Origin: Tubulanus polymorphus
Lineage: Eukaryota > Nemertea > Palaeonemertea > Tubulaniformes > Tubulanidae
DNA: 64,000 nt
Assembly: GCF_964204645.1 (NCBI RefSeq)
Contig: NC_134033.1
Location: forward strand, 12,342,155 to 12,406,154
Direction: 5' to 3'
The notes beneath the pieces are model-generated. The model had not been told where the DNA came from and did no database searches. It worked only from the letters and a program-made list of their open reading frames with translations. Position 1 is the first letter of the stretch. Every line of letters starts with the position of its first letter. The translations under genes and the position numbers were made by a program. Of this stretch, positions 1 through 64,000 are shown in pieces.

Positions 1-241
1 CGAGAATTTATTCATTCAAAACATCTAAAATATAAATGAATGAATAAACTTTTGATTTTGAATTGTTTTACATAGGATGTACTAACATAGCTGATTATAA
101 GATTGAAAACCCACTAAGTACAAACTAAAAGAATTTTAATATCGAGAATTTATTCATTCAAAAAATCTAAAATATAAATGAATGAATAAACTGATTTTAA
201 ATTAAATTCTTTTACATAGGATGTACTAACATAGCTGATTA
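1..241. repeat. Tandem duplication, ~142-bp unit with internal palindrome
   Basis: Positions 1-103 recur almost unchanged at 143-240. Each copy holds a 12-bp inverted repeat (TTTATTCATTCA facing TGAATGAATAAA) about 20 bases apart, so each could fold into a hairpin. The left edge of the window cuts the array, so there may be more copies. A weaker relative of the first 25 bases occurs near 51007. No coding potential is visible; it is probably a fragment of a short dispersed element. Confidence 0.85.
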
Positions 242-370
242 TTTCTGAATACTGTGATTATTATCAGTGCACCACCAGTCTCTATATTGTCGCTATATTT
301 TTGTGTCAAGATTCGTACTATATTTGCAGTACTTCTGCTAAATGTATCTAATGTTGTCATTTACAATAAC

Positions 371-523
371 AGGGCCGTACGTACGTAGCATTTTAATTTT
401 GGGGGGCAGAGAGGATCCCGAAAAGGGGCAGTTCTATTGGATATATAGCGATGATATTTGTAAAAAGTGGCACTTTTCCTAAATTTCTGGCAACTGCCCG
501 CTGCCCCAACTAGATACGGCCCT
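371..523. mobile_element. MITE-like element with AGGGCCGTA terminal inverted repeats (copy 1)
   Basis: The segment begins AGGGCCGTAC and ends TACGGCCCT, a short terminal inverted repeat. The interior (GAGGATCC...AAAAGGG...GATATTTG...CACTTTTCC) is shared with a second copy at 40035-40141, which has the same termini. Two copies with common ends and no ORF fit a non-autonomous DNA transposon. No target-site duplication is obvious. Confidence 0.6.
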
Positions 524-656
524 TTCAAAATACGACAAAAAGCGAGTTTCATAATTGTCAAAATATCTTTAACGTTCCTTTTATATTCTTGTTTATGAAA
601 TGCATTTACGAGTTGTATGAGTTGTAAATACATCAGTTGTAAATTATCATTATTAC

Positions 657-657
<1 letters not shown>

Positions 658-708
<51 letters not shown>
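658..708. repeat. (ATT)n microsatellite
   Basis: About sixteen ATT units in a row, nearly perfect from 661 to 707. The run of asparagines it gives on the opposite strand is an artefact of the repeat and not a protein. Confidence 0.95.
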
Positions 709-877
709 ATTATGATAATTTGTGTAAAGAGTCGTCGTCAAATGATTAAATTGAATAATGAATCGTGTAAATAAAAAATGCTCGTATCGAACGTGTGAAG
801 ATCTCCTTTCTCTCGATTTTTTTCTCGCTGTTTTCTTGGATGCGTTCGATTTGAAAGCCACACTCGTTGAGTTCGGG

Positions 878-1019
878 CTTGTCACGATAGCTAGCTTGGA
901 TTCCAAAATTGATGATTCGACCCAGTACCCCTCTATGTACCACCTATTCTTTTATTTATATGTGGTACCTAGGGTACTGGGTGGAATCTTTGATTTGGAA
1001 CCGCAGCTATCGTGACAAG
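878..1019. mobile_element. Hairpin element, ~60-bp arms
   Basis: The left arm (878-943, starting CTTGTCACGATAGCT) is the imperfect reverse complement of the right arm (962-1019, ending AGCTATCGTGACAAG). An AT-rich loop of about 18 bases separates them. There is no ORF. It resembles a fold-back MITE or a degenerate palindromic repeat. Confidence 0.7.
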
Positions 1020-2071
<1,052 letters not shown>

Positions 2072-2172
2072 TATTTATTGTTAAATATATATGTATTTAT
2101 TCCTAAAAACATATATGTATATTTACTGTTGGATATAGACATGTATTTATTCCTAGATATATATGTATTTTT
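2072..2172. repeat. Degenerate minisatellite (ATATATGTATTTATT-type units)
   Basis: About five imperfect units of ~20-25 bases containing ATGTATTTATT, followed alternately by GTTA/GTTG and CCTA. It directly abuts the AT tract on the left. Confidence 0.7.
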
Positions 2173-5130
2173 ACCAAAAAAAAATAGAAAATAAAAACAA
2201 TTCATATTTTTATACGTAGACGTCCCAATGAAGTTCGAAAATGTATGAAAACCTCCTAGCTAAAAATACCAATCTGCAAAGTAGATAAAAACCTCTGATG
2301 AAAAGAATTTAAAAACATACAACGTGAAGGTCAATCTATTCGTATTCGTGTATTCAATTTATTCATATTTTACTCAGTTACATAAGAATGATTTGAGCAT
2401 CGAGTTTACAATTTGAATCGAGAAATATTATAGCACCCTGAGATTTCCGCTTTGCAAGCACAAGGGTAACTACGTTAAAAATCCTTAAGTAATATATCGG
2501 AGAGACGAGGCTGGACATCCAACCCGCTCAAAAGCTACAACTCGAATGTCTGATTTCTTTCAACAAATTTTCCACCAGGATACTATCACATAAGACACCA
2601 AGGGTGGCAGAGACCAGAAGGCCGTTATCAAAACAATACAAACTGACTGACACTTCAAGCACATTTCTAAAACATACAAACAGTCCGAGACTCCAAAACT
2701 GATTGCCACCCTGCCCCCTTAGTAACATCAATGAAAATAAGACAATATTTGTAAAATAAGAAATAGAAATCATAACTAGACCTAAAAATGATCTGTTGAT
2801 TTAGACTAAATTAAGTTAAATATCTACGCTGTTATAATATTACAAACTCTCAGTTCAATAGAATTCAATTATAGTATAAGTTATTGCACAATGTTTTTAT
2901 ATATTGCTAACTACTGCGTTATTTAAGGGGCACTGTGTCTGATTCGATGTGCACTACGTCATCATTATTGTCGGTTTAACATGACAATGATTGACATGTG
3001 TATTGGGGTTTATTTTGTTAATAAGATTTTATGACTCTCTTTTTGTCCATTTAAAAAATTTGCATAGCTTTTTAACGATGGATTTTATTGGCAATTAGAA
3101 AAGTGTGGGAGTGGACGTTCACTACGTCATCAATATCGGGGCGTTTCAAAATAACAATTAACGTTACAATTTACAATTGTATCTAGGGGTGTCATGGGGT
3201 TCCACCCCCTCCCTAAAATGTCGAGGCCCCTTAGGGTTCCATCCTCAAATATTCCGGACTGAATATTTTCGAAGAATATTTAAGAAAGATCAAAATTATG
3301 ATCTATCAACTGAAAAAATACTAACATGTAATTGTGGCAATAACTGGCTATTTTATCAATTAAAGAAGATCTAAAAAAAATCACCTGTCATCTTCTTACG
3401 TAATTTAATTCGTGAAAAAAGAATCCCCGGTAAATAGATAAAATATATTTGTGTATGTGAACAACGAAATTCCAGAATAGGCCCTTAATTGGGAGTGTGG
3501 ACACCTCCTTTCCATTGACCCTGGATCCGCCCCAGAATTGGCGCGTTTCATTAATTAAATTTCTAATAATGGAATTAGGGCATTCTGACATAATGGAGTG
3601 ATTACTTGCTTTGAAGTAAGCGGAGAAGGAGAATTTCAATTTTCAACTTAACGTACCTTGGAAAATCGGGGATTTTTACTAAAGTAAGTTTACCCCAAAA
3701 AATTGTAATTCCGAAATTTGGAGATTTCATGAACTACGTTCATTTTCTCTTCATGAGAGTATATAGAAACCTGTCAACGCGTGTTCAGCCATTCACACTC
3801 AATTCAGATCAATTTTGATTTTTCATGAATATTCATTAAAAAAGCGAGTATTTTTCATTCGTTCCATATTAATCGACCTTGGGACTTCGTTGAATTTAAA
3901 TACATATCCGGGCTCGTATCCCATGACGTTGTCATTTTACTCGGGGTTTTACTAGAAATAGTCGCAAGATTTGAGGGTTTAACAATCAAAAAGATCGCAA
4001 TGGGATAATCTAGGGTCAAACTTAGGAAGCATCTCGGTGGACATAAAGGGTATAAAGAGCAAAAAATATTTTTTCCAGTTCTTTGTTGTTCCCGGTTGTT
4101 TTTTTTTTGTATGACGGAACCGGTAATTTCCAACTAGTATTTTTCACCGACCTATACTGTGACTTCTTTAGATTAGAAGAAACATACATTTAGCATTATT
4201 CAAGTTTTTGCTTCTCGGGGACACATACCCTAGGTTTTGAGAACCTCGAAAATGAATGGTAAACCTAGTCTTATAAGAGTCTTATAAGAGTTAATGAGGG
4301 GACGAATATGTAATACATGTTTCTAAACAACTTATTCGGATTCGTGTAATTCGGATTTCATTTTGCCCCAGGCGTCCTATACGTAGCTATACGTAGCTAT
4401 ATATAAATATCTCATAAACCGATTTCAATTTCTTCGGTGCCGCATATGATCTAAATTATGCGAGCTTCAGGGGCCGTCGATCCACAGGCCAATTTTGAAG
4501 AACTTGTCACATATTCCAAAAGGCCACTTCGATGTCCTAAAAAGGCAATACCATAAGCATACGCACTCCTGCGCTGAAATGTACCATAGACGTATAATCT
4601 AGATTAGGATGCACTAATCTATTGCTTATTGACAAAATGGAAAATTTGGCAGACTTGTACAAGTCTCACAAGCCCCCCGCCCCTTGTATCTGCCCCTACA
4701 TTTGACTGAATACTTTAGGCCCTAAAACCACACAGTTTTGCTTCAGAATGATATCATTGCGACATTCGAGTAGCCCCAATAGGCGAAGGTTATATAAACA
4801 TTCAACAGCCTGAAAAGATTGTTATCGGGGTACATTATTCCTGATGCCGGAAGAATGCTTACACAACTGAAATTTTGTATAGGAAAAAACTTTCAGAAAT
4901 CGCTTCTTCGATTCCTGTTCATCTTTAGTTTCTGTAACTATTTTGAACATACGTATTTTGATTTTGGAAACCGAAAAATAAAATAAATATGTATATATGT
5001 TTTTGATATTTCTATCCGCCCGGACGTGAATTCATTTTAGCACGAAAAAGATTAATCTCATTTGAACCAATTGGGTAAAATGTCTATGATTGGCTAAGAC
5101 ATAAATAGTTACTTTGCAATACGGGAAGAT
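2173..5130. other. Intergenic AT-rich DNA upstream of the receptor gene
   Basis: No convincing gene. Two short pieces with a GCACTACGTCATCA-type core (about 2946-2985 and 3110-3165) belong to the dispersed family seen at 22991, 27691, 32605 and 48034. A reverse-strand open frame at 2528-2773 has a hydrophobic start but no recognised domain, and I do not call it a gene. Short direct duplications occur at 4268-4290 (TCTTATAAGAG twice) and 4381-4402 (ACGTAGCTAT twice). Confidence 0.5.
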
Positions 5131-5172
5131 ATTGTTTGGCGGACACGTTTGAGCGACGGATCCGTTAAGGAA
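5070..5172 (+). promoter_or_regulatory. Possible proximal promoter / 5' leader of receptor gene
   Basis: Upstream of the chosen start codon there is an ATTGG (CCAAT-box complement) near 5090 and an ATAAATA element at 5101, with the ATG about 70 bases further on. The order and spacing are plausible for a core promoter, but upstream non-coding exons cannot be excluded. Motif reading only. Confidence 0.25.
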
Positions 5173-6420
5173 ATGACACGTCAAAAAGTTGTGATAATCC
5201 TTGTTTTGCTGATCTGGCAAAATCAGACCGATGCTTCGGTTTACCAGCAGGGCGAGTCGTCCGCACAACCGCCTGTAGTTACTGTCGTCAGTTCGTCTTC
5301 TTGCAACAACACATGGCACGTCATCGATTCTACGTCTGGTTACATCGTTTCACCGAACTATCCGTCTCTAACGCGTGGCGTTGTATGCCGTTGGTTCGTC
5401 AACAGCTCTTTACCGGGTACGTTTCACGTCCAAGTTTACATCGACATCGAGCCGTCGATATACTGTAGAGATAACTTCCTTCGCGTCGGCGATTCTGATA
5501 ACGTACTGTGCGGCGATAGAAAACTAGATATTTACCGCAGTAATTCGTTCTCGCCGATGTTTAAGTGTGACACGAACGTCGCTCGGGGATGTCGAGTTTA
5601 TGTAATCTATCGTTTCGAGGAAAAACGCAGTCGTTTGAAAACTGTCCACGACTGTAGTTCATGGAATCTTAGACGATTGACAACGCAGCAAACCGGTTAC
5701 AAAGTTGCGATTAGAATGAACGCACGTTGTCATCGCTTGCGCTTTGAATGGCTCGGTCTATCAAGCGGCTTCGGTTTGAATTTAACTTTTGAAAATTTCG
5801 ATTTCAAATTAAACCCGAGTTCAGATTTCGCGTCTATTCAAATTTACGACGGATCGAACTCAAGTGAACCTATAATCGGCATGCGGGAACAAACGGGACA
5901 TCCGCCATTCTGTGTTTACACGAAAACTAACAAAGCTGTCGTCACTTTATTGTTGTCAGATAAAAAACAAACAATCAGTGTAATAACTAATCTCTCCATA
6001 CACATTCATAAACTTTCAGATTGGAACATTTCTAATCCATCGATTCCGATCTTTTATAACAAATCCGGAGTGCTCGTTCCCGGTGATAGGCCGTACGTAA
6101 TAACTCAGTCTAAACACTTGTACTGTTGGTCCATCAGAGCTGAAATACTGCAGTACGTCGTCTTCAACTGGACACGTGATGTCATCGCATCCGGTGACGT
6201 CATCGGCGTATTCAAACTCGAAGGTTCGTTGATCGTCGGAACAGATATCCTACTCGGCGAAAACTATCTGAAATCGTTAAGTGTGAAATCGGATGGATTT
6301 TTAGTGACGTTGTGTTTACTATCATCGGAGAATTCGGTCGTTTCTTCGCTGTGGAATTTAACGATCGGCTACAAAATAGAATCGTTGAACATCACAGAAG
6401 TCGAGGTGGAAAATCGAAAA
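5173..6420 (+). CDS. Exon 1 of CUB/C-type lectin/LDLa/LRR GPCR: signal peptide and three CUB-type domains
   Basis: Codes for residues 1-416 of a multidomain receptor. I chose the ATG at 5173 because it is followed at once by a signal peptide (MTRQKVVIILVLLIW...) and the open frame further upstream has no ATG. CUB domain 1 runs from about residue 44 to 150 (Cys, then SPNYPSL, two Cys pairs). CUB 2 covers about 161-275 and includes the IYDGS motif. A divergent CUB-like third domain lies at about 290-405. Many N-x-S/T sequons indicate a glycosylated extracellular region. The frame runs past the exon, but AAAA/GTGAGT at 6420/6421 is a near-perfect donor and the CUB fold resumes at 7988 in the same phase. 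CUB domains bind proteins or sugars, often in a Ca-dependent way; the ligand is unknown. Confidence 0.85.
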
Positions 6421-7987
6421 GTGAGTATCAGCATTATTTGTCAAACGTACATTGATTGTCACTAGAAACGAGAAATCAAAATAAATGTCTCTTGCTCACC
6501 GGGTAATAGGTAGAAATTCCCCCGGTACAAATCCCACACGTAGGAATTCGCTAGATAAAATGCCCAGGGGCCGGTTCCACAGTCGGGACTTAAGTCCAAA
6601 AGTGGTCTTAAATCTTAAGACTGGTCTTAAGCTGTTAGATTAGCTATATGACTAAAATAGTCTGAGACTAGTCTTAAGTCTAAGCCATGACTATGGAACC
6701 GGCCCCAGATCAGTTGTCCATCGGTGTTAGAATTTTTCTAATTTTCAATGTTTGATAATCTTAAGTGGCTTCATTAATTTTGAGCGCTATCACCCCAAAT
6801 AAGTCCATTTTTACATCAGTAAGTGTCCTTAAGATCGACATTTATTTATTAAGATCGTTTACGTAAAAATCGTTCATTTTCAAATTACCACCCTTTATTA
6901 GCAAGCAGTTTAATTCCACTACTACTCCGGATTGAGTTGAAATGATCAATTCCAATCAACAATTTGTGTCTCCGAATCAATGTCCCTAAAGTAATTATCA
7001 CCGATTGTGCTATTGGGTGAGAAATTTTGCAGAATTATTATTTGCCATATTATTGAATGCAGGTGAGATTTAGGGAAAACTCCCTAAATCTAGATCATTT
7101 CTGAGCAAGAAATTTCTCCAATTCTGTCATTACTATGATTTTCGGTACTTTTTTCTGCCTTTGCGCTAGTATGAAATTCAAGAATAAATGAAATTTAACT
7201 TCATGTAATATCTTTAGAATTCAAGCTGTAATATATTTGAACTCTGCGATAACTTTAATCACTAATGAACTTTCAATTTGTTGTACCTAACTTTTACGCT
7301 CAAGATATTCACATGTGATATCGCGCAGTTTCGTTCAGAAATCTACTCAGTATTGTTCTCCCATACACCCGATATAGTTATAGTCATTTGAGATATGTGA
7401 CGATGATCCAGAGAGAGTCCGAAACATGTCTTTTAGTTTCAATTCACGAGTAATGCATTTCGCATGTAATCATTTGAATTTCGTACATGCGGGTTCTAGT
7501 ATAAGGATCATCCTCGCTTGCCAGGGGTCCGGTATCACTCCCGAACTCTCTTCCACCAGCCCTTGGCCTCACGACGCGTGATTTCATTACTGGCGCCTTT
7601 TGCGCATGACGTCATATATCAACTTGCGAAATACTTCCTTTTTCGGTAAAACGTTCGCTAATTGGTCCATTTAACGGGAAATTCAACACGAGCCTAATGT
7701 TGTTAGTTACAAGCGCTGTGATAGGACCTGATTCTGATCGGCTAGTAACGACTCCAACTACTCGTGAGATCAAGGGGTTTGGGAACGGCTTTAGCTTGGC
7801 GAGTTAGAATCCCTTGACGAGTGAAGATGTATCGAGATATGAATCAAGTTAACATATTAATATGAATGAATAGTATCTATTTGCATTCCGTTTAAAAAGG
7901 TGGAGGATTTTAACCCGCTTTAAAGAATTGGTTTTTACCGCTAACCGCCAGATTTACACGCTCAGTATTTTCTACTTCTCATTGTAG
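6421..7987 (+). other. Intron 1 of receptor gene (phase 0)
   Basis: Starts GTGAGT and ends after a pyrimidine-rich tract at TTCTCATTGTAG. It contains a 140-bp palindromic MITE at 6567-6706. The CUB domain that begins exon 2 lacks the usual first Cys-Gly segment, so a short unrecognised exon inside this intron is possible. Confidence 0.8.
6567..6706. mobile_element. Family I palindromic MITE (copy A, inside intron 1)
   Basis: Termini GGGGCCGGTTCCA and TGGAACCGGCCCC are inverted repeats. The interior is rich in CTTAAG and TTAAGAC blocks that also pair across the element. Full length is 140 bp, identical to the copy at 22835-22974. No ORF. Confidence 0.85.
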
Positions 7988-9310
7988 TTAACTCCACGAT
8001 ATCCGAGCCTGATGCCTCGTGACCTACTTCCCCGACACCCGAAACCGACTTTAACTTATCGTATCAACAAAGTGATATTCAACTGGAAAGTCGACATCTA
8101 TGACGAATACCTTACATTATCAGTTTCATCAGAGAATTGTGAACGAGCCGGATTTTACATATACGATGGGGGTAATTTTACGGCTAGACGTCATGGTCCG
8201 TATTGTCCCAGTCTGCACAACTTTGGTCGATCTGTCGGTAGTTTGATTACATCAGGTGGACCAGTTATCGTTGTAGTATACGCTTACAACTGGAATGGTG
8301 AGTTATTAAGGGCCGTCAGGGCGAAAAGTGGCCTCTACTTTCCTCGAACTGACTGTGACGGATACATTTTACGAAGGGGTGAAAGCCAGATCAATATTAC
8401 GTCACACTGTCTGGTGATTACACCCGAAAATCGACGCCTTCCGATAGAGAGCATATTCGTGTTATCAAAACACGAATATCAAGTAGACAGGTGTTTTCGT
8501 GTTACGGATCGTTGTGTAATCGTCAGTCTCACTAGTCGATCATTGATCGATAACAGTCTCATATTGCTCAATATGAAATTTGACAAAGTATATAGATTCT
8601 GGGGGTCAGCACTAATAGTTGTGTTACGTCGTAAATGCCAGGCATTGAAAGCACGGCGCCCTGTTGCGAATATCATATTTCGCCGCAAAATAGACAAATG
8701 TGGATTGGTGCAGTCACCCGACTATCCCGGACCAGCAAGAGATTTTTCAAAAATCCCAATCATCTACGCATTTTTTAATCCAACTTATGCCCATTTCTAC
8801 ATCAGATTCCTGTTCAAATTCATCGGGCCGACAACATGTAGCGCGTCTAATAATTACCGTATAGGGGAACGTATTCTACTAGCACAGTTAATAAACGCGG
8901 CAGATTCTAGGGCTCGCCATGAAACTGAAATATGTGAAACCAATGCTGTACCCGGACTGGTTTTGTACAGTTTACTCGGGCACGACCTGCACCTAGAGGT
9001 GAAAAACTACGTACCAATATTTCAAATTCGATACACTTTAGAGCAATCGCCTGTACTGACGTATCAACGACATAATACGTGTAGATCAGATTTTCTAGAT
9101 TCTGGAGTTTCGTGCGTTAGATTCGTCAAACACGAACGTCTGAATTGGGAGGACGCTGAAATTTACTGTCAACAGAAATACGGAGGACATCTTCTCAGTA
9201 TCAACTCACAACAGGAAATGATGGCTGTTAAAACGTTGTTTGCTACTACACTGCTTTTGAAGGCTTATTCACAGACGGCGCTTATTGCGATGATCGGATT
9301 GAAATGGCAG
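7988..9310 (+). CDS. Exon 2 of CUB/C-type lectin/LDLa/LRR GPCR: CUB domains and first half of a C-type lectin domain
   Basis: Codes for residues 417-857. It opens in phase 0 with LTPRYPSL, the strand typical of a CUB start, which supports the 7987/7988 acceptor even though the first ATG is at 8012. A CUB domain covers about 417-527 (IYDGG motif near 474). A more divergent Cys-bounded CUB-like unit lies at about 539-633, and another (CGLVQSPDYPG) at 654-768. From Cys781 a C-type lectin-like domain begins (Cys792, WEDAEIYC with Cys810, GGHLLSI) and is cut by the intron just after the IGLKWQ segment. The exon ends at GGCAG/GTAAAT. Taking the donor five codons or so later would disturb the lectin fold. 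Confidence 0.85.
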
Positions 9311-10080
9311 GTAAATGGCAGGTTTATCATACACTATTTGAAAATCAACGACTGAGTTCAAAATCTTGATCACAATATTTTTCAACTTAATCGAACGTTT
9401 GCAAAAACCAATATTTCAAGCTTTACCACCTCTTTAAATCATGTGTATGGATGCATTCTTTCAATGTGTTGCCAGTGATTTATAGATTTTCTGATAAAGG
9501 CAAGTTTTATGCTAATAAACGAAATTTCATCAATTCAATTCAATCCAATATATTGTGACAAAATGGTTAACGCATTTTGAGGTGGTACTTAGCGCGGCGA
9601 AATTGCCGACCCGTCGTTTGAATCGATTCAATCAACCCCAAATTAACAAAATTTTGACAAAATTATTTAATCGATATTCAATCAAGATTGATCTATTTCT
9701 AATCGTATGCAGTCTGATTACTCTAAGGTTATATGAAGCTATTATCAGTTTTCGAAACATCAAGTATCACAAGAATCAATTGATTAAAATAGATGAAAGG
9801 CTATGGAAGCGTCCTGGGGGATGTAATCATTTTTTCAAATCTTAGGCCGATTGAAAAATCATGAGATTAACCAAAATTTCGATTTTTCATCAAATTGTTT
9901 ATTTTACCCGGTGGTGATTTAATTCCGACTCTTTATCACGGAATTAAATAAATTTCATTAAGTTTTATTTCTTTTCAATCGGTAGGAAATGAAAAAAAAT
10001 AAAAAAATAAAATGTCCCATGGACGCTTCCGCAAAAAGTTGTTTATGTTGTACAGTATATTTTTTCCTTATATTCAACAG
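9311..10080 (+). other. Intron 2 of receptor gene (phase 0)
   Basis: Begins GTAAAT and ends TTCCTTATATTCAACAG. It interrupts the first lectin domain between IGLKWQ and PNGYVW. The 23 codons that stay open upstream of the acceptor (10012-10080) look intronic and should not be annotated as an N-terminus. No repeat family was recognised inside. Confidence 0.85.
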
Positions 10081-13000
10081 CCTAATGGCTACGTGTGGAT
10101 TGATGGAAAACCATTGAGCTACACAGAATGGTATGAACCAACTCTGAACGAGACCTTACCGGAAGTTATTCGCAGCTTGATATCTCCGACAAGAAAGCAA
10201 CCGATAAATGACGTCAACATGCCGTGTTCGGCGATGGTACTAAATAACCCGCGCAGTTCTGCGAACTGGGTTCGTTTTCCGTGTCAAGTAACACACGCGC
10301 ACACGACTTTCATTTGTGAAATTGAAAGTATACAAAGTAACGAAAACTCGACCATGAAAAATGTAAGTGTGAACAATGCGACTCATATCTCACAAAGTAC
10401 AACGTATGATATTGTTAATTCATCGTGTATCAAGGGATGGGTACGCATCTCAGGACGTTGCTATCAGTTACGCACGGCTTGGACGTCCAGGATCGACCAA
10501 GGATTGGATTTACAAGCTGCTAGATATACCTGCCACACAATTGGAGGTGTCTTAGGCTTAGTAACTCCTACTATGGATGTGCAGTATCTGATTGAAACTT
10601 TCCACTTTCAGCACCAATACGGTGCCATATTGGCAAATGATAGCAGTGCTGGATTTTTGGCAATAAAACCAGTTGTAACTAGGGATGACATCACTTTTAT
10701 TGAAACAGTGAAATGGTCGGTGAATGAGTTCGATAATATTACAGATGTAACGCATTCCGTGTTATGTTCCTACAATGGGACTGTTGATGAATTATCAGCT
10801 GTAAGTGGCTGTAAATCCTGGCAATTTGAATGCTACGATACCAGATGTATCAGCGACCATCGCGTTTGTGATACTAGAGAGGACTGTCAACACGGAGAAG
10901 ATGAACTCGATTGCTCAAGTTCTGACTTACGGAGCCAGTACCAGTGCACAGATGGGCAAGTAATATCAGTTAGTAATTTGTGTGATTTTGTACGAGATTG
11001 CGCTGACGGATCAGATGAGAACTCATGCTATCATACTTCATGTTCATCCGAACAGTATAGGTGTAGCAATGGACAATGTGTGGGTAAATATAAACGATGT
11101 GATGGACTGGTAGATTGTAAAGATAAATCCGATGAGATCGGCTGCACTCCGGACAAATGTAACGGGTTCGTGTGTGTAAATGGCGAATGTATCAGTTCTA
11201 TACTTTATCAGGATGGTGTTGTAGATTGTGGTGGTAGCCTCGAAGAGGATGAGATAGTGACCAATATAACTGTTAACCCAGCTATTCATTGCACAGATGA
11301 TAACTGTACAGCCAATTTCACTGCACTTTGCAAGGAATCGGATGAACAAAGATGTTCGTTCAAATCTCCGCATTGTTATTCGAGGCGAAATAGGTGCATT
11401 TTAGAACGAATGCCAACAGGTTTTCCCGTTTGTAGAATGCTCGAGCATATACTGGATTGTGATGAATTTGAATGTCCGGCTGGTACAGTGAAATGTCCAT
11501 TATCTTACTGTATACCGATTAGACAAGTGTGCGATGGTCAATCAGATTGTCCTCATTCAGAAGATGAACTCAATTGTGAAACGTTTTCATGTCCAGGAAT
11601 GTTTAAATGCGGAGACGAGAATCGATGTATTCCACAGCTGGAAGTTTGTGACGGTGTCGTTAATTGTATTCATAACTCGGATGACGAGGCTTACTGTGAC
11701 GTCACGTGTCCGGTAAACTGTCAATGTCAAGGTCATTTTATCAACTGCGACAACAGCAATATATCAGATATATCTGGCATGTTTTCGTCGTCAACTCGAG
11801 TTTTGATTTTGTCTAATAATCGCATTCTATTCAACGCATTGGCATTTTCCTATTTTTTCCTACTTCGAATACTCGATCTTTCTCGTAATGATTTATTTGC
11901 TATTTTGCCGAACGCATTTTCTAATCTGCACAATCTGAATTCATTAGATCTGTCCTATAATCGCCTATTATCACTGCCTGCTAATACATTCACCGGTTTG
12001 AGGAGTTTAGTTGAACTCGTCCTTACTGGAAATCCAATACGATACTTGGTCGATGGCAGCTTCAATGGTTTGACTTCACTTACGGTTCTCAATCTTCACG
12101 GTCTCTCTATATCGGTTCTTGGTCGTAACATATTCCGAGGTTTACCTGCGCTGAGATCAATGAATATTAGCGGTAACACGATCAATTCAATATCCAGATA
12201 CGCATTTTCTGGGCTTTATTCACTGGGAAGTCTCGATTTTACGCACAACTCTCGGATAATTTCCGTAAATGCCAACATCCTCCATGATCTGACATCGTTA
12301 TATTTTCTCGCTTCGGATGCGTATAAATTCTGTTGTATGGCACCGAATATTGACCGGTGTCTCCCGGTTGCTGATCAATTCTCATCGTGTTCAGACCTCA
12401 TGGACAACACCGTCCTCAGAGCTGTAATCTGGGTTATTGCGTTTTTCAGTTTTTTCGCGAACAGCATCGTCATTGTTATCCGAATTCAAGCAAGCCAAAA
12501 CGCATCGGGCAGAGTCCACACATCTCCGTCCGACATTCTCATCATAAATTTGGCGGTTTCAGATTTTCTGATGGCAATCTATTTGTTTTTGATAGCTGGG
12601 GCCGACGATCTTTATAAAGGTGTTTATTTCTTGAATTCGGAAACGTGGACGCGTAGTTCATTATGTAGTCTAGCCGGGGTTGCGGCGACAATATCGTGCG
12701 AAGGTTCTTTGACATTTCTTTTTCTTCTCACACGTTTCAGATATTCAAAGATTGTTAATCCGTTTTCTGGTAATCCGCTTTTATCCTCGAACTATGTATC
12801 CGTTTTCTGCGTTATGTGCTGGCTACTTCTGTGTCTATTTGCTATCATACCACTATTCAATTTGTCATATTTCGGTGATTATTTCTACGGTTCCACAGGT
12901 GTTTGTCTGCCTATGAACTTAATCTCTATAAATGTCAGTGGCTGGCATTATTCGTTCGCATTATTTGCGGTCTTGAACGCTATCCTCCTTACTGTGATAA

Positions 13001-13314
13001 TGACAACGTACGCGCAGATGTACAAACTTGTATCTGGAAGCAGGTCTGGTTCGGGTAGAGCCGATCCTACAGAACTCGTTCTAGCTCGACGCAGTCTCGT
13101 GATAATTCTTTGCAATTTGTTTTGCTGGCTACCGTTAATAATCGTCCAGTTCTGCGCCGTATTTTCGGTCGAAATACCGAACCAGGTTGCCGCGTGGTTG
13201 GCCGTTCTCTTTTTACCGATTAACTCAACTCTGAACCCTCTTCTTTACACCATTCTATCAATCGATATGAAAACGGTCAGAGCGCGAAATAGAAAAAGAC
13301 ACGTGAGAAGATAA
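10081..13314 (+). CDS. Exon 3 of CUB/C-type lectin/LDLa/LRR GPCR: lectin domains, LDLa array, LRRs and 7TM (GRL101/relaxin-receptor-like)
   Basis: Codes for residues 858-1934 and the stop codon in one 3.2-kb exon. In order: end of lectin domain 1 (WIDGKPLSYTEW ... FICEIE); a divergent second C-type lectin-like domain (about 973-1088); LDLa repeats at about 1101-1135, 1146-1173, 1178-1212, a degenerate one near 1217, then 1322-1356 and 1361-1396, with the acidic CxxxSDE Ca-cage motif in most; LRR N-cap (about 1400-1413) and seven LRRs (about 1430-1600); a Cys-Cys hinge near 1608. The seven helices follow: LAVSDF in TM2, CWLP in TM6 and NPLLY in TM7, with the TM3 / loop-2 cysteines present. The last helix is followed by a short basic tail. 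The closest known layout is the Lymnaea GRL101 / RXFP (type C LGR) group, which signals through G proteins at the plasma membrane. Oddity: the E/DRY position reads FRY (1743-1745). Ligand and physiological role are unknown. Confidence 0.92.
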   Translation, partial: PNGYVWIDGKPLSYTEWYEPTLNETLPEVIRSLISPTRKQPINDVNMPCSAMVLNNPRSSANWVRFPCQVTHAHTTFICEIESIQSNENSTMKNVSVNNATHISQSTTYDIVNSSCIKGWVRISGRCYQLRTAWTSRIDQGLDLQAARYTCHTIGGVLGLVTPTMDVQYLIETFHFQHQYGAILANDSSAGFLAIKPVVTRDDITFIETVKWSVNEFDNITDVTHSVLCSYNGTVDELSAVSGCKSWQFECYDTRCISDHRVCDTREDCQHGEDELDCSSSDLRSQYQCTDGQVISVSNLCDFVRDCADGSDENSCYHTSCSSEQYRCSNGQCVGKYKRCDGLVDCKDKSDEIGCTPDKCNGFVCVNGECISSILYQDGVVDCGGSLEEDEIVTNITVNPAIHCTDDNCTANFTALCKESDEQRCSFKSPHCYSRRNRCILERMPTGFPVCRMLEHILDCDEFECPAGTVKCPLSYCIPIRQVCDGQSDCPHSEDELNCETFSCPGMFKCGDENRCIPQLEVCDGVVNCIHNSDDEAYCDVTCPVNCQCQGHFINCDNSNISDISGMFSSSTRVLILSNNRILFNALAFSYFFLLRILDLSRNDLFAILPNAFSNLHNLNSLDLSYNRLLSLPANTFTGLRSLVELVLTGNPIRYLVDGSFNGLTSLTVLNLHGLSISVLGRNIFRGLPALRSMNISGNTINSISRYAFSGLYSLGSLDFTHNSRIISVNANILHDLTSLYFLASDAYKFCCMAPNIDRCLPVADQFSSCSDLMDNTVLRAVIWVIAFFSFFANSIVIVIRIQASQNASGRVHTSPSDILIINLAVSDFLMAIYLFLIAGADDLYKGVYFLNSETWTRSSLCSLAGVAATISCEGSLTFLFLLTRFRYSKIVNPFSGNPLLSSNYVSVFCVMCWLLLCLFAIIPLFNLSYFGDYFYGSTGVCLPMNLISINVSGWHYSFALFAVLNAILLTVIMTTYAQMYKLVSGSRSGSGRADPTELVLARRSLVIILCNLFCWLPLIIVQFCAVFSVEIPNQVAAWLAVLFLPINSTLNPLLYTILSIDMKTVRARNRKRHVRR

Positions 13315-14040
13315 GAATCATTTCACGTTTATAAAGGCCACCCCTCATATACCTTATCTACATACATCCAATTCGATCACTTATGGCTTTGCATGTGTTC
13401 AGTAGGGCATCGACACCAAGAACATATATCTCATTGGAAACGAACTAATGAATTTGAACCAATACTTTGGTAACAATGCAATTTCAAACGTCATTTATCA
13501 ACCTGGTAACTCCAGCTAACTTTCGAGCGACCCACGAGTAGTCATCTAAGTTCAAATAATTGTTCGTGGGAACAACTGACATTATTATGACGACACTTTC
13601 GAAAACTGAATCTTTTTCGGCTTCTTATGATAAGAAGACTTCGTGTTGATAATGTAATGAATGTATTGAGGGGATGGTTCCACGTCGAAAGTTGAAACGT
13701 GCAGCCAAATTATTGCTGTTGTAATTGTCTGCCATACGTAAGTGTGATGGATTTATAATCGATATAGTAGAACTGTTATGGATTTTAGCACTAAATGCGC
13801 GCCGCAGAGGGCAACTACATCGGTATTATCTGCTTAAAAACGATTGACATATTTGTTTGAATGCAAAAAATATATACAATCATTGGCCAGATTTTATGAG
13901 CCGATAGTACTAGAATTATTGTTATTTACTATTAAAAAAATTTATTACGCATATCGTAGGCGTCTTTTATGAATTGTTTGATAGGAAGCAAAATGCGTGT
14001 GTCATTGTATCTCACTTCACCATACACCAAACAATAAAAA
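13315..14040 (+). other. Probable 3' UTR of receptor gene
   Basis: No ORF. The first clear poly(A) signal on this strand is AATAAA at 14033-14038, followed by an A-rich stretch, which would give a UTR of about 720 bases. The position is read from the hexamer alone. Confidence 0.4.
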
Positions 14041-16480
14041 AAAAGAAAAAGAAACGAAAGAATGTAATCAGAGTAAATCTTGATGAACAGATTTTACATA
14101 TGTCCAGATGGATGTATTTGGATAAAGGGCATGGACAATTTAAATTCTAGTCTTCGACTCTCATACTAACAATTGGTGAGCGGAGTGCTGCTCCGAGAAG
14201 GACCACATATTCACGGAACGAGTTCAAATCGTAAACCGGCGGGTGAACTCCAAGATGAACCACACTTACTTTCAGGCGAAGTCTGACAGGAGAAGGACCG
14301 ACATCCTCTGCCAAAGTAAAAGTATATAGTCATAAGCTATATAACTTTAACCGTTGTAAAATCTGAAAAAGAAACGACTGTAAGATTTATGGCGTAACTT
14401 GCTACGTATCCGAATAAATTCTAATCGTAATTCTATTGTTAAAGTTGATTTAGTTATTCTTCTCTTCTTGTTTATCTCAAGATAATTTATCATTTATCGA
14501 TCATCACTTTGAACAGAAGGACAATTTTTTTTCATCTATTCCATCACCTACGTACCACCTCGACGAACTACAATGCATTTCATTGAAGAAAAACAAAACT
14601 CGGAGAAAGACACTTAAAGGATTCTAACCCCATAAATCGTAATGCAAACCACCGAAAAATTCTAAAATTTGCGATTCTTTTCGTAGAAATCCGATTAAAT
14701 TCAACAGCGACGCCATCTTGATATCAATCGCCGCCGAAATTGCTCGGTTTATCTCGCCAAATATCGCTACGAGCCGTGATTTGAACGGCATTAGGAAACA
14801 CCGCGAAAATCAACACAAAATGAGAGAGTACTACACGACGATTCGGCGGCAGATCTTCATCCCTCTAAAAATCCCTTCATCTCTAATCGGACGCAGTCAC
14901 TTTCTCTCTCGCGCTTAATCTACTGTTGAATTTAAATGCGGTAAACATATTTGGTAAATTTACATTTTATTTCAACGATAACGATCCGTTTGCGGCGGAT
15001 TCTTCGTTCTCGTAAAATTCCGTCGATGAATGACACTTGCGGAATCTATCTACGATTGAGTCAAATTTAGTTGCTATATATTCTGAATTCGACGTTAGTT
15101 GTGTTCCGCTCTTCCTTTAAAGAACATTTCAGCATCGTTAAACGAACTCTTCCGCGTAGAATATCAGTGGCCGGTTGCACCAATCTTATATTTAAAACCA
15201 GTCTGACACCAACTTAGTTAAATAGCCAATTTTAACAACTTAAGATCGGTCTTAAAAAATTGAAGACCACTTTTGGACGTGGGCAACAGAGTCCTGAGAC
15301 CAGTTGCTAACAGTCGTGGCCTAGATTTAAGACCAGTCTAAGACCAGATTTGCTCCATAGCCAATCTTACAACTAAAGACCTGTTTTAGGATTTAATACT
15401 TTTCCATAACCATAGAACTGGCCCTCTAGGTGCATGCCAGATTTTTAAAGGGGTGTGTGAGTGCACGATTTGAGGACGAATTACTTAAATTCGACATCTG
15501 GAAATGTTATTTCTTGCTTTTTAAGCAACGAAAGAGAATTTCACGATATTTATTCGTTTACTATAGTAAATTCCTGATGGTTTACAGTTTTTTTATAACG
15601 ATATAACGGATGGGCACTAAATCGACACTAAATCTAGAGGAAATTATTGAGTTCATGAAATTATGGAGAATAAGTCGAACTTCTAGCCAAACTGATGAGG
15701 GTTGAAGAATATAAGATGTATACATATATTCAAATTTGCAGACGGTGAGTCAGGGAACGCGATTTCGTTTAGTTCGTCGATGTATTCACAGACGGCGCTG
15801 AGGTCGTTCAGTCTCCCGGCGGCAACTGTTGCCGATACGACTCTCTCTCTCAGCTCAAACCTGCTCGCGGAGTTGGTCAGGCAACATCGCGCGTCTACGA
15901 GCAGCCGAGAGCCGAGCTTTGTATTCAGTGACCCTATTCATCATTGAAATCGCAACTTCGGTTATTGTCGCCATCGGGGTCAGTTCTTTACGACAGTTTG
16001 GAAGAAATGACAATACGATGTATTAAGTGACCTATACTGACTACCGCTACAACAACGTTAGATGAAATGGATTAACCGCAGATCGTAGTTGTGGAAGCGA
16101 TACTAGAACGGTTATTTTTTTTCCGACGCTATTTAATGCCGATAGAGATTTCCTTCTCGTAAAGTCAGGCGTGGGAGTCATACGAAAACCAACGGCTAAT
16201 TGGCACCGACGAATGCTTTATCGTGTCGCGCGAGGTTCCCGTATACGTTTGTTTACCTAAAACGAAGCCGCATACCCCCGTTATTAGTAAATCGACTCAA
16301 CCATCCAAAATATATTCTAAGGACGGCTTCCTGCTGATTTTATGTGCGCTTTTATTCGCAAGGGGTACACGTTTTGTAGTAGCGCAATTTTCGGATAAAA
16401 AATGCGGCCTTTTTATTAATTGATCAAACACGCACTGTGGTCGGAGCGCTCATATTGAACGCGATGTAGGATTACGTACT
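14041..16480. other. Intergenic region between the receptor and the small membrane-protein gene
   Basis: No convincing gene. It holds a composite family I palindromic repeat (15169-15425) and a CpG-richer stretch at about 15750-15970 that may be regulatory for the downstream gene. Open frames there (for example 15702-15947) have no recognisable domain. Confidence 0.45.
15169..15425. mobile_element. Family I palindromic MITE, composite/double copy
   Basis: Starts GGCCGGTTGCAC and ends AACTGGCCCT, with two successive interiors of TTAAGACC/GACCAGTCT type meeting near 15300. Length is nearly twice the 140-bp unit, suggesting insertion of one copy next to or into another. Confidence 0.6.
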
Positions 16481-16489
16481 AACGCTCTA

Positions 16490-16551
16490 CTTACATATAT
16501 ATATATTACTTACAAAAACGTGGGGCATCGTAGAAAGCAGCGGCCGCAAAA
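16490..16551 (+). promoter_or_regulatory. Possible TATA promoter of small membrane-protein gene
   Basis: A TATATATATATA element lies at about 16494-16507, some 45-58 bases before the ATG at 16552. The leader would be very short. The stretch is also a simple repeat, so this is a weak inference. Confidence 0.25.
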
Positions 16552-16710
16552 ATGAAGACGCATTTTGGATTAATGGTTTTTTCTTCAGTTGTGATGATAG
16601 TATTATTGTTTCGAAGGAGTACGGTCGACGCTACCGCCGCCGGTAATACGGGTAATTCGCTAATTGCGGCACAGTGCCGGGCGAAATGTCTTCATCAAAC
16701 CATCAGACAT
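16552..16710 (+). CDS. Exon 1 of candidate small type I membrane protein
   Basis: ATG in a good context (A at -3), then a signal peptide of about 27 residues (MKTHFGLMVFSSVVMIVLLF...STVDA, small residues at -1/-3). A short Ala/Gly/Asn stretch follows, then a Cys-x3-Cys pair (QCRAKC, residues 42 and 46). The exon ends in phase 0 at CAT/GTGAGT, an excellent donor. The QCRAKCL segment faintly recalls the start of the Cys-rich region of anosmin-1, but no WAP or fibronectin domain was found downstream, so I do not assign that family. Its natural partner in the window is the phase-0 exon at 18289. Confidence 0.5.
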
Positions 16711-18288
16711 GTGAGTATATCATTGTAGGAATTTGTATTGACCATGTAAAGTGACTTCGGCGGTGAAATGTACTAATGCCCCATTCAAAATTCATTTTCA
16801 TTCTACTACAAGTCTCTAACAATACCTGTCTTAAGATATAGTCTACAAATTGAAGCTATTTCGGGACGATAAACCTTCCACGGTTAAAGACTTTGAAGAC
16901 TTTCAAAGTTAAGAAAGTTTTAAAGAGACCGTTAGAGAGTTTTAAAAGAAAGAGGACCGCACAGTCAAGGTTTTTTTTAAGACCGGTCTAAGCCCAATTC
17001 GGATATGTAGCTAATCTATCAATTTTAAGACTATAAGATCAATATCATTTAAGGTGGACTGTTGGACTAAAGTCACCACAGTACAATATCCATCAGTCAA
17101 TATTTTCATATTTTGTACGTTGCCGCTGGAAGGAATCAGTGTTATATACTTTTAAAACATTGAAATTAATGATCGGGAAAGGTGAATCTTTTACAACCTA
17201 TAATTTGTAGACAGACCTTTTTATTAGTAAATACACGCGTGTGTTTGCCAGGTTTTAGTACCGACGCCCCGGGGAGGCGGTATAGGATCGGACCGCCGCG
17301 CGTCTCAATGACGAATGGAAAAATGCGATGCATTCTCGTAGTACACTCAGCGTGGGATGATGGACTCAGAGCTCGAGGCTTCAGGAGCCGCAGCGTCGAA
17401 TACACATTTTTATTCCTTTTTTTCATAATAGTTTTGCTCAGCCGTGGGACTAAACTGCTAAACAATCCCGGCGTGGTTGAGTTTAAATTTTTTAAGGTGT
17501 ACTCTTTTAATACAACAACTTTATACCCAATACCAATGGGCTTCTGTTCTATGGGGTCGGTTCTGGGGTCATTGTTGAATTTGACTCAATTTGTTCAAGG
17601 CTAATCGAATTTTATCGGTTAACTCTATGGGGAACGTGTTGCACACAGTCAAAACTGAAGAATTATGTCCAGCTTGGTCCAACTATCGCACGATCTACGT
17701 AAGACGGATTATCGGATTCATGAGTCCTAATTAGATAATTGACAGTCACCAGTCTCCTGAACTGTGCGAGGAACGCCCCAGCCTGAGCACGCGTGGGGTG
17801 TGATGCGGTTATGGACTATTTGCTGTGAGATTACGCGGAAATTCACTGATGACACTCTGGACTGTGCGCGAGAGGTTTGTTTGATCAACGTGTTCGGAAT
17901 TTCATCGAGACTCAATCAATTCTCGACGTATCTGTTGCTTATAGCTCTCTAACCTCAGCAGCTCCGTCGCTGTCTCCGATATTCTTCACATAATGAAGTC
18001 GTCCAAACGGACCGAAAATATGACGAAAGATTTTGACTCGCATTTACGCGTCATATTGGACGGTTAACTTTGTAAATCGAAGTCGTAGTTGACTGTCAAT
18101 GGAGGTCCAATATGACGCGTTTTGAAGAGCGGCCGATTCACGGCCTTGTTCTGAAGTTTAATTGGGCAACGTAGAACAAAGTTAGACGACACATTTAGAA
18201 TTGGATTAAACATGACGCGATCTGCTATTAATATTTATCAATAGCCAAAACAATGAGCGTATGAACTGGTTTTATTTTATATCCCCAG
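16711..18288 (+). other. Candidate intron of small membrane-protein gene
   Basis: GTGAGT at the left, TTTTATTTTATATCCCCAG at the right, 1578 bases. It contains a degenerate family I repeat (about 16955-17085) and an inverted repeat at 18046-18061/18105-18120. A further AG acceptor at about 17250 opens 19 codons before a stop and could be an alternative terminal exon. An open frame at 17182-17604 has no recognisable domain. Confidence 0.45.
18046..18120. repeat. Perfect 16-bp inverted repeat
   Basis: ACGCGTCATATTGGAC at 18046-18061 is the exact reverse complement of 18105-18120, with a 43-base spacer. It could form a stem in the candidate intron. Too short to classify as a transposon. Confidence 0.8.
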
Positions 18289-18483
18289 ACTGTGGCCCCG
18301 GGTGGTTTCACGAACTTCTCGCTCGCGGAAGCGGCCGATTCTTACACTAGGTACCGAATAGCCGTCTGCCTAATTGTGCTTATGTTATTGGCGATGCTTG
18401 TCACTCTTGTGACGTATCGATCACCGGCGGTTCTGAAGCAGTCGCCACTGCGGCCGATGATGATGAAATTTCATTACGCATGA
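18289..18483 (+). CDS. Exon 2 of candidate small type I membrane protein
   Basis: Starts after a good acceptor (TATATCCCCAG) in phase 0 and runs 64 codons to TGA at 18481. It gives a short extracellular piece with one N-glycosylation sequon (NFS, residues 62-64), one transmembrane helix (about residues 76-96, YRIAVCLIVLMLLAMLVTLV) and a cytosolic tail of about 20 residues with basic and Met residues. Joined to the exon at 16552 it makes a 117-residue protein. Codons are GC-richer than the surroundings, as expected for a real exon. No family recognised. It could also be the last exon of another isoform with exons I failed to see. Confidence 0.5.
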   Translation, partial: TVAPGGFTNFSLAEAADSYTRYRIAVCLIVLMLLAMLVTLVTYRSPAVLKQSPLRPMMMKFHYA

Positions 18484-21400
18484 AGCGTCGAATCTCAGTC
18501 TCTTTCACTTAAATCTGCGCCTGTTTCCCTCGGGACTGAGACGATTTATACATGACTCATTCAACTGTTGCGAAGATCTCTGTGTGTTTACTCGAAACGC
18601 GGACGTTACTCAAATAAGACAGGAAAAATGAAGGACAAGTCACAAATCACTGGCGCCTAAACGATGCATCTCATCCAGTCGCGAATCAGTGTTGAAAACT
18701 AAATCCTGGGCCTGGTTGCACCATCATGACTTAAGTCCAAAAGTGGTCTTAAATCTTAAGACTGGTCTGAAGTCGTTTGTCGGGCTATATAACTAAGCTC
18801 GTCTTGGACTGGTCTAAAGTCCAAGCCTTGGCATGCAACCGGCCCTTGAATTCCAGGTGGTTATGGGTTCGAACCCCGATGAACCCATGCTATTCGGTCA
18901 GGGCATATTCATGTCACTGTTAACTGGCTCACTAATCTAACAACAGAAGTCTCGTGTGGCTAATTACTCTAATTGAAGTGAGTGAAATTTACCCCACGAG
19001 TTGTAACTTGATCAAGAGTCAAATAAACGGGCGACACGGTGTTAGTGGGTCCGAGTCAAATTGGACCCGCACAAAAATTACTGTGGAACCGAATCCAGAA
19101 ACAAATTAAACCCACACAACTGTGAAACCGGTCCAGAGGCAAATCGTCTTGAGTCGGATGACTTTGATCAACGGATCCAGATCTTCTAACGTTGTATCCT
19201 CACAGTTCCCGATAAATCATCTTCTTCCTTGAGAGATCAATTACTGAAAATGAGTTTTATGGTGAAGGTTTTACACGGTTTTCTCACCGATAGCAAATTG
19301 AGTGTAAATGTTCGTTGTTGTCAGATTGGTTGTTTACATGATTAGCAGATTCATGTTCAACAGCTGAACTGCAAAACTGGAATATACCCCGAAAATACCA
19401 TAAAACTCATTTTCCTCACGCAGATCAGACCTGAAAGATCCTCCACATACTATGAGTCAGTCGTTTTTCGAGTAAATTGTATATGCCTTTTTGATCACTT
19501 CTTTTCTCTGCAGTCCTGCTATCCCATCATCGATTCTATCTAAAAATACCCGAATGTTAAAAGAAATTCTGATTTCCCCATTCAATTTAAAACGCATAAA
19601 AACATTATTTTTTTCAGAATATTTTGTCCCCTTCGCCCATTCATTTTTTCGTGAAAAAAAACACCCGCACTCTAAACAAAGAAGGCCTCGCTGATTACGT
19701 ACGATGGTTCGTCTCCGGTGTTCTCTAGCCGGTGTATATAATATGGGCAATGTCTCCACTAAACATGAAACACATGAAGATCGTGCGATCAATCTTTGAG
19801 AAAGTTTGTATACACTCATGAAATTTCTAACGTTCGTCCGACGCCTGCGTAGAAATCAAAATCAAACCCCCCTTTTCGCTCCCGGCTGGTGTGGTGGGTT
19901 TGTAAGGGACACCGACTCAGAAAATCAAACGAAATCTACCAATCAAATAAATACAAGGGTCAATCCATATTTACAGATTAAAAAAGAAATTAAACCGCAA
20001 CCGGGACGAGTTGCGACTTACCCTAGGCTATAATTGACGTTTATACACGGCGCCTAGAAATTATCATTCCTAAATGACCTTTACGCACGAAACAGACGAA
20101 GTAGAAAAATGGCTGGGAAAATGGTAGATCTATTTGTAGAAGAAGAGGGTGGGGTGCGCGCGCGTCCCGTAATTACTGGTTAACGCAATGCTTCAATAAA
20201 GACTATATACGTCATCTGCATTTGAAGGGGAAAAAACGTCAAATCGATGATTATCGACGCGAGTTGAATAACTGTATAATTAATTCTCTACTTCTTTAGG
20301 ATATTGTTTGTATCGAATGAAGTAGTCAAGGCCACTTAAAAATTAAGTATGAACTTCCTGGTCGAACACGACGAGTGGCTAAACTTTCAATTCTTATTCG
20401 TTTTTTCTTTCGCGAGGGTTTGGTATTTCATTAGGACAGCTTTGACGTTCAGCCGTCATTGGACGAATTTTTTGAATCACCCTCCCATGGGTTTAGGTTA
20501 GTTGAGACAAATCTATGACACCATTTGGGAGGTTGCCTGCCCAAATCCAAATGGCCCACTCGCAGAACCATTTCGATAGTGTTACACGCAAGAAAATGTT
20601 ACAATGTTAAATGAACTGTGTAGAATTGGGCCCAGAAGGCTCAGTTAGTGAACATCCCATTCAAATGAAGGTAACCCTCTGTAAACTGGGCTGTGGGTAT
20701 CCACACTATCGTAACAATATTGTCCGACCACTTAGCTCTTCAAAACGCAATGCAGCTAAGCGCTCCGCGAAATTCCAAGGTCGACCACTGCACACAGAGA
20801 CTGGAATATAATACGAAAGGTCAGGAAATATAAACCTGACGATGCGGTGCGGTAATCATGCTACAAAATGATTAGTACATATACTCGAGTTTAACAATAC
20901 TTGATGTTTACCCCTGCAGGGAGATGAATTCAATGTCGGCTGCTGATCGATCACGGATAAAAAGCACCGCGCGTTTATCCATAATACCGACAAGCTTTGG
21001 TTTATTTAGGAGTTTGATTCGCCGCCTCGTATCGAAATCCGTTCGCCGTTTCGCTCACATCAGTAATCAATGGAGCGTCTCTCTAAATGGAAACTGTTAA
21101 ATGTCACTTATGTATTTTTTGTATGTAAGAGGGCCAGTGGTGTCTAACTGTTTAACATAACGGTATGACATTTCTAATAAGATTCGAACCCTTTGATAAC
21201 TACCCCTTTTTCCGTACAAAATTCCTGGAACCCGAATCAAAAATCTCCATTTCATTCGAATACTATAAAGTTGCTTAAAAGTTCAACACGCAGGGAAACA
21301 TGGAAACAGGTGACAGAAACATGTTTCCGAGAAATATGTTTTTATTATATATTTTTGTACGTTTTGTACGACCGGCCAAATGACTGATGAATTTCTTTCG

Positions 21401-22834
21401 AAAGCCTGATTGATTCAATTTTAGAATTCCATGGTCTCGCACGCTGCCCTGAATACGAATCGTCCTGAAATAGCTCGTCAGTTTTAACTATTCAATTACG
21501 GTCATTTCAAACCGACGTTCGCGCTAGCGGATGTTTAAATTGATAATCAACTAGCTGACTCGTCGATTGTCGAGTCGAAACGGTAGTTAAAGTTTAAATG
21601 AACGTTATTGTTACGGGAAGAATTGAAATCGAAAGTCGATTCATTGACTGAAATTTCAAACGCGTTGAGTCAAGGATGATTGAAGTTTCAATGTACATAC
21701 ACCATACACATTTCGAGTCTCTTTCTTTCGGTTATCTTCGCTCGACTGTGAGTGTCTGTCATAGTTTATTCCGGTGGTCCATCTCTGGCCAGTTGATAGT
21801 TTGAATCCTGATCGGTTGAATTTACAGATTCCGTTTTTAAATCGAAGTACATAATTGGAAATTTCGGTTTCAGTTCGTGTCAACAATCTCTCAACCAGTC
21901 TGAACCGGCTAGTGACCGATTTGAGTCTATTCTTGGCTGCTACGTACAATACATGCACATCGACTTTAAAGGTTCAAAATCTTTTATCGCCAATTTTTGG
22001 ATTCTTGGTCGTTATCTGTTTTCCGAGTCGACGTAAAGTCCTCTATATTGTCTGACCCGCGTTTCGCCAGTCTATAGTCGGGCAGCGGTTGTCTCCACAG
22101 AGAACTCAGTCGCTCTACAACCGACTGTGGTACACCAGACACTTTAAGGTTCTTGGTGAAACCCGCGCCTGTAATAACTAAGATTCAATGCGCAGAAAGT
22201 TTTTTTGTCGTACTCGCGCGCGGTTGCATTCGTGGACATTTTTGCGCTCAGAGTGATTCGACGTTGTCGCTGATACAAGTTTCGCCGAGAGAATCACCAC
22301 CACACCGCGCGCGGGTGATGAAGGTAGATACACCGCCACAGTACCTCTCGTCACCGCGCCGATATTCATCGTCATGTTTAACAATAAACCAAACGATGCT
22401 ATATAACATAATACAATCAGCGATCGATGAGTGACGGTCACACAACAATACCACCCGAGTCAAGACACAATACTGATAAAAATGAAGCATTCATTGTTTG
22501 AGAATATTAACTCGGTATACAGCCCCCGCCGCGACCGACTCATTTATGAGAGAAAAATCAGCTACTCAGCGCAGATTAAAGCTTTTCACCTCACAGATTG
22601 CGTTAGTCATCATTTACCGTACCATTTGATACATGGTATAATGCTGGTAGCCGGCTTTTTTACTGAGAGTCCACGAATAGGGAAGATAAGATGCTCACGC
22701 GAAAAATTCCCCGGCGTGGATTCGAACCCGATGGTATTGAATCTCCTACATGCACATCCTGCCTCCTAAGGATTCGAAAGAGACCCTGCCATGCTTGATG
22801 GATTCATACCCGTCAACCCCTGAGCCAGTCTCCA
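18484..22834. other. Intergenic region, no recognised gene
   Basis: It contains a family I MITE (18708-18845) and a poly(A) hexamer at 19022 that could close the small gene. Also present is a degenerate stretch at 19040-19160 with repeated GTGGAACCG/GTGAAACCGG phrases related to 31800-31985 and 45805-46140. The remaining open frames show no domain, signal peptide or splice context worth calling. Confidence 0.45.
18708..18845. mobile_element. Family I palindromic MITE (copy D)
   Basis: Begins GGGCCTGGTTGCA and ends TGCAACCGGCCC. The interior shares ACTTAAGTCCAAAAGTGGTC with the copy at 6567. About 138 bp, no ORF. Confidence 0.8.
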
Positions 22835-22974
22835 GGGGCCGGTTGCATAGTCATGACTTAGATTTAAGACCAGTTTAAGATCAACTTAGTTCTATAGCCA
22901 ATCTAACAACTTAAGACCATTCTTAAGATTTAAGACCACTTTTGGACTTAAGTCACGACTGTGCAACTGGCCCC
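22835..22974. mobile_element. Family I palindromic MITE (copy B)
   Basis: Termini GGGGCCGGTTGCATAGTC and GACTGTGCAACTGGCCCC. The interior is TTAAGACC-rich and palindromic. It is exactly 140 bp and the best-preserved copy with that at 54608-54742. Confidence 0.88.
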
Positions 22975-22990
22975 AGGACATGAAATGATT

Positions 22991-23130
22991 GAAACGCCAA
23001 TATTGATGACGTAGTGCACATCGACTCACACAGTTCTCCATAAACAACACATACAAGGTATCAATGTATAAGAAGGTTATATAGTATATAAGGGATTTTA
23101 CCGCGTCAGAAAATCTGATTTTTTTTCGGT
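22991..23130 (-). repeat. Family II dispersed repeat (GACGTAGTGCACATCGA core)
   Basis: Shares CCAATATTGATGACGTAGTGCA and, about 60 bases on, a TACCGCGTCA...AAAATC block with 48034-48140. The opposite orientation appears at 2946, 3110, 27691 and 32605. The core contains a CRE-like TGACGTA. No ORF; class unknown. Confidence 0.65.
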
Positions 23131-23851
23131 TCGTATTGTAACAGTCTCACGATGTCCATCAGGTTCGAATCCCGGCGCTACGGAGTAAGATGATGATAAA
23201 AAAACTGGGTCGGCTGTAATAAATATCACTAGCGCCATCAAACTCGACGTCCTTGTTACTCAATCAGCGAATGCTGGACAACGTTTAATCAAACGTCACG
23301 ATAGCCATCAATAAATCACACGCCACGGCCATTGTTCTGCCGGTTGGAAATAAAGCTCGCGGAACGGGCAGCAGTCCACCGTCTCGATACTGACTGTCGG
23401 TTTTCGGCGGCGATCTGAAAAATTGACGTATCGTCAATGAATGATTGTGTTATATTATATACATGTGTGCGTCCTTCATATAGATTTCCCCTCGATATAA
23501 ATCAGTCTGGAAATATACCCTCGCGCGGACTCTAGCTCACAAAACCATAAATAAAGTGAAAAAAAAACCCACAATAAGATGAAAAAACTAGGAGAAAATC
23601 TAATTCGACTCAAATCTATATGAGTTATATTTCAAAATCGAATCTATTGAACAGATATAACAGTACAGATTCAGAATGAATTAGTGTTCGCTCCATACAT
23701 TGTGGGTTTTTCACTTTGTCGATATCAGGTAGTCACTTTCTCGTCTATAGAAACCAACGATAGTTTGAATCCTAACAGATGCACAATCTCTTTCCTTTTT
23801 TCTACAATTCTTTTAAACATTATCGGACAATTTCTTCTAAACAAAAATTTC

Positions 23852-23943
23852 GCCCTCGGACTGGATTTGAACCAGCGACCTAAGGAATTCAGCTATGGGG
23901 ATGCCACTACAGTCCTCCGCTCTACCAACTGAGCTACCGAGGG
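23852..23943 (-). tRNA. tRNA-Tyr (anticodon GTA) with 19-nt intron
   Basis: Read on the minus strand, the gene has a 7-bp acceptor stem (CCCTCGG / CCGAGGG), D arm TAGCTCAGTTGGTAGAGC (box A), an anticodon stem GAGGA/TCCTT with CTGTAG giving anticodon GTA, and T arm GCTGGTTCAAATCCAGT (box B). A 19-base intron (23888-23906) follows the base 3' of the anticodon, the canonical site and a usual property of eukaryotic tRNA-Tyr. Without the intron it is 73 bases including the discriminator, which reads C instead of the common A. It is transcribed by RNA polymerase III and needs splicing by the tRNA endonuclease. No neighbour tRNA gene was seen. Confidence 0.93.
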
Positions 23944-26628
23944 AAGATATTAAAATCGTAACGTCTTGAAGATAAATATTTTACTGTCTCTGTTGCCAGG
24001 TGTGGATAATAGGGCCATTTATAGATCACACGTTGAATTGCAGTTTGATTTTGTTGTTTTCTGATCGTGCTGCCGTGTTCATCTCCGAGTTTACACTCTC
24101 TCCCTAGAAACCTAGTGATTGAAACGCCGTCAAAAATCCCGTCGCCTTCGCACTAGAATGCTATATCCAATTATCCGCGACCGACAAATCTAATTCTTAT
24201 AGAAAGCGAATTATTTTTTACGGATGTTCTACCGCAAGTTGACTACGTCTAGCTCCTGTTGATTCGGCGGCTTACATTTTTCGTCGTCTGTCGTAACATT
24301 GTTTCGAGCAGTCGCCGACATCAAGGAGTCATTATTCCGAACCTGTTCTCACGATGTCGCCTTTAGCCGAGTGTCATTTCATCTCGGCAAAGTTCCCCCA
24401 TGTATGAATACTAAACATGCCAGCTATATACACCTACGACTGCGAGAGACAGTGTCGGAGAAAACGAAAGAAAAAGGGAACAAGCCCTTCGGCGATGTAT
24501 TCTTGCACTGATCAGTGACAATCATTTGGTGCTCTACAACGAGACAACCGCGTACACGACAACCAAGGCACTGATTACAGTGTCTATGTCGAAGAGGCCA
24601 GAACGGATTTATATCCATTCAACCCATAACTCATTAACCACTTTGATTAAAACCCTATATAGGCCGTAGAGGCCAAGGGTTCCATAGTCATTGTTTGGAC
24701 TTAAGAGCAGGATGAGACTGTCAGATAGCCAATATAACAACTAAAGATGAATCTTAAGTCCCGACTATCGAACCGGCCCTTAAGAGTAAACTCGAATGAA
24801 GTATCTTACTTTCTAAACCAACAAACTTTCGAACCTGTTGATAGTCTGACTACAGAGTCAACTTATACCAGCTTTGAAAACGAATCGAATCGCCCATCAC
24901 GCCGGAACTGAATGATGTAAATAAAAGCGGGCGCTTCCGTATTGGCGAGAAATGGCTGTGACTCAACTTAAAGTCAGTAAGGTCGAACACTTATCCATAC
25001 GTATGCTCACACACATTTTAACCAGTTTGCCACTGATACTGAATAAAAGATTCAAAATATTGAAAATGTCGTCTCTGGAAACATATCGATCAGACCGAAG
25101 GCCGAGTATATATCTTACACACGACATCTCGCGCAGAATACGAATTCGTTTCTCGTTGTTTCTGACGGTGGCAAGGCGACGTCTCTTGGAAATCTCGATC
25201 ACCGACTAATGAACTAATTTCCATAGATAAGTAACTATTATTTCCAATCCATACAGTATGAACGCAGCGCTGAGCTGCAGCAGCAGTACACCACACCTCG
25301 ACCGGTGGCAGGCGAGCTTTTATATTAACGACCGAGGAGCTATAAATTGAGTATTGTGACGACGTTTAGGTGACAGTTTACGAGCGAATGGACCAGGTTT
25401 GGCGTTGATTGCAAGTCGTAAAGGTTATTCCTTAGTGAGTTATCTGACTGGCGGTTAAACCGGTTCACACAGAACCACTGATAATACCTGACCACAGCTC
25501 TATTGGTTCACGCGTATATCCAACGTTCGTTGAACATTCGCGTTGAGATCGGAAAGTGCCTATGTGTCGTCTTAGAAAATCCAGACCCAATTTGCCGATT
25601 GGGGGATATGGTCTTGATTTTCGTGATACACTTTAAAGTCGATCTTTTTCATTGGTCATCCGGTACTTGCCTTGTGCGGGTATTCGAATATTGCCCTTTT
25701 CAAAATATTTTGCCGCTTTCATCGGACAAGTACTGTCTAGGCAAACCCTAGGTCCTCCCCTATCTTCGAATACCGTTTCGAAAATCTAAAATTTGGTTCC
25801 AGTATTTGGTGTCAGACGTTAGGACTCTTATGCAGTTCTAAGCCATTGGAAATTCAAATTTTAGAATCCCAAATCTTAACAATCTTTGAGTCAAACAGTA
25901 ACACCACCCTGGTCAAACGCAACCATCGCGGTAAATCTGCTATGGATCCGTGGCATCAGGCAGGATCTCGTTCTGATGCTTGGAATACATGTGCGATAAC
26001 GATTTATTGTATATATGTATATATATACATATAAATGCGATATGTGGAGATTTTTTTTATGCGCGAAGAACTCATTTCATTTTAACCTGCGACCAACGGA
26101 TTGACCGTAATGGCCATTATCGGGAAGACAAGTGAGCAAATTACTGGCCAACCACTTTATACCGTCCCCGAGAGTCGGTGAGCGAGCACTGCAAAAACTC
26201 TTCTCGACGTGCCACCGAAAAATGATTGATCGCGCCGGAAATCTTGGTAGTCTGTCCATAACGTCGCTTTTTACGTTTCCGTTTCATAGCAACATTCACG
26301 ATAATGATGTGTATATACACGATAAAAATGTCGGCGATAACGATTTATATTGAACGTTGGTTTCAAACTTATATCTGCAAGTGCTTCGGGTGCCGGCTAC
26401 AGTGACACCGGTGGCTAACGTCTGTGGTTCGGACCCAACTGAACCAATTCGTTGATTGGAGTTCTCCCAGTCCCGTCAGTGGTTGGATCCATATAGATCT
26501 CCGTCGCTCTACGATCCTAGTGTAATATCAGACATAGGGCTCTTGGATGGAAACACTTTCAGGACTGGGTGAAGTTAAAGTGTGATCCTGAGAAGGGACT
26601 GTAATCAATATTGCTGGCTTCTAGGTCC
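23944..26628. other. Intergenic region, no recognised gene
   Basis: It holds a family I repeat at 24671-24780. A CpG-richer stretch at about 25080-25330 is open on both strands but without any domain. A small palindromic TATATGTATATATATACATATA lies near 26010. Confidence 0.4.
24671..24780. mobile_element. Family I palindromic MITE (copy E, shortened)
   Basis: Starts GGTTCCATAGTCA, ends CGAACCGGCCCT, interior with CAGATAGCCAATATAACAAC as in other copies. About 110 bp, internally deleted. Confidence 0.65.
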
Positions 26629-26723
26629 AGTTACACCAGTCGCCGTGCCTTAATCCAAGCAATGACCTTGAACCATACAATGCTGGTTTTAAGTTCTAAG
26701 ATTGGCCGTTGAACCAAGATTGT

Positions 26724-26797
26724 CTATAAGAGCGGCCTTCAATCGAAGTTTAACTGCCTCCTATAAGAGCGGCCTTCAATCGAAGTTTGACTGCCTC
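26724..26797. repeat. Two-unit tandem duplication, 37 bp
   Basis: The unit beginning CTATAAGAGCGGCCTTCAAT at 26724 recurs at 26761 with one base change. It lies at the end of a decayed family I-like segment (about 26629-26716). Confidence 0.92.
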
Positions 26798-27684
26798 TGG
26801 GTTATAGAATTGCGCACTTGCAGTCGCCATAGTTTATGTACATAAAACCAATTCGAATTTTGTAAATATTTAAACGTCAAAGTTACGTAATTGAACAGAG
26901 ACACTGACCACGTACGTGATATAGTCTATAGATACGTGTGAAGCGTCCAACGTCAATAAATCATTAATAATACGAATCGTTTAATTGAATTATTGGTATC
27001 CAATTATCGCCTAGGATACTAATATTATCTAAGTAGTCTTTATTACGGCCATGAACGATTTTAGTAATACGTGCGTGGTGCGGCGAATGCTCGGCAGCGA
27101 ACGGGCTGAGAGGAGTCTTATCCCGGCCAACCGATATATTCAATTATTGGCCATCGCCGAGACGAGTTCGTTCATCCTCTATTTATAATGCGTACATGTA
27201 TACACGAATAGATTTATTAGAATTCGACCGTGACGCTCGGGGACCGTAACTGAAAGGCTCCACTTAAGATGATCGGTATATCGTATATATTGTATTGTGC
27301 CGATTGCATTAAATAGTCTTCGATATACTTATAAGATATCTTAAATAGAGTAAAGCTTGCCACTGTAGCCATCTTAGATACCTGGATGCTTTTGGAACAG
27401 CATGGCCTCATCGACAGATGAAGTATCCCAAACCTAGATTTCACGAACATTTATGACAAGCTATGTGATGAAATATATTATTGTTGAATCGTTGAATTAA
27501 TTCATCTAAGATGAGAATTTTTCCATTAGTAGCTAATCATAATTTTACTGAATTCGTTGAAGTCAATGAGGAGGTTGTCACGTCTTATCGAAATTTTAGT
27601 CAAGTTGTCGACATTTATTAAGGTCGTCTTTCCTTTCTAGGACCTTTCTAGTCATTTTTTGAAAATAAATCTCAATAATTATTT

Positions 27685-27840
27685 TTGAGAGGATGTGCAC
27701 TACGTCGTCATTATCGGGGCTAGACTGGTTGCCGGTCATCTCAATTCAATTATCTATATGTTCAAATCCAAATTACTTCACCGATCCTAAATATCATATA
27801 ATTTACATTATATTATTTATTGTCGACACTATCAAGAGAT
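27685..27840 (+). repeat. Dispersed repeat, pair member 1 (ATCGGGGCTAGACTGGTTGC)
   Basis: Aligns with 32605-32803 over most of its length: TGAGAGGATGTGCACTACGT, then ATTATCGGGGCTAGACTGGT, TTCAAATCCAAA, and a shared end ATTATTTATTGTCGACA. The left part carries the family II core, so the two families overlap. No ORF. Confidence 0.8.
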
Positions 27841-28794
27841 ATACGTTTAATACTTCAAGGCGTCAATAAACTTTAGTTTTCTTGTTCTCAGCTTGTAATT
27901 TAACATTTCTAATAATTACAACATCAGCGAACGATTCTTATACATTACATGCTTAGATTATTTCAGTTTCCATTTTACTCATGTTATAAGCGAGTGAGTG
28001 TAAGGTATTATATAGCGCGTTCACACGGCGTATCTCTCAGCTGTTGTGCTTCTGACAGCACTGTGTTAAACGCTTTACAGCGTTGCTAATCACGCTTTAC
28101 TCGGGTTGAGTAATTCAATTACGCTGACCTAACGTACCCCGTTCCCCCTCTCCCCAACGCTCGCGCGCTCTTCCGTTTTCGATCGGAATTTTTGACGAGA
28201 GTTGATTGGTAATTCGTCTCGGAAAAAACTTGTCACGATCTTTTTTTTCGGGTTTGTTCTTTGTCCTGTTATTACGTAAACGACAGACAACGGATTTACT
28301 ATACGCTAATGAAGTTGTCAAGCGCGCCGGCTAACATTGAATACTCCTCGGCCGCAAGATGTCTTAACATCTATTGAAGCGGAGCTTCGAGATTTCTATA
28401 TTATGTTTCTTTATCCCGTAATTTCAAATATTCTATTTTCTAAACTGATCAGTGCCCCACCTGACTCCAGTGGCGATTTAGTTTGTTATGGAGCTTTCTA
28501 CAACCGGCCGCTCAGCTTTTACGGCAAATAAATCAGATATAAAAAAAGGTTTTTACGGTCGTATTATGGCGGCCTAGTATACGAACCAAAAACAGAATGC
28601 AGCTCACAATATTGATGACTGCAGTATGACATTATATTTACAACAAAAAACGATACAACAAAAAACGTACGGAAAAGCTACGTAAACCGAAGTGCTATTG
28701 ATGCGTCTAGAAGTGAAAAATTGAAAATCAATACTGCGGTGTGATCATAGTGTTATGTATTTATTGACCACAAAGCGGGCGCAACCGTTATGCG

Positions 28795-28850
28795 AGAATA
28801 TGAATATGAATACTTTATTTTCTCTTATAATAAATACATAATACACACAG
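28795..28850 (-). mobile_element. Probable 3' tail of a truncated LINE-like element
   Basis: On the minus strand the sequence has AATAAA-type signals followed by a short hexamer repeat (ATTCAT-like units), the usual end of RTE/CR1-type non-LTR retrotransposons. No coding part survives nearby. Confidence 0.3.
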
Positions 28851-30734
28851 ATATGAATAATATCTCGAGAATAGGGCATCTCCAAGCCAGGGGCTGCACC
28901 ATTAGGGGAGATGCCCGACAGCAGTTATGACGACTACGACAAACAGAATTCCCGTATGGTTTTCTGATCTTGAAATATGGAATTGCCCCTCTTAGTTATT
29001 TGTTCGGAATGATTTTGATACGGTTCGATTGTGTATATCCATTACAAACCCACCACGCATTTCGGGAATGAAACGGGGGCTCCAAGAAGGTCGTCACTAG
29101 GTTTCAAGAAGTATAGGGACTCTTCGCATGAAATTATCTTCGACCGTGAACCGACAAGTTCTGACTCGATTATCAAACGTGTAATTGCGTTTAAGCGTCA
29201 CTTGTTGTTTCGCTATTTCGCTGTAATCACCGGTCAGCGTGTATAATAGAGCAGAATTTATGGCCGACACTTTCTCCACACGCTGACCTCGAGGTCGCGC
29301 GACTTGCGTCAACCGCGGCGGCCATTAATCAACTCCAATTGTTGCCGGGCTCCGAGGCGTTGTAGCGTAAAATTGATCCGACGCGAAGGAAGAATGGCGT
29401 AACGCGACGGTCGGAATCTTCTGAATGCGAAAACAACAGTACCATGGATATCGCTGTCACTCTGGTCAAATACTGCCCCAAATTATACATAGGTCTGTCG
29501 CCACGTCCAAAACATTAGGCACCGACTCTTTTACCAATCGGGACGCATCCGGGTGTTTCCAATTTCACTCACTTATCGATCACGTGATCATCCGAACGTC
29601 TCCGGACTCTCCATTCTGGCGAGGTGGTTTAGTTGCGGAGTGGAGCCGTGCGGTTAAGAAGATACACGTTCAGCATAGCATTAACAGGCAACCAGTCTAG
29701 GCTCAGAATTCGACACGCCAACCAGTCTATTAGATGATAGTACAGTCGTTCTCCGATTGTGCTCAATCCGGACGTGAGTCGGGCCTAGTAGACTAATTGA
29801 TATGTTTAGGCTAGAAATTAATGCTATGTAGTGAAGGCAAATGGGTTGGCTGCAATCAGAAACGCCGTTTTTGCTACTTCTCTTGGCGTATGTGACGTTT
29901 GGATATGCTCTATTGCTCCCCACTGGTACATGACCCGATATGACGACGCCGTTCTGATCCTATAACGTAGCCCCCCGTCTATACCTGGATCTCTATCGCT
30001 GACGGACACCCACTCCTCTAATCACATCTCACCGATTGTAAAAGAGAATTTAATCCCCGAGGCGCTAACATTCCACGTATAACACAGCGACGCTCGGTGA
30101 CTTTTTAATTCTACAGACTGCGTAAGGTGCTTAGTGCTCCATCTTTTTCTTGCAGCGATGTCTGTTTGTATTGAAAACACCACCGACTCGGTGACATTTC
30201 TGATTTTCCTCATCTTTTCCATCAAAGCAAGGTCGTTTTAACAATAACTCTCGGTAAAGGCGGATCACGAGCGCGCACTGCCGAGCGACGGAATAAAGCC
30301 ACGCATTTTGAACGCACAAAGGACTCGGCGGCCGCGATACACAAAACCGAATCGAATCTGCTAGAAGATAATAACGATAAAAAATGAGAAGAATGTCCTA
30401 TATATCGATCTACGGACTGAAACTCACGTTCCGTCGATGATATAGCCGAGCGCGCGCTGCATTAATGAGGATCAGTTTTTGAATAGAGTCGCGAACAAAT
30501 GATTCGGTCTCGACGGAATCGGTGACCTGCGCGCAATCTACGCGATGAGAAAAATATCGCGATCGCGAACTGTATAGCACATTGCAGCCGCCATTTCGAT
30601 TCGAACTTATTACTTGTATCAAAACATGTCGCTTTCAAAATATTGATGATTCAGTCTGATCTCAGAATTGGCACATTGATGTGAGAAGATTCGTAGAGGA
30701 GCCGCGTTAGTCTGATGTAGAATATAAACACGAC

Positions 30735-30900
30735 GAGACGAGTATTACTTTATAGGTTAACTATTTTATTTGACGCACGGGCTTTCGCTACTAATGTATA
30801 GAAGCTTCGTCAGGTGAATGAGTGATGAAGCTTCTATACATTAGTAGCGAAAGCTCGTGCGTCAAATAAACTAGTTAACCTTTGAAATACTACCCGTCTC
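30735..30900. mobile_element. Fold-back element with 74-bp inverted arms
   Basis: Arms 30735-30808 and 30827-30900 are reverse complements with only a few mismatches, separated by an 18-base loop. The shared core includes TTTGACGCACGGGCTTTCGC and ends GAAGCTTC at the loop. The transcript would fold into a near-perfect hairpin. The right arm ends in AAATAAACTAG. Confidence 0.9.
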
Positions 30901-32604
30901 ACGAATATGAGGTGTATGCGAATACTTAGAATGGCCTCAAGATTGGTTGAAATTCGTCGTATTCGTTTTTAAGGACCTCAAAACCGATTTTGATCTTATT
31001 TCAAGTCACTTTTGCAGAACGAGTAAGTCACTAGACCGACTTCGGGCTAGTGTGAACGTTTGGTCCGTTCTATTATTGGGACGGACCAAATTAAGACCTT
31101 ACTAGATAAAGTATAGTTTGAACGCGTCTGTGGAGCCGGTTGCAAGACATGGTTCTATAGTCGATTGGAATAAAAGGATTGGCTTGCCAAACTCGTCATT
31201 GGTACATTAATAAGGCTCATCTTTTGCGTCTCGAATGTGGCACTGACTCCAGACTGAAAAATCATCATTTGATACCGGGTTATATAGCTTTGTAACTACA
31301 TTAAACATTCGGTTATCAAATGCCTATATATCAAACTTGAAGCTAGATTGATATACAATAAAATCGATATTTCGTGCCAAACGATAATTTCGGCCATCAC
31401 GAAACTCGATCAACCGATTTTACGATATATTATAAGAGAGATGTTTAGATAGGAGAGCGGAATGCGTGGATTGGGGAGACGTGTGGAATTCGAATTTCCC
31501 CTCGTATCAGAGATCGAAACGATAAAATATTATGCAAACGTATATGAACGATATCCATCGAATCGGCGCCAGGTATAATGTGCGCACGATATGCGTTTAC
31601 AAAATATGAATTTCACAATTTCGACGACCGACGAACGAAGATAAAAGTGATAGCGAATTTAATTCGGTTTTTGATCGATCGTGGTTTAACCATCGATCAA
31701 GGCAGGATGATAACGCGAAATTCAGAGCTCTATAAAATGGATAGATTCGAATTTTGCTCGGTTTCCGTGACCGCAGTGTCACAAATCCGAATCCAGTGAA
31801 CTTCAGTCTGGACCGAGTTTATTCAGAGTTGAGAATCTAAGTTGACTCTGGAACTAGTTCCAGGTTGTTAGTTCGAGTGGACTATGGACCCAGATCCGCA
31901 GATAGTTTTAATATGACTCTGAATTTAGTTCCAACACAGCTGTGAGTTTGGTCACGGACTCAGTATTTTGGAGTCCACGGTTCGATATCATTCTATATCC
32001 CAGCTTTTGCTACATATCACTTTTTGTCCACGGAGTTTCCCTCAAGACGAAGACATCGATTTATTCGAATAAAGACGTTACGCAATATTTGAGGTTGATG
32101 AGCGATGTTTGACATTTTCCATCTAGATAATTGTACAGCCCAGGTACACTAATGAACGGGGATATAAAAAGCGGCTTATACAAGACATACCCAGCTGAAT
32201 TAATTAGCACCGGAACGTATTCTAATGGCAGATTATTGATTTAAATGTCAATGTATCTCCGGCCGAAGAAGTCAATTTTTAATACGCGTTTTAGCGAAGA
32301 ACGGAGGAAATGTGACGCGGTTTTACAAAGGCATGCTAATTACGCGATGTGTTGCGGTAGATGGTTTCAGAAAAATAACCGGGTAGAAAAGGAAGCGCTG
32401 TCTACCTTTCCCCCGTGCGGCCACATACAATTCAACCTTGACCTTATACCGCTAAAGCCATGACCTAGATTCTGGCGAGTATCGGACATTATGTCATAGC
32501 ATTTCAATTTAAACAATTGCAATCGTGAATTTCGGCGTTTATTTTGTAATCAAAAATACATTTCATTAATTTTATTCAATTTTTGTTAATTCTAATAATC
32601 ATTT

Positions 32605-32803
32605 TCTGAGATGACGTGTACTACGTCATCAATATCGGGGCTAGACTGGTTGCCGGTCATTTCAATTATCGATATATTCAAATCCAAAATAACTTGATTG
32701 ATCCCTAAAATACTATATTAGTATAGTATATTTATTTTTTCATAACTCATACATACATATACATGTGCTTATATTACATTATTTATTGTCGACAACATTA
32801 AGC
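32605..32803 (+). repeat. Dispersed repeat, pair member 2
   Basis: Counterpart of 27685-27840, with CTACGTCATCAATATCGGGG and GCTAGACTGGTTGCCGGTCA nearly identical, and the same ATTATTTATTGTCGACA end. It carries about 40 extra AT-rich bases before that end, and the long AT tract starts directly after it. Confidence 0.8.
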
Positions 32804-32992
<189 letters not shown>

Positions 32993-34428
32993 TATTTTCC
33001 AACAAGACGTCAATGCATGTTCGAGTTAGTTTTCATCCTAAATTATCTGACGATGATGACGCATATTTTGACGGGTTCCGTAGAACACAAACAAACAACA
33101 CCAGCAGCAGACGAGCGAAGAGAACTGTTCTCTTATCTCCGTGTGACTTGTTTTTTTCTACGCTGTAATGTGTCAATCAATCTTCGTTGCTCTGAAATTT
33201 AAAACAAAACCCATTTAGCTGTTTATTTCTTCGGCGAGCGAGAACTGATGTAATGCTTTTCGAGAGGAAGAAAAATTCAAAGCTTTTAGCCGAAGTTTTA
33301 GTTAGTATATGAAAAAGCGTTTTCAACGATTTTTGTTTTATGTTTGATTTAACACGTATGTAGAAGTCGACAGATGTATGTTTGTTTTGAAGAGGCGATA
33401 CTATTGATTATCGACTTGTTATATTATACTTTTGTTTATATCTATTGACTCCAATGGGCAAAAACGCTTCTGTGGCACTCGAGGGACCACTCGGCGCGCT
33501 AGTGAGCCTTCGGTCTTCCGCAACATTTAAAATAATAACTTATTCATCGATATAATTATGTACAGCAGTATGTGTGTAGATTTTGACAATTTGGCTTAGA
33601 TATTTGTAAAAAGATATACCCAAGCCTAGGCTTTACCAATAGCTATAGGGGATTTCCTGAAACAGGGCAAGTCTCTACCGTAGTCTTGCAAGGCTCTTGT
33701 AGTTATAGTGGATGCGCTGGGTATGAAAGATTCTCCTCAGTTCAGTTAAAATCTATCGAATATCATTTAGAGCAAGGAGGTACCTCTATGCATGAACCAG
33801 AACCGAGATGTAGAGAAAATCCGTTGAAGTAGTTGAGGTCTCTGTTCGTGCTCGTGGAAACCTAGGAATGTTAATCAAAGTCCATCAAATGTTGACACCA
33901 TCTGGTGAGAGGATGCTAGTTGTGCCAGTGAACTCTTTGCGCACAAAGGAGAACTCGCGTCTTTAGCAACACATTCCACAAAACTTTCATTCGCTGATAA
34001 AAAGCTGCATCCAATTTAATTAAAAGGGAGTTACGTGGATGTTCTGTCGAGTCGGGCGTGTTTGGTTGCTGTTGTTAAACCGGATTCAGAACGAAGAAGA
34101 ATAGATCTTCTATTCGAGTCGGGCGAATATCATTAGCTTCGTTCGTCAGAGGCACTGGTATATATATAGTTCGTGAAAATATATCCTGAAAACTGTTATT
34201 GCGATTTGGTTTGTTATATTCCCGGCGTTTGTACATAACGAAGTATGAACGTCGACCAGCTGTGCGAATTGACAGTGCTTAGCGAGTAGAAACACGCATG
34301 TCCCGGCACCCCGGAGAGGTTCGTTGCTGCCTGGTTCAGTTATAACCTTATCGCTTGCTCCTTGCGTTCGCATACTTCTCCCCCGAGCTCGGCATTTATC
34401 GCCTCGCTTCTTATCAACTGATAAAACG

Positions 34429-34446
34429 CAGCGCCCCCTGGTGGGC
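34429..34446 (-). promoter_or_regulatory. CTCF-consensus-like site
   Basis: The minus strand reads CCCACCAGGGGGCGCTG, a full match to the classical bilaterian CTCF core CCACCAGGGGGCGC. CTCF is a zinc-finger insulator protein conserved in most bilaterians. Binding is inferred from motif alone. Confidence 0.4.
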
Positions 34447-34967
34447 CGTACAAACCGAAACAATGATTCGCCTGATCTCGCGCGTAAATAATTTGTTTAT
34501 AAAAACTTTGTATCGGTGCTCTCTTCGCCTATGGTTCAGTCATCGAATCATTTTTCGATCTATGAACTTTTCTCTATATAGGAATAAAAACTGATGAACA
34601 TCAATAGAAATGCCTCGAGCAGATTCAAACGAATCGCACGTATGCATATCTGCCTGCCTGTCTCTCTGTCTGTGTATAATATACGTATAACCTTTTCATG
34701 TAATTTTGTTTTTGGCTGATCATGTGTAAAAGTGATGGCGAGCGGGTAATCGTAACAGTCTGAGTTACCCGCAGTTCTCGAATGCTCTCAAAGAGCTTCG
34801 GGCCATATTTTGCGTGACATTTTTCTCAAATATATTTCACAACGTAAACATATATTACGTGTTTATGTTATTCATTTATCTGTATTTTATTCGCATGAAT
34901 GAGTTCGCTTCTGGTTTTCGCGGCAAAGATAAGCGGATATACGAACGAAAAATATTCCTCTATAAAA

Positions 34968-35121
34968 TTCTGATCAGGTTGAATTTATAGAAATGAAACC
35001 TGAATATTTCGACTGTCGACTTACAGCCATCAATCATTCTTCTGGCCATTCCATCTGATGGTGGCTGTCAACAGTCGAAACGTCGTGGTTTCATTTGATA
35101 GATTGTATCTGATCAGATTTA
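34968..35121. mobile_element. Fold-back element ending in TCTGATCAG
   Basis: The arm at 34993-35034 (ATGAAACCTGAATATTTCGA...) pairs with 35057-35094 (...CAGTCGAAACGTCGTGGTTT), and the pairing continues weakly to TCTGATCAG at both ends. The loop is about 22 bases. No ORF. The GTCGAAACGT phrase is shared with 36955 and 38817. Confidence 0.75.
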
Positions 35122-36195
35122 TATATTATGAAATTTTCTCATTTACATATCTACAATTGACGAGGATTGTTTTATTCGGCAACGTAAGATTAGTATAGGC
35201 CTATAAAGCCTCGTTACACACCTCCCCCATATCCTCAATACCGGTAAAGTCTATGTCAACCTGAAAGCTCTCTTCGTGTTGACTGTGGACTGGGTAATGT
35301 GTTTGATTTCACGCTGAGCTCACGGGGAAACTTAACACCAGTTAATATTAGAGATTCGTGAAATATGATAACCGCCATTCAACTCGGTGACTATAGCCAG
35401 ACTTTTTGACCCGCTGCGTTTCATAATGAAATCGTAGATTAGAAATCAACGCCGATATACGTGTTGTTATCTACTGGCCATTTTTAGCGATTGGAGCACC
35501 TTTCGCGACGACGTCGTTCGCATACAATCGAAGCTATAGTATACTAGAGCGAAAAAGATAAGGCGTCCCCCAGGGCAGCGTACTTAGACCATCGATGTTT
35601 TCTCGCACGGGTCAAATACCGGTAACTCTGTATATCCGTGGACCGGTTTTAGTGGGCGTCCTATAGTCCTATAAAGTAGCATAGCTGGAGGATATTACTA
35701 TGGTAACGGAAGGCTATTGTCGGCGACGAGCTAAACCGGTTTTGTGTATTGGTATTTACAAGAGGGTGCACTTTGATATTAACCCGTTAATTCCGGTACC
35801 GACCGAGACATTTTGTAATATGATTAATTACTCATCAGGCAGATATTAGGAAGACATTGCGATGGTTTTATTGAAGAAACTCGGGTTAGAGTGAGGAGGA
35901 TAATTCCGTAATCGTGAAAGTCAAATAACGTGAATAAAATCTAAGTACATAGAATGCATGTAAAGTGTCTGATTCGTAGAATCGGTGTATTCTTGTTTTT
36001 GTTCCGTTTTGCTGCTCTAGCGGGTGCTGGTGTGTCTGGGTTTTTATTCGTCATACTATTTCATATCTAATGTCCTAAAATGTACTCGCTCATCAAACGT
36101 CAGTCTAGTTTAAATACGTCAACGGTCGGAGTAATGCTTCCTCTGAGAGTTCGTCAGCCTGGTTCATATATGAGGTGGTATTTTTGACATCTCCG
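35122..36195. other. Intergenic stretch, nothing recognised
   Basis: No domain-like ORF, RNA gene or clear repeat seen. Confidence 0.4.
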
Positions 36196-36441
36196 ATGTT
36201 GACATATCTCGTTTTATTCGCGTTCGTAATCGTAACACAAACATTGCCACGGCGGTTTTGCGCCCGAGGGTCCACTCTCGAATCAACGCCGGCTTTGTTA
36301 TCGCTAGTTGAACTCTCTCTCGGACTGCGCTATTGTCCGGCGATCGAATGCCTCAGTTTACCGAGTCGGGAATTCCTATGTCGAGTGCGCTCGCTGCCGA
36401 ACTCAACAACGTCGGGCTATTGTCTCGAAAAGTCGGATTAA
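36196..36441 (+). CDS. Speculative 81-residue secreted Cys-containing ORF
   Basis: The ATG at 36196 opens a frame starting MLTYLVLFAFVIVTQTLP, a plausible signal peptide. Five cysteines follow (spacing C-x26-C-x4-C-x9-C-x12-C) and the frame ends at TAA. A CpG-rich stretch continues downstream. There is no known Cys pattern (not insulin-like on inspection), no splice evidence and no homologue recognised. Chance is a serious alternative. Confidence 0.18.
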   Translation: MLTYLVLFAFVIVTQTLPRRFCARGSTLESTPALLSLVELSLGLRYCPAIECLSLPSREFLCRVRSLPNSTTSGYCLEKSD

Positions 36442-36904
36442 TCCGCATCTCAGCCAGCGTGTCGCCGCCGTTTTCAGACCGAAATTGTTGAATATTTTCG
36501 ACTGAAAACAACCCGGTGAATAGGATTATCACGAGAAGCGTCGTGAATAGCCGGCTAATTTAGTCCGCCTTTTCACCGTCGAGATTAAGTTCTGTGCTAA
36601 CAGCGCGCGTTGCAGCGGGAATGCGCGTATACACATTTCGTCGAGTTGTCGGTCAATACGCGAATGACCGGATTCAATTCGATCGCTATATGACCGCACT
36701 GTTTATCGAACGAGACGCTTAGACGTCGACATTTTTACTTTCATGGTGTATTTCACGGCCCATTAGCTCGTTAATAAAAGTGACAGATTGACGCCGGCAT
36801 CAGTCGGTAGTTTTCCACCATCCCTTCGAAACCATCCATGCTTACCGCCGGAGCCGTCGATATATAGGGTTTAACGTGATTTGATAAATACTAAGATATC
36901 AGTC
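36442..36904. other. CpG-rich intergenic stretch
   Basis: High CpG content up to about 36730 with no long ORF. It could be a regulatory element or part of an unseen gene. Confidence 0.3.
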
Positions 36905-37170
36905 GATGAAAGTTACCAAACATTGAGGAATTCCTGAAGATGACTATTAGGATATAGTCGAAACGTTGAAATAAACTACTATCTCCAAGTTTCATTTTCG
37001 GACTTTTTATTATCATTGTGGGATTCTCTCCTCATCGCGTCAACACGGATATAGTGTTCTACCAATCGTGATTACCAAACATTGGTCACGATTTATAAAA
37101 CACGACAGAGAATCCCACAATAATGAGAAAAAATCAAGTCCGAAAATGTTGGTATTCCTGAAGATGACGT
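36905..37170. mobile_element. Repeat with GAAGATGAC...GTCGAAAC motif and inverted arms (copy 1)
   Basis: Contains TTCCTGAAGATGACTAT, a six-base stem GACTAT/ATAGTC, then GAAACGTT and AATAAA. An arm at 36991-37029 (TTTCGGAC...GTGGGATTCTCT) pairs with 37107-37147. TTCCTGAAGATGAC recurs at the right end. A second copy of the left part lies at 38790-38930. This layout recalls the ends of Penelope-like or other retroelements, but no coding region is present. Confidence 0.65.
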
Positions 37171-38789
37171 TATTTTTGGCTATGCATGCACACTCGGAAA
37201 GTAGCCATTAGATGTAGCCCTTTATTTCTAAATTCCCCCGTTATCCATTTATATTCAGACGTTATCAATTATTAGAAGACGATTTCTTTGCGTGTACGGC
37301 AAGAGTTTGAAATGTGAGCGCTTTTGTATTGGTGAAATATTAATGAAATCCTGTCCACGCGATCTCAGAACGATGCATTTTTTTGAAGGTCACCTTCAAC
37401 CTTGAATACAGGATGTACTGTCCGTATTCTTTCCCAGTCGTGTAAAAAGTAACAAATAACTGAGTCGGGACCAGGTTTGAGTTTTTCGGCACAATCGGCG
37501 CGTGGGGATGATGTCTGGACTGATAACTAATGCGTGCTACGTTCAATAAGAACAGTTCGTGGTCGATAAATATTGATTTAGATCTAAAGTGGAAAAGAAT
37601 TTTGAGAATTTTTATCTAACGTTTTTCTTGTCTCTTTTCTTTTCATATTCACCTCCTCGACGCTGTAGGTAAGTACCGTTGTATTTTCTAATTACTTATT
37701 TTGTGTGTGTGAAACGAAGTCTCGGTCGGCGCACCAACCTTTGGATAAACCCTTTCAGAAAAGAGTTGGCCCTTTGTAAAATCTATGATATCATCGTTGC
37801 CATCGCAGCAACAAGTAAGATTCCGTGTGGATCGCTAAGTCTTAACGTACTACGTAAATCGATGATGTCATTGGGGGAAGTGGAATGCTTGATTTTTTAT
37901 CAGCTTCATTTTCATCGACAAACTTTATGAATCATCTCTCCTCGAAAATAAACTAATGAATATACGATTCGTCGCCGGGTTCTGGGAATATTCAAAACTG
38001 GAAAGATTATATTTTCATAGTAACGAGATATTTATCGATATTTAAGCGTCGTTTCGGCTCCACGCTGACGACGGATCGCGCGCTCCGAAATTTACGAAAC
38101 GCGGCACGAAGTCGCCTGGTAAAACTCGCGACTCGCGCGCGGTTACATCATAAATGCCGTATCACGGTTTAATATCATTTAACAGCGCTGTGTTAGTCGT
38201 CGATGGCCATCACCGAGCTTCATTAACCGGCGGTCATCGCGAATAAATGAATAGTAATCCGTATAGAACAGCGATCGTTCCGCGTCGCCTTAATCTGCGC
38301 GGATAAGAGTACTCGATGACGTTCATATTTTGCCACTCGAGGGACGCAGATGATATGCCGTGTACTGTCTTACATTATAAGCTCGCTGACGCTTACACAA
38401 ACTTGTTTGTGTTGTCGGCGAGGAACAATTCTCTTCTTTTTTAATGGTCGCCGTTTCTTCGTATCGCGTAGTAATGATATGGTGATTTTTTTAGGTCCCC
38501 GGCGTTGACTCATTTTTTCGCCTCATCGTTCGCGTATTATACTTGAGAATATTAAACGGCCGTGAATGAAAATGATTGTTTGCTTAGTATCATTCCGATA
38601 GTGAATGACCGACGATTTATGTGGACGAAAAATGGCGGAGAGATATTTGATTAAAATTGTGTATAAAATAGCGTCCCGAGACGAGAGTGTAGCAACTTTT
38701 CCAAGAACTATAATAATTGAGTATGTAGGAAATCTGATGATAGTAACGAAACAGTAACAGTAAGTCCAAAAATGGTTCCTCGAGCAAGT
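37171..38789. other. Intergenic region, no recognised gene
   Basis: It contains a CpG-rich stretch at about 38050-38310. Open frames at 37340-37546 (-) and 37679-37930 (+) have no recognised features. Confidence 0.35.
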
Positions 38790-38930
38790 TATTCCGGGAG
38801 ATGACTGTTAGAATATAGTCGAAACATCTAATGAACTATACACTAGTTCAAGGAAACATTTTCGGAATTAATTTTATCTTTTCGTTATCATTGTGGGATA
38901 CTCTACCAACGCGGCCGGTGTTTTTATCAA
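38790..38930 (+). mobile_element. Repeat with GATGAC...GTCGAAAC motif (copy 2)
   Basis: Shares with 36930-37045 the GATGACT(stem)AGTCGAAAC block, the CATTTTCGGA segment and TTATCATTGTGGGAT.CTCT, in the same order and spacing. It ends in a GCGGCCGGTGTTTTTA stretch similar to the other copy. Confidence 0.7.
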
Positions 38931-40034
38931 TGGTTAAAATAATTGAGCTTTAGTACCAGTCGACTCCTTCTAAGCCATCTAACCTCAATACGTAGTAGAC
39001 ACGGTTGGTCTTCTTGGGGTGAAGGAAAGGTGTAAAAAATCCCCATTTTACGTCTTATGCTTCACAGGCTCAGGTTGGAAGTCACGAAAATATTCCGTAT
39101 GGCCGAGACGTCATTTTGATGTTTCAAAAACATCGAAATTAATTATTTTCATTTATTTTACGGTTTTGGCCGTCGACTCTAAATATGACCTTGATCTTTC
39201 TTTAGTTAGTATTACGTGGGTAGGTGTGAATATAAAACTGCTTATTCAGACGTATATAATTAATTTAGCGATATAACAATTCGATTTACTTACATTCTGT
39301 AAGCGCTTTAGGGCAAACTCTATATCCGCCGAGACACTTCTTCGCATTCTACTTTACTCACACAAATTCAATAACAATTGTTTTGAATTAAAACGAATTC
39401 CTTTATCAAAAATAGATAGTTTTGATAAAGTATCGTTGCCGCCCGGGGCCTGTCTTTCCGTCAGACTTTTCTTATATGCGTATAAAGATTAGGTCGATTG
39501 ATTCTGTTTTGTTCGCGTAATAATTCGCTATTCAGTAGATACATTTTCATTTCAATGGGATCGGAAATTGATTAAATTATAGCTAATCGCATTTCCCTGG
39601 AGAAATGTACCGGCTCAGACTGTAAGCCTTCGGGCGATGCCTTTACGCTTTTGGTTTGGCCATGGACTAGCCACGATCGAGTCCACGGTTTGGTCATGGT
39701 CGCTAACACGTGAGTCCATGGGCCACGGTCTATGGACTGTAGGTGGTTAGCAAATATACCCAAAATTTTCAGTGTAGAAGTTAGAAATTGGTTTGGACCT
39801 GGAACACAAATCGCTTCGTTCTTGAGTCCATAGTTCCACCCGGACCCTGAAATTCCTTTTCGGTGGAGAGTCCGTGGTTTGGCCAAAATGTTCTTCTGAA
39901 GCGGATAATCCATTTGCTCTCCATTCAAGTCAAAAGGTACGGGTTGTTTCGCCTTCTTTGGTGAATTAGGGATTTCACCTTCGGATTTCTACCAGGGGAT
40001 TTTCACCGCTAATCGGTCATCTTTTATAGAATAC
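38931..40034. other. Intergenic region, low-order internal repeats
   Basis: At 39645-39860 GGTCCATGG/TCCACGGT phrases recur in both orientations, making the stretch partly palindromic and giving a spurious minus-strand frame (39572-39928). No gene. Confidence 0.4.
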
Positions 40035-40141
40035 AGGGCCGCATTTGAATTTCAGAGGATCCGAAAAAGGGCCTCTATTAGGACATAACAATGATATTTG
40101 CGCAAATACCACTTTTCCAAAATTTCTGCTAATACGGCCCT
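40035..40141. mobile_element. MITE-like element with AGGGCCG terminal inverted repeats (copy 2)
   Basis: Begins AGGGCCGCATT and ends AATACGGCCCT. The interior matches the copy at 371-523 (AGAGGATCCGAAAAAGGG, ATGATATTTG, CACTTTTCC, AATTTCTG). It is shorter, with an internal deletion near the right end. Confidence 0.65.
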
Positions 40142-42778
40142 GAATGAGCCCTAACTGTTCAATCGAACGACAGAATTATTAATATTGAAAATGTTTGACA
40201 GAGAACTGCGCGGCAGCGGCGGCGGTGCCGGATTAGACCGCGCTCGTGTGAGAAACACGAAATTAAACGCGCATCTGTCATTTATTATCATCATACGAGA
40301 ACCAGATTATAAATAATCCCACAATGAAAATATCGCGGAGGATTGATGTCGACTGCGGCATGCGAGTACAAGACACCGACCCATATACTAGAATAGTAGA
40401 GTAAGCCTCGCCTGACTCGAGTAAACCGGGACCGGCATAATCGGTTAAGTGAACATCCGGGTTAGGTATATACGGGTCAAAAGATATATTAGGAAATTAG
40501 GAAAAGGTTTTGTTGTTGTCAGAGTTATAGTCAAAGGTCTGAGTTAAGTGAAAATTTGAGTTAGGTATATTCGCTTCGAAAAAATGGGTCAGGAAATTAG
40601 AAAAGGATTTTGTTGTTGTTAGAGTTGGTCTGAGGCTTCAGTTGGCCATGTGTGAGTAAGATGAGGATTACTTTATAACAAAACCGTTGGATTTTAAATT
40701 GGTTATGTATACATTTTCAAGATTCCTGGGTAGCTGGTGACGTACTAGCGGGACTCCGGGTGATTTCGTTGCTTCTATGAAAGAAAGGCTGCACTGTTCA
40801 CGTTTTATCTCGACCCCGTACTCGGCACGCGCCCACCTACCCAAAATTCTTACGTTCCTTATGCCGTTGTCTAAGACCGTCAGGAGGTGGAATTGTCTAG
40901 CGTCAAGCAATACAATTCATAAACGTTTGATAGTTACGACTGTGAGAAAAAGTAAAATCCTAGGCCTAATATTTCCCACGGATCGATTTCATGGCTATAC
41001 AATTCTTATTAGTGACATTTTAGTGACTTTTTTTCATTCTTAATATTGTAAAACTAAGTCCGTTGCTCGAATTCATTGATCTGCAGTTTAAACTTAAGTT
41101 AAACCAAACCACGCGTAACCTCCACATTCATCACTCGATTATTAATGTATTAACTATAAATCGTAATTTCATTTATCAATATTCTATTATCTACGATTCT
41201 ATCGGGTACAATTTTCCCGAAGCTTCTGTCGTTGAACGCGAGGGCAACGGGGATAAAACCGTTTGACATCCAGACGTGACTACGTGCGTGTCATTTACCC
41301 AGCTTGTCATCGAGAGCTATTGTGCGCTAGTGGATTCTTGACAATTTAACGGTCTATATTGTCAGAATGCTCTGCTTTGCGATCCGTAAAACTATCGTCC
41401 ACTGCCGAATAGAGCTAATTTTTCTACGCCTTTTGAGCCGATAAATGAAAGGTGTTTGACCCGGTCTCGATGTTGTGTACCGGTACATAGCAGTTTCAAT
41501 CCAGTGCAGCGGGTTTTACATAGCGGGTGTTAGCTTGTATCCCTGCGATATGCCACCTATTCTGAAACAGGCGCAAAACACTGAGCCAAACGTCTCAGTT
41601 GACGGCCATTTAACGGCCAATATTACGTATGTGACGTCCGTTCATTACACCAACTTTAGACGCTAACACGGTTTTCAAAAGAGAAATTCCTAAATAAGAA
41701 CATGGTTCCATTTATGTGAATGCTCGATAGTTTGACAATACATTCACAGACAACGATGTTTTTTAAAACCTTTTTTCTAAAGAGGAAGACATTAGTTATC
41801 TCATACTCTGTCCTTATCAACTGATTTATTTGAAAAGTTATTCATATCCTCTCGATAGAAGGTAAGCTTCCACTCACCCGCACACTATGCGGTCTTATTT
41901 CAGTGTGTGTATGAATTTTTTAAGTGGTTGCAAAAATGTCACTACAAACAGTCGCGGATAACTCGATACTGAATCAATAAATAGCGGATACCAGTGTGAG
42001 CACCGTTAATGAGTCGTTTGAAGCCCTTGTTTAGTAATTCTTTTTATCAGACCACCCACATCTCGGGGGTCAAGTTAGAGCGGGTTCGAGTCCCGATTTT
42101 AAATACGGTTTTTTACCCTGAGGAAAAGTTATTTTCCTTTAAGGTTTAAGCGAAAGCAGGCTCGAGTCCCGATTTGAAATGATTTATTACGATTGAGACG
42201 AAACGATTTGATGTCAGATGTGATTGAAACTGGAAATGGAATTTTTGTTTATGGCCCGTGACTTCTTCAACCTGTAGCAATTCACACGCATTGATTTGTC
42301 ACGTGCTTAGATTTGGCTCTGGCCTGGTCCGACGTTTTTCGGTCCAGCCAAATTTGGCCCGGGCCAAAAATGCTCATATTGTGACCGCGGCCATTTTGAC
42401 GATGTCTCTATAGGGATTTCACAGGCAGCTACGAATTCTGTGTACAAAAGCCCTCTTCATCTGTGTTATATTTTTCACACAATGTTGAGAACGTTTCACG
42501 GGAAATATTGACCTTTTTCTCCGTCGCTTTTAACGCGAATTCGAATGTTTACCCGCGGAAACGTCATTATATCCCCGACTTCCGTATAAACAAACCCGTC
42601 ATTGCCGGTCGACGGTGAAACCGGGTCAAAACTCTTCATTAAATGGAAATACGCAGCGAGAAAGATAACGACAATAAAAGCAATTGTAGCAGCGGCAGCA
42701 GCGTGTCACAATATTGTGCAAAAAATCAATGTTTCTCGAATGCTGCAAACTTGCTGAATATTCATTCAGGAAAAAAAA
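40142..42778. other. Intergenic region, no recognised gene
   Basis: A local duplication of GAGTTA...GGTATAT...GGAAATTAG...AAAGG...TTTTGTTGTTG occurs at about 40440-40520 and 40545-40625. Similar GCGGGTTCGAGTCCCGATTT and AGGCTCGAGTCCCGATTT phrases occur at 42078 and 42159, resembling tRNA box B but without a tRNA fold. Confidence 0.4.
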
Positions 42779-43030
42779 TTATCCACCATCAAAATCGCCT
42801 TTCCACGGATTTCCGTTGTACGCAGCAACATTGTATCCGTTCAGCCTTTTCAAATCATGATTATAGAATTCAAACATTTCTCCAAGGAGAAAATGTATCC
42901 GTTTTTTGAACGCCCGTATTGCGGGATAATCCAGTTTAGAATGTTCAATGCTCGAGACGTTATTACTTAGCAGACAAAATATGAAACATAAAAACGTTAA
43001 GGTTTTCGTTTTTGAAAAGCGTACGTTCAT
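42779..43030 (-). CDS. Speculative secreted peptide precursor, 83 residues
   Basis: On the minus strand an ATG frame gives a textbook signal peptide: basic start, LTFLCFIFCLLS core, and a probable cut after NVSS at residue 27. The remainder has two dibasic processing sites, KKR (42-44) and KR (61-62). These would release a 16-residue peptide starting IHFLLGEMF and a C-terminal peptide starting LNGYNVAAY and ending FDGG. There are no cysteines after the signal. The layout fits a neuropeptide or hormone precursor, but I recognise no family. The Kozak context is weak, no poly(A) signal is close, and the frame overlaps another open frame on the plus strand (42643-42909). Chance cannot be excluded. 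Confidence 0.3.
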   Translation of the reverse strand: MNVRFSKTKTLTFLCFIFCLLSNNVSSIEHSKLDYPAIRAFKKRIHFLLGEMFEFYNHDLKRLNGYNVAAYNGNPWKGDFDGG

Positions 43031-43918
43031 TCGGCAGGCATCAAATCAAACTCAAATTCCACGGAAGTCTGCCACTGATGCAGGAATCGTTGGTTTGACT
43101 TGGCAAGCAGATCTTTAAAGGAAAATAACATTTGATATTATCTATGGCAATATTTCGGACTTGAGGTGCGTGAGAACGAATCTCGGTAAACTTAAACCGA
43201 GTACCACTGGCTAGTTCTGTTGGCTCGATTCCGGGTGAGTGCGCACACATTTCGTCACTAATTTCATCGTTTCACGTGAATCCACTCAACAAGTCACCCG
43301 ACCCTAAACTCAGCCCTCAAGCCGACTTATCTATGGCGCAAAATGAGGGGATTCAACACGTAAAACATCGATAAACCTGCACTGAAGTTAACACGCACTC
43401 AAAGTACGACACAATTAGCCACATTTGTGTAATATAACCGATGAAATCTGTGCGCCGGACGTGACGCGTATCTGGCTTCATTGTCAACAGATACGGGTAA
43501 TATCAGAACTGATTTGTCGATGTTGAAAAGGCTTTCGACTGCTGTCAATGAATGCATTGTGAAATCGTTGGTGTCATCATCTGTGACTGCGCGCTATCTG
43601 GAAGACACCAGATGTTTACTCACTATATAGTACTACGATATCGATTATTATTATCTGTAGCCGCTAATACAAGACACGTGGTTTTAACCTTTTGACGCCC
43701 GGGGACATTTTGACAGACACCGCGAGTAACAGATTGAAAGCTCTTGAAACGTGACTATGAATTCGTGGTTAACTTCGTTGATTCTTCGCAATTCAAAAAA
43801 TTAGATCAGCCACAACGTTCTGAAATCAATATCTCGGCTATTAACATTCATATTACACTGCATCTTAGCGATAGTGCATAGTGTTATCAGTGTATATAAG
43901 TGTAGATTAAGCCAACAT
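43031..43918. other. Intergenic stretch upstream of the minus-strand ORF
   Basis: Nothing definite. If the peptide ORF is real, this is where its promoter and any 5' exons would lie. Confidence 0.3.
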
Positions 43919-44064
43919 GGCCCCCTGGTATGACCATGGATCTAGATAGTGCCCCCTAGTGGACTAGGTGTATGAAGTGCCCCCTAGTGACGTGAGCGCG
44001 GATCTAACCAAGGCCCCTAAGTTACTTGCGTGATCGTAGATCAAAATGACGCGCCCCCTAGTGG
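43919..44064. repeat. Degenerate array of CCCCCTAGTGG motifs (CTCF-core-like)
   Basis: Five related motifs at about 43920, 43951, 43979, 44012 and 44053, spaced 28 to 41 bases. Three read GCCCCCTAGTG, the reverse complement of the CTCF core CACTAGGGGGC, and two are variants. The intervening bases are only partly similar, so it is a decayed minisatellite or a clustered set of binding sites. Confidence 0.7.
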
Positions 44065-45804
44065 TATGAGCTTACTGACGTCGTCTCTCTAGTAGTATAT
44101 CTATCGATGGAGTCAAATCCGTCAATTTGTACGACCTGTCACGATAACGCTCAATGATAGTATTTCATTTCCACAGCCTGTAATCTACAGTGTACAGCGT
44201 GTACGTGCCACGACATACCTGCAGGTAGTTAACTACTCAGCTAACTGTAGTTATTATACAAATTTATCTTCATCACCCGTTCGATAGCAATCTCCTCTTT
44301 CACGTGTTTCCCCCCTCTCTCTCTCTCTCTCTCTGATGCGACCTCCTCCGATCTCTCGTCGCTAAATGGTGATTCGAGAAATGGCCTTTGTAGTCATTAT
44401 GGGAAGGGGTCGTTTTCTCGTCAGAAATCTCACTCTTCCTAGCGTAGAAACTCGTAGTTCGTGACACCAAAATCAGGGTTACTGCGTCCCATCCTCGAGA
44501 GAACGGTATTTACCGGACCTGATTTGGAAAGTCATGGCATCCGCTTAATTACGTGGACACACCGAGACAGTCACGTGCCCCTGTTGCAATATTCCCGTGC
44601 CCTTGAAAAACAACCGCAATTTTGGTGGCAATTTTTCCACCCGAAGTTCGCTACCAACACTTTGGCCTACGTTTCTCTACAATCCTAATTGAGAACTAGC
44701 ATCAAAATGCACTGACATTTTGACATTTTTAAGACCCCATTTTGGTTTCGTTCACGCAACACTCGCTGTATACCCTTTTCGTGCTCCTTTCAAGTCCCCC
44801 CTCCCGATGGTGTCAAATCTGTAACGACTGATCTTCGTAAGTTGATGGATTGGCTGCAGAACCTAAATAGCAGCTAGATAACGCATAGGTTTTTACGACG
44901 TCAAAAAAATTGTCGTAAAGCTTTGATAAGCATCGACTTTGCAACTGTAAGATATACATATAACAATAACAGGCAAATCACTTGGTCGTAAGTAATGGAT
45001 GTGAATTGAAAGTGAAATGAAAACCGCGGCTGCCTCCAATAAACCATCATTTAAAACACGCCTGATTTATTATTGTACGGGCACATCTCGTAAACGATGT
45101 CGGGAGACCGCGCGCGAGTCGTCTGACCGGGTCCAATAACAGTCTGAACCTAATCAGGCGGCGGTATCCGTCTGGACCATCGGGCGAGCGCGTTCCATTG
45201 AAGATTTATGTGGCGCGCGCGCGCGTATAATAGACAAAATCTGTGTTGTCGTAACCGTTGGTAACAGCGCGATGTATTGTGTCCATCCTGTGAACGAGAC
45301 GTCGCGAATTTCCGGTTTCTTCCGGTCATAAGTTTTAGTTTTATCTCGGAGCTGCGCGAGACGCTGTAAACTGTGTCGTCGTTATTTAATTAGTATGGAT
45401 GTTCGCCTCCTGCGCTGAGTAATACACGCGCGAGGTTGTGTATGAAACCGTTACCTGTATAAGATACGGCGATGAGGTGTAAAACAATCACGAATATTGC
45501 TATAGAATAATCTATATAGGAACTCGTGTTGAACTGGACTCAGAATCCCACAATTTTTGGAACTGGTATTACACATGAACAACCACCTGGAAATCATGAT
45601 GTCTTGATAGCCACTTTTCAAAGAAACAGCTTTAGAGTCGAAGTGTGACGTAACCACGACATCAAGCTCTATAACCACTCACCAAATGGATTCGTTCTAT
45701 TTTAGTTTTACTGTAGTTAGCTACGCTTGCTTTCTACGTACGAGACCCGGGTTCGATCCCCTGTGAGTGCGCGCTAAGTCACTAACACTTCATTAATCGT
45801 TAGG
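44065..45804. other. Intergenic region, with CpG-rich part
   Basis: A (CT)n run lies at 44315-44334, and a family II fragment (TTTTTACGACGTCAAAAAAAT) near 44890. A CpG-rich stretch at 45080-45420 includes an alternating CG run near 45213-45225, capable of Z-DNA. A tRNA box B-like GGGTTCGATCCC sits near 45750 without a tRNA fold. No gene. Confidence 0.4.
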
Positions 45805-46140
45805 CTGTATTTAGAGTCAAATCATTTCACAATCAAACCCATGATTGTGGAACTGAGTTTGGAGTCACGACTGTGAAATAGATTTCAGAATCCATAAACA
45901 CAAATGCAACTTTGGTTCAGTGTCAAATCGAACCCAGAGCCCAGAAAGCTGAGCCCAGAGTCCAAAAATGACCATGCACAACTTTGGAACTGGGTTCAGA
46001 GCCAAATCAAAGTCGTGTTTACCTTGGTAATGAGCCGACATTGCTCTAGCACCAACTGTGTGGAACTGAAACCAGAGTGAACTTAAAACCACATGTTCAG
46101 AGTCGATATAAACTCATAACAGGAACTCGGTCCACACTGA
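45805..46140. repeat. Degenerate tandem-like repeat (GGAACTGAGTTCAGAGTCAAATC phrases)
   Basis: Variants of TGGAACTG..TTCAGAGTCAAATC recur roughly every 45-60 bases in this stretch. Related, more decayed phrases occur at 19040-19160 and 31795-31990. The minus-strand frame 45865-46092 is a by-product. Confidence 0.5.
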
Positions 46141-47620
46141 AATCAAAAACATTACTTTGCAATGATCGATGATCAATGATCAATGATTCCTTGACCACTA
46201 ATCGGTCAAACAGTAATAAACGTCTTGAAAAGCAACACTTGACCGACGGAAGTGACGAATACCGTTAACAGTCTAAAGTGCAATTCGCAATTAAATCTTT
46301 CAGCTTGATTGCTTAGCAATTCATCTCTCTTTCACGTGAAGGAACGAACGATGACGCGCGACAAATAGTACACTTCTTTTCCACGATGATTTTCTAAGGT
46401 CGTGATTCGCAGTTGATATAAAAGCTATTCGATGTATTTAAACAGAAAGGTCTTCAGATTGAGCCGTCTGAGCTGGTTCATCTACTAAACCCACAGACGT
46501 CAAAGCCGAGTGGCTATCAAGTGTCAAATATCGTCGCCTTTTCTATCGACGGGCGCCAACAGCCACTTCAACGCGTAATTGCCTGTGAGCAACCTGAATA
46601 TTGAAATACCCCCGGATTCATGATTGATTCGATTTGGACGGTGCAAATCAGCGAATAATGTTTGTTTATTCGGTTTCCTTTTTTATTCGAAATAAATCTC
46701 CGAGACATTGGCTGTGACAGGGGAAGAAACCAGACGAATTAAACATTAGGACAACGACCGCATTCGCCGAGAATTATTGAGCGATTTTTAAGAGTGAACA
46801 GTTCGGTTAGAATCTCGATAAAGACATCTCTACAAGGCACGGGAATAAATAAATGGAATAAATACTGGCTAGATGATATCGAGAAGTGGACTGGGTTTGA
46901 TGCAAAGACCTTTCACCTGGCACAGAGCTGAAACGAGTGGGCCCGTGTTAAAGCAGTTGATATAGTGTCATGGCTTATCTGAATCTGAATCTATAGGAAA
47001 AGACATCGAACATAATAAATATCTGTGAGGACAAAGTTCATTTGATCATTTTTGTCCTTGAAAACTACTCTGTCAGACTGCAAACTTTTCATCTTTTGCT
47101 GAAATTATTTCTGACGTTCACATTTTACTCGGAAAACTCGGATGCGGTTTGAACGGTCGACTCTGACTATAGTATAGAAACAAATGCAATACCGAGCAAA
47201 CCGTATCGCAATAATATTCATTCAACGATAGGAAAACTTTCCAGTAGTAAGAGAAAGACGTGTAAATGCGTTATCCGTTCATAAATAACAATAACACGTT
47301 AAGACACACGTTAAGACTCACGCAGTTTTTAGCACGAATCGTTTCGAACAGATTTCATTCGTTGTAAGTAATTAGCACTTACACTCACTCGGTAGTTATA
47401 CCGTCGAATAGTAAACTAGATAATACCGTTAGTTTGTAATCGGTTATAACGCGAACAAATTGTTACCTAATGTCTGAGATGTATAGCTCTGCTCGCATCG
47501 CTTACTGTTTGACTCATAGATCACAGTATATAGAATACTTTAGAAGTATACATGAAGTTGTATGGCTTGAGATGGGTGGCGGATCGACTACAAAGGGAGG
47601 AAGGGAGATACGTTTAAAGA
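46141..47620. other. Intergenic region, nothing recognised
   Basis: Short GATCAATGATCAATGA duplication near 46165. No gene or RNA seen. Confidence 0.4.
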
Positions 47621-47632
47621 GGGGGGGGGGGG
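47621..47632. repeat. Homopolymer G12
   Basis: Twelve consecutive G in a purine-rich context (47590-47700), possibly able to form a G-quadruplex. Confidence 0.95.
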
Positions 47633-47689
47633 TTATGTGGGTATGGAAAGCGAGAAGTAAAAAGGGAGGCACAGAGAGGTGGTGACAGA

Positions 47690-47800
47690 GTTTCTTGGCC
47701 GAAGGTCCTTCTCTGGTCTCTCCCCCATTGGGAAAAAACCAACATGGAACCCGCTTATAATGTCCTGCGTGGCCCTTAGCGGTTTGGAGGTGTTAAATAA
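47690..47800 (+). mobile_element. SINE-like remnant, pair member 1
   Basis: TTCTCTGG.CTCTCCCCCATTGGGAAA...AACATGGAACCCGCTTATAAT corresponds to 49440-49500. It is the conserved body or tail of a short interspersed element. No pol III promoter is clear in this copy. Confidence 0.4.
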
Positions 47801-48033
47801 TGAAAAAATAAAAAGATATGGAGACAGAGTAGTAAGGGGAGAGAGAGAGATGGAGAGGATAGGTGGGTTGAGGGTGCGAGGGAAGGGAAATGAGGAAACG
47901 TCTGGCCCCGATACTGATGACGAAGTGCACATCAAAATGTCCTTATCAAAATTAGTCAACTATGAGATAAGTGTTATGAAATATATTCAATTTACAAAAT
48001 AAACGCCAAGAATTCACAAGAATGTTATTTTTG
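47801..48033. other. Purine-rich intergenic stretch with family II fragment
   Basis: GAGAGAGA tract near 47840-47855 and a GATACTGATGACGAAGTGCA fragment at about 47911 from family II. No gene. Confidence 0.35.
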
Positions 48034-48140
48034 TTACGCCAATATTGATGACGTACTGCACATCGAGTCACGCAGAAACCCTTATATAACGCATACTATA
48101 AACATTAACGGTTTTTGCGGCGTCAAAAAAATCACTGTTG
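48034..48140 (-). repeat. Family II dispersed repeat
   Basis: CGCCAATATTGATGACGTAC, CATCGAGTCACGCAG, then ACGGTTTTTGCGGCGTCAAA in the same order as in 22991-23130. The last block also appears alone near 44890 and 63673. Confidence 0.65.
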
Positions 48141-49339
48141 TTCCCACGACGTATTGAGAAGTCAAATATAATACGTTTACATATAGACTATACGAACTGA
48201 GTGTCGTTAGTTTGTTTGTAGACATGTATTTCTCGGATTGTGTCTGTTGGATTTTATCATCTGAACGCCGCCGGTAATGAATCCCCGCGGAGGAATAAAA
48301 TACTTTGCCAAACGACGGCATTTTGTGCGAAAACGGCTTCCTAACGAGATCGTCATACGCCTAACGACCGATCACCCGAGTCGTTTTAAGCGTATTATCT
48401 GAGCGAGCAGCCGACCGACTCCACGCGACCTTCAAATATGTATATATGTACAGAAAAACGCTGCTCCTTCTCAATAATTCAACGCCGTAGAATGGGAAAA
48501 CTCCAACGCTACTGTGGCAATCGAGGATTCAACTTATGGCAAGCGAGGATCCGCTAGGTTCGCTAGTAGTTACTCGGGTCTTCCGCGTTCAATTTCTTCT
48601 ATATTTCGATAAAGATCGAATGAACTTTGCCCTCGAATATATAAATCAATTATCAACGAAAATTACACTAATATCTGGTAGAAAATGGGTTCAATGTATA
48701 TTTGGTGACGGGTTCTTGTCTAATTCAGTTAAAAGTTGATTGATAATGATTTTACGTGCCAGACGAATGTGCACTGACTATACCCCGCACTCGCCAGCTG
48801 TTTTTCGAACAAATCAGCTCTGGCGAAGGTTCCCTTTGACACCATATACCTCCCTCCCTATGCGATACAGGTAAAGGTGTCTATTTGTAGGTAAATTTGT
48901 AGGTAAATGTATAATCGTGGATATCTTTGAGGCTATACATAGTACCCAATTATTATATAGATAGTATAGATGAAGAAGTTGTTGAGTGAACGTCCAAACA
49001 TTTTCTGATCTTCAGAAATTCATTCACGTATTGTCATATAAAGTGCATCTATTATTCAGGACCTGGTGTTTTCCTCATCATTGCCCGGATGAATTGTATT
49101 GATATACGGGTCGTTTGGAAATGATGGCCGCATCCTGATCGAATGACGTGGACGTCATTTCACACCGCGCGCTACGTGACTTTAACAATCGTCTGCGGTC
49201 TTCAGTCGCTTAATTAGTTTTGACTAATTAACGGGGTCGGCATTTCACCATCGGTAATAAAAGTATGGATGGATGATACATCGTGTACTTAGATCTATGT
49301 CAATGACGACAATGCGCGATCATAGGGTCCGAAACTATT
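48141..49339. other. Intergenic region, nothing recognised
   Basis: The stretch 48490-48620 (CTGTGGCAATCGAGG ... CTCGGGTCTTCCGC) is a distant match to 33465-33535, so probably another dispersed repeat. The frame at 48536-48739 is not convincing. Confidence 0.35.
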
Positions 49340-49510
49340 TTAGAGAAGCGCGAAGTGGTTCACCTACTGGTCTCTCAGCAATCCAGGGTTTTGATCCTTG
49401 TGATAGCAGTCAGTCAGTCTGTCTTGTGCTGGGCAGGTGTGTTTCTCTGGCCTCTTCCTTATTTGGGAAATAAAAAAACACGGAATCCGCTAACAATCCC
49501 CTTAAGGTTA
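49340..49510 (+). mobile_element. tRNA-derived SINE-like element, pair member 2
   Basis: A tRNA-like head (GAAGCGCGAAGTGGTTCA as degenerate box A, GGGTTTTGATCC as degenerate box B, about 50 bases apart). It is followed by a body and end (TTTCTCTGGCCTCTTCC...TTGGGAAATAAAAAAACACG) shared with 47690-47800. Decayed; no ORF. Confidence 0.45.
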
Positions 49511-52440
49511 TATGAAAAATGAATAAACCATTTTTTAAACATTTCGATGATAAACTTTTAGTTAAGGCAGCGCACAAGTTAAAACTTGTCTGGAAGCATA
49601 TTTGCCACCGATATTCTACGGAACTGCGCGAAATCGACAAATTCTGATGAAATAAATGAATTCGAATCGACCAGATTCTCAGGTGATTTCAGCCCGCGCG
49701 ATGACCCGTCATCGGAATGACCCAGCGAACTAACGGTACTGCGAGAGAACATTATCAAATATTTGTCAGCCGACGACTCACCCGTCGCGCCTCGACCGAG
49801 AACAAAAGCAGATGGCGGTATTATTTTCAATCGCACGTGAAGATTCGTCATTTTTCAGCTCGCGCGCGCGGATCAAGCGCGTAATCAAAATACGAGAAAC
49901 GCTAATTCTTGCGTAAATAACGAACGAAAAGCCGTCGATTTCCGGTGTTTATCTAAGGCAGACGAGAGGCGATTCGGTTGGACGACCGCGAGCGCACGGG
50001 TGCGCGCGCGCGTAAGCCTCAGCTGACTCACGGCGCTTTCAGTTAAAACCTACTCTCCTCCAAGAAACAATAGAACTTCGATCGACTCAATCCGGATACA
50101 CGATACTAGTCAAACAAGCGTCACCTTCGTGCGGTAACAATGACGAATTATTTTCGTCAATATTAGCGCGAATCTAAATTTGATCCGGGTAGATTTTCAG
50201 ACGCCCGATCTCGGCACGGTCGACGAGTTTGTTTTACGTTTGCTGTGCAAACTTTTTCGAGTAGTTTTTCTACCCGTCTCTCGAATATTGGTCACCCCGT
50301 CGAAACAAAGAGGTTTTTCCGAACGCGCGGTGAATTTTGTCTTTGTTCTCAACCACCGTTAAAAGATAACCCGATCAGGGATTCGAACCCAATCCGATGA
50401 CGTGAGACAGAACTGTGAATTTGCATATTCAACGGCACGGAACTGCTTTTCACTCACCGCCATGAGTAGGTGACGTCACTAACGGTGACGTCATCTCTGC
50501 GCGTTCATGGTTTTAGCACTAGCAAATCTTTGAGTGCAAAAACTAACTAATGAGTGGGTTTACGTGTTTCTTTATTGTCATGAACCGTTTGGAGAGAGTC
50601 CATGGACTGCAGTTGTGCTCAAAAGTTTGTTAGAGTTAACCACTGGATAGTTAACAGAGTGACACTTGAAATTGTATTGTAACCATAGAACAGTTACTTG
50701 TCCACCAGTGACATCTAACCAACTGTAATGGACATATTTCTTCATTGAAGTGAATATGAATAGAAGATATAGACCCTGATTTAGACTTATAAGTCAGTTT
50801 CTATGATATGATTGTACATAATACCGAGAATACATATAAACAGAGTGTTTCTGCAGAATAAATAGTTACAAAATTGGATTTAAAAGTGGAATTTCTTTTT
50901 GATATTCCCGTACAATGTAGCACTATGACATCGCCGGTAGAATTACTTATCTTAACTGTACAGATATAACATAAAGACCCATTACAAACCGATTAAACTT
51001 TAAAACTCGAGAATTTATTCAAAAAAATCAAAATGACACGATGTCTCGATATCACACTTGAGATCATCGTCAGTACGGTAGTTTAGCTGTAGTTTGGATC
51101 GTCTCCAATACTTTTAAATGTGTATCCGAGGAGGTTGAAATATGATACGATCTTATTTGTACATCGTACGACCACGATATACAAAGATACGAAGTCGTTA
51201 CTTCTGACAATTAATAGCTACACCTATCTGTCGATGTATCTGCGCAGTCTCTTTGAGAATACGATACCTGAATGGTTAATGACACACCCTTTAACGAGAC
51301 ATTTCTACACGTCAAATATAGCGATTACATGCTGAAAGTTGTCGGCACTGTATACGCGGACACGCGGACACATGTAATTATCTCATTTTGGAGTCCACGC
51401 CTCAGATTGAAATATGAATATTAAAAGGTTCGCATCTTGAAAATACGAAGTTGTAATAAGTCGCTCAGTCCCGACTAGACGATAATAAGAAAGGTTTTTT
51501 TTCAATAGTTTGATTTGCTTGATGAACTTGAAATGAGATTGAAAATGGAACGGAATTATTCTAGGGTTGATGGTATGACACTTTTCATTTTTCTTCTAAC
51601 CATCTATTATTGTAATGCCTATTTCGATACCACAGCATTTGTGTCGAGGGAAATGAAGCAATTGAAGAAAGTTTACTCCTTCCTTACTGTATAAGTAATA
51701 ATTCATTATTATTTACTCATGAAAGTGTCAACTAATATGTTGTTGTCTTGAATATGAAAGTAATTCGAGAAATAACTTGTTTTAAATTCGGAAAATTGGG
51801 ATTTGGTAAAACCTTGGGTTAAATAAGAGCTTTTTATCTGGGGTAATTTTACGTAGGTGGTTAAGTGGATTTTCACTGCTAACCAAGTATTGGACCAACT
51901 TCGAATAGATTCACACCAGTCAACGCATAACTGTTGGAAAAATATTGATATCGATACGGTACATTTCTAAATTCGATAACCACATCGCTACCCAGCGAAA
52001 AATGCAGTCGATGCCCGGGTCGCGCGAGGATCGCTGTAAAGGTTTTATAGATTGTGTATTCATTTATTACTATAGAAACGGGTACGTTATATTGTCTTTA
52101 TTTAATTATATCGTCTGTGCTCGTGCAGTTAACGAGAAATATAAAGTGACGTCGACGCTGATGATAGATTGACTCCGCGGCTGGTGATGGTACTCGTTGA
52201 CTATTGTATTATATATCACCGGAGCGCTGTGTATTTGTGTTTTAGCAGCGATTGAGAATATGTCTTGCGCGTAATCGCGTGCGCCGCTGCAGATTCGAAT
52301 GCATTTATTTCAATTCGTCGAAAACGATAAATCTGAAATTCTAGAACCCAGTTGCACGTATGCCCAACGTATGCTAGGAAACACGGAAACATGAGACAGA
52401 AACATGTTTACGAGCGTTTCCCTGTGTCGTGTCGCGCGTT
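49511..52440. other. Intergenic region, CpG-rich in its first part
   Basis: 49640-50050 is CpG-rich, with CGCGCGCG runs near 49861 and 50003, and may be a regulatory island. 51007-51090 carries a GAATTTATTCAAAAAAATCA start similar to the repeat at position 1. Frames at 49579-49851 (-) and 50180-50362 (+) show no domain. Confidence 0.35.
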
Positions 52441-52460
52441 GATTATTCGAGTTGGACACT

Positions 52461-52530
52461 TGAACTTGAACTTGAACTTAAATTTTATTGCTCCATATAA
52501 TATACAAGTTACATAGGAAATGACATGCAA
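52461..52530 (-). mobile_element. Probable 3' tail of a truncated LINE-like element
   Basis: Minus strand: GAGCAATAAAATTTAAG followed by TTCAAG repeated about three times. A poly(A)-type signal followed by a hexamer tail is typical of RTE/CR1-group retrotransposon ends. No reverse transcriptase remains within the adjoining kilobase. Confidence 0.4.
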
Positions 52531-54607
52531 TAAAATATTAACATCAAAACACAGGAAAAACAGTACAAAAGTGGACATACGTTTATAATGGATAACACGG
52601 GGATAGAAAATATTTGCAATTTCCCTGCTAATTAGTATTTTCGCAATATTCTTTCATTTCTCAGGTATAGCCTTGTGTTCAAGGTTCGAACGTTTGAAAT
52701 TAGGTTTTTGGCTCGAAAATGAAATAAAATTGTTCTCTTCAATAGATAAACGTGTTAGTTAATGTACTCTTTCAATTCAATTTTGAAAACGATTAAGTGC
52801 GTGCCTACTAGAAATCTTTGACGGAACATCTCGAGATAGATTGACGAAGAACTCGCGCAATTCGAATTTTTATATGATAGAATTTATTATACTGAAACCA
52901 GGACGTTTTGGCGTATTCGACTTTAAAAACATCGAGACAAATTGATTAGATATTGAATTTGATTAGATAGCTTTTTTTTAGAAATTGATTAGATAGTTCT
53001 ACAACGATAGATAAAATGAAGCATGGAATCCTAATGAAGTGTTATGCACAACACGCTCCTATACCACACTATCATTGTTCAGCATCTTAGTGTCACGGTT
53101 TAAGTACGTTCTTATCGCCATTCTTCGACGCTATTTCGAGTTGTTATTCGAACAACGAAATCCATTTATCTCCGTCGAAACTCTCAAAGAACTAGAGAAG
53201 TTTAAGCGCTCCTATGTTACGCAATGGCGGCCGATCGTCTGGTCGGGTTACCAGGGAAATGGGCGTTCATTGTTGACGGACGACCACCTGCGGTTATTAT
53301 GAATCAAAATGTTACACTTTCAAGAGTGAATATTAATGCTACTTCGATGTTTGTTTTCGTTGCGTGGGGCGTTGGTTGTTTGATTGGATTACGCAACATA
53401 AAGGTAGGAGGTCCGGCGTAGAAAGTCTCAAATAGTTGTGAATTCACGCGTGGAGTAAGTAGTGGTATGAATGCATTGGATATCAATGGGCGTAGCGAAA
53501 GAGGCCCGAAGTCGAAGACCCCTCCTGGTAACACAACTATATCCCTAATTATGCGACAAGAGAGCTTACACCTAGCGCAATAAATCGCACACTTTTGATC
53601 GAATTACTCCGGGTATTTTCTCCGTGTTGTAGCACTAGGACACGTGGACGCAGGCCATATCCCCAACAGGCAAAATCGAGCCTTTAGCAGAAAATATCAA
53701 AAGCTACGCCGAACCCAAAGCCCAGCGCTGGTTGGGTTTATAGGCCTAGGCCTTTTTACTTCACCGGTGATATGATCTCAATCGAAGAAAATACAACTTT
53801 CGGAAGGATGAGTGTCAAATATACGGATTGACTATCGATGTTCTGATAAAAAGGACAGCCTTAATGGGAAGGTGCGGGGTCCCGAATCACCGAGACCCCC
53901 CATCCCGAGATCTGTAGGCCTACATACGATATATAGACTAGTTCTCCTATGCACGGACTTGAAGGACAACGTCGCAGTTTTCCGCGAAAACAGCACAACA
54001 AACTAGCATTTACATAGTCATTAATCACTGGCCATTAATATTAATGTTTACATCCGTTTCGTGTCTCCAGCCGCCGCCGTGTCCGTCGTTTAGCGCCCGT
54101 CACAGCCAACTGTGGCAAGTGAGCACCCACGCAAATCGATTTCCCGATGAATATTATACGAAAGGACGATGACGCCTAATCGACCTTTATTTTTAACATT
54201 GGCTCAGATTAATTTCGAAACGAACTATATTCACCGAGTCACCATTTAGATATTTTCGGAGCAATCCTCTTTTTACTTCACAAGGAGACGAATCTCAAAG
54301 TCGTAGGGTAAAGTCTGTAGGAATTCGGGAATTGGTTATTTAGTTAGTAGTCACGTTTGACAGGACAAAGCTCACAGGCTAGATAGAGGAGGATTAGGGA
54401 ATGACAGTAGGATTTTCTGCCGTCTGGGCAGAAAATCGTTAAACAGAAAATTGATTGCCAAAATTCCATATGATATATGCTACTTGTAACTCACATGATC
54501 CTAAACAACAAATGATTAAGCTATGGTAAAAAGATGTGTCTTAATTCGAGATTTAAAAGCATCTTTATCGTGTCCTGGGACTACGTTCAAATTGCTTTGT
54601 AATCCCA
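52531..54607. other. Intergenic region, no accepted gene
   Basis: An 87-codon plus-strand frame (53039-53302) is protein-like in part but has no in-frame ATG or clear splice sites. Nothing else of note. Confidence 0.35.
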
Positions 54608-54742
54608 GGGACCGGTTGCATAGTCATGGCTTAGACTTAAGACCAGTCTAAGACCAACTTAGTTCTAAAGCCAATCTAACAACTTGAGACCAGTCTTAAG
54701 ATTTAAGACCACTTTTGGACTTAAGTTTGTGCAACTGGCCCC
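54608..54742. mobile_element. Family I palindromic MITE (copy C)
   Basis: Begins GGGACCGGTTGCATAGTCAT, ends TGTGCAACTGGCCCC. The interior is nearly identical to the copy at 22835-22974 (GCCAATCTAACAACTT shared). Confidence 0.85.
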
Positions 54743-54993
54743 TGCTATATTCGTTGGAGATGTGTGTGCCGAGAACGATTCGACGTTGAAAGGGTTAATA
54801 TCCCTGAGGTTCGTGTCCCGGAAAACGAGTCGCAGATAAAATTTGATAAATTACAAACGACGGTGAGTATATTTGTTCAATCGCGCTGCGCTGACTCGAG
54901 GGACCCACCTGAAGATCGATGCTCGTCGTCGTTACTGTAACAACCTTATCAGTTCGTCAAAACGCCGACTCCTTATGAATATGCTGTCTGTGC

Positions 54994-55013
54994 TATGTAT
55001 GTATGTATGTATG
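54994..55013. repeat. (ATGT)n microsatellite
   Basis: About five ATGT units. Confidence 0.9.
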
Positions 55014-58000
55014 ATATATCATTCTAACCGGCGTGTTTGCGGAAACACCCTGAAGAGACAAAGAAATAGCTGCTTGAATCCAGTTCCATAATATTATGAG
55101 TTAGATAGAGTTAACTTTGAATTAACAATAGTTCATTTTCAATTAGTCTGAGTTGAAATCTTGACTCTACTTTTATCCGTGGTGGCAAAGATTTAGTCCG
55201 AATTAGTCCGCATTTTGGACCAAAATTGCGTCTTCATCACCTTCAGTTGTCGGACTATGTATGCATGGGAAACCGATTGTGTCATGTGGATATAGTCGTT
55301 TTCGACGAAACACGATAATAAAAGTGCTATTCGCTTCGAAAACACGTGTTTATCTCGTCGAACTGAGTCGAATTTCATTGAAGAATTGAAGAGTTCAATC
55401 GGTGTAAATTCTTCTTTGGGTGAACTTGACGATGGTTAAAAACACGGAATCTTCGTCCAATTACACCCGCGCGAGCCCGGTGAATCCTCACTTGCCACAA
55501 GCAGAATCCTCGGTTGCAACAGTCATACCAAATCATTATTCATCTACGCGGTCACGGAAAGTTCGCCGTTAGTTTTGAATTTCAAATCGTAACGAACTTC
55601 ATAACCGGAAACGTAATTCGTCTCCCGATCACGTGACGAAGCTTTTCGGCGAATGTAATCTCGATCGTGCGCGGAGACGATGACGATGACGATGAAATGA
55701 TGTGATTTCTACGATGGGAAATGAACGATGTTTATTTAGTGGAAATGAAGAGAAGAGTGAAGACTCGACGGGATTTGTGTCCGGGGACTCGATATCCGCG
55801 GCCGGGAATGAGTCATTTTTCCTTGTCTCGATTGACTTCAATTAAACTTGACGAGTGTCGATAATCCGACTCGCTGTTGATAGCCGCAACAAGTTGTCAC
55901 GATCGCGCTTTCCAATCAACTCCGATGCTGACAGATGCCGTCGCGCGCATCCGTGCCTCGACTCATCTTTATCATCCGTCTGGCCGACGCATCGCGGGAC
56001 TCGAAACCGATGCCGCTTATACCGAAACCGGAAACCGTATGCCGAACGAGTCATGCCGAATTTGCATTCACCCCCGATGGATTGAGTTCGACGCTGAAGC
56101 TATCATAATATCGAATTTACATATTTCCGTACGGAATGTCTCATAAGATATCAATTTCTATACGCGGCGATCTTGACTTAATTCTTTCTGGTTCACTGGT
56201 CGCCGCGAGTCGGATATTTTTTCATATTTCCCATTTCAACCGAATCCGGCAGCATCTGCCCGTTAGAGCTTTTAGAACGAACGTTCTTTTCAAAATTCCA
56301 CGACGCGCTAAGCGATATAGTCGCTCGAGACACTGAAAGCACGATCGTGGCGGAAAAAAGAAAATGTTCTGTCGCTCGTGGGATTCGAACCCGCATTCGA
56401 TAAGCTTTATCCAGCATTCGAAAGAAAAGTTTCGAAAGTTTACATCTTAAGCATTTCATGGATATTTCATATATTCATGGTCCTAACGCAGGGAGAAAAC
56501 TGGAACTTTGTCGGTTGGGAAAACGTCATTTAGCCATAAAAACCTAAAAATCTATACGATACTCATATACATTATACGCGCGCTCAATTAAGCTGTTTAT
56601 GACTAGTCATTCAACGTGATTATATCGTTTACTATAATTAAGCCCCGTAAACATGAATCGATGCTTGTGTTTTACGTCACATGCGTGCTCTAAGGCGATA
56701 CTCTTCAAGGTCGTTCGGTGACAAGATAATCGTTAATGCGTTGTGATGATGTACATCGTCGAGAATAGGAAATATTCGCGTTCACCTAATTCTATACTTA
56801 ACTGTAACACGACACCGTAAACACTCGTTCATGTGATGGGACGATTAATTAAAATCGTTCGTTAATGATCGTTCTGTCAACCTATTTCATCATTATCAAT
56901 GTACCGCTTTTTGTGCCACTAACACTTCATATATAGTTGTTTGTTTGAACCCTTGAAGTTCCTTCTCTGACAGTGTGGGGAAGTTCCTTTCTATGGTGCG
57001 TCGTTTGAGCCATTAACCCCTTGGTAATTTGAGTCCTGACGGTGACGGATCTTATTTCTGTGATTTTATTCCGAGCTATTCACACCCGAGGAAAATTCAC
57101 ATTCGAATCCTTGAAAATTGGTTTATTGAATCCCGACGGTAACGAGGGTTCGTTCTGAGGTTCTTACCTCACTGCCCAAGATTTTTCTCCAGTTCCCCCG
57201 GGCTTTGTAACATTTTGACATTGCTCCAATAAAAGTGCTCCTTAGAACTCGGAAGACCAACGAATCGAAGATTTGAATGCCATTTCAAAGCCATACTCAC
57301 ACGTAGAGAAAAGATAATGGAAATACAACTCACTATTAAACACATTTTGAAGATTATAAACAGATTTTTATGGTCTAGAGAAAGAGATAGAGAAAAGGTT
57401 CTAAACGTCTTTGACTTCAATGTAAAAATGTGTACATATAAGGGGCGTTGATTCTATTTTCTTATTTAATATGTTCTACTTAGTTGATTTTTTCTGCGTT
57501 TTCGTATCAACTATAAAACTGTTTCGATCGTGGTTTTCAAACCGGTGTTTATATCGCGCCGCGGCCGCCGAGAGAGATGAGACTGAACGCTCTAGACGCT
57601 TCGCGGACAGTTGTTTATCAAATATTTACGCGATCGATTCACGTTCTACGATGTTCGACGTTCGGATGAGAATAAACGCGCGTCTGAAATCGAGATAAAC
57701 TCAACTCTCAGAAAACAAGTTTTCTTACTTTACCGCGAATTAAACCTATAAACAACATTATATGTATATACAGTCATATGATATAGACCCGAGCGCCCTG
57801 CTATACCACCCTGGCTTTACCAACGTACGTTCCATGATCAATTCTACAACCCTAAACCACACCTTCAGACATTTCACGAATTTATGAAGAAGTCTTGGCG
57901 ATCCTTAGGACGTTTATGTGGTCCATGTATCGGTGAATTTCTCGAGAATCTATGGAATGGAGGTCCCAAACTCGGGTGAAGCCCTGATGATCAAACACGT

Positions 58001-58639
58001 CGCGAGGAAGAATAACGATAAAGCATTGGTAGCAGATTGATACCTCCAAAGTGGCAAATCTTTCGAAAGTCTTGGATTTGAGATTAACGTAGCAGTCTCC
58101 CGTTGTCTTCTAGGCATGGAGCACCCACCTTATTCTGTACGTAAAAATGTTCTAGCCGCTCACGCCAGTAGTTGTACAGTTAGATCTACTCTTGTAGCTC
58201 TTGCATAACTCTGGGAGAAAGTTCCCCGATATTCTACTTAGACTCGTGGCTGTTTTTCTATTGTTTAAGAGGCGTCGGTTTTAACGGCTTTTAAGACGAT
58301 ATTTTCACGGTTTTTGCTGTAGATTCGATTTCATTCTGTTGGCGCGCTTCGCTTTATCCGAGGCATAAACACCGGCAACATCGATACTTTTACATATAAA
58401 CTTATCAGTCTTAGTTTTGTTTATCGTAGTTGAGCCGCGGTAAGACGCCTGAAGAATGCCAGCTCTCTACCGGCCCGGAATTCTTGTTAAATGGTTCGTC
58501 CTCATTGAACTCGACTCCGATGGAAATTTACGTAATTGAGAAATAATTAAAGGTTACAGTGCCTACTTGCGTGATGGCGGTTTACTATAAACTAGACCGA
58601 ACGAGAGCCTAAAATAGCTTGCGACCCGTTTCTCTTAAG
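55014..58639. other. Intergenic region with CpG-rich island
   Basis: 55600-56350 is CpG-rich and open on both strands, but no domain could be recognised in any frame. A box B-like GGATTCGAACC (minus strand sense) at about 56380 lacks the rest of a tRNA. A second CpG-rich patch lies at 57540-57700. Confidence 0.35.
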
Positions 58640-58744
58640 CTGTAAGCGAGCCTGGAACCAGTAATCTCTGTAGGGATGAGTGTGCCCAACCAGCAGCGCT
58701 GTAAGCGAGCCTGGAACCAGCAATCTCTGTAGGGATGAGTGCGC
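58640..58744. repeat. Two-unit tandem duplication, 59-bp period
   Basis: CTGTAAGCGAGCCTGGAACC at 58640 recurs at 58699. The first 46 bases of the units match with two differences. Confidence 0.92.
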
Positions 58745-61700
58745 CGCTATTAATGACACAAATATCCCCGGCTCGATAAACTATCAGGCGGAATTATCGA
58801 TGAGGAAAATTGTTGATTTTATCGCGACTCGACGGAAGCTCGTACCGTCAATTGTTCGCTAATAATGGATATTTTCCGGCTCATTTCACCGGCTAAACTT
58901 TGTTATTACTCTCTAGCGATGATGCGCGCTCGTCTCGGGCGAATCGTTGGACTGGTTAGCGCGCGTGACCTCATCGGCGTAGCGGTTGCGCCGAAGGCCA
59001 AGGTCGTGCGCCAAGTCGGCGTCCGCGAATTAATTTGATTGGTTGCGTAACGCGCGACGCCTGATGTTTAGATAAGAAACTTTTTGATTTGTGATCGCGG
59101 ATCGTCGTCGGCGCTGGTGGCTGGAAAAACTCTGATCGAACCGGAAAAAGTTTGGAATCGATTTCACGAATTCGGCTGGCTGTCCTGGTCTCTGCTCTGT
59201 CACCTTTGAGAAGGGAGGGTAGATGCCGCTGCTATGCCCTTCGGCTCCGATCGAAATCTAGTTTCTGAATATCTAGGAAATACGATCGGACAAAAGTCCC
59301 AGATTTGTTGTTTTTTCCTCAGTGTATCAATGGTCTATCGGATAATTATCGTTTCATTTTGATCAGTGAGTTCACAACCTCGGGTTATACGTTATGTAAT
59401 GATATTGATGTTACTGTAATTGGTTTGCTGCGCTGTTCCAGTTTCCACTCCTCCAGCTATTATTACTAGTACGATTAGTTATGACTTTTCTGATCCCGAC
59501 ATTTCTCATGATATTCGCGTCGTCGTCATCGCCATCCAGTTACGTACTCGTCTTCGTATATTAATGACGACCTTTCGTGAAATTTAGAGAAAATAAATTT
59601 TGAACTTACAAAATGCAAACAAAGAACAGAGTACGTGATGACTGAGTAATGTGAGGAATGAAACATCCCCAGCTCGCCGAGTGCACGGGGCTGGATAACT
59701 GAAGTCTGGTCTCCATATGTAAGATACGTAAGCTTTCGAACTGCGATGGTCTTAGCCTACGCCATGACTATGGAGCTGAGGCCAGGAGTGGGGTCGCGTA
59801 GTGGCCACACACTCCTCGGGGCTCAATTGCACTTAAAGCGGTATTGCAAGACTGGTCTCAAGTTAAAGCCATGACTGTGCAACTGACTTCTAGGAGCAGT
59901 ATATCTCGTGACGTCTTCGAGTCAACCCTTCGTTTGGACAGGGTAAGGTACGAGCTGCCTGACGACGAATAACGGCGTGCAGAATGGCATTATACTCGTT
60001 GATTGTTCGGCTGCGGCGATTATTCTAAAAATATTTGAAAAATGTTCGACCATATGGGATGCGGGTAGCTATCTCTATACAAACCGGTACATCCAATAAA
60101 CGCGAAGCAGATTTAGATAAGGCCGAGGGCGTTTGTGTCGTGTCGTTTTGAATAAATTAAATATTTTCTCTCCAAATAGGATTAGAATCCGGCGATTTCG
60201 AGTGGCTTTGTGTCGGGCATGAAATCAATTAACTTCTCAAAACTGTTCCGTTTTTCTGTCGAGTGAATGAAGACTTTTACAATACGAGGTGAAATGATTA
60301 TTTGAACAGCACCTATAATAAAACTCGAATCATTGACCAGATGTTGAATTATTTACAATGCGTTCATGATATTTGGTTCGCTTTTTCGATAACGTACGCG
60401 AATAAGTCTTATCTAGTCATAGTCTTATATAGATCCTAATACGCTTAGACGTGACTTATATATTTACATTGATTGTGCATCTGTCGTGACTTTACTTAAA
60501 ATCTTCAATCTTAAGATTGTTAGATTGGTTATTGAATTTAGATACGATTAAATCTAAATCTTTTTGGACCCGTCTTAGATATGAGCTTTGACTTAAAAAC
60601 TGGCCACTGGTTTTGGGGGCTTGGGTGCAGTCCACCTCTATAGCCATTCTAACTATACTACATGCTATATCATTCTAACTATAAACTAGACCAGTCTTAC
60701 GTTTTGAGAGCATTTTTATTTAAATCTAAGCAACTGGGCCTCGATTTTTCGATACTTGTAACCCGTGTTTCGAATCGTTAGTTGTTCAGTTCAGTCCAAT
60801 GTGTCCAATTTAACGGCACAACAATGCTTGTTTACATAACGCGAATGGATCCAGTCGGGACGTCTGCAAAAAACTAATAATTCGTGACCGATTGAAAAGT
60901 TGGCGAAGAATTCAAAACAAACTTCGTCATCGAGCCGAACGACTGGCAAAACAAACTCGCAATTATCTGTGGACGCGGATAACGGCTAAAACACACGTAA
61001 CCGGAAACTCGGTAACGAATAGAACTCGGGGTAAATGCAATTAACGATACGCGGAAAAAGCAAATTCACAAATTGATTGCCCAACAACAAATTGAACAAC
61101 GGCCGCGTATCGCAAATTTCATTATCCTCGAACGGACACAATGTTCCATTATAGAAAAGTTGCGATAATTTTTTCGGTTAGTTTTCAGTTCCCGTCGACA
61201 ACGATCAGACGATGCTAACCGAAAAATGCCGGCGTAGAAAAAAAAACGAAATTGATTTCGGTAAACAACGCCGACACGGGTTGGATCGTGGGAAATCTGT
61301 TTATTTTGGTAATTAGCGCGCTGGTAATTTTTTGTGTGAAGTGCGCCATCAAGGCTCGCGGGAAACGCGGAACGTGCTGCGAGTCGAGGCTCGATGATCG
61401 ATATTTACCGAACCCCGTGTCAAAAACATAATTGTAATCATGTTTACATACTCTTCGTAACCCGGAAATTAAATGTTATTTTTTTGTCATCCATTGGAAG
61501 GTTTGTTTCTGGTCGAGTGATGTTTTCGGAGGACGATGACGCGTTTTTTGGGAAGTGTCCAAGTTTACGCCATCGGGATTGTTGGGTTCGAATCCCGGTG
61601 ACCGCTGATTTTTTTGTGGTCGAAGCTTCTTACTCTTTGTGTCCTTTTTATCGGAAATATTATGCTTATCATAATGCTTATCCCCAAAGTGACGTCCAGT

Positions 61701-62332
61701 ACGTTATCGGATAAGGAAGTTCCAACTTCCGTGCGTGTGTTTCTTAGGTTCGAAAAAGTGGAGGAGTCAAAAAATATCGGACCTGCATCTTACGAAGATA
61801 TTGATGAAAATAAAAAGAAAAAGAAATAAACAAACAAAAACAGCAGCAAAAAGTTGAAGAAAGTTAGAATATAAAATTAGGACAAAGGTTTACCGAAGGT
61901 GAACAGGTCTAGGTCAAATCTCTAGTCCGGATATTCCAGAATTCGATATAAACGAAAACGAAATTCATACGACAAACTCTTAAATCTTTATATGAAATCC
62001 GCGATGTGAGCAAATAATATGAATAAATCTGACTGGGTTTGAGAAGGAAATGGTGTTAATGAAAAGCGAGGGAAAAAAGAACACGTTTTTCCTGGATATT
62101 CCGTCGAAACCGGGAGAAATGCAGATGGCATTTTCGATCGGGCAAATATGGACGCGGTTTGAGCCGAGTTTCCGGTGTAACCCGACACGAGTTTTGCTAA
62201 ACAATAATAACGGCAGAATCAATTGTGTAAACAGGTCCCGTTAAATTAAAACCGTCTCCGCATCAAAAGCGGCCGAAAAATCCAATTAGAACTAAACAGT
62301 CGATATTACACGGGGAAAAACAAATATCCGAC
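58745..62332. other. Intergenic region with CpG-rich parts and decayed family I repeats
   Basis: 58860-59200 and 60830-61390 are CpG-rich. Decayed family I-like segments lie at about 59700-59775, 59790-59895, 60480-60605 and 60640-60742. At 61510-61600 a TGGTCGAGTGATG and a GGGTTCGAATCCC resemble boxes A and B of a tRNA-derived SINE but are widely spaced. No gene accepted. Confidence 0.4.
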
Positions 62333-62925
62333 GCGGAGAGGGAGAGAGTGAGAGAGTGAGAGGGTGCTGGATCAGGGAGAGAGAGAGAGAGAGAGTAAAG
62401 AGAGGCCGTGAAGGGAGAAGAGAGTGGGAGAGAGAGAGAGAGCAAGGGGTGAGAAACAGAGGCGGGGAGAAAGAGCCGATAATACGTAGATAAAAGAGGC
62501 GAGGAGAGAGTGAAGAATGGAGGAAGAGAATGGAAGACAGGAAAATGAGAGTGAAAGAAAGTAAGAGAATGGAGAGAAAGATGAATGACGGAGAGTTGTG
62601 AAGAGTCGGAGTCAAAACGGTAAAAGGGAGGGAATGGGAATGTGAAGAGGGAGAGATTGAGAAAGGGAAAGAGAGAGAGGGGGATAGGGAGGGGAGCGAG
62701 AGGGGAGTGAAGAGGGACATTGCTGGATGAGGAAGAGAGAGAGAGAGGACAGGGAGAGTGTTGGATGATGGAGAGAGTGAGAACGAGAGGGAGAATGCTG
62801 GATGAGGGAGAGAGAGAGGGGAGAGTGAGAGGGAGAGTGTTGGATGAGGAAGAAAGTGAGAGTGAGAGGGAAATTGCTGGATGAGGAAGTGAGGGGGAGA
62901 GAGAGTGAGTGCAGGGTTCTCTTTG
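62333..62925. repeat. Purine-rich minisatellite, ~590 bp
   Basis: The plus strand is almost only A and G, mostly GAGAG. A TGCTGGATGAGG / TGTTGGATGAGG motif recurs near 62366, 62721, 62759, 62796, 62838 and 62874. The long Ser/Pro/Leu frame on the minus strand is a product of the repeat. Such tracts can adopt triplex (H-DNA) structure. Confidence 0.92.
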
Positions 62926-63965
62926 TATTGATGTATACGATTCAAGTCATATAAAGTATAATCATGAAAAACGATGTTCGCAAATCTAATAATCAACGCA
63001 GAAAACATAGAGTACGAGACAACTATCAATCAATATCTGAAATCAATACGGTATCAATCATGTTTGAACCGCTCCACTGTGATATCGTGGTTGACAGATA
63101 GATCCTCGTAAATATCAGCTGAATGCTCGCATCGCCGGGATTGGCCAACGAGATGCGTAGTGTTTTAATCTGAGGAAAAATGATTACAGAACCGGCTATC
63201 AAAATTCGTCAAACATTAATATCAACGACAACCAGCTTTACGCATCAACTGTATTTGAATATATTTGTTCTCTTTAGATTTATAAGATTTGACTCTGTTT
63301 AATACACGTGTTATTTGAAATTCGAAGTCGATGCCGATACGGGTATATATATATATATATATTCGAGAAATCATTTTTACTGGCCAAATTTAACTTTAAC
63401 TATAAAGGTCAATCGATCCCTAAATTGATATCTCATATCAATCTAAGAACGGTCTGGAAATGTTGACGATGAATTACACGTATACATAAATGACGTATAT
63501 ACTATTAAGGATAAACAAAGTTAATTTGCATTTGAGTAAACCGATGAATTGATTTGAATTGATCGGCAACCCATCAAGCCCCGGTGTGTAGATGACGCGT
63601 AGTGCGCGTTCTCAAAACACATGGAAATTCATCAAAGCGTCACGAAAATGCCAAAATTCACAATTGTTGTTGTAACGGTTTTTACGGTGTCAAAAATCAC
63701 TGTTAAGCTTTGGACGATGACAGCGCCATCTGGATCACTGTATCACGCCTTATTTACATAGGAAAGAAAGTTCTGCCGCCATTGTGCGTATGGTCTCGCG
63801 CGTAAAGGTTATATATTGGTAAATGACGCCAACGCATTTTTTCTGTCGAACGCCGCAGACAAATTAGTTCCATAACGAGCGACTGCAAGCTAGCCGCCAA
63901 TATCTTAGACAGCCGGACAAAGAAACTGTTGATATGTTCTGGCGGGCGCGCGGGCTCTACAGACT
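62926..63965. other. Intergenic stretch to right edge
   Basis: A small (TA)n run at 63344-63362. A family II block (ACGGTTTTTACGGTGTCAAA) at about 63673. A CAGCGCCATCTGGATCAC segment at 63720 resembles a CTCF site on the minus strand. No gene. Confidence 0.35.
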
Positions 63966-64000
63966 GAATGATGATGATGATGATGATGAAGATGATGATG
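63966..64000. repeat. (GAT)n microsatellite, cut by the window edge
   Basis: About eleven GAT units with one GAA interruption, continuing past the end. Confidence 0.93.

Follow-up and report, generated by a model that had tools for sequence, protein, structure and literature searches.

The locus raises the question of whether three open frames in a nemertean genome encode a single chain that joins recognition domains to a G-protein-coupled core, and of what such a receptor would be for. The window, the 64,000-nucleotide stretch of Tubulanus polymorphus DNA that was analysed, contains a gene whose three plus-strand exons encode 1934 residues and whose two introns are both phase 0 with GT/AG ends. 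The coordinates, length and frame given in the initial annotation were all correct. The product is predicted to be a receptor chain that starts with a leader and a CUB region, continues with a C-type-lectin domain interrupted by intron 2, and ends with LDLa, LRR and seven-transmembrane (7TM) segments, as detailed in Table 1.

Table 1 Features of the window gene, with positions in the window.
Feature	Position	Strand	Details
Exon 1 (416 aa)	5173..6420	+	Met, signal-peptide-like leader (by eye), CUB1, CUB2-like, D3; donor AAAA/GTGAGT
CUB1 (residues 44-160)	5302..5652	+	Pfam PF00431; family profile vs cubilin E 2.8e-14; hhalign 95.8%
CUB2-like domain (residues 161-285), variable	5653..6027	+	Pfam CUB stretch; mean pairwise identity 51%
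D3 (residues 286-416), conserved	6028..6420	+	Mean pairwise identity 70%; source of exon-1 counting motif
Intron 1 (1567 nt, phase 0)	6421..7987	+	
Exon 2 (441 aa)	7988..9310	+	D4, D5, D6, CTL1 first part; donor CAG/GTAAAT
D4, D5, D6 (residues 417-775), variable block	7988..9064	+	Mean pairwise identity 55, 47, 39%
CTL1 first part (residues 776-857)	9065..9310	+	Lectin_C 19.8 bits alone
Intron 2 (770 nt, phase 0)	9311..10080	+	Interrupts lectin domain
Exon 3 (1077 aa + stop)	10081..13314	+	
CTL1 second part (residues 858-936)	10081..10317	+	QPI, WVR replace QPD, WND
CTL2 (residues 973-1090)	10426..10779	+	Lectin-like by cysteines only; mean pairwise identity 54%
LDLa array (residues 1091-1395)	10780..11694	+	PF00057 E 1.8e-29; 77% identity among paralogs
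LRR region (residues 1396-1604)	11695..12321	+	PF13855 83.7 bits, E 7.5e-24
Hinge and seven-transmembrane core (residues 1605-1915)	12322..13254	+	PF00001 80.7 bits (cut-off 30.5), E 1.6e-22
Short basic C-terminal tail and stop	13255..13314	+	

The three exons of the window gene were found again at 19 of 20 fetched paralogous loci, which were picked by their long open frames; this counters the alternative, raised in the initial annotation, of a separate gene for exon 1 or exon 2. Exons 1 and 3 were also linked elsewhere in the genome: for 78 of the 97 listed LDLa places, an exon-1 motif lies 2.6-5.5 kb upstream in the same orientation, against a wrong-side control that was as high as 31/97 because the arrays are dense. 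A 7TM motif followed ~2.3 kb downstream of the LDLa motif at 72 of these 97 places, and 93 had at least one of the two partner motifs. The exon-1 donor read GTRAGT in 19/20 models when donor-like motifs were searched near the aligned end, the place of the exon-2 donor was conserved in paralogs, and exon 2 showed no leader of its own. An extra exon past 13314 was ruled out because the stop falls at about the same place in 22/22 models. Hexamer coding scores, from a model trained on 21 paralogs with the window gene left out, were 361 for the exon 3 frame, 125 for that of exon 1 and 57 for that of exon 2, and the next best of the 583 ORFs scored in the window reached 22. The remaining window gave no strong coding signal with this model, which was trained on this one family; other genes may lie there.

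The carboxyl half of the chain is that of a leucine-rich-repeat receptor (LGR). Matches to LDLa, LRR and 7tm_1 each exceeded the Pfam cut-off; the LDLa array held six Pfam stretches at E ≤ 10 and four at E ≤ 0.001, and seven modules, two of them degenerate, were counted by eye. Compared with solved structures, the 7TM segment matched RXFP1 best (157 bits), followed by LHCGR (94) and LGR4 (47). All 22 models contain R3.50 and NPxxY and end 22-28 residues counted from the N of NPxxY, and D/E3.49 was found in 0/22 models vs 54/57 other rows. In the available text of PMC8286064, type C2 (GRL101-type) LGRs are defined by several LDLa modules and type C1 (RXFP/LGR3-LGR4) by one, at most two. With a class-A 7TM core, several LDLa modules and an LRR block adjoining the 7TM, the window receptor has the architecture of type C2, and its 4-6 LDLa stretches set it outside type C1. 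Its top named database relatives were mostly GRL101-like or uncharacterised. The proposal of a GRL101-like LGR carrying extra N-terminal recognition modules on one chain with a class-A 7TM core was supported.

The CUB region proved smaller than the at least four, probably six, domains of the initial annotation, two stretches being detectable. The two Pfam CUB stretches of exon 1 together scored 32.2 bits, above the cut-off of 21.4, which makes the product a CUB-domain protein; singly they scored 18.5 and 19.3 bits (the latter being the CUB2-like domain), each below the cut-off. Profile-profile comparison with CUB (hhalign) gave 95.8% for domain 1, 68.1% for a 17-column piece of domain 6, which starts with the CUB-like motif CGLVQSPDYP, and only 0.3-17.5% for domains 2-5, the CUB2-like domain included. 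A Pfam scan of exon 2 from 18 family members gave no CUB hit at E ≤ 0.1, and no named family was found for D3. The count of six was rejected, as none of the three (Pfam, profile-profile comparison and exon-2 scan) contained it. Residues 1-1120 had no database match at E ≤ 0.01 among 6767 candidates, and single-sequence structure prediction of exons 1 and 2 returned mean pLDDT values of 34.9 and 35.0.

Joining exons 2 and 3 raised the Lectin_C score from 19.8 bits (profile positions 2-35 of 107) to 34.0 bits (2-106 of 107), and the first lectin domain therefore spans intron 2 in frame, as had been proposed. A second lectin-like domain held up less well: CTL2 gave no Lectin_C match at E ≤ 10, and its lectin identity, read from its cysteine pattern, is plausible only. 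Ca-dependent sugar-binding C-type lectins carry EPN/QPD and WND motifs. In the 22 models, CTL1 has QPI (21) or QPN (1) at the first place and WVR (21) or WFR (1) at the second, and WND/WHD was found in 0/22; CTL1 does not carry the Ca-dependent sugar-binding motifs. Among 14 relatives examined, seven have QPD or QPN plus WHD and the other seven do not. Of the "sugar/protein-recognition ectodomain" first suggested, the recognition modules on a 7TM chain stand, whereas sugar binding is weakened by the missing sugar-site motifs of CTL1 in 22/22 models.

To judge from motif counts of 304 (exon 1), 305 (LDLa) and 322 (7TM), with 0 for each reversed-motif control, the Tubulanus polymorphus genome appears to carry about 300 genes of this kind, the window gene among them. 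An Hsp70 match also points to this palaeonemertean as the source, and no COX1 was found in the assembly. Seventeen of the 19 three-exon loci were assembled and all 17 were intact, a fraction biased upward because the loci were chosen by long open frames; L011 and L015 were omitted owing to frame changes. All exons were open in 4/4 array neighbours. Among 150 scored LDLa hits, 83 lie in frames of ≥1000 aa and nine in frames of 400-999 aa, not all of which belong to the family. The listed copies stand mostly in same-strand tandem arrays ~11 kb apart (65 of 69 listed neighbours on the same strand; median spacing 11.1 kb), and the family shows paralog clustering of the kind known from the snail SudRes2 region. 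Several C6 places recur at a 232.3-kb offset in the motif counts, and some of the copies counted may be recent segmental duplicates or artefacts of the assembly. No other copy was found within the 64 kb of the window, and the solitary window copy could do a different job from the array members.

Copies are conserved in CUB1, D3, CTL1, LDLa and 7TM and variable in CUB2, D4, D5, D6 and CTL2; mean pairwise identity among paralogs was 77% for LDLa, 76% for CTL1 and 64% for the LRR region. CTL1, the best-recognised recognition module, is thus a conserved one and has no sugar-site motifs, a point against a repertoire. For seven close copies, dN/dS (NG86) was 0.17 in the 7TM, 0.22 in LDLa, 0.71 in D4 and 0.70 in D6, and 0.33 in D5 despite its being variable; IQ-TREE codon omega, obtained for three of the 11 domains, was 0.657 for CUB1, 0.714 for D4 and 0.196 for the 7TM. 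No domain exceeded a dN/dS of 1 in these seven copies. Relaxed constraint in the outer domains is a possible alternative to diversifying selection, because values above 1 were confined to single pairs with few changes (D6 1.21; CTL1 1.06 and 1.11) and a few 20-codon windows. Neighbouring copies have probably exchanged segments, often close to where the variable exon 2 meets the signalling exon 3: in mosaic tests on overlapping triplets, 18 of 30 passed Bonferroni correction, and nine of the 14 listed breakpoints fell at residues 752-860. The "wide" set of 60 triplets gave none after Bonferroni correction because the permutation floor of 0.001, at which at least 14 triplets stood, was too coarse. 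In the 7TM tree all 18 copies formed one clade (SH-aLRT 100, stem 1.28) apart from the sampled relatives, with the window copy branching first within the sampled family (support 80). RXFP1 fell inside the set, and the deep order of this tree is unsettled, the program warning that long branches may join falsely.

The initial annotation had weighed immune, gamete or microbial sensing beside a peptide-hormone role. The roughly 300 copies, all but one of them beyond the window, speak less for a single hormone receptor and more for a recognition repertoire, in which variable outer domains take different ligands and a conserved LDLa-LRR-7TM core reports through G proteins; we put the probability of this reading at about 0.6. 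The variable outer domains would bind different protein or glycoprotein ligands on prey, mate or microbial surfaces, and binding would be relayed through the LDLa-LRR-hinge unit to the 7TM in the manner of the relaxin receptor, so that the cue reported to G proteins would differ from copy to copy. The basal activity of the core may have been altered when the clade lost D/E3.49. We infer a function that is either sensory or immune. A narrower form of the repertoire is offered tentatively, as a conjecture: a germline set of ~300 GPCRs in which a fixed LDLa/LRR/7TM half without D/E3.49 is combined with CUB2, D4-D6 and CTL2 reshuffled near the exon 2/3 border. If true, this would be a recombining recognition system with a logic like that of other invertebrate immune or sensory repertoires, yet wired directly to G proteins.

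A serious possibility, though short of even odds, is that the worm senses prey and mates by contact or odour through these copies, which would then be expressed in its epidermis, head or proboscis. Chemoreceptor families are of similar size and tandem layout, although a 1900-residue multi-domain ectodomain is unusual for odour sensing. A starfish GRL101-like gene is expressed more in sensory tentacles than in tube feet, according to the available text of PMC6267866.

Recognition of microbes or parasites is somewhat doubtful. The precedent is the lectin-bearing GRL101 cluster of Biomphalaria sudanica, where, in the available text of PMC12297450, the schistosome-resistance region SudRes2 contains 12 GRL101-like genes, ten with CTL, LDL, LRR and 7TM; the validated variant of the snail, however, sits in a neighbouring gene outside the GRL101 genes. 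The CUB and CTL modules and the signs of inter-copy segment exchange would suit an immune role, whereas the absence of a WND-type motif in all 22 models and of clear positive selection would not.

It is improbable that the window gene is an ordinary GRL101 whose LRRs bind an insulin/IGF-like peptide, with CUB and lectin domains as accessories. The LRR and 7TM part does match RXFP1 well among solved structures, GRL101 has been proposed as an IGF receptor (available text of PMC8286064), and the window copy is both solitary and first-branching; ~300 copies with variable outer domains would not be expected of such a receptor, however, and both CTL1 and LDLa are better conserved than the LRR region.

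Passive amplification of a tandemly multiplied repeat with few functional genes is very improbable: spacing often near 10 kb, larger repeated blocks, the broken-looking L011 and L015 and the nine shorter frames hint at it, but the low 7TM dN/dS, the 83 long frames and the recurrence of splice sites and stop position among copies all speak against it. Hardly conceivable is a separate gene owning exon 1 or exon 2, for although the introns are predictions made without RNA and the exon 1 frame runs beyond its donor to a stop at 6463-6465, exon order and strand are identical in the 19 of 20 loci, phase 0 holds throughout 18 assembled copies and the exon-1 and exon-3 motif counts (304 vs 305) agree.

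A family of ~300 members that share a conserved core but vary in their outer domains offers a natural experiment on which part of GRL101, still termed an orphan receptor in the available literature text, binds and which signals. Mapping its expression would test whether the role is immune or sensory.

Among the closest known systems is a GRL101-like receptor of another nemertean, Lineus longissimus (P0011, 1495 aa), which has the same order of CUB, C-type lectin, LDLa, LRR and 7TM and is 36% identical over 78% of residues 1100-1934; unlike the window family, it has one CUB, a QPD + WHD lectin and D3.49. The order CUB, C-type lectin, then LDLa, LRR and 7TM also recurs in Dimorphilus (P0015), Paralvinella (P0020), Lytechinus (P0033) and Haliotis rufescens (P0004), some with added F5/8C, Kringle, Somatomedin B, EGF or ApeC modules. 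All four differ from the window family in having D or E at 3.49, and the Dimorphilus, Lytechinus and Haliotis lectins in having QPD with WHD. The SudRes2 genes likewise combine LDLa, LRR and 7TM with a C-type lectin in a single protein and form clustered paralogs, poorly covered by the reference annotation; that region has 12 genes (10 full), with CUB unmentioned in the available text of PMC12297450, whereas Tubulanus has ~300 copies with a CUB-containing exon 1. The same text treats the lectin domain as confined to the GRL101 genes of Biomphalaria; GRL101-like proteins with this domain are found in several phyla, in Lingula, Lineus, Dimorphilus, Lytechinus, Paralvinella, Haliotis and Elysia. 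The architecture thus has precedents among database relatives, and clusters of GRL101 genes with lectin domains have been published for snails; searches of open-access PMC listed no description of such an expansion or of GRL101 receptors with CUB domains. The relaxin receptor RXFP1 (7tmw), the best solved-structure match of the 7TM, shares LRR, hinge and 7TM. It has a single LDLa and, to our knowledge, no CUB or lectin domain. The rapidly expanded GPCR families of sea urchins resemble the Tubulanus family in comprising hundreds of lineage-specific tandem genes, but are, as far as we know, ordinary 7TM receptors without a comparable ectodomain. As far as is known, animals examined to date have few LGRs, and the size of the expansion looks to be the new element.

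The three exons of the window gene encode one frame of 1934 residues, joined across phase 0 introns of 1567 and 770 nt, with a signal-peptide-like leader recognized by eye at the N-terminus. Hexamer scoring rated the exon 3 frame at 361, the exon 1 frame at 125 and the exon 2 frame at 57, and the next-best score in the window (583 ORFs scored) was 22; because the model was trained on 21 paralogs of the window receptor and is biased to that family, further genes may exist in the window. The sole tRNA gene found there was assigned the anticodon gtag without a named type by ARAGORN and is perhaps an intron-bearing tRNA-Tyr.

Features located in the window
Feature	Position	Strand	Remarks
Exon 1	5173-6420	+	Joins in frame with exons 2 and 3
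Exon 2	7988-9310	+	Start of C-type lectin match at 3' end (Pfam)
Exon 3	10081-13314	+	LDLa, then LRR, then 7tm_1 (Pfam)
tRNA gene	23852-23943	-	58.3 bits

The first lectin domain (CTL1), which the initial annotation had placed across intron 2, was recovered as a full-length Lectin match (34.0 bits) once exons 2 and 3 were joined. The count of four to six CUB domains was not supported; only CUB1 is clear. Pfam gave 32.2 bits for CUB summed over two stretches of exon 1, and profile comparisons identified CUB1 as a clear CUB domain; CUB2 alone scored 19.3 bits, under the Pfam cut-off, and profile comparison gave no support for its CUB identity. The exon 2 region D6 matched the CUB profile across 17 columns only, no named family was found for D3 (exon 1), D4 or D5 (exon 2), and Pfam detected CUB in exon 2 of 0/18 family members at E ≤ 0.1. 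The proposed second lectin domain (CTL2), lectin-like by its cysteines, was likewise not detected by Pfam. At E ≤ 10 LDLa was matched in six stretches, of which four passed E ≤ 0.001, and seven modules, including two degenerate, were counted by eye.

The receptor is one member of a genome-wide expansion. The assembly comprises 267.8 Mb in 77 contigs, with the window on contig C9; for Tubulanus polymorphus, a palaeonemertean ribbon worm, PMC8468679 gives 313–358 Mb by flow cytometry. Degenerate 27-mers built from aligned members (≤ 2 mismatches) matched 304 places for the exon-1 (D3) motif, 305 for LDLa and 322 for 7TM, and each reversed-motif control matched 0 places genome-wide. The count is only an estimate and may include segmental or false duplicates, since several places on contig C6 repeat at 232.3 kb: receptor motifs at ~19.82–19.86 Mb recur at 20.05–20.09 Mb with a constant offset of ~232,300 bp, either because the segment was duplicated recently or because the assembly includes it twice in error.

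Linkage was compared among the first 100 places listed per motif, all exact matches. Among 97 LDLa places listed, the exon-1 motif lay upstream at 78 and the 7TM motif downstream at 72, with both present at 57 and at least one at 93. The exon-1 motif was found within 8 kb on the wrong side at 31/97, as expected from dense arrays. Neighbours among the places listed shared the same strand in 65 of 69 pairs, with a median spacing of 11.1 kb.

An LDLa scan of the genome returned 2248 candidates, of which 150, including some from outside the receptor family, were scored; the surrounding ORF was ≥ 1000 aa at 83, 400–999 aa at 9 and shorter at 58. Twenty loci selected from the long-open-frame places were fetched, and exons 1, 2 and 3 were found in the same order and strand at 19, the exception being L018, a divergent relative (30%). 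Seventeen of the 19 were assembled, with all frames open (1881–1951 aa); L011 and L015 were excluded because the frame changes within their matches. All exons were also open in 4/4 array neighbours fetched later. The intron 2 donor of locus L016 is CAG/GCAAGT, with GC in place of GT. Two loci, L031 (C6:20889040-20895740) and L032 (C6:20899020-20905720), have AC, not AG, at the expected exon-3 acceptor, where splicing may not occur or another acceptor may be used. Elsewhere in the genome, LDLa exons at C8:8966311-8978424 occur in two series with a regular period of 1509 bp, later ~2165 bp, and form a tandemly repeated two-exon unit within another LDLa gene. Hsp70-like matches at C7:100264-102924, some with internal stop codons, reflect either introns or a decayed copy; contig C5 carries an intronless Hsp70, which is 94% identical over 90% to P0132, a protein named as from Tubulanus polymorphus.

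Conservation and selection differ among domains. Mean pairwise identity across 18 copies was 77, 64 and 78% for LDLa, LRR and 7TM in the signalling half, 74, 51 and 70% for CUB1, CUB2 and D3, 55, 47 and 39% for D4, D5 and D6, and 76, 28 and 54% for CTL1, linker and CTL2. In seven close copies, dN/dS was lowest in 7TM (0.17) and LDLa (0.22), intermediate in D5 (0.33), D3 (0.35), CTL1 (0.36), CTL2 (0.43) and LRR (0.43), and higher in CUB1 (0.49), CUB2 (0.50), D6 (0.70) and D4 (0.71). A few 20-codon windows exceeded 1, and single pairs also exceeded 1 in D6 (1.21) and CTL1 (1.06, 1.11).

Segment exchange between copies is supported by switches of nearest relative along the gene in 18/30 overlapping triplet tests among five tandem copies after Bonferroni correction. 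Nine of the 14 breakpoints listed fall at residues 752–860, around the D6–CTL1 border and the exon 2/exon 3 junction at 857. Fourfold-site differences among 15 copies, a rough comparison because it is limited to codons that share their first two bases, were smallest in CUB1 (0.31), D3 (0.33), CTL1 (0.36) and D4 (0.36), intermediate in LDLa (0.39), D5 (0.42), 7TM (0.45), CTL2 (0.46) and LRR (0.47), and largest in D6 (0.51) and CUB2 (0.57). This pattern fits exchange keeping some blocks alike; D4 deviates.

Sugar-binding C-type lectins carry QPD or EPN together with WND, and at these places CTL1 has QPI in 21/22 models (QPN in one) and WVR in 21/22 (WFR in one). QPD or QPN with WHD was observed in 7/14 relatives (P0004, P0011, P0015, P0016, P0017, P0019 and P0033) and not in the other seven, so loss of the sugar site is not limited to this family. 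R3.50 and NPxxY were present in 22/22 models and D/E3.49 in 0/22; D/E3.49 was present in 54/57 other rows, which include L018 and some near-identical proteins. Loss of D/E3.49 often leads to higher basal activity in class-A receptors, and the 7TM core may therefore be altered throughout the clade.

The sequences show the domain anatomy, the expansion and the contrast in selection. For ligand, coupling and tissue of the family, we infer the following. The outer CUB2, D4–D6 and CTL2 regions most likely bind differing surface ligands, and the LDLa–LRR–hinge unit would relay binding to the 7TM core in the manner of relaxin receptors. Tentatively, the family could be a chemosensory repertoire or, with similar and only slightly lower weight, an immune recognition repertoire.

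In the 7TM tree (77 rows), 18 own full-type copies formed a single clade (SH-aLRT 100, stem 1.28) with the window copy as first branch (support 80), and L018 fell outside, grouped with Lingula. The tree does not fix its deeper order and, as the program warned, the long stem and RXFP1 may attract each other, so it does not decide between type C1 (RXFP) and type C2 (GRL101). L018 (C7:17890370-17900270) has one 1046-aa frame with lectin part, LDLa, LRR and 7TM, and an upstream 766-aa frame ending by eye in a lectin-like start; it retains DRV and a QPD, and may represent an older sister receptor whose lectin domain has an intron in a comparable position.

A database search with residues 1100–1934 returned 249 proteins at E ≤ 0.001, and residues 1–1120 gave no match at E ≤ 0.01 among 6767 candidates. 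Identity was ≤ 38% among the best 120 of the 249, and these held no close receptor although the database includes Tubulanus polymorphus proteins; the family may be absent from or fragmented in that annotation. Among those listed, the named matches near the top were GRL101-like and came from Lingula, Haliotis cracherodii, Lineus and crustaceans; Haliotis rufescens and Asterias contributed uncharacterised proteins there, and LDLR-type and other LRR proteins were among the lower matches.

Literature searches limited to open-access papers listed no description of a ~300-member family in which the core is conserved and variable blocks appear to have been exchanged. The CUB/lectin/LDLa/LRR/7TM architecture itself is already known and not new to sequence databases, as the same domain order is shared by proteins of Lineus (P0011), Paralvinella (P0020), Lytechinus (P0033), Dimorphilus (P0015) and Haliotis (P0004). 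The nearest description among the papers examined is that of a Biomphalaria gene cluster in a schistosome-resistance region with lectin, LDL, LRR and 7TM (PMC12297450); that paper treats the lectin domain as unique to the cluster genes. The same five proteins show that the lectin domain in GRL101-like receptors extends more widely than Biomphalaria.
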